In this document: piece by piece, positions 1 through 35,573 of the stretch
Layout of the letters: the number at the start of each line of letters is the position of its first letter
Position numbering within the stretch: position 1 is the stretch's first letter
Assembly: GCA_026706345.1 (NCBI GenBank)
Contig: JAPOYX010000178.1
Location: 1-35,573, forward strand
DNA length: 35,573 bases
Source: Gemmatimonadota bacterium
GTDB taxonomy: Bacteria; JAAXHH01
Direction: 5' to 3'
Program-made: the position numbers and the translations under genes
The notes under the pieces: model-generated
What the model was told of the DNA's origin: nothing
Databases searched by the model: none
What the model saw: the letters and a program-made list of their open reading frames with translations, nothing else

Positions 1-207
1 AAACTCGGTGTAGCCTCCGACCCCCAGTTCCCGCGTGTCACCGGCCAGATCCACCCGTATGGTTTCGGTACTGTCCAACGCATTGAATACAGTAAGCAGG
101 AAGGTGTCCTCACCCCCGCAGGACGCGGCCAGAAAAGCCGTGGCAAGCAGGGCGGCCACCCTGCCGGTTCGCCGTTGAGCGGATACGGATCCGCCGATTT
201 CATCCAT
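1..207 (-). CDS. Putative lipoprotein, N-terminal fragment (runs off the left edge)
   Basis: An open frame starts with ATG at 205-207 and reads left without a stop to base 1, giving the first 69 residues. Residues 14-30 form a lipoprotein signal peptide: basic residues, then a hydrophobic stretch ending in LAASC followed by GGED, a good lipobox with the lipidated Cys near residue 30. The exported part seen so far (LLTVFNALDSTETIRVDLAG...) has no motif I recognise. It is divergent from the binding-protein operon and has its own well-formed promoter at 331-359. The export call is secure; the function is unknown. Confidence 0.62.
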   Translation of the reverse strand, partial: MDEIGGSVSAQRRTGRVAALLATAFLAASCGGEDTFLLTVFNALDSTETIRVDLAGDTRELGVGGYTEF

Positions 208-330
208 GTCCTTACCCGAACCATCCCATCCAGGGCTTCGCACGACCACTATTGCTTCTCCCGGCGGCTCCGGTCCGTACCCCGCCAGACCGCGTACCCT
301 GCCGAGCGGCAATACCATCCGGTCGGACTC

Positions 331-359
331 AATCTACCCGGACAGGCCCCTGATGTCAA
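331..359 (-). promoter_or_regulatory. Sigma70-type promoter for the lipoprotein gene
   Basis: On the minus strand a TTGACA -35 box (354-359) and a TAGATT -10 box (331-336) are separated by exactly 17 bp. The predicted start near 324 leaves a leader of about 117 nt before the ATG at 207. It lies back to back with the plus-strand promoter at 412-440. Confidence 0.6.
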
Positions 360-411
360 TCGGAAGTTGCCCGGGAACCGGCAGTCCCCGGTCCCCTCGG
401 ACGTAATCTGC

Positions 412-440
412 TTGACAGGGGCTCCTACCGTTTGTAAAAT
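412..440 (+). promoter_or_regulatory. Sigma70-type promoter for the binding protein/kinase/regulator operon
   Basis: TTGACA (412-417), a 17-bp spacer and TAAAAT (435-440) give a near-consensus promoter. Transcription would start near 447, about 48 nt upstream of the ATG at 495. The rest of the 208-494 intergenic region shows only this and the divergent promoter. Confidence 0.65.
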
Positions 441-494
441 GGGGGCACTCACACGATTCCCGCCCACAGATCGGTTTTACTAGGCGGTGTTTTC

Positions 495-2132
495 ATGCTG
501 AAGTCGCGGGATTTCGCTGGCAAACACCTGCTTGCTCACGCCATCATTCTGGCTCTGTACCTGCTCGGTCCGCCGGATTCCGTCCGCGGCCAGGTGTCGA
601 AGGACCCTGTCCCGCATGGTGGAGAGGTCGTCATCGGCAGGGTAGCCGCCGGGAACCTTACCCTTCATCCCCTGTTCAACAGCCTCGGCGTGGAGAGAGA
701 GATCGCCGCGCTGATCTACGGCGAAGGCCTGCTGCGCGTAGATGAATCGGGCGCGCCGTCAGACGGCCTGGCCTATCTGCCCATCAAGCTTTCCGACGGC
801 CGCGACTGGGTCTTCCGGCTGAAGCAGGGGGTTGAATTCCACGACGGAGAATTGCTGACCGCCGATGACGTGATCTTCACTTACACGCGATACAAGGCCT
901 CCCGCGTGTACGATCCCGTCTTCCACCGGTATTTCCAGAACATCGAGCAGCTTTCCGCCCTGGATCGGCAGACGGTCCGGATCATCATGAAGTCGCCGAT
1001 CGAGGCCTTTCCCAACCGGCTCGCCACGCTGCCCATACTGCCGAGGCATCAGATGGACCGGGGCCTTTTCGCCGACGCCGGCGCGCACCTGGAAACGACC
1101 CGTCCCGTCGGACTGGGGCCGTACCGGGTCGAGGCCTGGCCCATCCCCGGCACCGTGACGCTCACGGCGAATGAACGCTGGCATCGGGGCCGAGCGAACC
1201 TGGACAGGGTGGTCTATCGGTTCTACCCCACCTCCGAAGCCCTGCAGGCGGCCTTTATCATGCGGGAGGTGGATCTCATCGAAGTGGAACGCGACGGAAC
1301 GCTCAAGGATCTGAAACGGGCCCGTTCCGACGCGAAGATACAGGCGATCGTACCGGGAAACCGCGCCTTTGCCGCGGTGTTCTACAATCACCGGCATCCC
1401 CTGCTTTCCCAGCCGGCCATACGCCAGGCGCTGACCCATGGCACGAACCGCCAGCGTATCCTGGAGGAGGTGCTGGTTCGCGGCGCCGGGGTGCTGGCCC
1501 ACAGTCCCATCCACCCCGAGTTCGAGTTCAAAGGCAGTGGTACCGGATTCGATTACAGTCCGCGCGAGGCCCGGGACCTGCTGCGTCGCCAGGGGTGGCG
1601 GGACAGCGACGGTGACGGGTTTCTCGACCGGGAAGGGCGTTCTCTCCGGTTCGAACTGCTGTTCCCCCGGGGACAGGCGTCCACCGAGAAGACGGTGCGG
1701 GTCATCAAGCTGAACCTGAACCAGATCGGCATCCGGGTCGTACCCGTACCCGTCACCCAGAAAGAACTGGTCCAGCGGCTCGGCATCGGCAGCTACGAGG
1801 CCGCGCTGTTCGTTCAGGATTTCGAACCCACGGCGGATGACCTGTACGCCGTATTTCATTCGGAGAGCATCGGACTGGGCAATATGCTCGGATACCGCAG
1901 CCGCCAGGTCGACCGCAACATCAATTTCCTCTTCGGGCTGCCCGATCAGCAACGGGCCGGACCCGTCTACCAACAGCTCGAGATGTTGTTGATTCGGGAC
2001 CAGCCCTGCATGTTCCTCTACTTCGTCGATACCCGGTACGTCGCGTACGATCCCACCTTGAAAAACCTGGGCTCCCCGGGTGCAGCGCTTCGGTCGCCCG
2101 CCGCCTGGTTCCGGACCGCGTACGCTCCTTGA
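495..2132 (+). CDS. ABC-type peptide/nickel solute-binding protein (SBP_bac_5), orphan
   Basis: 545 residues. The first 32 form a signal peptide (hydrophobic HAIILALYLLG core) without a lipobox Cys, so the protein is probably free in the periplasm. The body matches the family 5 extracellular binding fold of DppA/OppA proteins: an N-terminal segment with LTLHPLFNSLG, the conserved FHDGELLTADDVIFTYTR region near residues 115-132, and a C-terminal lobe with AIRQALTHGTNRQ. Length is typical of the family. No permease or ATPase genes follow; instead the stop codon overlaps the start of a sensor kinase gene by 4 nt. This suggests that it may present ligand to the kinase rather than, or as well as, feeding a transporter. 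The ligand cannot be told from sequence. ATG at 495 is preceded by AGGCGG. Confidence 0.85.
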   Translation: MLKSRDFAGKHLLAHAIILALYLLGPPDSVRGQVSKDPVPHGGEVVIGRVAAGNLTLHPLFNSLGVEREIAALIYGEGLLRVDESGAPSDGLAYLPIKLSDGRDWVFRLKQGVEFHDGELLTADDVIFTYTRYKASRVYDPVFHRYFQNIEQLSALDRQTVRIIMKSPIEAFPNRLATLPILPRHQMDRGLFADAGAHLETTRPVGLGPYRVEAWPIPGTVTLTANERWHRGRANLDRVVYRFYPTSEALQAAFIMREVDLIEVERDGTLKDLKRARSDAKIQAIVPGNRAFAAVFYNHRHPLLSQPAIRQALTHGTNRQRILEEVLVRGAGVLAHSPIHPEFEFKGSGTGFDYSPREARDLLRRQGWRDSDGDGFLDREGRSLRFELLFPRGQASTEKTVRVIKLNLNQIGIRVVPVPVTQKELVQRLGIGSYEAALFVQDFEPTADDLYAVFHSESIGLGNMLGYRSRQVDRNINFLFGLPDQQRAGPVYQQLEMLLIRDQPCMFLYFVDTRYVAYDPTLKNLGSPGAALRSPAAWFRTAYAP

Positions 2133-3994
2133 CGGCGCGTAATCCCATGTTTCCCAATAGTTTACGAGAAGGTTTGTGGCCAAGGCTGCTTGTATCCCAT
2201 ATCACCCTGGCCACCATTCCGGTCCTGATCGTCGGCCTGCTCCTGCTCGCAACGGCCCGCCGTTCGATCGAAGATACGGTAGCCGAGGGCAACCTGGAGG
2301 TCGCGCGCAGGGCAAGCAACGAGATCCGGCTCTACATCGAACAGGCGCGTCGCGTGATCGACCTGGCCGCGGACAACATGGACATGATCGACGCCACGGA
2401 CACGGAGTACCAGAAACTGATCGACAACCTGGTCATCCGCCAGGATTTTATCAGTGAACTGGCCGTGCTGGACCTGGCTGGCCGGGAGTTGTTGACCACC
2501 CGTCTCGAAGGGCCGCTTGCGACCCGGGACGACCTGGAACTCCCGGCGGGCGAAGCCACCGCGATCTCCCCGGTGTTCATCTCCGGCGACGGTCTGCCCG
2601 CGGTGACGATCACCGTGCCCGTGCGGCGGCTGGACGAGCACAGGGGATACCTGACGGCACGGGTGAACCTGAAGGATATGTGGGACCTGGTGGACAACAT
2701 TCAACTGGGTGAGGGGCAGGCGGAAGGATTCGGCAACGCTTATGTCGTGACCGGGAACGGACGGCTTATTGCCCATCCGGAAAGGGACCGGGTATACCGC
2801 CAGGACGATCTGTCCGCGTCTCCCGTCGGAAAGGCACTGAACGCGCAACAAAGCGGCACGCTGGTCTACACCGGTCCGCCGGGAGAAATGGTCGCCGCTT
2901 TCGCGACGGTCGAACCGCTCGGATGGAAGGTCGTCATCGAACAACCGGCCACCCGGGCCTTCGCCCGGTCGCAGGACATGATCCTGGGCATCAGCGTGCT
3001 CATGGTCATCAGCGCGGCAGTCGCCTCGCTGATCGGAATCCTCGTCGTTCGCAAGATCGTCCGGCCGATCCACGAACTGGTACGGGGCGCGCAGCTGTTC
3101 GCCCGGGGCAGGCTGACTCATACCATAGAAACGTCGGGGCATGGCGAGCTGACGACCCTGGCCCGTGAATTCAACCAGATGGCGCGGGAACTGCTGGAGA
3201 AGGAACGCCGCCTGAAACAGGCCGAGCGCCTGGCTACGCTGAGCAAGTTCGCCACCATTCTCTCCCATGAAATCCGCAACCCGCTTAACTCCATGATCAT
3301 CAACCTCAGGATCCTCAAGCGGGACCTGGAAAAGCAGAACGGAGATCCCGGGAACCCGGGCGGGCACTATGAGAAGGTGATCTCGGAGATCTGGCGTATC
3401 GACAGCCTCGTCGAGAACTTCCTGACCTACGCGCGGCCGCCCGAACTGGCCCCCTTTCCCCACGACATAAACGCCGTGCTTGAGGAGGTGATCGCGACCC
3501 ACCAGGGTACGGCCCGGGAACGCGGCGTAAATATAGTCGCCCGGTACCCGGATGACGAACTGATGGTCTCAGTCGACATCGACCAGATCAAGCAGGTGTT
3601 TCTGAACATCATGCTGAACGCCTTCGATGCCATGGAAGACGGCGGGACGCTGACGATCTCCACCGAGCGGGTACTGCCGCGGCTCAGCGGTGACCTGACC
3701 CTGGACAGCGTCGGAGAAAGCCCCCACGTCACCGTGAAATTCGAAGATACCGGAAGGGGTATTGATCCCGGCCGGCTGGATCGTATATTCGAGGTGTACT
3801 ACACGTCCAAGTCAACCGGTACGGGACTGGGCCTGCCCATTGCCCGGCAGATCGCGGAGAAGCACGGGGGACGGATTACGGCAGAAAGCGAGCCGGGCGC
3901 GGGGACGACTTTCATCCTGTCCCTCCCGGCGCTGGAGGCAGACGCGGCCGGGCCGGTCGCCGGACAACCCTCCGAGTCTGTCGGAACGGAATAG
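2129..3994 (+). CDS. Membrane sensor histidine kinase, NtrB/AtoS type with periplasmic Cache-like sensor
   Basis: 621 residues if read from TTG at 2129, which overlaps the upstream stop (TTGA); ATG at 2147 would remove six residues. Order: transmembrane helix about residues 18-40; extracytoplasmic Cache-like sensor about 45-285; second transmembrane helix about 290-312 (ISVLMVISAAVASLIGILVV); HAMP linker; dimerisation domain with phospho-acceptor His380 in SHEIRNPLNS; HATPase domain with N-box NIMLNAFDAMEDGG, DTGRGID and GTGLGLPIA. It should phosphorylate the response regulator encoded 34 nt downstream. The upstream binding protein is translationally coupled, so its ligand complex is a candidate input. 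All catalytic boxes are intact. Confidence 0.9.
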   Translation: MTARNPMFPNSLREGLWPRLLVSHITLATIPVLIVGLLLLATARRSIEDTVAEGNLEVARRASNEIRLYIEQARRVIDLAADNMDMIDATDTEYQKLIDNLVIRQDFISELAVLDLAGRELLTTRLEGPLATRDDLELPAGEATAISPVFISGDGLPAVTITVPVRRLDEHRGYLTARVNLKDMWDLVDNIQLGEGQAEGFGNAYVVTGNGRLIAHPERDRVYRQDDLSASPVGKALNAQQSGTLVYTGPPGEMVAAFATVEPLGWKVVIEQPATRAFARSQDMILGISVLMVISAAVASLIGILVVRKIVRPIHELVRGAQLFARGRLTHTIETSGHGELTTLAREFNQMARELLEKERRLKQAERLATLSKFATILSHEIRNPLNSMIINLRILKRDLEKQNGDPGNPGGHYEKVISEIWRIDSLVENFLTYARPPELAPFPHDINAVLEEVIATHQGTARERGVNIVARYPDDELMVSVDIDQIKQVFLNIMLNAFDAMEDGGTLTISTERVLPRLSGDLTLDSVGESPHVTVKFEDTGRGIDPGRLDRIFEVYYTSKSTGTGLGLPIARQIAEKHGGRITAESEPGAGTTFILSLPALEADAAGPVAGQPSESVGTE

Positions 3995-4028
3995 CCGACC
4001 CTTCGGCAAAGGTAAGCAGAGGACTTTC

Positions 4029-5369
4029 ATGGAACGCATCCTGATCGCGGAAGACGACCGCAACACCCGGGAAGGACTGGTCGAGTTGCTGTCGGACGAA
4101 GGGTATGAAGTCACCGGGGTGATCGATGGAGAGCAGGCGTACGAGACGGCCCGCAAGCGTCATTTCGACATCCTGCTCACGGACATGAAGATGCCCCGGG
4201 TGAACGGCCTGAACCTGATCAAGCGGGTGACCGGCACGTCACCGGAAACGAGTATCATCATGATGACGGCCTTCGCCACGGTGGAGACCGCTGTCAAGGC
4301 CATGCGCGACGGGGCCTTTTCCTACCTGACCAAACCGTTGAAGGTGGAGGAACTGCTCGCCACCATACAGGGCGCGCTGCAGGAGAAGCAAAACAGGCGG
4401 CGGATGGAAGCGTCGCCGGGGACTTCCTCCATCCCCGACCCGGAGATCATCGGCGAAAGCGATCAGATCAGGGGTATATTCGAACGGGTGGAAAAGGTCG
4501 CCAGGGCCAATACCACGGTGCTGCTGCTCGGCGAAAGCGGTACGGGCAAGAGCCTCATCGCCCGGGCGATACACGCGAAGAGCTATAGAAGGGACCGTCC
4601 TTTCGTGGACGTAAGCTGCGCCTCCATTCCGGAGGGGCTGCTGGAAAGCGAACTCTTCGGGACCGAGAAGGGGGCGTATACCGGTGCGCTGAACACGACG
4701 CGCAAAGGGTATTTCGAGCGGGCGGCCGGAGGTACGATATTCCTGGATGAAATCGGCGAAATCAGCGGTACCGTCCAGGTCAAGCTGTTGCGCGTGCTCC
4801 AGGAACGCCGGTTCGAAAGACTGGGCGGGACCGAACCGCTGGATATCGATGTCCGGGTGGTCGCGGCTACCAACCGGAACCTGGAGGACGCGGAAGGGCG
4901 CTACCGGCAGGAGCTCTACTACCGGCTCAACGTCATCCCCATCCTGGTGCCTCCCCTGCGCGACCACCGGGACGACATCCCGCCGCTCATCGACTATTTC
5001 ATCCGGAAATACACGGAGGAGAACGGACTGGGAGACAAGTCCATTTCCGACGACGCGCTGGAGATCTGCATGGGGTATGACTGGCCCGGAAACATCAGGG
5101 AGGTGGAAAACGCCATCGAGAGCGCCGTGGTATTGAGCGACGGGGAACGCATCCTGCCCGAACATCTGCCCAACCTCGCCCACGCGCCGCCCATCGTGTC
5201 GAATCCCGGTCCCGTCCAGGGTACCCTGAAGGATTCCAGGGGACAGGCGGAGAAACTCCTCATTCAACAGGCGCTGCGGGAGTCCGGCGGCAACCGCACC
5301 AGGGCGGCGGAAGCGCTGGGCGTGACGGTCAGGACTATCCAGTACAAGATCAAGAAATACGACCTGTAG
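4029..5369 (+). CDS. Sigma54-dependent response regulator, NtrC/AtoC family
   Basis: 446 residues from ATG at 4029, which follows AGAGGAC. The frame stays open upstream into the kinase gene, but the receiver domain begins exactly here ([10 protein letters not shown]). Receiver domain 1-118: acidic pair D9/D10, phospho-acceptor D52, T80 and K102. AAA+ domain from about 140: Walker A GESGTGKS at 168-175, the sigma54-contacting loop as GAYTGA (variant of GAFTGA), and FLDEIGEI. The C-terminal Fis-type helix-turn-helix is [20 protein letters not shown]. Known role of the family: binds upstream enhancers and remodels sigma54-RNA polymerase. Its likely partner is the kinase just upstream, and a sigma54-type promoter lies upstream of the receptor gene at 6543. 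The real target is inferred. Confidence 0.92.
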
Positions 5370-5379
5370 CACCGCAACC

Positions 5380-5391
5380 TTCCTGCAGGAA
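5380..5391. repeat. Perfect 12-bp palindrome after the regulator gene
   Basis: TTCCTGCAGGAA reads the same on both strands and lies 11 nt after the regulator stop. It could be an operator or chance; nothing else supports a role. Confidence 0.25.
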
Positions 5392-5409
5392 ACCTTCCAC
5401 GGATAGGCT

Positions 5410-5428
5410 GCCTCCCTCCCGGGGAGGC
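5410..5428 (+). other. Intercistronic 7-bp hairpin before the glycosyltransferase
   Basis: GCCTCCC (5410-5416) and GGGAGGC (5422-5428) pair perfectly around a 5-nt loop. No T-tract follows, so this is not a standard terminator. It may affect mRNA stability or partial read-through between the regulator and the glycosyltransferase. Confidence 0.35.
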
Positions 5429-5450
5429 GCCAATCCGGCCGGTAACTCCC

Positions 5451-6308
5451 ATGGGAAAGAAAGCCATTTCCGTATCCGTCGTGATTCCCACGCACAACCG
5501 GGAGAACCGGCTGCCGGCGGCGATCCGGTCCGTCCTGGACCAGTCGCTTCCGCCCTCGGAAATCATCGTCATCGATGACGGTTCCACGGACGCGACTCCC
5601 GGTCTCATGGGGCGCTTCCCCGAAGTACACTACATTCGGCAGGAAAACCAGGGCGTCAGCCAGGCCAGGAATCATGGCATCCGCGTGGCGAAGCACGAAT
5701 GGATCGCCTTTCTCGACTCCGACGACGAATGGCTCCCACGCAAGCTGGAAAAACAGCGCGAAGCCCTGGAACGCGAGCCGCAATACCGGTTTTGCCACAC
5801 TGATGAAATTTGGATCCGCGGGGGCAGGCGGGTCAATCCCATGAAAAAACACGCCAAGTACGGGGGCTATATCTTCAATCGGTGTCTGCCCCTGTGTGTC
5901 ATTTCCCCTTCTTCCGCGCTGATACACCGTGCCCTGTTCGACCGCTACGGCACGTTTGATCCGGAACTGCCGGTATGCGAAGACTACGACCTGTGGCTGC
6001 GCATCTGCGCGCGGGAACCCGTGCTCTACGTCGACGAACCCCTCTTGTTGAAGTTCGGCGGCCACGAAGACCAGTTGTCCCACGCCTACTGGGGCATGGA
6101 TCGGTTCCGCATACGCGCGCTGGAGAACCTGATCCGGAGCGGCGTGCTGGACGGCGAGGCGTTGGCCGGCGCACTGGACACTCTTTGCCGTAAAATCGAT
6201 ATATATGCCAACGGTGCGGAGAAGCGGCGCAGATTCGAAGAGGCGAGCAGCTACAGGGAGAAAAAGCGGTATTTCGAAGAAAGATTTGCCGCGATGCCGG
6301 GCGACTGA
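5451..6308 (+). CDS. Family 2 glycosyltransferase
   Basis: 285 residues, ATG at 5451. The GT-A fold signature is clear: VSVVIPTHNRENRLPAAI at residues 7-24, the nucleotide-binding IVIDDGSTD near 40-48, and the metal-binding FLDSDDEW near 87-94. A later CEDYDLWLRI motif corresponds to the acceptor/catalytic ED region of the family. The protein is soluble with no membrane segments. It transfers a sugar from a nucleotide-sugar to an unknown acceptor, probably a surface polysaccharide or glycan. It lies 81 nt after the regulator on the same strand and could be read from the same transcript; a functional link to the sensor system is not shown. The C-terminal 35 residues are charged and probably helical. 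Confidence 0.88.
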   Translation: MGKKAISVSVVIPTHNRENRLPAAIRSVLDQSLPPSEIIVIDDGSTDATPGLMGRFPEVHYIRQENQGVSQARNHGIRVAKHEWIAFLDSDDEWLPRKLEKQREALEREPQYRFCHTDEIWIRGGRRVNPMKKHAKYGGYIFNRCLPLCVISPSSALIHRALFDRYGTFDPELPVCEDYDLWLRICAREPVLYVDEPLLLKFGGHEDQLSHAYWGMDRFRIRALENLIRSGVLDGEALAGALDTLCRKIDIYANGAEKRRRFEEASSYREKKRYFEERFAAMPGD

Positions 6309-6310
6309 TC

Positions 6311-6330
6311 CTATGCAAAATCTTTCATAG
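6311..6330. promoter_or_regulatory. Candidate enhancer (UAS) palindrome upstream of the sigma54 promoter
   Basis: CTATG (6311-6315) and CATAG (6326-6330) are perfect inverted halves separated by 10 bp; over 10-base half-sites 8 positions match. It is centred about 118 bp upstream of the -24 element at 6439, the usual distance for NtrC-family enhancers. A shorter palindrome, TTCAG-N4-CTGAA, lies at 6374-6387. The assignment to the regulator at 4029 is inference. Confidence 0.35.
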
Positions 6331-6334
6331 CGTG

Positions 6335-6357
6335 CTGAAGGGGTTTTCCGGCTTCAG
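6335..6357 (+). other. Inverted repeat after the glycosyltransferase gene
   Basis: CTGAAG (6335-6340) and CTTCAG (6352-6357) can form a 6-bp stem with an 11-nt loop, 26 nt after the glycosyltransferase stop. No U-tract follows. It may be a weak transcript end or another regulator site in this repeat-rich leader. Confidence 0.3.
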
Positions 6358-6437
6358 GCCTGCGACGTAGCGGTTCAGTCCCCTGAATACGTCAAAGTTG
6401 CCCCTCGTCGGACGAATACTTCGCTCCCGGACGTTTT

Positions 6438-6453
6438 CGGCATGTTATTTGCA
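6438..6453 (+). promoter_or_regulatory. Sigma54 (-24/-12) promoter for the TonB-dependent receptor
   Basis: The sequence CGGCATG, four bases, then TTGCA matches the sigma54 consensus TGGCACG-N4-TTGCA except at two positions. The invariant GG (6439-6440) and GC (6451-6452) are exactly 10 bp apart. A start near 6464 leaves a leader of about 79 nt. A weaker overlapping sigma70 reading is TTGCAT (6449-6454), 18 bp, TTATAT (6473-6478). The sigma54 reading is favoured because a sigma54 activator is encoded 1.1 kb upstream. Confidence 0.55.
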
Positions 6454-6542
6454 TCCTCGTAAGAACGGGTAATTATATCTGGACTGAGTTGGTTCGTGGA
6501 GTCGTATCCGCAGGACTTGTTTCGCCCCTGAAATCGGGACGC

Positions 6543-9149
6543 ATGATGAAACGCATCGTATTTCTGTTGGTCCTTTTTCTCGGCATGGCGCCGTTTCCCG
6601 CCCATGCGGTTACGTCCGGCAAAGTCACCGGATTCGTCCGGGACGCGGCCACACGGGACCCGCTGGCCGGGGTCACCATTCGCATGGAAGGAACCGAACT
6701 ACAGGCCATTTCCGGCTTGAACGGTGAGTACTTCATTCTCAACGTTCCCGTGGGCACCTACCGGATCGAAGTCCAGATGATCGGTTATCTGCCCGTCCGA
6801 ACGCAGGCGTTGACCGTCAACAGCGACCGTTCCACGCGGATCGATTTCGAACTGGAAACGACCATATTCGACCTGGCCGAACCGGTGACGATCACTGCGT
6901 CGAGAACTTCGACCCGGTCGGATCTGACCGCTTCGAGCGAATTGATCGTTCCCCGGGAAATCGAGTCCCTGCCCGTAACGGATCTGTCGGACCTGATCTT
7001 TCTCCAGAACGGAGTGGTCCGGGATGCCGAAGGCGATTTGCACGTTCGCGGCGGCCGGGGGAACGAAATCTCGTACTATGTGGACGGCACATCGCTGGAG
7101 GACCCCTTGCTGGGTGGCATGGGCACGCATATCCAGTTGGATTCGGTCGCGGAACTGGTCATCAACCGGGGCGGCTTCAACGCGCAGTACGGGGAGGCCA
7201 TGTCGGGTGTCGTCAACATCGTGACCCGCGAAGGAAGCGGTCCCCTGTCCGGGACCCTGCGTGGCGCGACCACCCTTCAGTCCCAGTACGACCTGGAAGC
7301 GGGCGGCTACGACGGAGCGTCACCGGGAAGGGGAGGCCGCCTGGAAGGAACGCTGGGCGGGGCGCTGCCCCGGCTCGGGGACCGAGGCGGCTATTTCCTG
7401 TCGGGCCAGGTGTTGAGCGACGGGCATCATATCCCCCACAACAGCCGTTCGCTGGCCACGGTGGCGGGGAACCTGGTGTTCAAACCCTATCCCCTCCTGA
7501 AGCTGAAGATCAGCGGGCACTACTTCAGCCAGCGCCATCTTCAGTATGACCATCGCAATCAGAATGGGCTTTCCTACGATTTCAACCCGGACGGACTTCC
7601 GGAAAGACAGGCCCGAAGCCACGCGCTCAACCTGTCCGTCAGCCAGAACATCAGCCCGGGTTTTTTCTATACCGCCCGGTTTTACAGGTATTCCACCAAC
7701 AGCACCTTGTTTCCCACCATGCTGACGGACAGGTATTGGACGCAGTGGCCGGGCTACTCGGAGGACGATCGCGGCGATTACAACGGATCGATCTACGAAT
7801 CCACCCAGTTGCCTTCCGATCGATTCCAGGGACTGCCGTTCACTGAAGGCGGCGACTTCTTCCCGCTGTACCGGGATACCCGGGCCACCTATTACGGCGC
7901 CAGGGCGGACCTGAGCGGACAGGTTACCTACTGGAACCAGATCCGGGCAGGCGCCGAAGCGCAGTGGTACCGGCTGGACTGGGACGAGAGGTCGTTTCTG
8001 CAGGCCGCGCCGCGGGGCCAGAGGTATTCCGTCAATCCCGTGGAAGGCGCCCTTTACTTTCAGAACAGGCTGGAGTTGAGCCGGTTGATCGTGGACGCCG
8101 GACTCCGGGTGGACTACCTGGACACGAGCCAGCGGTTTTTCGTCGATCTTCCGTCGGGCCAGGCCGAGCAACGGGACAACTCGACCAAGATACGGCTGAG
8201 TCCGCGCCTGGGCGTTTCCCACTCCTTCACGCCCAGAAGCCTTGTCCGGTTCAACTACGGCTACTTCTACCAGCCCCCGGAGTTCCGGCTTGTCTACACG
8301 AACCTGCGGCGCGACTTCAGCGGCGATTCCCCGCGTCTGGGAAACCCCGACCTGGCGCCCCAGAAAACGGTGGCCTATGAATTCGGACTCGAGCATATGC
8401 TGCCCGGAGACGTCCGAATCGGGCTCACGGCATCCTACAAAACCATTTCGAACCTTACATCGACGGCGCAGGTCCAGTACCCCGGCGGCATGTACTATAT
8501 TTTCAACAACGCGGATTTCGGCACCGTGCGCAGCGTCGAGTTCATTCTGAAGCGGAACGTGTCGCGCATGCTTTCAGGATCCCTGAACTACACCTATTCC
8601 AACGCGCGGGGAAGCGCCTCCTCTCCCCAGGAACACGCGGAACAGGCCAACCCTTCAGAAAGAGGCTATTTCCCCCTCGCTTTCGACCAGCGGCACACGG
8701 TAAAGGCGGTGGTGAACCTGCTGGCGCCCGATAACGTGCAGCAACGGTTGGCGGGCATACCGCTTCGCGGATGGGGGTTATCCCTCGTGGGCTATTACGG
8801 CAGCGGCTTGCCCTACACGCCGACCAACACCCTGCGGGAACAGACGGCAACCGCACCCAACCAGGCGCGGCTGCCCGCTTTCGTCAATATCGACCTGCGT
8901 CTCAGAAAGCGTATGAAGGCCGGCAGGTTCACCTACACGCTGTTTTCAGAAGTCCGGAACGTGTTCGACCGGCGGAACGTCGTGAGCGTCTATGCCAATA
9001 CGGGCCGTCCGGGGGACGACGGCTATACCCTGGAGTCCCTCACAGGCCGGTCGCAGGAGTTCATTCGTCTGAGGCGGCTGTTGAGCCTGGACCCCCAGCA
9101 TTACGCCCCGCCCCGCGAAATCCGCCTCGGTTTCGAAATCGGCTTCTGA
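6543..9149 (+). CDS. TonB-dependent outer-membrane receptor with carboxypeptidase-regulatory-like domain
   Basis: 868 residues from ATG at 6543; the frame is open to TTG at 6489, but the signal peptide (MMKRIVFLLVLFLG... ending APFPAHA) begins here. Residues about 25-115 form a carboxypeptidase-regulatory-like beta-sandwich (GKVTGFVRDAATRDPLAGV, with GTYRIEVQMIGY). The plug domain, about 125-240, includes VRDAEGDLHVRGGRGNEISY, AELVINRGGFNAQYGEAMSG and VNIVTREGSG. The rest is a beta-barrel rich in aromatic strands that ends in Phe (RLGFEIGF), as outer-membrane barrels usually do. It imports a bound ligand using TonB energy; the substrate is unknown. No SusD partner lies next to it. The upstream leader suggests control by the neighbouring sigma54 system. 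Confidence 0.9.
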   Translation: MMKRIVFLLVLFLGMAPFPAHAVTSGKVTGFVRDAATRDPLAGVTIRMEGTELQAISGLNGEYFILNVPVGTYRIEVQMIGYLPVRTQALTVNSDRSTRIDFELETTIFDLAEPVTITASRTSTRSDLTASSELIVPREIESLPVTDLSDLIFLQNGVVRDAEGDLHVRGGRGNEISYYVDGTSLEDPLLGGMGTHIQLDSVAELVINRGGFNAQYGEAMSGVVNIVTREGSGPLSGTLRGATTLQSQYDLEAGGYDGASPGRGGRLEGTLGGALPRLGDRGGYFLSGQVLSDGHHIPHNSRSLATVAGNLVFKPYPLLKLKISGHYFSQRHLQYDHRNQNGLSYDFNPDGLPERQARSHALNLSVSQNISPGFFYTARFYRYSTNSTLFPTMLTDRYWTQWPGYSEDDRGDYNGSIYESTQLPSDRFQGLPFTEGGDFFPLYRDTRATYYGARADLSGQVTYWNQIRAGAEAQWYRLDWDERSFLQAAPRGQRYSVNPVEGALYFQNRLELSRLIVDAGLRVDYLDTSQRFFVDLPSGQAEQRDNSTKIRLSPRLGVSHSFTPRSLVRFNYGYFYQPPEFRLVYTNLRRDFSGDSPRLGNPDLAPQKTVAYEFGLEHMLPGDVRIGLTASYKTISNLTSTAQVQYPGGMYYIFNNADFGTVRSVEFILKRNVSRMLSGSLNYTYSNARGSASSPQEHAEQANPSERGYFPLAFDQRHTVKAVVNLLAPDNVQQRLAGIPLRGWGLSLVGYYGSGLPYTPTNTLREQTATAPNQARLPAFVNIDLRLRKRMKAGRFTYTLFSEVRNVFDRRNVVSVYANTGRPGDDGYTLESLTGRSQEFIRLRRLLSLDPQHYAPPREIRLGFEIGF

Positions 9150-9168
9150 GTGGAAGAGACGTTGGAGT

Positions 9169-9254
9169 GGTTTCGCCCTCCTGAAGCGTTTTCGCACTTT
9201 AGAGTTTCGCACTTTCGAGCGTTTTCGCGCTCCTAAAGCGGTTTCGCCCGCTGT
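9169..9254. repeat. Five imperfect direct repeats (GTTTTCGC-type, about 17-19 bp)
   Basis: Between the convergent receptor and VOC genes the unit GGTTTTCGCNCT plus a short tail ending in AGC occurs about five times in a row. The last copy encodes the final residues (QRAKPL) and stop of the VOC gene on the minus strand. One copy also forms a GAGCG-TTTTCG-CGCTC hairpin (9217-9232), so the array may act as a two-way transcript end. Confidence 0.55.
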
Positions 9255-9634
9255 ACCAGTTGCAGCGGCGCGCCTTCCGGGTCGCGGAAGAAGAGCAGGA
9301 TGTTCTCACCCGACCGAGCGGGCGGACCTTCCAGTTTCACCCCCTTCGCTTCCAGTTCGGCGACGGCTTCCTCCATGTCATCCACGTTGAAGGCGACATG
9401 CACGTGGGCGGCGCGGATGTCGCCGAGTTGCGTGTCGTCTCCTTCAGGCATGGAGATGATCTCAATGAAACAGGTGCCGGCGGGATCCCGGATAAAGTAG
9501 AAATTCGCATCGCTTCCGGGGTTGTTGAACTTGAGTGCGATTTCGAAGCCCAGTACGTCGCAATACCACTGCGCCGCGGCGTCCGTGTCGCGGTAGGCCA
9601 CTGCTACGTGCTCCAGCGAATGGATCTTTACCAA
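9233..9634 (-). CDS. VOC-family (glyoxalase/bleomycin-resistance fold) metalloprotein
   Basis: 133 residues, start TTG at 9634 preceded by AGGAAGGAG. Two paired beta-alpha-beta-beta-beta modules are visible. Expected metal ligands are His9 (SLEHVAVAYRD), Glu58 (CFIEII) and His79 (HVHVAF). The fourth position, Glu in lactoylglutathione lyases (xELIE), is Gln125 here (APLQLVQ), so the metal site may be altered. Size and layout resemble lactoylglutathione lyase/methylmalonyl-CoA epimerase-like proteins, but the substrate cannot be named. It lies 18 nt after the RNase gene and should be co-transcribed with it. The extreme C-terminus is encoded by the last repeat of the 9169-9254 array. Confidence 0.82.
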   Translation of the reverse strand: MVKIHSLEHVAVAYRDTDAAAQWYCDVLGFEIALKFNNPGSDANFYFIRDPAGTCFIEIISMPEGDDTQLGDIRAAHVHVAFNVDDMEEAVAELEAKGVKLEGPPARSGENILLFFRDPEGAPLQLVQRAKPL

Positions 9635-9652
9635 GGCAATGCTCCTTCCTGT

Positions 9653-11638
9653 TCAGGAATGATTTGCAATCTGCCGTAATCTCAGGGTACCCGACCACGG
9701 GTCGATTGCGACGGGACTCAACACGATTTCTTCGCCCGGCGAAGGACTTCCCTCCACCTTGACCGCCATCCGCGACCCGAATTCCGGGAATTCGACGAGC
9801 ACGTTCCGTTCGCGCGCTTCGAGGACGATCGCCCTGATGTGAACGTCTTTCTGCTGCTCCAGGTGCTTCAGGAGCCAGTACCACTCCCGCCGGGCCTGGA
9901 TTTTCGGCAGTATCCTGCTGCGCTCCAGCGCGGACAGTTCATCCATCATGTCGTCGGCGTCGTAGACCGGGGGATCGTTCGAAAGAGCGGTCCGCAACTG
10001 CCGCTGCAGGACCAGGTCGGCGTGGCGGCGTATGGGAGACGTGATCTGGCAGTAGGTGTCTACGCCGAGCGTGGCGTGCGGACTGGACTTCAGGCTCAGT
10101 TCCAGGGGCTTCATTCTTCTCAGGACCTTGAAGCGCCAGACCGCGTCGTGGGTCGACTGTTCCAGGTCACCCAGATCGGACTCGGCCTGCGTGCGGTAGA
10201 TCGCGGGGATTCCGCGCGCGTTCAGATAGGCCGCCGCGGTCCGGTTGGCGAGGATCATCAGTTCCGATACGATGTGCTCGGATCGCGTGGACGTGTCCCG
10301 GAGCTTGATCCGGATCTGTTTCCGGTCGTCGACCTTGATCGAGACCACGCTGCGTTCCAGTTCGACCGCGCCCTGGTCGATGCGCCGCTGATAGAAGAAA
10401 TCCACGGCCTGGTTGAGGATCTGCAGCACCTCGGCGTTGGGCTGTTCGACCGTTCCCAGCAGACGGTTCGCTTCGTCGTAGGACAGCCGGGCCCGGTTGA
10501 CGATCACGGAAGGCACGATCCGGGTTTCAGCCAGTTCGAAGTCGGCGGACAGCGAGAAAAAGAAACTTATGGCACATCGACTTTCACCCTCGAGCAACGC
10601 GCAGTGATCCTGGGACAGCGTAGATGGCAGCATGGGGACGTGGCGGTCCGGCAGATAAAGGGACGACATCCTTCCCCGGGCCGCCAGATCCAGAACCGAA
10701 TCCCTGGGTATGAGGCCCGCCACGTCGGTGATATGCACGCCGATCCGGTAGCCGTCCCCGGTCCGTTCCGCGGAAAGGGCGTCGTCGATATCCTGCGTGG
10801 ACGCATCGTCTATCGACAGGACCGGCAATCCGGTCAGGTCCTCCCGCCCTTCTTCCGATGGATGGAGGGATGCCGCAGATTCGAGCACATCGTCCGTGAA
10901 ATCGGTGGGTATTTCGTAACGCAGGAGGTCGAGGTTTTCGTCTTCGTCCCAGATGCCCTTGCGTACCATGACTGAGAAGGCAGACCGTTGCGGGTCGCTT
11001 CCCGACAGCGTGGGCATTTCCTTCAGCAGGCCGCGCACCTGGTCGATCCCGGCGTATTCGTCGCCCTGAATGACGTATTGCTGGAGGTGCGAGAACCACC
11101 GTTTCTGGCGGCTCGTCAGGGACTCGGGGTCCTGACCCTGACGCGTGTCGTCCGATAACCAGCGGTCGAAGGCTTCCCGCTCGGATTCCACCGCCCGCTG
11201 GCGCGCCTGTTTATCGACGATGTATCTGACCTGTTCCGACGTGCGGGACATGAATCCATTGTCCCGTTCGGAGAAATACAGGCACCGGCGGCTCAGATGC
11301 AGTCGCATGGCCGCCCGTTGCTCCGGTGAGCCGGGCTGGCCCCAGTACAGTTCGCCGATGTCTTCCGAGGTATAGACGCCGGGATCGTCCTTCAGGACCT
11401 CCCATACTTCCTCTAGGTCGAAGGCCCCGGCCTGTTCCTCGATTTTCCGGCGGACTTCCAGCATTTCGGACAGGTCGCGCACCCGGATATCGGTATACTG
11501 TACGATCGGATCCGTCGAGATGTCCATGACCCGGTTGGCGGAGGTCGCCACCTTGAATTTCTTCCGGGAAACCGCCTGCAGCATGCCGATTTGCGTATCC
11601 CCGCGATGACGGAAGATGATCAGTTCGCCAGTATGCAC
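9653..11638 (-). CDS. RNase II/R family 3'-5' exoribonuclease (RNB domain)
   Basis: 661 residues, start GTG at 11638. The RNB catalytic core begins about residue 265: LPVLSIDDASTQDIDDALS carries the four metal-binding Asp residues of the family, followed by IGVHITDVAGLIP. Later blocks include MILANRTAAAYL and YCQITSPIRRHADLVLQRQL, which positions RNA and the active-site Arg. The N-terminus lacks an obvious pair of cold-shock domains and instead has a small beta domain and a helical segment, similar in outline to the shorter RNase II-type enzymes of Deinococcus and cyanobacteria. The C-terminal about 60 residues look like an S1/OB beta-barrel. Expected role: processive RNA degradation in the cytoplasm. 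Divergent from the hydrolase at 11838. Confidence 0.88.
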   Translation of the reverse strand: MHTGELIIFRHRGDTQIGMLQAVSRKKFKVATSANRVMDISTDPIVQYTDIRVRDLSEMLEVRRKIEEQAGAFDLEEVWEVLKDDPGVYTSEDIGELYWGQPGSPEQRAAMRLHLSRRCLYFSERDNGFMSRTSEQVRYIVDKQARQRAVESEREAFDRWLSDDTRQGQDPESLTSRQKRWFSHLQQYVIQGDEYAGIDQVRGLLKEMPTLSGSDPQRSAFSVMVRKGIWDEDENLDLLRYEIPTDFTDDVLESAASLHPSEEGREDLTGLPVLSIDDASTQDIDDALSAERTGDGYRIGVHITDVAGLIPRDSVLDLAARGRMSSLYLPDRHVPMLPSTLSQDHCALLEGESRCAISFFFSLSADFELAETRIVPSVIVNRARLSYDEANRLLGTVEQPNAEVLQILNQAVDFFYQRRIDQGAVELERSVVSIKVDDRKQIRIKLRDTSTRSEHIVSELMILANRTAAAYLNARGIPAIYRTQAESDLGDLEQSTHDAVWRFKVLRRMKPLELSLKSSPHATLGVDTYCQITSPIRRHADLVLQRQLRTALSNDPPVYDADDMMDELSALERSRILPKIQARREWYWLLKHLEQQKDVHIRAIVLEARERNVLVEFPEFGSRMAVKVEGSPSPGEEIVLSPVAIDPWSGTLRLRQIANHS

Positions 11639-11696
11639 CAGATGCTCTTTTCCAGAGGGATGGTTCCGCGTTAACTTGCGGGGATTCGATCAAGAT

Positions 11697-11725
11697 ATCC
11701 TGTGTCCGGACCGGGTCGAAGTCAA
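11697..11725 (-). promoter_or_regulatory. Possible promoter for the RNase-VOC unit
   Basis: On the minus strand TTGACT (11720-11725) is followed after 17 bp by CAGGAT (11697-11702), which keeps the key A and final T of the -10 box but is otherwise poor. Its -35 lies in the left arm of a 9-bp inverted repeat shared with the divergent promoter. Confidence 0.35.
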
Positions 11726-11763
11726 GGGAATTCACCCGACAAAAGGCATGTGGGTTGACTTCG
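11717..11763. repeat. 9-bp inverted repeat holding two divergent -35 boxes
   Basis: CGAAGTCAA (11717-11725) and TTGACTTCG (11755-11763) are perfect inverted copies 29 bp apart. Each contains a TTGACT -35 element directed outward, one toward the RNase gene and one toward the hydrolase gene. The symmetry suggests a shared operator or coordinated divergent promoters. Confidence 0.5.
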
Positions 11764-11783
11764 CTCCGGCGATGGGATATCAT
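11755..11783 (+). promoter_or_regulatory. Sigma70-type promoter for the MBL-fold hydrolase
   Basis: TTGACT (11755-11760), a 17-bp spacer and TATCAT (11778-11783). The predicted start near 11790 leaves about 48 nt of leader before ATG 11838. Confidence 0.6.
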
Positions 11784-11837
11784 GCGGTAGGCTGAGTCAC
11801 GACAGGCGGTTTTAAGGACGATTCGAAAGGGACGGAA

Positions 11838-12476
11838 ATGATTTTCGAACAGGTAGAGAACGGAGGCGACAGGAACTTCGGTTACCTGGTGGCAGACGAT
11901 AGAACCCGAAAGGCCGCGGCGGTCGATCCCTCGTACCGGCCAGAATACTACATTCAGCGCGCGGGTGAGCTGGACGTGGAACTGGCCTGCGTCATCTGCA
12001 CCCATTCCCACCACGACCACGTGAACGGCAACGACCATCTCATCGAAGCACTAGGCATCGACGTGGTGATGTATCGGGACGCGGAGTATTTCTACGATAT
12101 CGAAGTGACGGACGGAGAGCTATTCAAACTGGGCGAACTCGATCTGACCGTGATCCACACCCCCGGCCACTGCGAGGACGGCATGTGCCTTCTGGTGGAA
12201 GACCGGCTGATCACCGGGGACACGCTTTTCGTGGGCAAGGTGGGCGGTACCGCCACCGAAGAAGAGGCGAGGAAGGAATACGACAGCCTGCGGCGCCTGA
12301 TGGCACTGGACGACGACATCGGCGTCTTTCCGGGCCATGACTTCGGGGTGAAGCCTTCGTCGACCATCGGTTTCGAAAGATCGAACAACCCCTTCATACT
12401 GCAGCCCACGTTCGAGGATTTCCTGCACCTGAAGGAAAACTGGCTCGCCTACAAGATGAAGCACAACATCCCCTAG
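11838..12476 (+). CDS. Metallo-beta-lactamase-fold hydrolase, glyoxalase II/persulfide dioxygenase-like
   Basis: 212 residues, ATG at 11838. The zinc motif THSHHDH occupies residues 55-61; further ligands are His111 (HTPGHCEDG), Asp128 (LITGDTLFVGKVGG) and the late FPGHDFG His. This arrangement and the GDTLFVGKVGGT block are typical of the glyoxalase II-like group, which includes hydroxyacylglutathione hydrolases and ETHE1-type persulfide dioxygenases. The length is close to single-domain members lacking the long glutathione-binding C-terminal helices of classical GloB, so a thioester or persulfide substrate is possible but not proven. It has its own promoter and stands alone, convergent with the aminotransferase gene. 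Confidence 0.85.
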   Translation: MIFEQVENGGDRNFGYLVADDRTRKAAAVDPSYRPEYYIQRAGELDVELACVICTHSHHDHVNGNDHLIEALGIDVVMYRDAEYFYDIEVTDGELFKLGELDLTVIHTPGHCEDGMCLLVEDRLITGDTLFVGKVGGTATEEEARKEYDSLRRLMALDDDIGVFPGHDFGVKPSSTIGFERSNNPFILQPTFEDFLHLKENWLAYKMKHNIP

Positions 12477-12567
12477 GCCGCCGTGGCGGAATACGATGGC
12501 CGCATGGGATTTGATTACGTCGCGCCCGATGAAGCGCAACATCTCCCAGGCCGCCGTGTGATCGAAC

Positions 12568-13800
12568 TCATCCGGAGCGCTCCAGCCCCGATGCGACCTT
12601 CCGCACGGCGCCGGCCATGTCGTCGATATCCGCACCGGTGTAACGCTCGTTGAATGACAACAGCACGAGTTGCTCGAGCAGCTCACGGGTTCGCGGGCAC
12701 AGTTCGTCCGCGCGCTCGAAGGTCCGTTCCGTATACGGGCTGAAAAAGGGGAAACGGGAGTCCCCGTAGGTCCGGTGTTCCGCCAGTGCCGCCGAACACT
12801 GATAAATCGGTTCGCCGATATAGCCGGCGCTCGCGCCGATGCCCTCGGCGTTCAGCGCGCGGGCAAAACCTTCGGCCGGGTACCCCGTAACCCGCATGGG
12901 ATACGTCCAGTAGCTGTGCCTGGTGTCCGGCGTTACCGGCGCCGGGGCGACGCCCTCGATGTGCGCTATGCCTTCGGTCAACCGGTTGCCGAGCCGGTTT
13001 CTCGATTCGACGACCCCGGCGAGTTTCTCCAGCTGGGCCAGTCCCACCGCGGAATGGAGCTCCGTGATGCGGTAGTTCATCCCCAGCGGTCCGTACATGC
13101 GCGATCCCTGCCGATCGCGGTCGTAGTTCTTGTCCGCGAACATCCGCATGCGGCGTCCCAGGGCGTCGTCGTTCGTGATGGTCATGCCCCCGTCCCCGGT
13201 GGTCATGTGTTTCGACTGCTGGAAACTGAAGCATCCCACGTCTCCCCAGGTCCCGAGCAGCCGTCCCCGGTAAGGCGTCAGGTGGGCCTGGCAGCAGTCC
13301 TCGATGAGGGCTATTCCCCTCCGCCTCGAAATCTCCGTCAGCGCCTCCATGCGGCAGGCGTTGCCGAAGAGGTGTATGGCGATGACCGCCCGCGTCCTCG
13401 GCGTGATCAGCTTTTCGACGTCATCCGGATCCACGGTCAGGGTCTCCGGATCCATGTCCGCGAAAACCGGCACGGCGTTCTGGTACAGGATCGGGATGAT
13501 CGTACCCAGGTCGGTGATCGCGCTCGTGATGATTTCGTCCCCGGGTTCCGGGTTTACCGCGCCGATGGCGACATGCAGGGCCGCCGTTCCCGAGGTGGAA
13601 CCCACGGCGTGCTTCGCACCGTAGGTTCCGGCGAAGCGGTTTTCGAAGAGGGGGGTGAGTTCGCCGCCCCATCGGAAGAGGTTCTGGGAACGCAGCGCCC
13701 TGGTGACGAGCCGTATTTCTTCCTCGCCGAAGGGGGTCCTGGCGGGGAAGGGACGGGATTCCGTGTCCCTGTAAGGTGCTCCGCCGTGGAGGGCCAGCAT
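12568..13800 (-). CDS. DegT/DnrJ/EryC1/StrS-type PLP aminotransferase
   Basis: 410 residues, ATG at 13800. Fold-type I features of the family: GSTSGTAALHVAIGA (66-80, phosphate cradle), ALIEDCCQAH with the PLP-contacting Asp168, and FSFQQSKHMTTGDGGM with the Schiff-base Lys197. The conserved NYRITELHSAVGLAQL segment follows. Family members usually transaminate keto-sugar nucleotides for surface glycans or antibiotics; some act on scyllo-inosose. A start such as LALHGGAPYRD is common in the family. It is the last gene of a minus-strand run after adenosylhomocysteinase and a GNAT protein, so the actual substrate is not clear from context. Confidence 0.88.
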   Translation of the reverse strand: MLALHGGAPYRDTESRPFPARTPFGEEEIRLVTRALRSQNLFRWGGELTPLFENRFAGTYGAKHAVGSTSGTAALHVAIGAVNPEPGDEIITSAITDLGTIIPILYQNAVPVFADMDPETLTVDPDDVEKLITPRTRAVIAIHLFGNACRMEALTEISRRRGIALIEDCCQAHLTPYRGRLLGTWGDVGCFSFQQSKHMTTGDGGMTITNDDALGRRMRMFADKNYDRDRQGSRMYGPLGMNYRITELHSAVGLAQLEKLAGVVESRNRLGNRLTEGIAHIEGVAPAPVTPDTRHSYWTYPMRVTGYPAEGFARALNAEGIGASAGYIGEPIYQCSAALAEHRTYGDSRFPFFSPYTERTFERADELCPRTRELLEQLVLLSFNERYTGADIDDMAGAVRKVASGLERSG

Positions 13801-13889
13801 GAAGTGCTCCGTGGTTTTCGCACGCCCCGGTACCGGCAGGCCCGCTCATCTCGTGTTCGGCGGTTCCCGGTCCATCCCGGCACGAAGGC

Positions 13890-14432
13890 CTACAGGTCCA
13901 CCCGGTACCGGCACTTCCACTTCGTGTCCCACCGGTAAAGCGGATCGCTCGGGGGAATAGGGACGGTCTCGATCAGCGTGGAACCGATGATCTCGCAGGT
14001 CTTTCTGGACGCCGTATTCTCCGGGTTGCAGGTGATCCAGAGCGGGTTGATCCCGTGTGCCCGGGCGAGCGGCAGGATGAGCAGGCAACTGCGGGCGGCT
14101 AGCCGCCGGCCGCGAAACGGCGGATCCACGGAGTAGCCGACGTGTCCCGCGTACATCTCGATATGCTCCGTGTGGCCGATACGCAGAGAAAGCCTTCCCA
14201 TCACGGAGGCCGGACGGTCCATGCTGTCCGGGCAGTCCAGGCCGTCCATCCGCACCATATCGAAGATATACTCGGGAACGATGCCCTGCCGCGCGTCGCC
14301 CGGCAGCGTCCTGCGAAGCAGCAACCGCAGATCGCCATCCGCGAGCACGCCCGGATCGCGAAATTGAAACGGGTCGTCCTCGACCTTGAATCGGCTTCTG
14401 AGACTGGCAAACAGCAGACTGATGTTTTTCAT
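13890..14432 (-). CDS. GNAT-family N-acetyltransferase
   Basis: 180 residues from ATG at 14432; the frame can be extended to GTG at 14483, but MKNISLLFASLRSRF reads as the natural start. The acetyl-CoA-binding core is visible: the beta4 strand GHVGYSVDPPFRGRRLAARS followed by ITCNPENTASRKTCEIIGS, a typical GNAT motif A/B pair (V-D-P-x-x-R-G-x-x-x-A is a variant of the R/Q-x-x-G-x-G/A loop). The acceptor is unknown. It lies 66 nt downstream of ahcY and 89 nt upstream of the aminotransferase on the same strand, consistent with a transcription unit driven by the ahcY promoter. Confidence 0.8.
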   Translation of the reverse strand: MKNISLLFASLRSRFKVEDDPFQFRDPGVLADGDLRLLLRRTLPGDARQGIVPEYIFDMVRMDGLDCPDSMDRPASVMGRLSLRIGHTEHIEMYAGHVGYSVDPPFRGRRLAARSCLLILPLARAHGINPLWITCNPENTASRKTCEIIGSTLIETVPIPPSDPLYRWDTKWKCRYRVDL

Positions 14433-14498
14433 CGAGAACGGTGGACATCCCGCGCGGCTTTGCGCGAAAGGCTGATGGTCCACGCCCCCATTGCCCCG

Positions 14499-15941
14499 TC
14501 AGTATCGATAGTGATCGGGTTTGTAGGGCCCTTCGATGGGAACACCGATATAATCCGCCTGGTTCCGGAACAGCCGGGTCAGCTTCACGCCCAGCTTGTG
14601 CAGGTGCAGCCTGGCCACCTCCTCGTCCAGGTGTTTCGGCAGGGTCGTAACCCCGGTCTCGTGATCATGGAGCCGCAGGTCGATTTGCGCGATCACCTGG
14701 TTGGTAAAGGAACTGGACATGACGAATGAGGGGTGGCCCGTGGCGCATCCCAGGTTGACCAGCCTTCCCTCGGCGAGCAGGTAGATGGCGTGGCCGTCGG
14801 GAAAGAGGTACTTGTCCACCTGGGGCTTGATGTTCTGCTTCACGATGCCGGGGTATTCGTTCAGCGCGTCCACCTGGATCTCGTTGTCGAAATGGCCGAT
14901 GTTGCAGACGATGGCCTGGTCCGGCATGCGTTCCATGTGTTCGATGCGGAGGATGTCCCGGTTTCCGGTCGTGGTAACGAAGATCTGGCCCTGGTCCAGC
15001 ACGTCTTCGACCGTGGTCACCTCATAGCCTTCCATCGCGGCCTGGAGCGCGCAGATGGGATCGATCTCCGTAATCACCACGCGGGCGCCGAAGCCCCGCA
15101 TCGACTGGGCGCAGCCCTTGCCCACGTCGCCGTATCCGCAGACGACGACCGTCTTCCCGGCGACCATGACGTCCAGGGCGCGCTTGAGGCCGTCCGCGAG
15201 CGATTCGCGGCAGCCGTACAGGTTGTCGAACTTGGACTTGGTCACCGAGTCGTTGACGTTGATGGCCGGGAACAGGAGCTTGCCGTCCTGCATCATCTGG
15301 TAGAGTCTATGGACGCCGGTGGTCGTCTCTTCGGAAACGCCGCGTATCTCGGCGCTCATTTCATGCCAGAACCGCGGGTTTCTGTCCAGTTGCCGCCTGA
15401 GCACTTCGTTGATGATCTGAAGTTCCCGGTTGTCGGTGGGTTCGTCCAGGATCGAGGGGTCGTCTTCGGCTTCCACGCCCCGGTGAATGAGGAGCGTGGC
15501 GTCCCCGCCGTCGTCCACGATCTGCGTGGGGCCGGTTTCGCCGGGAAAGGTCAGCGCCTGCAGCGTGCAGTCCCAGTACTCTTCCAGGCTTTCCCCCTTC
15601 CAGGCGAAGACGGGAACACCGTCGTCCGCGATGGCGGCCGCCGCGTGGTCCTGGGTGGAGAAGATGTTGCAGGAAGCCCACCGCACCTCGGCGCCCAGGG
15701 CCTTGAGCGTCTGGATGAGCACGGCGGTCTGGATCGTCATGTGGAGGGATCCCATGATGCGCGTGCCCTTGAGGGGCTGTTCGCGGCCGTACTTCTCGCG
15801 GACGGCCATCAGTCCGGGCATTTCCTGCTCGGCGATGGCGATTTCGCGGTGACCCAGTTCCGCCTCGGACAGGTCGGCCACTTTGTAAGGCAGGCTGGAA
15901 TAGTCGGGCAACTCTATGGTGGTCGGCACTTCCTGCGCCAT
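14499..15941 (-). CDS. ahcY: Adenosylhomocysteinase (S-adenosyl-L-homocysteine hydrolase)
   Basis: 480 residues from ATG at 15941, which has a good AAGGAG site; the open frame extends further but [16 protein letters not shown] is the expected N-terminus. Hallmarks: [48 protein letters not shown], the NAD-binding [15 protein letters not shown], and the C-terminal KPDHYRY that closes over the neighbouring subunit's cofactor. It hydrolyses S-adenosylhomocysteine to adenosine and homocysteine, relieving product inhibition of methyltransferases. The length fits bacterial forms with the extra about 40-residue insertion. The first gene of its unit; I found no convincing SAH riboswitch in the short leader. 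Confidence 0.97.
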
Positions 15942-16008
15942 GTAAGGACTCCTTGGGGCTGTTTTGTCGGTCCGCGGGTACGTGGTGTCGCACAAACAAT
16001 CGCTCCCT

Positions 16009-16037
16009 ATTATATGGTGCAGCCGCCTTGAACGCAA
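16009..16037 (-). promoter_or_regulatory. Promoter for ahcY
   Basis: On the minus strand a perfect TATAAT -10 (16009-16014) lies 17 bp from a weak TTGCGT -35 (16032-16037). A start near 16002 leaves a leader of about 60 nt. Confidence 0.6.
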
Positions 16038-16124
16038 CAACCACGTTGCCTGTCGCCCGCCCCGTTCGGATGATTCCCGCGGCCGGTCGTGGCCGCGTCT
16101 CGGACGGCGCTTCGCAGAAATCGC

Positions 16125-16153
16125 TTGATCACCCTGATCCGGATTCTTATAGT
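16125..16153 (+). promoter_or_regulatory. Promoter for the Trm112-like gene
   Basis: TTGATC (16125-16130), 17-bp spacer, TATAGT (16148-16153). A start near 16160 leaves about 57 nt of leader before ATG 16217. It is divergent from the ahcY promoter. Confidence 0.58.
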
Positions 16154-16216
16154 CTTTCCCAACCACTAGCCATGCGGCGCATGCGCCACCGTAAGATCCC
16201 GGACGCGGAAGGACTC

Positions 16217-16483
16217 ATGATCGACCAGGCTTTGCTGGACATACTGGCCTGCCCGGAAACAAAGGAAGAGGTCAGCCTTGCGCCGGATTCCGTCGTGGAA
16301 AACGTCAATGGCATGATCCGGGCCGGTACACTAGTCAACCGGGGCGGCGAAAAGGTGACGGAACCCATCGACGGCGGCCTGGTACGGGCCGACGGCAAGT
16401 ACCTGTATCCCATCAGGGAAGAGATCCCGATCATGTTGATCGACGAAGCGATACCGCTCTCCGCCGGGGTCGATTCGTCCTGA
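16217..16483 (+). CDS. Trm112/UPF0434 (YcaR)-like small protein
   Basis: 88 residues from ATG at 16217, preceded by GGAAGGAC; the upstream open frame has no family character. The N-terminal LLDILACPETKEE and C-terminal DGKYLYPIREEIPIMLIDEA are the two signatures of the Trm112-like family, small zinc-ribbon-like proteins that in eukaryotes and archaea activate methyltransferases. Only the single Cys of ACP is present, so a zinc ribbon cannot form, as also in many bacterial members. A middle segment (DSVVENVNGMIRAGTL...) is longer than in YcaR. It sits back to back with ahcY; a link to methylation is suggestive but unproven. Confidence 0.82.
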   Translation: MIDQALLDILACPETKEEVSLAPDSVVENVNGMIRAGTLVNRGGEKVTEPIDGGLVRADGKYLYPIREEIPIMLIDEAIPLSAGVDSS

Positions 16484-16587
16484 GCGCCGATGCGATCGCT
16501 CTTGTCGTCGAGGCCGATACATACTGAACGCCGACCGGCGGCACCGAGCCGGCCAACTCCCACTCTCATCCGTACAAGCGAACCCGC

Positions 16588-17943
16588 ATGTCCCAAGTTT
16601 CAGACCCCTACGCGCTGCTTCCCGAACATGTAAGAAAACCGCCCGCCGACCGCTGGTCGACGATCAAGCAGCTGGGGCCGGGCCTGCTGTTGACCGGTTC
16701 CATCGTGGGTTCCGGCGAGCTCATCGCCACCACGCGCCTCGGGGCCGAGGTCGGTTTCGTCGTGCTCTGGTTGATTCTCCTGAGCTGCGCGGTCAAGGTG
16801 CCGGTGCAAAGCGAACTCGGCCGGCACGCCATCGCCACGGGCCAAACCACCTTCGTGGCCTTCAACCAGGTGCCAGGACCGCGGTTCCGGGTAACCTGGC
16901 TCGTGTGGGCGAGCCTGCTGCTCCTGCTCTGGAGCACCATGCAGGTGGGCGGCATTTTTGGAACGATGAGCCTGTCGCTGGACCTGATCTTCCCGGTCTT
17001 CGGGAACACTTCGTGGCTGATCATACTCACGCTGGTCGGCATGGGGCTCGGCCTCGTGGGGCAGTACATGACGCTGGAACGGATTACCACCATCCTGGTG
17101 GCCCTGTTCACCTTCACCACGCTGGCCAGTGCGCTACTCCTGTTCTGGACTCCCTACGCAGTTTCTCCCCAGGCACTCCTGAACGGGTTGCGGTTCGCCC
17201 TCCCGCCGGACGGCGCCGTGACGGCTTTTGCCGTCTTCGGCATCACCGGCGTGGGCGCTTCCGAACTGTTGCTTTACCCATACTGGTGCGTGGAAAAAGG
17301 TTACGCCCGGGCGGCGGGACCCCGAGATGACAGCGCGGCCTGGCGTGAACGCGCCCTGGGATGGATCAGCGTGATGAAAAAGGACGTATGGCTGTGCATG
17401 GTCATCTACACGCTGGCGACGCTCGCCTTCTTCTTCCTGGGCGCGTCCGTGCTCCATGCCCAGGGACTCGTGCCGGAGGGGTTCGGCACCGTGCAGATCC
17501 TTTCCGGCATGTACACCGAAACGCTGGGCAACTGGGCGTTCTACCTGTTCGGCGTGGGCGCCTTCGTGGTCCTTTTTTCTACATACTTCGTGACCATCGT
17601 GGGCCAGTCGCGCATGCTGGCGGACGCCCTTTCGGTACTCGGTTTCATCACCTACGCGCGGCCCAACGACAGACAGCGCGTCGTGCGGGTGATCGGCGTC
17701 CTGCTGCCCCTGGTATACCTCGTCCTCTACGTCCTGTGGTCCGCACCGGTCACGATGGTGATCATCGGTGGACTGATGCAGACGATCCTGCTGCCGGCCA
17801 TCGGATGGGCGGCGCTCTACTTCAGCCGGACCACGGCAAGGGCAGCGGGCGTCCCGCCGTCCAGGCCCCTGCTGGCCGCGCTGACGGCCGCCACCATCGT
17901 GATGGCCGCTTTCGCCGTGTACGCCGTTTGGGTAAGGTTCTAG
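16588..17943 (+). CDS. Nramp-like (SLC11-related) membrane transporter with non-canonical metal-site motifs
   Basis: 451 residues with about eleven hydrophobic membrane segments. The first helix region, LGPGLLLTGSIVGSGELIAT, aligns with the Nramp helix 1 signature, but the metal-binding DPGN is replaced by GSGE. The helix 6 region reads FGITGVGASELLLYPYW in place of the A-x-x-M-P-H-N-type block. The overall fold (LeuT-like inverted repeats) is likely kept, but Mn/Fe transport cannot be assumed. The substrate may be another cation or an organic solute. It follows the Trm112-like gene by 104 nt on the same strand and converges on the hydantoinase gene. Confidence 0.8.
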   Translation: MSQVSDPYALLPEHVRKPPADRWSTIKQLGPGLLLTGSIVGSGELIATTRLGAEVGFVVLWLILLSCAVKVPVQSELGRHAIATGQTTFVAFNQVPGPRFRVTWLVWASLLLLLWSTMQVGGIFGTMSLSLDLIFPVFGNTSWLIILTLVGMGLGLVGQYMTLERITTILVALFTFTTLASALLLFWTPYAVSPQALLNGLRFALPPDGAVTAFAVFGITGVGASELLLYPYWCVEKGYARAAGPRDDSAAWRERALGWISVMKKDVWLCMVIYTLATLAFFFLGASVLHAQGLVPEGFGTVQILSGMYTETLGNWAFYLFGVGAFVVLFSTYFVTIVGQSRMLADALSVLGFITYARPNDRQRVVRVIGVLLPLVYLVLYVLWSAPVTMVIIGGLMQTILLPAIGWAALYFSRTTARAAGVPPSRPLLAALTAATIVMAAFAVYAVWVRF

Positions 17944-17949
17944 CGCGGT

Positions 17950-17984
17950 CGGACTGAAGTCCGGTCCGGCCGGGTTCAGCCCGG
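17950..17984. terminator. Two adjacent hairpins between convergent genes
   Basis: CGGACT-GA-AGTCCG (17950-17963) and CCGGG-TTCAG-CCCGG (17970-17984) are perfect inverted repeats just after the transporter stop and before the hydantoinase stop. There is no T-tract on either strand, so a canonical intrinsic terminator is not shown; a two-way transcript end or stability element is possible. Confidence 0.35.
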
Positions 17985-18022
17985 TCATGGCCACGGACTG
18001 GGGGGCGTCGGGCAGGAACCGA

Positions 18023-21000
18023 TCAGGCCAGGCCGGAATCCCGGTCGCGGGCGCGGCTGGACGTATCCCGCGACCGGGGCGGTCCGTATCCTCCTCCGCC
18101 GGCGGAGAGGGCGACGATGCGGTCTCCGGGCAGAATCGGCACCTCGGTTTCCTTGGACTTGAGCATCCTCTCCCTGCCGTTGGATACCACCATGTAGCGG
18201 TGCGGCAGGCCCGATTCGCCGCCGAACAGTCCGAAGGGCGGATTGACCACGCCGTCTCCAGCCATGTTCAGCTTCGCCGGCTCGTCCCCCTCGTAAACCA
18301 TCTCGAAGACCGCGCCCAGTCCGCCTCGCCACGTGCCGTCCCCGCCTGACCCGGGCCGCAGGTCGTTCCGGACGATCTTGAAGGGGAAGCGCTCTTCGGT
18401 GATCTCCACGCTGGGACTCCGGATCGCCCCGGCCACGTTGACCTCGCCCACGCAGGACCAGCCGTCGTAACCCCGGGATGCCCCGCCGCCGCCCCGGCCG
18501 AAGAAAAAGTGCCATATGAATCGGTTGCCCGTGCGCGGATTGCTTCCGGTGATCGCGAAACGAAGCCGGCGGGAGAATCCCGCGTTCACGGCATCCGGCG
18601 CCACCGGGGCCAGCGCCTTGAACACCGCCTCCACGATCTCTTCCCCGCAGTGGTTGGTACTCATGCAGACCGGCGCTGGGGGGTTCGGGTTCACGATCAG
18701 GCCCCGGGGCGCGATCACCTTCACCGGCCGCATGGAGCCCTCGTTCTTGGGCACGTCGGACGGCGCCATGTACATGATGGCGACGTGGGCGAGGGAACGG
18801 GTATTGGCATAGGCGCTGTTGATGAAGCCCGTGACCTGGGGACTCGAATCGCTCAGGTCGATGGTCATGGTGTCGTCCTGTACGGTGACCTTTGCGCGGA
18901 TGGGGATCGCCTCGGCATCGAAACCGTCGTCGTCGAGCAGTGTTTCCCCTCGATACACGCCGTCCGGCCAGCCCTCGATGAGTTGCCGGATGCGCCGTTC
19001 CGCGCTGTCCAGGATGGCTTCCACGGAGGTCATCAGGCCGTCTGCGCCGTAATCGTCGAGGAGCACCTGCAGGCGGCGGGCGGCGATCTGCACCGATCCG
19101 ATCTGGGCATGCAGGTCGCCGGAGAAGTTCTCCGCGTGACGCACGTTGACCGCCAGCATGTGCAGCAGGTCTTCCCGCGGCCGCCCGGATTCATACAGCC
19201 TGACGGGCGGAATCCGCAGGCCCTCGTGGTACAGTTCGCTGGCCGAGGGATTGTAACCGCCGTGGGTTCCCCCGCCGATGTCGCTGTGATGAGCCCGGTT
19301 TACCGCGAAAAACAGCAGGGTCCCGTTGCGGAAGACGGGGTAGATCGCCGTGATGTCCGGAAGGTGGCTTCCGCCGAAGTAGGGGTCGTTCAGGATGAAC
19401 AGATCACCCTCGTTGATGTCGTCTCCGAAGTATTCGCATACCGCTTCGACGGACGGGGGCAGGGCGCTGATGTGCACGGGAATACCCTCTCCCTGCGCCA
19501 CCAGTTGTCCTCTCGCGTCGAGGATCGCGGTGGAGAAATCCCGGCTGGAATTCAGGATCTGCGACATGGAGGTGCGGATCATGACGTCCGCCATCTCGCG
19601 GGCGATCGACTCCAGACGGTGCGCCACCACCGAGTGCGTAATTGGATCCGACCTGACCGATGCCGCATCCGGCGTGGCGGACGACACGATCAGTACCAGG
19701 CCGCCGTGGGAGTCAACCTCGAGGCGGTCGCCCTCTTCCACGAGTACGGTCGTGAAGTCGGATTCGACGATGGCCGGGCCGTCGATCACGGTACCCGGCG
19801 CCAGCGCATCGGCGGCGAAAACGTCGGCCTCGGTCCAGGTACCCGTGTAAATGCGGCGTGTGCCTTTGCGGGCATCCGCGGTCGAACCGGTCTCCTCTTT
19901 CTCCGGCAGGGTAACGGACGGTAACTTCCCCGTTACCGTGGCGCGCAGCGTGACCAGGCGGATCTCCTGGTCGAGCTGGTGGTAGGAATAGAGGGTCCGG
20001 TACCGGTCGTGAAACAGGGCCGCCCAGGACCGGCGAATAGCCCCGTCGTCCTGGGACAGATCCGGGATGTTCACGTTCACTTCGTAAATCTGGTCGAGGT
20101 ACCGCATGTCGGCCGTGAACCGGATGGAGATATCTTCGTCCCTCAGCTCCTGTTTCCTCAGTTGTGCGATGCCCTGGTCCGCCATGTGGTCCGTCAGCCG
20201 TCTTACTTCGTCGAGGTCGACGACATCCAGACTGGCCGTGAACGACTGGGCGAAATCGTACCTGAGGTCGGAAGCCAGCATGCCGTACGCCGACAGCACC
20301 GGAGCCGCCGAAGGAAGGTAGACCCTGCCGATGCCCGTCTTGCGGGCGACTTTGCCCACGTGGAGCCCCGCCGCGCCGCCGAAGGCGAGCAGGGAGAAGT
20401 TGCGGGGATCTCCGCCGCGCCGCACGGTCAGCAGCCGTATGCCCTCGGCCATGGCCGTGGTCACGACGTCAAGCACGCCAAGCGCGGCTTCCTCCAGACT
20501 TAGGCCCAGGGGTTCCGCAACGTATGTCTCCATGGCCTCTTCGGACAGATCCGGGTACAAGGGCGTCCTTCCGCCCAGGAAATTCTTCGAATCGAGATAC
20601 CCGAGGACCAGGTTGGCGTCAGTAACCGTGGGCTGATCGCCGCCCCGTCCGTAACAGGCCGGTCCCGGGTCGGCGCCCGCGCTCCGGGGGCCGACGTGGA
20701 GGGTTCCCCCGTCATCCACCCGCGCGATGCTGCCACCGCCCGCCCCCAGCGTGTGGAGATCGATCATCGGCACGGCGATCTTCCATCCCCCTTCGTAATG
20801 TTCCCCGGAAATCTGCGGATCGCCGGCTTCGATCACCGAGATGTCCGTACTTGTCCCGCCCATGTCGAATCCGATGAGATCGGTCTCGCCGATCAGGCGG
20901 CCGTAGGCCACGGCTCCGCTGACGCCTCCGGCCGGGCCGGAGAGAATGGCCTGAACGGCCTGCTGCGCCGCGACGTCCAGGGGAGTCACCCCTCCGTTGG

Positions 21001-21766
21001 ACGTCATGGTCAGTACATCACGCTCTAGGCCCAGGCGCGAGGTCTCCTCCTGCATCCGCCTGAGATACCGGGCGTAGACCGGTCCTACGTAGGCGTTGAC
21101 GGCCGTGGTGCTCAGGCGGTCGTATTCCTTGATCTGAGGCAGGATCTCCGAGGAGAGCGAGAGGTACAGATCGGGATAGCGGCGGCGGATGCGTTCACCC
21201 ACCAGCCGTTCATGCGCCGGGTTGAGGTAGGAGAAAATGAGACAGACCGCCACCGATTCCACGCCGGCCCGCACGAGTTCGTCCAGAATCTCGTCGAGTG
21301 CTCCGGAATCCACGGGCGCCTCGACGGCGCTGTCGGCGCGGATACGTTCTTTGAGCGTGCGCCGCAGCGGCCGGGGAACCAGCGGTTCGACGGGCGTCAT
21401 CCGGAGATTGTACCGGTCTTCTTTCAGGCCTTCCCGCAGCGCCAGCAGGTCCCGGAAGCCCTCGGTGGTGATCAGGCCGACCCGGGCGCCCTTGCGTTCC
21501 AGGAGCGTGTTGGTGGCGACGGTGGTGCCATGGATGAACAGGCGGGTTCGGGACAGCAGCTCGGCGGCGGGAAGACCATAGGCCGCCCCGATGTCCCGGA
21601 GTCCGTTCATCACAGCATCGGAAGGTGCGTGGGGGGTCGACGCCGTCTTGAAGTAACGGGGCGCGGAATCGCCTTCCGCCACCACGAAATCCGTGAACGT
21701 TCCACCGACGTCTATGCCGATGGAGAAGGACATTGGAGCGGCGTCCCTGGACGGGTGGTTGTTCAT
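18023..21766 (-). CDS. Fused hydantoinase/5-oxoprolinase (HyuA-HyuB), ATP-dependent type
   Basis: 1247 residues. ATG at 21766 has GGAG 7 nt upstream; an internal ATG 11 codons in (21733) is the alternative. Residues about 12-690 are the HyuA half: GIDVGGTFTDFVV (actin-like ATPase loop), IHGTTVATNTLLERKGARVG, GFDMGGTSTDISVIE and GAGGGSIARVDDGG. Residues about 700-1240 are the HyuB half: DPITHSVVAHRLESIAREM, SRDFSTAILDARGQLVAQGE, LNDPYFGGSHLPDIT and a Gly-rich tail. The family cleaves cyclic amides (5-oxoproline, hydantoins, N-methylhydantoin) with ATP, or acts as acetone-carboxylase-like subunits. A single-chain fusion is the eukaryotic oxoprolinase layout, while many bacteria keep two genes. 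The substrate is not determinable here. Confidence 0.92.
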   Translation of the reverse strand: MNNHPSRDAAPMSFSIGIDVGGTFTDFVVAEGDSAPRYFKTASTPHAPSDAVMNGLRDIGAAYGLPAAELLSRTRLFIHGTTVATNTLLERKGARVGLITTEGFRDLLALREGLKEDRYNLRMTPVEPLVPRPLRRTLKERIRADSAVEAPVDSGALDEILDELVRAGVESVAVCLIFSYLNPAHERLVGERIRRRYPDLYLSLSSEILPQIKEYDRLSTTAVNAYVGPVYARYLRRMQEETSRLGLERDVLTMTSNGGVTPLDVAAQQAVQAILSGPAGGVSGAVAYGRLIGETDLIGFDMGGTSTDISVIEAGDPQISGEHYEGGWKIAVPMIDLHTLGAGGGSIARVDDGGTLHVGPRSAGADPGPACYGRGGDQPTVTDANLVLGYLDSKNFLGGRTPLYPDLSEEAMETYVAEPLGLSLEEAALGVLDVVTTAMAEGIRLLTVRRGGDPRNFSLLAFGGAAGLHVGKVARKTGIGRVYLPSAAPVLSAYGMLASDLRYDFAQSFTASLDVVDLDEVRRLTDHMADQGIAQLRKQELRDEDISIRFTADMRYLDQIYEVNVNIPDLSQDDGAIRRSWAALFHDRYRTLYSYHQLDQEIRLVTLRATVTGKLPSVTLPEKEETGSTADARKGTRRIYTGTWTEADVFAADALAPGTVIDGPAIVESDFTTVLVEEGDRLEVDSHGGLVLIVSSATPDAASVRSDPITHSVVAHRLESIAREMADVMIRTSMSQILNSSRDFSTAILDARGQLVAQGEGIPVHISALPPSVEAVCEYFGDDINEGDLFILNDPYFGGSHLPDITAIYPVFRNGTLLFFAVNRAHHSDIGGGTHGGYNPSASELYHEGLRIPPVRLYESGRPREDLLHMLAVNVRHAENFSGDLHAQIGSVQIAARRLQVLLDDYGADGLMTSVEAILDSAERRIRQLIEGWPDGVYRGETLLDDDGFDAEAIPIRAKVTVQDDTMTIDLSDSSPQVTGFINSAYANTRSLAHVAIMYMAPSDVPKNEGSMRPVKVIAPRGLIVNPNPPAPVCMSTNHCGEEIVEAVFKALAPVAPDAVNAGFSRRLRFAITGSNPRTGNRFIWHFFFGRGGGGASRGYDGWSCVGEVNVAGAIRSPSVEITEERFPFKIVRNDLRPGSGGDGTWRGGLGAVFEMVYEGDEPAKLNMAGDGVVNPPFGLFGGESGLPHRYMVVSNGRERMLKSKETEVPILPGDRIVALSAGGGGYGPPRSRDTSSRARDRDSGLA

Positions 21767-21790
21767 CGTGGATCTCCGGACCGGTCCATG

Positions 21791-21819
21791 TTGACGAAGA
21801 GCGACCGGCGGCCTATACT
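21791..21819 (+). promoter_or_regulatory. Promoter for the carbonic anhydrase gene
   Basis: TTGACG (21791-21796), 17-bp spacer, TATACT (21814-21819). The predicted start near 21826 falls at the beginning of the (CCAG)6 repeat, so the repeat would be the first transcribed sequence. Confidence 0.6.
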
Positions 21820-21823
21820 ATTA

Positions 21824-21847
21824 CCAGCCAGCCAGCCAGCCAGCCAG
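21824..21847. repeat. (CCAG)6 tetranucleotide microsatellite
   Basis: Six perfect CCAG units followed by degenerate CAG/GCAG units to about 21857. It lies directly after the -10 box of the carbonic anhydrase promoter and 58 bp upstream of the hydantoinase start codon on the other strand. Slippage could change leader length. Confidence 0.8.
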
Positions 21848-21856
21848 CAGGCAGGC

Positions 21857-21880
21857 ACGCGGGCACAGGACTGCCCGCGT
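21857..21880 (+). other. 9-bp hairpin in the carbonic anhydrase leader
   Basis: ACGCGGGCA (21857-21865) and TGCCCGCGT (21872-21880) pair perfectly around a 6-nt loop, about 30 nt into the predicted transcript and 54 nt before the ATG. No T-tract follows. It could be a stability or attenuation element. Confidence 0.5.
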
Positions 21881-21934
21881 TCGTGATCTGAGACTATCTC
21901 GCCTGTTCAATCAAAGATACATTCCGTTGAATCC

Positions 21935-22528
21935 ATGAATCCAGACCGCATTTTCGAAAAAAACACCCATTGGATCAAGAGAAAACTGAGCGCCGACCCC
22001 GGCTACCTCGAGCGGCTGTCGGGGCCGCAGCGGCCCGGCATACTCTATATCGGATGTTCGGACAGCCGGGTGATGCCCGAGGCCTTCATGGGGGCCGGAC
22101 CGGGTGAGGTTTTCGTACACCGCAACGTGGGCAACCTGATATCTTCCGCTGACCCGAATACCCGGTCCGCCGTCATCTACGGCGTCGAGCATTTGAAAGT
22201 CGGGCATATCGTGGTATGCGGACACTACGACTGCGGGGCCGCCAAGGCGGTGCTGGGGTCGGACGACCTCGGCCCGCTCGAGCCCTGGCTGCAGAACCTG
22301 AGAACGGTCCGGCAACGCCACGAAACCGAACTGGAATCCATCCCGGATCAAACGGACCGGTGCGACCGCATGGTCGAGTTCAATGTCCACGCCCAGTGCG
22401 CGAACATCCTGGCGTTTCCGGAAGCACGGAAGTCGATAGAAGAGACCGGACTGCAAGTGCACGGCTGGGTTTTCGACCTGCGCAGCGGCCTGATTAAAGA
22501 CCTGGCCGTCTCATCGCGTCGTGGATGA
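21935..22528 (+). CDS. Beta-class carbonic anhydrase
   Basis: 197 residues, ATG at 21935. Zinc ligands and catalytic dyad are all present: Cys41 and Asp43/Arg45 in IGCSDSRV, and His97 and Cys100 in VVCGHYDCGA. HRNVGNLI (62-69) and RSAVIYGVEHL are further family motifs. It interconverts CO2 and bicarbonate; cytoplasmic, with no signal peptide. Length is close to E. coli Can and plant-type enzymes. It has its own promoter and an unusual leader with a microsatellite and hairpin. Divergent from the hydantoinase gene; ATP-dependent carboxylases in that superfamily use bicarbonate, but no direct link is shown. Confidence 0.94.
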   Translation: MNPDRIFEKNTHWIKRKLSADPGYLERLSGPQRPGILYIGCSDSRVMPEAFMGAGPGEVFVHRNVGNLISSADPNTRSAVIYGVEHLKVGHIVVCGHYDCGAAKAVLGSDDLGPLEPWLQNLRTVRQRHETELESIPDQTDRCDRMVEFNVHAQCANILAFPEARKSIEETGLQVHGWVFDLRSGLIKDLAVSSRRG

Positions 22529-22591
22529 GCAGACCCTGCCGGCGGCCTGTCGACCGAATCACGCGGCCTGAATCCCCGTGTTTGACACCGG

Positions 22592-24289
22592 TCAGGCGGC
22601 CCCCGTCTGCTTCCGCAACACCCTGCCGGCCAGCGCGCCGGTGTGTTCGCCCTTCTCCACGGCGACAGAGCCGTTGACCAGGACGCAGTCGATGCCCTGT
22701 GCGTACTGATGGGGATTCATGAAGTCCGCCCGGTCGATGACGGTCTCGGGATCAAATACCACGAGATCGGCGACCAGACCCACGTCGATCGTACCCCTGT
22801 CTGAAAGTCCCAGTCTCCGGGCGGGCATGCCGGTCATCTTGTGCACTGCGACAGGCAGATCGAACAACCTGTCGTCGCGGCAGTACTTGCCGAGTACCCT
22901 GGGAAAGGTGCCATAGAACCGGGGATGGGGCGTGGTTTCGCTCAACGGGCCGTAATCGGCCGCGGCCCCGCCGTCCGAGGCCACCATGACGAGCGGATGG
23001 GTCAGCACCGAACGGATCTCCTCCTCGCTCATGCCGAATCCTACCATGCCCACGCTCCCGTTCTCCGCTATGAGCAGCTCCCGGACGAACTCGAAGGGGT
23101 CCTGCCCGCTGTCCGCCACGATCTCCGAAACGCGCCGGCCCACGTAATCCTGGTTTTCCGCCCTGGCGACCGAAGTGATCATCACGGCGCTCCAGTCTCC
23201 CAGCATGTCGACTTTCTCAATGGCCGCCCGTTTCATCAGAGGCAGCGAGTCCGGCGCCTGCAGCCGGGCCACGAACGCTTCGGCCCCGCCTGAGCGAAAA
23301 CGGGTGGGAAACAGGTTCTGCAGTGTCGTCGCGTAGGCGATGTAGGGGTATCGGTCCAGGGTGATTTCCATGCCCTCGTCGACCGCCTGCTCGATCATGT
23401 CGAAAGCCACGGAGACTTTTTCCAGGTTCCGTCTGCCGGACGCTTTGAAATGGGCGATCTGAAGGGAGATTTCGGCTTTTCCGGCGGTACTGATCGCCTC
23501 GCTTACGGCTTCTATGAGGTAATCATCCTCGTTTCGCATGTGGGTGGCGTAGAACCCGTTGTACCCCGCCGCCACGCGGCAGAGTTCGGCGATTTCATCC
23601 TCGTCGGCGAAACTTCCCGGCGTGTATTCAAGCCCGGATGAAAGTCCCCAGGCCCCCTCTGACATGGCCTGGTCCACGAGGGCCTTCATCGAGTCGATCT
23701 GCCGCGCGCCGGCCGGTACGTTTTCGTTCCCCACGACATATCCGCGAATGGTGCCCTGTCCCGCCAGGGACATGAAATTGACCCCGATGCCCTGCTGCTC
23801 CAGGGTGTTGAACAGGCCGGTGAAATCCGTCCATTCGATGTCCACGCCGTATCTGCGTCCGTAACCCTCCTGCAGCGACTTCAGCCGGTCTTCCGTCAGA
23901 GGCGCCAGCGACGAGCCGTCCTGTCCGGCCACCTCCGTGGTCACGCCCTGCCGGATCTTGCTTTCGGCCCTGGGGTTCACCAGCAGGGAAAGATCGGTGT
24001 GGGAATGTATGTCGATGAATCCCGGGCAGACGATCTTTCCCGATGCATCGACCGTCGTTGTTCCGGTACCCCTGACCGGACCGATTTTCACGATACGGTC
24101 TCCCGCGATCGCGACGTCCGCGATTACGGGTGGCGCGCCCGTGCCGTCTATCACCGTTCCCCCTGTGATGATGACGTCGTAGTGCTGGGCGACAGCGCAG
24201 CCGTCCAGCACCGCGGACAGCCCGCCGACGGCCGCGCCGGCGCCCGCCAGTCCGGTACTCCTGAGAAAGGTACGTCTCGACCATGCCAT
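22592..24289 (-). CDS. Tat-exported N-acyl-D-amino-acid deacylase-type amidohydrolase
   Basis: 565 residues, ATG at 24289 with CGGGAG upstream. The N-terminus has a twin-arginine motif SRRTFLR and a hydrophobic run ending LDGC (Cys31), so it is likely a Tat substrate and perhaps a lipoprotein. Metal-dependent hydrolase core: GFIDIHSHTDL (His95/His97), GLEYTPG, YATHMRNEDD, LQIAHFKASG and VASDGGAA. In classical D-aminoacylase a Cys in the VVGNCG motif binds metal; here the site is AGQDG (Asp124), a known variation of the group. Expected reaction: hydrolysis of N-acyl-D-amino acids or related D-peptide/cyclic amide substrates in the periplasm. It begins 14 nt after hisF, so it is probably in the same transcript. 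Confidence 0.88.
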   Translation of the reverse strand: MAWSRRTFLRSTGLAGAGAAVGGLSAVLDGCAVAQHYDVIITGGTVIDGTGAPPVIADVAIAGDRIVKIGPVRGTGTTTVDASGKIVCPGFIDIHSHTDLSLLVNPRAESKIRQGVTTEVAGQDGSSLAPLTEDRLKSLQEGYGRRYGVDIEWTDFTGLFNTLEQQGIGVNFMSLAGQGTIRGYVVGNENVPAGARQIDSMKALVDQAMSEGAWGLSSGLEYTPGSFADEDEIAELCRVAAGYNGFYATHMRNEDDYLIEAVSEAISTAGKAEISLQIAHFKASGRRNLEKVSVAFDMIEQAVDEGMEITLDRYPYIAYATTLQNLFPTRFRSGGAEAFVARLQAPDSLPLMKRAAIEKVDMLGDWSAVMITSVARAENQDYVGRRVSEIVADSGQDPFEFVRELLIAENGSVGMVGFGMSEEEIRSVLTHPLVMVASDGGAAADYGPLSETTPHPRFYGTFPRVLGKYCRDDRLFDLPVAVHKMTGMPARRLGLSDRGTIDVGLVADLVVFDPETVIDRADFMNPHQYAQGIDCVLVNGSVAVEKGEHTGALAGRVLRKQTGAA

Positions 24290-24303
24290 AGTTTGTACTC
24301 CCG

Positions 24304-25080
24304 CTAACCGGTCAATCGAATCTTCAACCCCTCGTCATGCAGAAACTGCTTGATGGATCCCACGGAGTAGTGTCCGTAGTGGAGCATGGAAGCCACCAGG
24401 GCCGCGTCGGCACCGCCGGCCGTGAGGGCGTCGTACAGGTGTTCCGGCCGGCCTCCGCCGCCCGAGGCGATGACAGGTATGCCCACGGTGTCGGCGATCT
24501 TGCGCGTGAGGGTCAACTCGTATCCTTCCAGCGTACCGTCCGCGTCTATGGAATTGACGACGATCTCCCCGGCCCCGAGGGTCTCTCCATGCCGGGCCCA
24601 TTCGATGGCGTCCATACCGGTGTTCCGGCGGCCGCCGTGGGTCACGATCTCGTAACCGGAGGGTAATGAGCCGTCCGGGGAAGCCTTCACGTCCATGGAC
24701 AGCACGACGGCCTGAACGCCGAAGGCATCGGCCGCTTCGGAAATGACCTCGGGATTGGCGACGGCGGCCGTGTTCAGGTTGACCTTCTCCGCGCCGGCTT
24801 CGAGGACCCTGCGGCAGTCCTCGGCCGACCGGAGGCCCCCGCCCACCGAAAAGGGAATGAACACCTGTCTGGCGACGTCTTCCACCACGTCGAGCATAAT
24901 GTCGCGCTGATCGCTCGATGCCGTGATGTCGTAGAAAACGAGCTCGTCCAGGCCGGCGTCGTAATACCGCCGCGCCGCGGAAACCGGGTCGCCGATGTCC
25001 TTCGTGTTGACGAACCGGACGCTCTTGACCAGCCTGCCGTCACGGACATCCAGGCAGGAAATGAGCCGCTTGCTCAGCAT
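24304..25080 (-). CDS. hisF: Imidazole glycerol phosphate synthase cyclase subunit HisF
   Basis: 258 residues from ATG at 25080, overlapping the hisH stop; an earlier in-frame ATG (25095) would add five residues not seen in the family. The (beta/alpha)8 barrel retains the catalytic pair Asp11 (SCLDVRDG) and Asp130 (LSMDVK), with [18 protein letters not shown] and VIASGGGG phosphate-binding loops. With HisH it converts PRFAR and ammonia to IGP and AICAR. Some segments ([25 protein letters not shown]) differ from common HisF, as in HisF-like proteins of amidotransferase pairs for glycan modification, but the active-site residues favour true HisF. No other his genes are in this window. Confidence 0.9.
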
Positions 25081-25694
25081 GCCTTTCCGTCCCATTTCAC
25101 GAATTCGTCCAGGATCTTCAGCCCCACCGGACCGCTCTTCTCCACGTGAAACTGGGTCGCGACGATGTTGTCCCTGCCGATGACGGCTGCGAACTCCACG
25201 CCGTACCGGCTCACGGCCAGCACATCCCGCCCGTCAGCCGGGGCTGGATAGTATGAGTGGACGAAGTAGACCTCATCGCCCGGACGCAGATGGCGGAGCA
25301 CGGGATGCGCCTGGCTCGCACGCAGTTCGTTCCAGCCCATGTGGGGCACCTTCAGGGCGGGATCCTCCGGTCGGAATCGAAGGCACCGGCCGCCAATCAG
25401 GTCCAGGCACGGCAGATCGGTTTCCTCGGAATCCGAAAGCAGGATCTGGCAACCCACGCAGATTCCCAGGATCGGTATGCCCCGGTCGCCGGCCGTTTCA
25501 AGGGCCTCGTCGAGCCCTCTTTCACGAAGCGTCACCAGGGCGGAATGGGCATGGCCCACGCCGGGAAATACGATGCGCTCCGCACGGCACAGTTCCTCCG
25601 GATCGGACGTGATGATCGAAGCCGCGCCCAGGTGATCCAGCGCTCTTTTCACCGAGGTCTGATTTCCGGCATCATAATCTACGATGTGGATCAT
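25074..25694 (-). CDS. hisH: Imidazole glycerol phosphate synthase glutaminase subunit HisH
   Basis: 206 residues from ATG at 25694 ([11 protein letters not shown] is the family start; the upstream frame is untranslated leader). Class I glutamine amidotransferase: oxyanion strand PGVGHAH, nucleophile Cys79 in [10 protein letters not shown], and the His/Glu of the triad in QFHVEKSG near the C-terminus. It supplies ammonia from glutamine to HisF through the barrel. The stop overlaps the hisF start by 7 nt, indicating translational coupling. The promoter is probably at 25777-25806. Confidence 0.92.
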
Positions 25695-25776
25695 GGAGCG
25701 ATGCGTTCTTCGAGGTTGCCCGGAGGGTACAGATACGATTCCCAGTGCATGTCCGCTGCACGTCCGCCGCATGTCC

Positions 25777-25806
25777 CTAGTAATCCGAATCGAGGCTTTT
25801 TGTCAA
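25777..25806 (-). promoter_or_regulatory. Promoter for the hisH-hisF-amidohydrolase unit
   Basis: A perfect TTGACA -35 on the minus strand (25801-25806) is followed after 18 bp by TACTAG (25777-25782), a weak -10. The leader to ATG 25694 would be about 75 nt. Confidence 0.45.
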
Positions 25807-25859
25807 GGGAAAGATGGCGCCGGCATCTCCCGCGGCAGCTCCGCTTTATGATTCGATCG

Positions 25860-25888
25860 TTGACATTGGCCGGAGGCGTTTCTATACT
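25860..25888 (+). promoter_or_regulatory. Promoter for the M24 peptidase operon
   Basis: TTGACA (25860-25865), exactly 17 bp, TATACT (25883-25888): one mismatch to consensus overall. A start near 25895 leaves about 92 nt of leader. It is divergent from the hisH promoter. Confidence 0.68.
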
Positions 25889-25986
25889 GGTTCGATTCGT
25901 CATCGCACCTCTGCGACCGCGCCGGTTTTTACCGGAAACGGCGGTGTCTACACGCCGAAATCGTACCAACCCGAAACGATACCCAG

Positions 25987-27243
25987 ATGCTCTTCAACGT
26001 CGAACGGGCCAGGGAATTCATGCGGGAATGCGGTCTCGACGCGCTGATCGCGACCTCTCCCGTGAACATCACCTATTTTACGGACTATTTCATCTGGATC
26101 GACGGGCTCATGAAGGAGTACATGGTCCGGCCCGGCGGTTCGGCGGATCTCGCGCAGGGATACGCGCTGTTTCCCCTCGATGGCGAGCCCGCGCTGGCGG
26201 TGACCGGATCGATGCTGGCCGTCAACGGCGCGGACCTGCGGGTGAGGGACCTGCGGATCAGCGGCGATTCCGGTCTCGACTGGTCCCTGCCTCCGAGGCC
26301 GTTGCCTGACCGGATGGACCGCTTATACACCCTCCTGAAAAGCGAACCGGATTACGGTACGACCACGGAAGCGCTCGCCGGCGCCCTGGGCGACCGGGGT
26401 CTTTCCGGTGGAACGCTGGGCGTGGAAGCGGACGGCATGACCGCCGCCCGATACGAGGAGTTGCGCCAGGCGCTCCCCGGTGCCCGGCTGTTGGACTGCT
26501 CCAACCTCATCCGGCTCTTACGCATGGTCAAGACAGGCGACGAAATCGACCGTCTCGCCCAGGCGGCTGAAATCAGCGAAGCAGCGGCCATGACGGCCAT
26601 GGAACAGGCAAGTCCCGGCGACAACGTGCAGGACGTCATTCACCGGTTCCGGGCGGAGTTGGGTAAAAGGGGGGCGGACCTCGATCATTTTGCCTTCGGG
26701 GTCCACGGACTCGGCATCGCGACGGAACCGGATTTCATCCTCGGGGAATCCGAGGTGGAGTACGTGGACTGGGGATGCCGGTACCGGTCCTGCTATTCGG
26801 ATACCGGGACCACTTTCGCCATGGAACCCCTGTCCGACGACATGCAGGACCGATTCGACGTGCTTCGTGCGTCCATGGACGCCGGCCTGGCCGCGATACG
26901 GCCCGGCGTGAACGCCTCGACGGTACAGGCCGCGATGCAGGACGTGGTGGACGGCGCCGGCCTGGCCATGTACCCTCACGGTCACGGGGTCGGCATGGAA
27001 GTGCGGGACTACCCCGTCCTGGCCCCGGACAACGGCCTGAGCATCTCGGATGACTGCGTGGATATCCCTTCCGACCTGCCCATTGAAGAAGACATGGTAC
27101 TCAACGTGGAAGCGCCGCTGTGCCTGGCGGGAGTCGGGTCCCTGCACCTGGAACAGTCCGTCGTCGTCACGGAAAGCGGAAGCCGTCCCCTCACGGATCA
27201 ACAGCGGGACCGGCCTGTGTTTCCCCTGGGCGCCACGAACTGA
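25987..27243 (+). CDS. M24-family metallopeptidase (Xaa-Pro aminopeptidase/creatinase fold)
   Basis: 418 residues. N-terminal creatinase-like domain about 1-175 (SPVNITYFTDYF); C-terminal pita-bread domain about 180-405. All five dimetal ligands are visible: Asp in YVDWGCRY, Asp in YSDTGTTF, His in YPHGHGVGMEV, Glu in LNVEAPLC and Glu in LHLEQSVV. Family reactions include removal of N-terminal residues before proline and creatine hydrolysis, so the substrate is open. The first Asp is followed by Trp-Gly rather than the usual Gly/Ala-rich turn. It heads an operon with two enolase-superfamily genes and fits a peptide or amino-acid-derivative catabolic unit. ATG 25987 is the only early start, but the SD is weak. 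Confidence 0.88.
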   Translation: MLFNVERAREFMRECGLDALIATSPVNITYFTDYFIWIDGLMKEYMVRPGGSADLAQGYALFPLDGEPALAVTGSMLAVNGADLRVRDLRISGDSGLDWSLPPRPLPDRMDRLYTLLKSEPDYGTTTEALAGALGDRGLSGGTLGVEADGMTAARYEELRQALPGARLLDCSNLIRLLRMVKTGDEIDRLAQAAEISEAAAMTAMEQASPGDNVQDVIHRFRAELGKRGADLDHFAFGVHGLGIATEPDFILGESEVEYVDWGCRYRSCYSDTGTTFAMEPLSDDMQDRFDVLRASMDAGLAAIRPGVNASTVQAAMQDVVDGAGLAMYPHGHGVGMEVRDYPVLAPDNGLSISDDCVDIPSDLPIEEDMVLNVEAPLCLAGVGSLHLEQSVVVTESGSRPLTDQQRDRPVFPLGATN

Positions 27244-27353
27244 TTCGCAGAAAGAGACGAACCGTAGACACAGTCGGCTTGGGAACCTGTATGCGGATAG
27301 CCGGAATCTGGATGCGCGCAGATAGCCGGCATCAGAAATCTCAGATAAATCCA

Positions 27354-28361
27354 ATGGAAATCTCCAAAATCGTCCTGCACCAGCCCGCGGGTCTGCTGCG
27401 CCTGCTGACCGATACGGGTCCGGAGGGGCACTGTACCGGTATTTCCGCCACGGGGTCCCACGTGGAACGCGTGGCATCCATTCTGGGGCATTCGGATCCG
27501 ATGGATCGGGAACGGTCCTGGTGGACGCTGAAGGAAATGGACGGAGCGTTGCCCCCGTCCCTGCGCGCCGGGGTAGACGTCGCCCTGTGGGACCTCTCGG
27601 CGAAGATAGCGGGACGGCCGCTCTTCAGGCACTTAGGCGGGTTCCGGGATCGCGTACCGGTCTGCCTGAGCGGCACGGGGGAAGGCACTCCCTCCGAGAT
27701 CGTCCGGGAAGCGAAAGACGCGCAGCAGGCCGGATTCAAAGCCTATCGGTTCGGCGCGCCGACGGATGAAAGTGCCCTCGTCCACCTGGTACGCGAGGTG
27801 CGTGCGGCGGTGGGGCCGGATTTCCCGTTGGTTCTCGACGGCCGGGGCCGGTGCGTGGTTGACGAGGCGATACGGATCGGCCGGGTGCTTGACGAGGCGG
27901 ACTATTTCTGCTTCGATCGCCCGCGTGCCCGGAACGATCACTCCGGTGGGAAGCAGGTGGCCGGTGAAATCGATACACCGACCAGTACGGAGGTGTGCAG
28001 TCCAATCGAGGCATCCCAGGTCATGACGGCGCAGTCCGGTGATCACATTCGAACGAGCGTGGGAGGCGCCGGCGGTTTAACCGATGTCCTGAAATCCGCC
28101 CGTTGCGCCGAGGCGTTCGGAGCGTACTGCCACCTGGACGGCGCCGGGATATGCGACGGCTTCGCCCATCTGCATCTGGCAGGCGCACTCAGAAACTCGC
28201 CCTTTATTGAGATGACGGGAAATGAGACTGCATCGACCTTCATCCGCGACCCGCTACGGGTAAAGGACGGCTTCGTCCACTTGCCCGAACTGCCGGGCCT
28301 AGGCATGGATGTCGACCTGGACGCGGTCATGGAGAACACGTCGAACCTGATCGAATCCTGA
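27354..28361 (+). CDS. Atypical enolase-superfamily (mandelate racemase/muconate lactonizing-like) protein
   Basis: 335 residues from ATG at 27354 (MEISKIVLHQP resembles the family start); other in-frame starts lie at 27291 and 27312, none with a good SD. The barrel is recognisable (LPPSLRAGVDVALWDLSAKIAGRPL). Metal ligands can be placed at Asp162 (LVLDGRGR), Asp188 (FCFDRPR, usually Glu) and Glu213 (STEVCS), with near-canonical spacing of 26 and 25. The catalytic KxK motif after GF is replaced by Arg-Phe-Gly (132-134), so one proton-transfer Lys is lost. His260 may remain as a base. It could catalyse a different reaction or be a diverged partner of the next gene. Confidence 0.78.
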   Translation: MEISKIVLHQPAGLLRLLTDTGPEGHCTGISATGSHVERVASILGHSDPMDRERSWWTLKEMDGALPPSLRAGVDVALWDLSAKIAGRPLFRHLGGFRDRVPVCLSGTGEGTPSEIVREAKDAQQAGFKAYRFGAPTDESALVHLVREVRAAVGPDFPLVLDGRGRCVVDEAIRIGRVLDEADYFCFDRPRARNDHSGGKQVAGEIDTPTSTEVCSPIEASQVMTAQSGDHIRTSVGGAGGLTDVLKSARCAEAFGAYCHLDGAGICDGFAHLHLAGALRNSPFIEMTGNETASTFIRDPLRVKDGFVHLPELPGLGMDVDLDAVMENTSNLIES

Positions 28362-28444
28362 AACGGCGTGGTCGTCCCGACAAACGGCGCGGCCGGCTGA
28401 AAAATGGTGCGGCCACCTGAAACGGCGCGGCCGGCTGAACAAGG
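28359..28444. repeat. Imperfect tandem repeats of about 20 bp between the two enolase-superfamily genes
   Basis: The phrase TGAAACGGCGCGGCCGGC and variants recur about four times from the stop of the first gene to just before the SD of the second. The units differ at a few positions. It may come from local duplication; no function is apparent. Confidence 0.6.
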
Positions 28445-28451
28445 AAATCCC

Positions 28452-29642
28452 ATGCAGATCCGGGACGTCAAATGTTACGTGCTGAAAGGTGAACCCGAAA
28501 CGCGCCGGGAGAGCAGCGCGGACCGGGGCAGCATGGCACCCGTGCCGCCGGGCATCTCCGGGCTGTTTACCCATGACCAGGGATTTGGCGCCGACGCGCC
28601 CGACGGATACGCCTTCACCGGAGACGGACCGGAATCGAAGTACCGGCTGGTGGTCCGTCTCGTGACAGACGGCGACCTGGACGCCTACGCCGACTATGGC
28701 ACGGGTTTCGACCCCCGGGAACTGGAATGGCAGGGCCGCCAGTTCCTGGCGCGGTATGCCCACATGCTCATCGGCGTGGACGCCTTCGACCGGGAATACG
28801 TGTGGCAGCGGTTCTGGATGGCCCAGCGCTTCATGTACACGGGAAGAGGGCTACTGGATACGGTCGACCGGATGTTGTGGGACCTGGCGAGCCGCAGCGC
28901 CCGCCTGCCCATCTACAAGCTGCTGGGCGCATGCCGGGAAAGCGTGCCCGCCTACTGCAACGTGGGCGGCCGGACCATCGACGACCTGGTGGAAAACGCG
29001 GTGAAGCGCGTGGCTGAAGAGGGATTCATCGGCTGCAAGGACCATTCCTACCGGGGCGTGAAGACCAACGGGGAGATGGCCGTCAAGTTGCGGGAAGCTC
29101 TCGGTGACGAGATCATGCTCTTTCACGATCCCGTCGAGTCGTATACCTACGAAGAGGCCGTGAAGATCGGGCGCATCATGGAGAAGTGCGGATACCGGTG
29201 GATCGAGGAGCCTTTGCAGGACTACGACATCATGGGACTGAAGAAACTCTGCGCCACCCTCGATCTCCCGGTCCTCACCCTGGAGTGGATTGGCGCCATC
29301 GGGGGACAGCCGTACAACACGGCGCCGTACCTGGCGATGCAGGCCGCCGATATCGTCCGGCAGCGGGGCGTCGGCATCACGGGCCAGGTCAAGCAGGCCC
29401 AACTGGCCGAAAGTTTCGGCGTGGAGGTGCATGGAGGCGATCACCAGGTTATCCTGGCTGTCGGGAACGACCCCGTCTTCGAAGCGTACATGGGGCTGCG
29501 GCCGTGTCCACCGGAAGAGGAACTCGACTGCCGGGGAACGCTCGTCGTGGAAGACGGCGCCATGTCGATCGCCTGGAGCGACCGCCCCGCGCCGGAGCCG
29601 GACTGGGACGAAATGGCCCGGAGTGCTGTGGCTGTTATCTGA
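28452..29642 (+). CDS. Mandelate racemase/muconate lactonizing enzyme-family protein (acid sugar dehydratase-like)
   Basis: 396 residues from ATG at 28452 with AAGGAAA upstream. N-terminal capping domain about 1-135 and (beta/alpha)7 barrel. Metal ligands Asp226 (FHDPVE), Glu252 (WIEEPL) and Glu278 (LTLEW) have exact 26/26 spacing. The KxK position is Lys196-Asp-His198 (GCKDHSY), a K-x-H variant, and a C-terminal His lies in VHGGDHQ. These enzymes abstract a proton alpha to a carboxylate; many dehydrate or epimerise sugar acids. The true substrate is unknown. It is 90 nt after its diverged paralogue and ends about 60 bp before the AT-rich island. Confidence 0.88.
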   Translation: MQIRDVKCYVLKGEPETRRESSADRGSMAPVPPGISGLFTHDQGFGADAPDGYAFTGDGPESKYRLVVRLVTDGDLDAYADYGTGFDPRELEWQGRQFLARYAHMLIGVDAFDREYVWQRFWMAQRFMYTGRGLLDTVDRMLWDLASRSARLPIYKLLGACRESVPAYCNVGGRTIDDLVENAVKRVAEEGFIGCKDHSYRGVKTNGEMAVKLREALGDEIMLFHDPVESYTYEEAVKIGRIMEKCGYRWIEEPLQDYDIMGLKKLCATLDLPVLTLEWIGAIGGQPYNTAPYLAMQAADIVRQRGVGITGQVKQAQLAESFGVEVHGGDHQVILAVGNDPVFEAYMGLRPCPPEEELDCRGTLVVEDGAMSIAWSDRPAPEPDWDEMARSAVAVI

Positions 29643-29755
29643 TCTGAGCGACCGAAATACCTGAAACGTGCTCGCGGTGACCAGGGGTCCGGAATCTCAG
29701 AATAGAATGACTGCAACCATCATCGGGATGCTCCTGTTTGTGTAGAAAACCAAGC

Positions 29756-29807
29756 GATTTAGGACTCGGTCGCGCATCCGTGCTCTACGCTGTGTAAGCG
29801 CTAAATC
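29756..29807. other. Inverted repeat in the non-coding region before the reverse transcriptase
   Basis: GATTTAG (29756-29762) and CTAAATC (29801-29807) pair perfectly around a 38-nt insert. The 243 bp from 29643 to the RT start have no other gene; a second short hairpin, GTGGA-N7-TCCAC, lies at 29841-29857. Some defence-associated reverse transcriptases use an upstream non-coding RNA, so this is a candidate, but nothing else supports it. Confidence 0.3.
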
Positions 29808-29885
29808 AGTTTATGTGATCTGTACCATTGGTTGACCTAAGTGGATTCCGGTTCCACTGTGGTAATAGCATTTCTAGGTGAGACA

Positions 29886-31435
29886 GTGTGGAGACAAACA
29901 ACAGGGCTCGGTCTTACGAAGGACGAGGCATTCGTAGGGCTGGTTGACTACGGCTTATTCGGTGAAAAAACTCCACCGTGCTTTAGCACTGCAGGGCTTT
30001 CAAATCATGTCCCGACTGATCTTCGAAAGCTGTTAACAGAAGACGATAAAAATGAACTGGATAAGCTTCTAAAAAAAACGGACCCACGATTTCATACGTT
30101 ACGAATCATTACGCCATGTCAACACTCCTCGCTATATGGGGATTCCCCATCCCGAAAGCCATATAGTCCAGTGTCTAGCTCTGAAGCGCCATTGGGAAAA
30201 AACAAAGACCATTGTGCAAAACCGAAGATACCCGTGAGCCGTCTCTTTGTTCGAAAAACGTCAAGTAAGCGGTGTTTTTCGGATGAATTACAAAGGAAAC
30301 GAGTATCTTGACAACGAAGAATCCGACATTCGAAAAATGACCGGTGCGTATTATGTTGCTCGCACAGATATATCGCATTGCTTCCCCGGCATCTATACCC
30401 ACTCAATCCCTTGGGTGATTCATGGGCGCAGTAAATCGAAAAAGGACGAATCAGTCTTATTGGAAGGGAATCTCTTGGACAAAGTCACTCGAGGGACCCG
30501 AGATGGACAGACCAATGGACTCCTGATTGGGCCACACCCATCCAACGTCGTTTCCGAGATTATACTGACCAGAATTGATCATGAGATGATCCGGAAGGGA
30601 TACAGTCGGTTTTACCGCTATATTGACGATTATACTTTTTATGCAAAAACCCACGAAGAAGCTGAAAAGTTTATCCATGATCTCGGAATGCAACTGCGCG
30701 AATACGAGCTTGTTTTGAACGGGAGTAAGACTGAAATCTTGCCGATGCCGCTTCCAATTAGTGAAGGATGGGTACGGGAATTGAACAATTTCCGATTGCC
30801 TGCTAAAGGTGAAACTGTTCACTTCAAGACCGTTCGCTCCTAGACTTGGCACTGAATCTAGCTCATGGAGCGGAAACCTATGCTGTTTTGAATTACGCCT
30901 TTAAGATGGTTCCTCGGACTCTCAATAACCGAGCGAAGCGCCTCTTTGTTCAGGAAAGTATCAACTTGGCGCTGCTATATCCATATCTTGCTCCAGTCTT
31001 GGACGAGCACGTGTTCGACAAGCATCGCTATGATGGGATCGAGAAAGTCATTCTTGATTTCACTGAACAACTCCTAACAATTGGTATTCAGCGAATCTTG
31101 CCAGATTCCATCGCCCATGCCTTGTATTACTTGCTCAAACATAACCTTCGTTTGACTACGCCAGAGGACAAGCTACAAGAGGTTATCAAGATAGATGACT
31201 GTCGCGTCGCTCGAATGTGTTGTTGCTAGCTTACGCAAAACGCTTTGGGGTAAAGAACTTTAGTGATACGATACGGAGACGAGCAGATAAGCTGAAGGAT
31301 ATGGAAACTCGAGAGCAGGATCGCTTTTGGCTTCTGATCTATCAAGTATGGCGTTATAAAACACTAGAAGACAAAGGACAGTCTTTTTTAGCTGAATTGA
31401 AACGAAAACGCTTCGACTTCATAAGCTTCCGATGA
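29886..31435 (+). pseudogene. Abi/UG-type (defence-associated) reverse transcriptase, split by about five frameshifts
   Basis: Pieces in three frames join into one RT of about 516 residues. From GTG at 29886 (AGGTGA upstream; 29841 also possible) the N-terminus reads TKDEAFVGLVDYGLFGEK then PPCFSTAGLS; next ESLRHVNTPRYMGIPHPESH in frame +1, PVSRLFVRK in the first frame, and the core 30247-30843. The core has motif A (RTDISHCFPGIYTHSIPW), motif B (GLLIGPHPSNVVSEI) and the catalytic YIDD (RYIDDYTFYA). The C-terminal helical part continues at 30846-31229 and 31217-31435. Proposed indels: A8 30071-30078 (+1), A6 30197-30202 (-1), A5 30254-30258 (+1), near 30840 (-1, CC for CCC) and near 31205-31215 (-1). 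The YTHSIPW phrase and PPxF N-terminal motif resemble Abi/UG RTs. Local AT content is higher than in its neighbours. Intact activity depends on whether the indels are real. Confidence 0.72.
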
Positions 31436-31581
31436 TGTTTCAAGCAGCTAGATCAACGTAGCTACTCGATATTACTAAGTTGCTCAACTATTCCGATACC
31501 ATTGGCGTTGTACGTCGGCAAGATTGACTTAACCTTGTGGTTCACCAAGGACTACGCAAATCGGTACCTGAAGGACTATTG

Positions 31582-31598
31582 ACAGCGTATATTGCTGT
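31582..31598. promoter_or_regulatory. Possible operator before the MNT-HEPN pair
   Basis: ACAGC (31582-31586) and GCTGT (31594-31598) are inverted halves around an AT-rich 7-bp centre, 42 bp upstream of ATG 31640. A TTGACA lies at 31579-31584 without a well-placed -10. Toxin-antitoxin operons often have such sites. The remaining gap from 31436 shows no gene. Confidence 0.3.
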
Positions 31599-31639
31599 AA
31601 TAAGGTGTTCCAATTACCCGATTCAATAAAACGGATGCC

Positions 31640-31966
31640 ATGAACAAGGGAATGCTCGACCCGCAGGTCCTGAATGAAATCATCCGACGGATCGTCGAGG
31701 TGGCAGAGCCGGAGAAGATCATCCTATTCGGGTCCGCCGCCCGTGGCGAGATGAATCGCCACAGTGATGTCGATCTGCTCATCATAAAGGAATGCGCGAG
31801 TCCGCTTGACCTGATGGGCGATATATATATGAACCTAGATGGCGCGGGGGCGGCCGTCGATGCGGTCGTCGTCACGCCCCAGGCGGTCGAGCGTTACAAG
31901 GACAGCCACGCATTGGTCATCAAACCGGCATTGCGGGAAGGTAGGGTGGTGTATGAAGGAACCTGA
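31640..31966 (+). CDS. Minimal nucleotidyltransferase (MNT), MntA-like antitoxin
   Basis: 108 residues, ATG at 31640. The pol-beta-type nucleotidyltransferase signature is exact: GS at 31-32, ten residues, then DVD at 43-45 (FGSAARGEMNRHSDVDLLII), with the third carboxylate probably Asp74 in AAVDAVVV. MNT proteins next to HEPN genes act as antitoxins; in the studied type VII systems MntA adds AMP to the HEPN toxin. The stop overlaps the HEPN gene by 14 nt. Base composition is closer to the chromosome than that of the RT. Confidence 0.85.
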   Translation: MNKGMLDPQVLNEIIRRIVEVAEPEKIILFGSAARGEMNRHSDVDLLIIKECASPLDLMGDIYMNLDGAGAAVDAVVVTPQAVERYKDSHALVIKPALREGRVVYEGT

Positions 31967-32378
31967 GCGTTTTCCGGCTGATGATCCTCGGAATTGGCTG
32001 AAACGTGCCAGTAGCAATGTGTCGCGAGCCAAGAGTCGTTTGCCCGATTCCTACCTCGAAGACCTGTGCTTCGACGCTCAGCAGGCAGCCGAGAAAGCTA
32101 TCAAGGCGTTGATGATTAAGCGCGGAATCGACTTCCCATACATACATGATTTGGCCCAGTTGCTTTCATTGCTCAAGGAATCTGGCGAAGAAATCCCAGA
32201 CGCTGTCGGTCAGGCTAGGAAACTCACTCGATTCGCCACTGTCACGCGCTACCCCATGAATCAGGCCGTCACCGAAACAGCACTACACCGAGGCCATCGC
32301 CATCGCCGAGGCCGTCCTCCGCTGGGCGGAGGAACGCATCGATTGATCCCCGCGAACGCAAGCACCTCGCCGAAGTAG
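31953..32378 (+). CDS. HEPN-domain protein, putative toxin partner, with C-terminal frameshift
   Basis: As read, 141 residues from ATG at 31953, inside the end of the MNT gene. The HEPN helical core is clear: DPRNWLKRASSNVSRAK, CFDAQQAAEKAIKALMIKRG and IHDLAQLLSLLKE, then FATVTRYPMNQAVTE. After about 32276 the frame turns into an Arg/Gly-rich tail (RGHRHRRGRPP), not family-like. Omitting one A of the AAA near 32276-32278 restores QHYTEAIAIAEAVLRWAEER and a stop at 32344-32346, the expected end for a protein of about 130 residues. So it carries a +1 indel, real or from sequencing. The RX4HXY motif of HepT RNases is not present; the HDL-type HEPN motif is. Toxicity is inferred from family and pairing. 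Confidence 0.75.
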   Translation: MKEPERFPADDPRNWLKRASSNVSRAKSRLPDSYLEDLCFDAQQAAEKAIKALMIKRGIDFPYIHDLAQLLSLLKESGEEIPDAVGQARKLTRFATVTRYPMNQAVTETALHRGHRHRRGRPPLGGGTHRLIPANASTSPK

Positions 32379-32421
32379 ACTATCCCAACGGCCGCACGAA
32401 CCACAACAGCCTGGAGAGAAC

Positions 32422-33411
32422 ATGTCTGAATTGATACGATGGGGAATAATCGGCACGGGTGCCATCGCCCATAAGTTTGCCGATGCGCTCACGGTGGTAC
32501 CGGATGCGGAGCTTTTGGCCGTCGGATCCCGCGCCCAGGGGACGGCGGACGCCTTCGGCGACGAGTTCGAAGTACCCCGAAGACACGCATCCTACCAGTC
32601 CTTGGCGGAAGACCCGGGGGTCGACGCGATCTACGTGTCCACCCCGCATCCCATGCACTGCAGGGACACGCTGCTCTGCCTGAACGCGGGCAAGCCTGTA
32701 CTCTGCGAGAAACCCTTCGCCCTGAATGCCCGAGAAGCAGAGATCATGATCCAGTGTGCGCGCCAGCGGGGTGTTTTCCTCATGGAGGCCATGTGGACGC
32801 GGTTCCTGCCGACCATCGCGCTGGTACGTCAGTGGCTCGCCGACGACACCATTGGCGAAGTACGCAATATGATGGCCGACTTCGGATTCCGCGCGAAATT
32901 CAATCCGGAGGGCCGCTTGCTGAATCCCGAACTGGGGGGTGGAGCCCTCCTGGACATCGGTGTATACGTCGTATCGCTTGCTTCGATGGTCTACGGGAAA
33001 AGGCCGGATCGGGTCGCCGCGCTGGCGGATATCGGCACAACGGGCGTTGATGAGCAGACCACCATGGCCTTTCGATACGATACAGGCGCCATGGCCGCCC
33101 TGACCTGCGCGGTCAGGACCAGCACGCCCGGGGCGGTGTCCATCCACGGGACTCGGGGAAATATCCATATCCCGTCACCGTTCTATGACTCCTATACCGC
33201 AACCCTGAGCGTGGAAGGAAAAGAACCGGTCACGGTTGCGCCGGAACGCGTGGAAAACGGATTCAAATACGAGATCGAGGAAGTGGGCCGGTGTCTGCGG
33301 GAAGGGTTGCTCGAGAGTTCCGCACTTCCGCTGGACGAGACCCTGGCCATCATGAGGACGCTGGACGCCGTCCGGTCCGAGATCGGGTTGAAATACCCCA
33401 TGGAAGGATAG
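32422..33411 (+). CDS. Gfo/Idh/MocA-family NAD(P)-dependent oxidoreductase
   Basis: 329 residues, ATG at 32422 after GGAGAGAAC. The Rossmann N-terminus has WGIIGTGAIAHKFADAL; VSTPHPMH and the catalytic/cofactor motif EKPFA (Lys97) follow. The C-terminal alpha/beta domain contains GGGALLDIGVYVVSLA with the conserved D-I-G-x-Y positions (D and H/Y play acid-base roles in the family). The pattern AMWTRFLP resembles dihydrodiol dehydrogenase-like members and 1,5-anhydrofructose reductases. It probably oxidises or reduces a sugar or cyclitol. It starts an apparent operon with an aldo/keto reductase and a binding protein. Confidence 0.9.
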   Translation: MSELIRWGIIGTGAIAHKFADALTVVPDAELLAVGSRAQGTADAFGDEFEVPRRHASYQSLAEDPGVDAIYVSTPHPMHCRDTLLCLNAGKPVLCEKPFALNAREAEIMIQCARQRGVFLMEAMWTRFLPTIALVRQWLADDTIGEVRNMMADFGFRAKFNPEGRLLNPELGGGALLDIGVYVVSLASMVYGKRPDRVAALADIGTTGVDEQTTMAFRYDTGAMAALTCAVRTSTPGAVSIHGTRGNIHIPSPFYDSYTATLSVEGKEPVTVAPERVENGFKYEIEEVGRCLREGLLESSALPLDETLAIMRTLDAVRSEIGLKYPMEG

Positions 33412-33486
33412 ATTCCGCGATTATGCCGGAGTTACTTAAAAACAGACCAGACAACAGAGGATTTTAACGAATTTAGAGGAACATCC

Positions 33487-34464
33487 ATGGAGTACGGCCG
33501 CATAGAGAATGTAGACAAGCCCGTGTCCCGTCTCGTGCAGGGCACGATCATGTTGAGCACCGCGGAAGAAGAATACAGCTTCGACCTGCTCGACCAGGTG
33601 TACGATGCGGGGATCAATACCTTCGACAGTGGTCATCTGTATGGCGGGGGCGACTGCGAACGCGTACTGGGCAGGTGGATCGAGGAACGGGACCTGCGCG
33701 ACGATGTCGTCATTCTGACCAAGTGCTGCCACATGAATGCCGACCGGGAACGGGTGACGCCCTACGATATATCGTCGGACCTGCACGATTCCCTGGCCCG
33801 GCTGCGAACCAACTACATCGATTTCTACCTCCTGCACCGGGATGATATCCGGGTGCCGGTCGGACCGATCGTGGATCGGCTCAATCACTATATCGGCACG
33901 GGCAATCTGGGCGTGGTCGGCGGCTCCAACTGGACCCACGACCGGATCGAGCGGGCTAACCTGTACGCCGCGACCAGCGGCCAGCAGCCCTTCACGGTGA
34001 GCAGTCCGAATTTCAGTCTGGCCGAGCAGTCCGAACCGCCGTGGAGGGGATGTATCAGCATCAGCGGGAATGACGGCGCTGCCGCGCGCTCCTGGTACCA
34101 GGAAAACCAGATGCCACTCTTCACCTGGTCCAGCATCGCCAATGGATTCTTCTCCGGTCGGGTGAACCGGGGGAACTATGAATCCTTGGTCGAGCAGGGT
34201 TTGTTTGACGAGAGCGCGGTTCGGGCCTACTGCACAGACGACAACTTCGAACGGCTGGACCGTGTCGGTCAACTGGCGGAGGAAAAGGATTTGTCCATCC
34301 CCCAGGTCGCCCTGGCCTACGTGCTCGGCCAGTCCCTGAACATCTACGCCCTGGTAGGCGCCCGGAACGGGGAAGAGATCAGGTCCAACCTGCAGGCACT
34401 GCAGGCATCCCTTTCGGAGGACGAAATGGCCTGGCTGAACCTGCAGCGATCGGAACGTCCCTGA
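33487..34464 (+). CDS. Aldo/keto reductase
   Basis: 325 residues, ATG at 33487 with AGAGGAAC upstream. The catalytic tetrad is complete: Asp47 (NTFDSGHLYG), Tyr52, Lys79 (VVILTKCC) and His117 (YLLHRDD). The NAD(P)-binding C-terminus includes ALAYVLGQSLNIYALVGARN and an S/N-rich loop. (beta/alpha)8 barrel of usual length. It reduces carbonyls or oxidises sugars with NADPH. It is 75 nt after the Gfo/Idh gene and 36 nt before a binding-protein gene; the three probably act on one imported carbohydrate derivative, which is inference from context. Confidence 0.9.
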   Translation: MEYGRIENVDKPVSRLVQGTIMLSTAEEEYSFDLLDQVYDAGINTFDSGHLYGGGDCERVLGRWIEERDLRDDVVILTKCCHMNADRERVTPYDISSDLHDSLARLRTNYIDFYLLHRDDIRVPVGPIVDRLNHYIGTGNLGVVGGSNWTHDRIERANLYAATSGQQPFTVSSPNFSLAEQSEPPWRGCISISGNDGAAARSWYQENQMPLFTWSSIANGFFSGRVNRGNYESLVEQGLFDESAVRAYCTDDNFERLDRVGQLAEEKDLSIPQVALAYVLGQSLNIYALVGARNGEEIRSNLQALQASLSEDEMAWLNLQRSERP

Positions 34465-34500
34465 CCCGTTGAACGTATGCATGACCTGTGAGGTAAAACG

Positions 34501-35573
34501 ATGAAACACGCGGCCATAGTAGTCATTTCGCTGGTCCTTGTGATCGGCGGTCTTTCGTATTTACCGGGTCATCCGGAAGCCCAGGTGCGCAACGCCGTCG
34601 GCAGGGTGATGCCGGCGGATGCGGCGCCCCTCGGCCGGCAGGTATTCCGTTTCCTGAACGACGAGCCGACCAACCTGGACATTGGCGTGGCCATCTATGA
34701 GGTGGGCGGCATCGTCTTCCTCTTCGAACGCCTCACCATGCTGGACCACAACAACCGCGTGATCCCGGGTGCCGCTTCCGAGTGGTCGGCCAACGAGGAC
34801 CAGACGAAGTGGACCTTCCACATGCGTCCCGGCGCCAGGTGGAGCGACGGCCGGCCGGTCACGGCCCACGATTTCGAGTATAGCTACAAGCGCATGTTGG
34901 ATCCCGCGTCGGGCAGCGGCTACGCCTTCTTCTACTACAACATCAAGGGCGCCCGGGCCTTCAACACCGGGCAGACCGACGATCCAAACTCGGTCGGCGT
35001 ATACGCGGTAGACGACATGACTCTCGTGATCGAAACCGACGGTCCCTGTCCCTACCTGCCCATGATCGCCGCCTTCTTCACGTCGATCCCGGTACCGCGC
35101 TGGCAGGTCGAGAGGTTCGGCCCGCGATGGGCGTCGGACGAGAACGTCGTCAGCAACTCGTCCTACAAGGTGGACAACTGGCGTATCGGAGAGCGCCTCA
35201 CACTGTCACTCGATCCCTACTACAACGGTCCGATTAAGGGGTACTTGTCCGAAATCCACTCCATGTTCAGGAACCGGGTTAATACCGGACTGCTTTCTTA
35301 TGAAAACGACGAATTGGACCTGGTGCAGATTGATGTGCGCGACCTCAGCCGTATCGAGAGCGATCCGGTGCTGAGTGCGGAATTGCACAAGTACATGGAT
35401 TTCAACGCGCTCTATCTCTTCTTCAGGACGCGCGAAGGCGTGTTCAGCGATCACAGGGTGCGAAAAGCCATCAGCCACGCCATCGACCGGGAAGCGCTGT
35501 GCAACATCGTGCTCCGGGGCACGGCCCTCCCCGCGTATACCATGCTCCCGCCGGGCTTTCCGGGTTATTCGGG
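34501..35573 (+). CDS. Oligopeptide-type ABC solute-binding protein, N-terminal part (cut by window end)
   Basis: ATG at 34501 with GAGGT upstream; open to the last base, 357 codons seen. Residues 1-27 form a signal peptide (IVVISLVLVIGGLSYL) without a lipobox Cys. The family 5 binding-protein fold is clear: RFLNDEPTNLDIGVAIYEVG, LFERLTMLD, FHMRPGARWSDGRPVTAHDF at about 112-131, YKRMLDPASGSGYAF, and the later VRKAISHAIDREALC. These match OppA/DppA-like proteins. About 180 residues are probably missing. It should deliver a ligand to a permease encoded beyond the window. It is distinct from the protein at 495, which lies with a sensor kinase. Confidence 0.88.
   Translation, partial: MKHAAIVVISLVLVIGGLSYLPGHPEAQVRNAVGRVMPADAAPLGRQVFRFLNDEPTNLDIGVAIYEVGGIVFLFERLTMLDHNNRVIPGAASEWSANEDQTKWTFHMRPGARWSDGRPVTAHDFEYSYKRMLDPASGSGYAFFYYNIKGARAFNTGQTDDPNSVGVYAVDDMTLVIETDGPCPYLPMIAAFFTSIPVPRWQVERFGPRWASDENVVSNSSYKVDNWRIGERLTLSLDPYYNGPIKGYLSEIHSMFRNRVNTGLLSYENDELDLVQIDVRDLSRIESDPVLSAELHKYMDFNALYLFFRTREGVFSDHRVRKAISHAIDREALCNIVLRGTALPAYTMLPPGFPGYS

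Follow-up and report, generated by a model that had tools for sequence, protein, structure and literature searches.

A broken DRT4 (UG15) reverse transcriptase gene in a turnover slot for small defense and toxin-antitoxin modules

Results

The window analyzed here, that is, the whole stretch of 35,573 nucleotides, is contig C178 of an assembly of 4.49 Mb in 293 contigs, and its genome is labeled G000. Two intact forward-strand genes, one of the enolase superfamily (MR_MLE_C; 28452-29642) on the left and one for a Gfo/Idh/MocA oxidoreductase (32422-33411) on the right, border a slot that holds a reverse transcriptase (RT) pseudogene followed by an MNT and a HEPN gene, all on the forward strand. 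The stretch with this RT and HEPN island has a GC content of 45-48%, and the rest of the contig is at about 62%.

The RT pseudogene (29886-31435) carries five frame-breaking length changes and lacks the single frame of about 500 codons that is open in its relatives (L033 to L037). Its longest open piece (30247-30843, 198 aa) contains the RT palm, in which motif A, the motif B region, and YIDD are all present, and it matches RVT_1 of Pfam (E of 9e-10) and the UG15 structure 21ou (E of 5e-31); the catalytic motifs TDIS, with the Asp of motif A, and YIDD, the YxDD motif, align with those of the intact copy. There follow a piece that corresponds to the Drt4 C-terminal region (30846-31229; profile positions 317-438, E of 6.3e-22) and a final piece (31217-31435; Drt4 E of 4e-7), the stop of which is in the same place as the stop of the intact orthologue. 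A sequence-only reading of this DNA had recognized an RT spread over three frames with motif A, motif B, and YIDD retained, and in this it was correct.

The RT was assigned to a family by its profile scores and by its similarity to solved structures. Drt4 is the top PADLOC profile for all four window RT pieces, which match it in collinear order over profile positions 12-53, 125-311, 317-438, and 438-501 (E of 2e-5, 2.9e-71, 6e-22, and 4e-7 from the N-terminal to the C-terminal piece), and this collinearity is far beyond chance. The Drt4 model of NCBIfam matches the last three pieces, with a best score for the fragmented window copy of 216 bits. Intact orthologues are present in other metagenome-assembled genomes (MAGs), namely L033 and L034 (516 aa, 86-87% identical to the query piece), L035 and L036 (515 aa, 62-64% identity), and L037 (55%). 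Against PADLOC, intact L033 scores 508 bits with Drt4, 320 with Drt6, 226 with UG30, 142 with AbiK, and 113 with Abi-P2; its Drt4 match covers positions 12-501 of a profile of 506, and its residues 29-492 match the solved UG15 structures with an E of 6.5e-52. With the NCBIfam model, the intact orthologues score 434, 432, and 406 bits and stay below the equivalog cut-off of 450, which L037, a Holophagaceae relative, reaches with 450.4 bits. This shortfall is small and other families are nowhere near, so the scores of 432-434 bits indicate a somewhat divergent DRT4 branch. Neither the group II intron RT profile (48 bits) nor the retron profile (44 bits) is the best match of the intact orthologue, which scores 434 bits with Drt4, and a placement with either, named beforehand as the outcome that would overturn a role in defense, fails by a wide margin. 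The proposed membership in the UG/Abi type of defense RT was thereby confirmed, with DRT4/UG15 as the best profile. As all four pieces match DRT4 in order, this is a known defense RT with PDB structures and a mechanism described in the literature, rather than the little-studied lineage that had been suggested. The window RT is as such a member of DRT4 (UG15) by descent, and a dead one rather than a working one.

A search of IMG/VR viral contigs found no relatives of the RT and thus gave no sign of phage carriage, and among plasmids, a single unannotated record spans most of the protein, at 28.5% identity. L033 and L034 carry the intact DRT4 in almost the same locus, flanks included, and their MAGs bear the labels Latescibacterota and Gemmatimonadota, which points either to a wrong label on one of them or to a move of the locus.

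In a frame-aware alignment, residues 2-516 of L033 correspond to window positions 29886-31432 with five frame changes, at 79% identity outside these changes and with no in-frame stop between the breaks. The sizes of the breaks were taken from a nucleotide alignment with the intact L033 and L034 and with the copy of a congener, G001, and amount to 1, 1, 1, 4, and 5 bases relative to L033 and L034. The first is a one-base change at an A8 run (30071-30078), and the second, also of one base, lies at or just beyond an A6 run (30196-30209) that the intact copy does not have at this site. The third (30266-30276) is a one-base change at a doublet that lies some 10 bases past an A5 run, and it is placed beyond the run because the frame preceding the break still matches through it (RKTSSKR). 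The fourth is a four-base change at a short direct repeat (30836-30845), and the fifth is a five-base change beside a short tandem repeat (31200-31212). Only the first break thus lies cleanly in a homopolymer, and the second abuts one. It had been claimed that about five one-base changes, mostly in homopolymers, separate the fragments; the number of breaks stands, and single bases account for three of them. The A8 run was rightly named and the A6 run is at least abutted, but the A5 run is not the site of a break, the supposed C-run break at about 30840 is the four-base change at the direct repeat, and the one expected at about 31210 is the five-base change, at about 31205. We infer that the four- and five-base changes at short repeats fit replication slippage.

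Downstream of the RT, an intact gene for an MNT (minimal nucleotidyltransferase) antitoxin (31640-31966, 108 aa; PF01909/PF18765) matches its relatives over the full length, and the adjacent gene for a HEPN toxin (31953-32342; PF05168) makes up an MNT-HEPN toxin-antitoxin pair with it, with the HEPN frame of the window copy broken at about 32256-32266. HEPN genes beside an intact MNT carry three different lesions in G000, G002, and G011 (window 31953-32342; L015 2576-2961; L024). The MNT-HEPN proteins of G001 (L014 3971-4676) and G006 (L018 2391-3096) are 98% identical, and identity between that pair and the G000 proteins is only about 66-75%, so the RT and MNT-HEPN histories may differ. DRT4 and MNT adjoin each other in G000 and G001 as well as in L035 and L036, with the MNT gene of L035 just upstream of DRT4 on the other strand, and MNT genes are rare, at three per genome in G000 and G001. 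We do not claim a functional link from this adjacency, which reflects at most two events, and defense genes cluster anyway. In L033 and L034, an intact FitA-PIN pair (4868-5545) immediately precedes the intact DRT4; a toxin-antitoxin module is recurrent beside DRT4.

The syntenic site was surveyed in ten congeneric genomes that have it on one contig, among which the border genes are 84-94% (enolase superfamily) and 80-87% (Gfo/Idh) identical. The slot corresponds to window positions 29643-32421 and is also seen in L014, L015, L016, L018, L022, and L024. Three genomes have an empty slot, of 27 bp in G004 and G010 and of 70 bp in G008. Where filled, it holds FitA-PIN in G003 and G009; FitA, an internally deleted PIN gene, and MNT-HEPN in G006; MNT and a broken HEPN in G002 and G011; a broken DRT4, MNT, and an intact HEPN in G001; and a broken DRT4, MNT, and a broken HEPN in G000. 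Besides G000, the RT is thus present at this site in G001, a MAG labeled Candidatus Latescibacterota (JAJEAN010000007; L014/L038). Its copy has lost the catalytic core to a deletion of about 520 bp and is broken once more near the C terminus, and it has no lesion in common with the copy of G000. Elsewhere in its genome, G006 has an intact UG20-type defense RT (L027 853-2439; 613 bits to RT_UG20).

Over the slots of the ten genomes, 6 of 10 effector genes are broken (RT, 2 of 2; HEPN, 3 of 5; PIN, 1 of 3), against none of the eight antitoxin genes (five MNT and three FitA), a contrast with a p of about 0.011 by genes (hypergeometric) and of about 0.15 when weighted by gene length. The excess breakage of effectors over antitoxins is suggestive.

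Selection was examined with a codon model on the 255 codons of the C-terminal part common to all copies; in all selection tests, codons near the breaks were masked and the sequence was not mended. The G000 and G001 branches have an omega of 0.22 and 0.23, respectively, against a background of 0.21, and a value of 1 is rejected for both branches (delta lnL of 5.6 for G000 and 13.7 for G001). For the N-terminal half, the codon model gave an omega of about 0.86 on the path to G000 with an outgroup saturated in synonymous sites, and a relative-rate count gave 15 versus 7 (p = 0.13). Relaxed selection on this half was set aside, as the count does not support it and the outgroup is saturated.

Discussion

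The analysis leaves two matters to be weighed, how the RT came to the slot and what its breaks represent. As for the first, the flank tree makes G000 sister to G008, which has an empty site, and G001 sister to G006, which has no RT, and the presence of the RT is therefore patchy. This would suit separate gains of the RT in G000 and G001, as opposed to inheritance followed by loss from the sister species. The synonymous divergence of the RT between G000 and G001 (0.64), however, falls within the 0.45-0.83 of the flanking genes, as would fit inheritance and subsequent losses, and the RT precedes MNT-HEPN in the same order in both copies. Separate gain is thus a possibility that we regard as rather doubtful, and it could hold whichever way the breaks are read.

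As for the second, the sequence-only reading had offered decay and sequencing error as alternatives, and decay is clearly favored. Error rates were judged from the flanking genes in comparison with two congeners, G001 and G008. Each of 21 flanking genes, with 28,965 coding bases, runs in one frame relative to both, with no break, and the six breaks observed, five in the RT and one in HEPN, all fall within the 1.94 kb of these two genes, with a P of about 6e-8 if breaks were distributed uniformly. The earlier remark that the surrounding genes are unbroken accordingly holds for the 21 flanking genes and does not hold for the adjoining HEPN. On a rival reading, the RT is intact in the organism and errors of sequencing or assembly at AT-rich homopolymers produced its breaks. 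The same flanking genes, however, contain 62 homopolymers of at least 5 bases and not one break. The position of one break in A8 and of another beside A6, as well as the lower GC content of the region (45%, with about 62% around it), would agree with such errors. Three of the five breaks, though, lie outside runs of at least 5 bases, two of these being the four- and five-base changes at repeats, and the adjoining HEPN is also broken without being rich in A runs, with homologues in G002 and G011 broken by other lesions. The congener's RT copy, moreover, is dead by deletion, and since the two copies share no lesion, decay has taken place independently in two species. Error is therefore improbable as an explanation, and the breaks in the window RT are better taken as real decay. 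It is scarcely credible that the RT pieces, whether translated one by one or linked through recoding, would still function jointly, even with all catalytic motifs retained in the longest piece, given five frame changes of various sizes that no relative shares, orthologues with one open frame of 515-516 codons each, and the loss of the catalytic core from the same gene in G001.

The low dN/dS places this decay in time. Functional relatives show an omega just as low as that of the window RT, which could be counted in favor of sequencing error, and a functional gene with such errors would indeed show it too, so that omega cannot separate the two readings. As G001, which is certainly dead, has the same low omega, the value speaks of recent death and not of life, and with about 0.22 on both branches, we infer that both copies died recently. 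It is thus very probable that this DRT4 was under selection until recently and was then inactivated by several real small indels. The remaining pieces cannot form a full RT with its C-terminal region, no function is accordingly expected now, and the window copy is most likely inert.

What the gene may once have done can be approached through published work on its relatives. According to published reviews, DRT4 acts as a single gene, and its RT synthesizes random, untemplated single-stranded DNA (ssDNA) with a tyrosine of the protein as the primer; this ssDNA is protected by a phage DNA-binding protein and reaches toxic levels (PMC13213688, PMC13314766), and the enzyme forms hexamers (PMC13174585). 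By analogy, the intact orthologues would carry out the same protein-primed, template-free ssDNA synthesis, and the window gene, when intact, would have been a single-gene defense that harms the infected cell. Its past antiphage function is to this extent presumptive, as is the reason for its loss. The slot between the enolase-superfamily and Gfo/Idh genes is a permissive site at which the genus gains and loses small defense and toxin-antitoxin modules. It could be speculated, tentatively, that it acts as a revolving door for DRT4, MNT-HEPN, and FitA-PIN, in which the effector decays soon after arrival and the antitoxin stays intact; were this true, the slot would be a visible record of the carriage cost of such systems in an uncultured lineage.

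In itself, the window RT is one more dead member of a known family, and overall its decay is of an ordinary kind, with only a modest evolutionary twist. DRT4 reached a Latescibacterota-labeled genus, was kept there under purifying selection, and then underwent at least two independent deaths at one site. The slot series across ten genomes provides a clean natural record of the gain and loss of small defense modules, and the intact L033 and L034 represent a divergent DRT4 branch that can be tested.

Relation to known systems

AbiK and Abi-P2 belong to the same broad class of untemplated defense RTs with a helical C-terminal domain (PMC13174585), but their profiles give L033 only 142 and 113 bits, compared with 508 for Drt4. 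DRT6 is likewise a related single-gene RT and the second-best named DRT type, and its 320 bits are still far under those 508. With DRT4/UG15 itself (NCBIfam NF041749; PADLOC PDLC02178; PDB 21ou, 9vdo, and 9ltm), the window locus has in common a single-gene organization and an RT palm with YIDD followed by a long C-terminal region, the pieces being collinear with the profile; it differs in that the window copy is broken in five places. The closest counterpart is the decayed DRT4 of G001, which is the same gene at the same genomic site and is set apart by its deletion of about 520 bp and a different C-terminal break, lesions that the two copies do not share.
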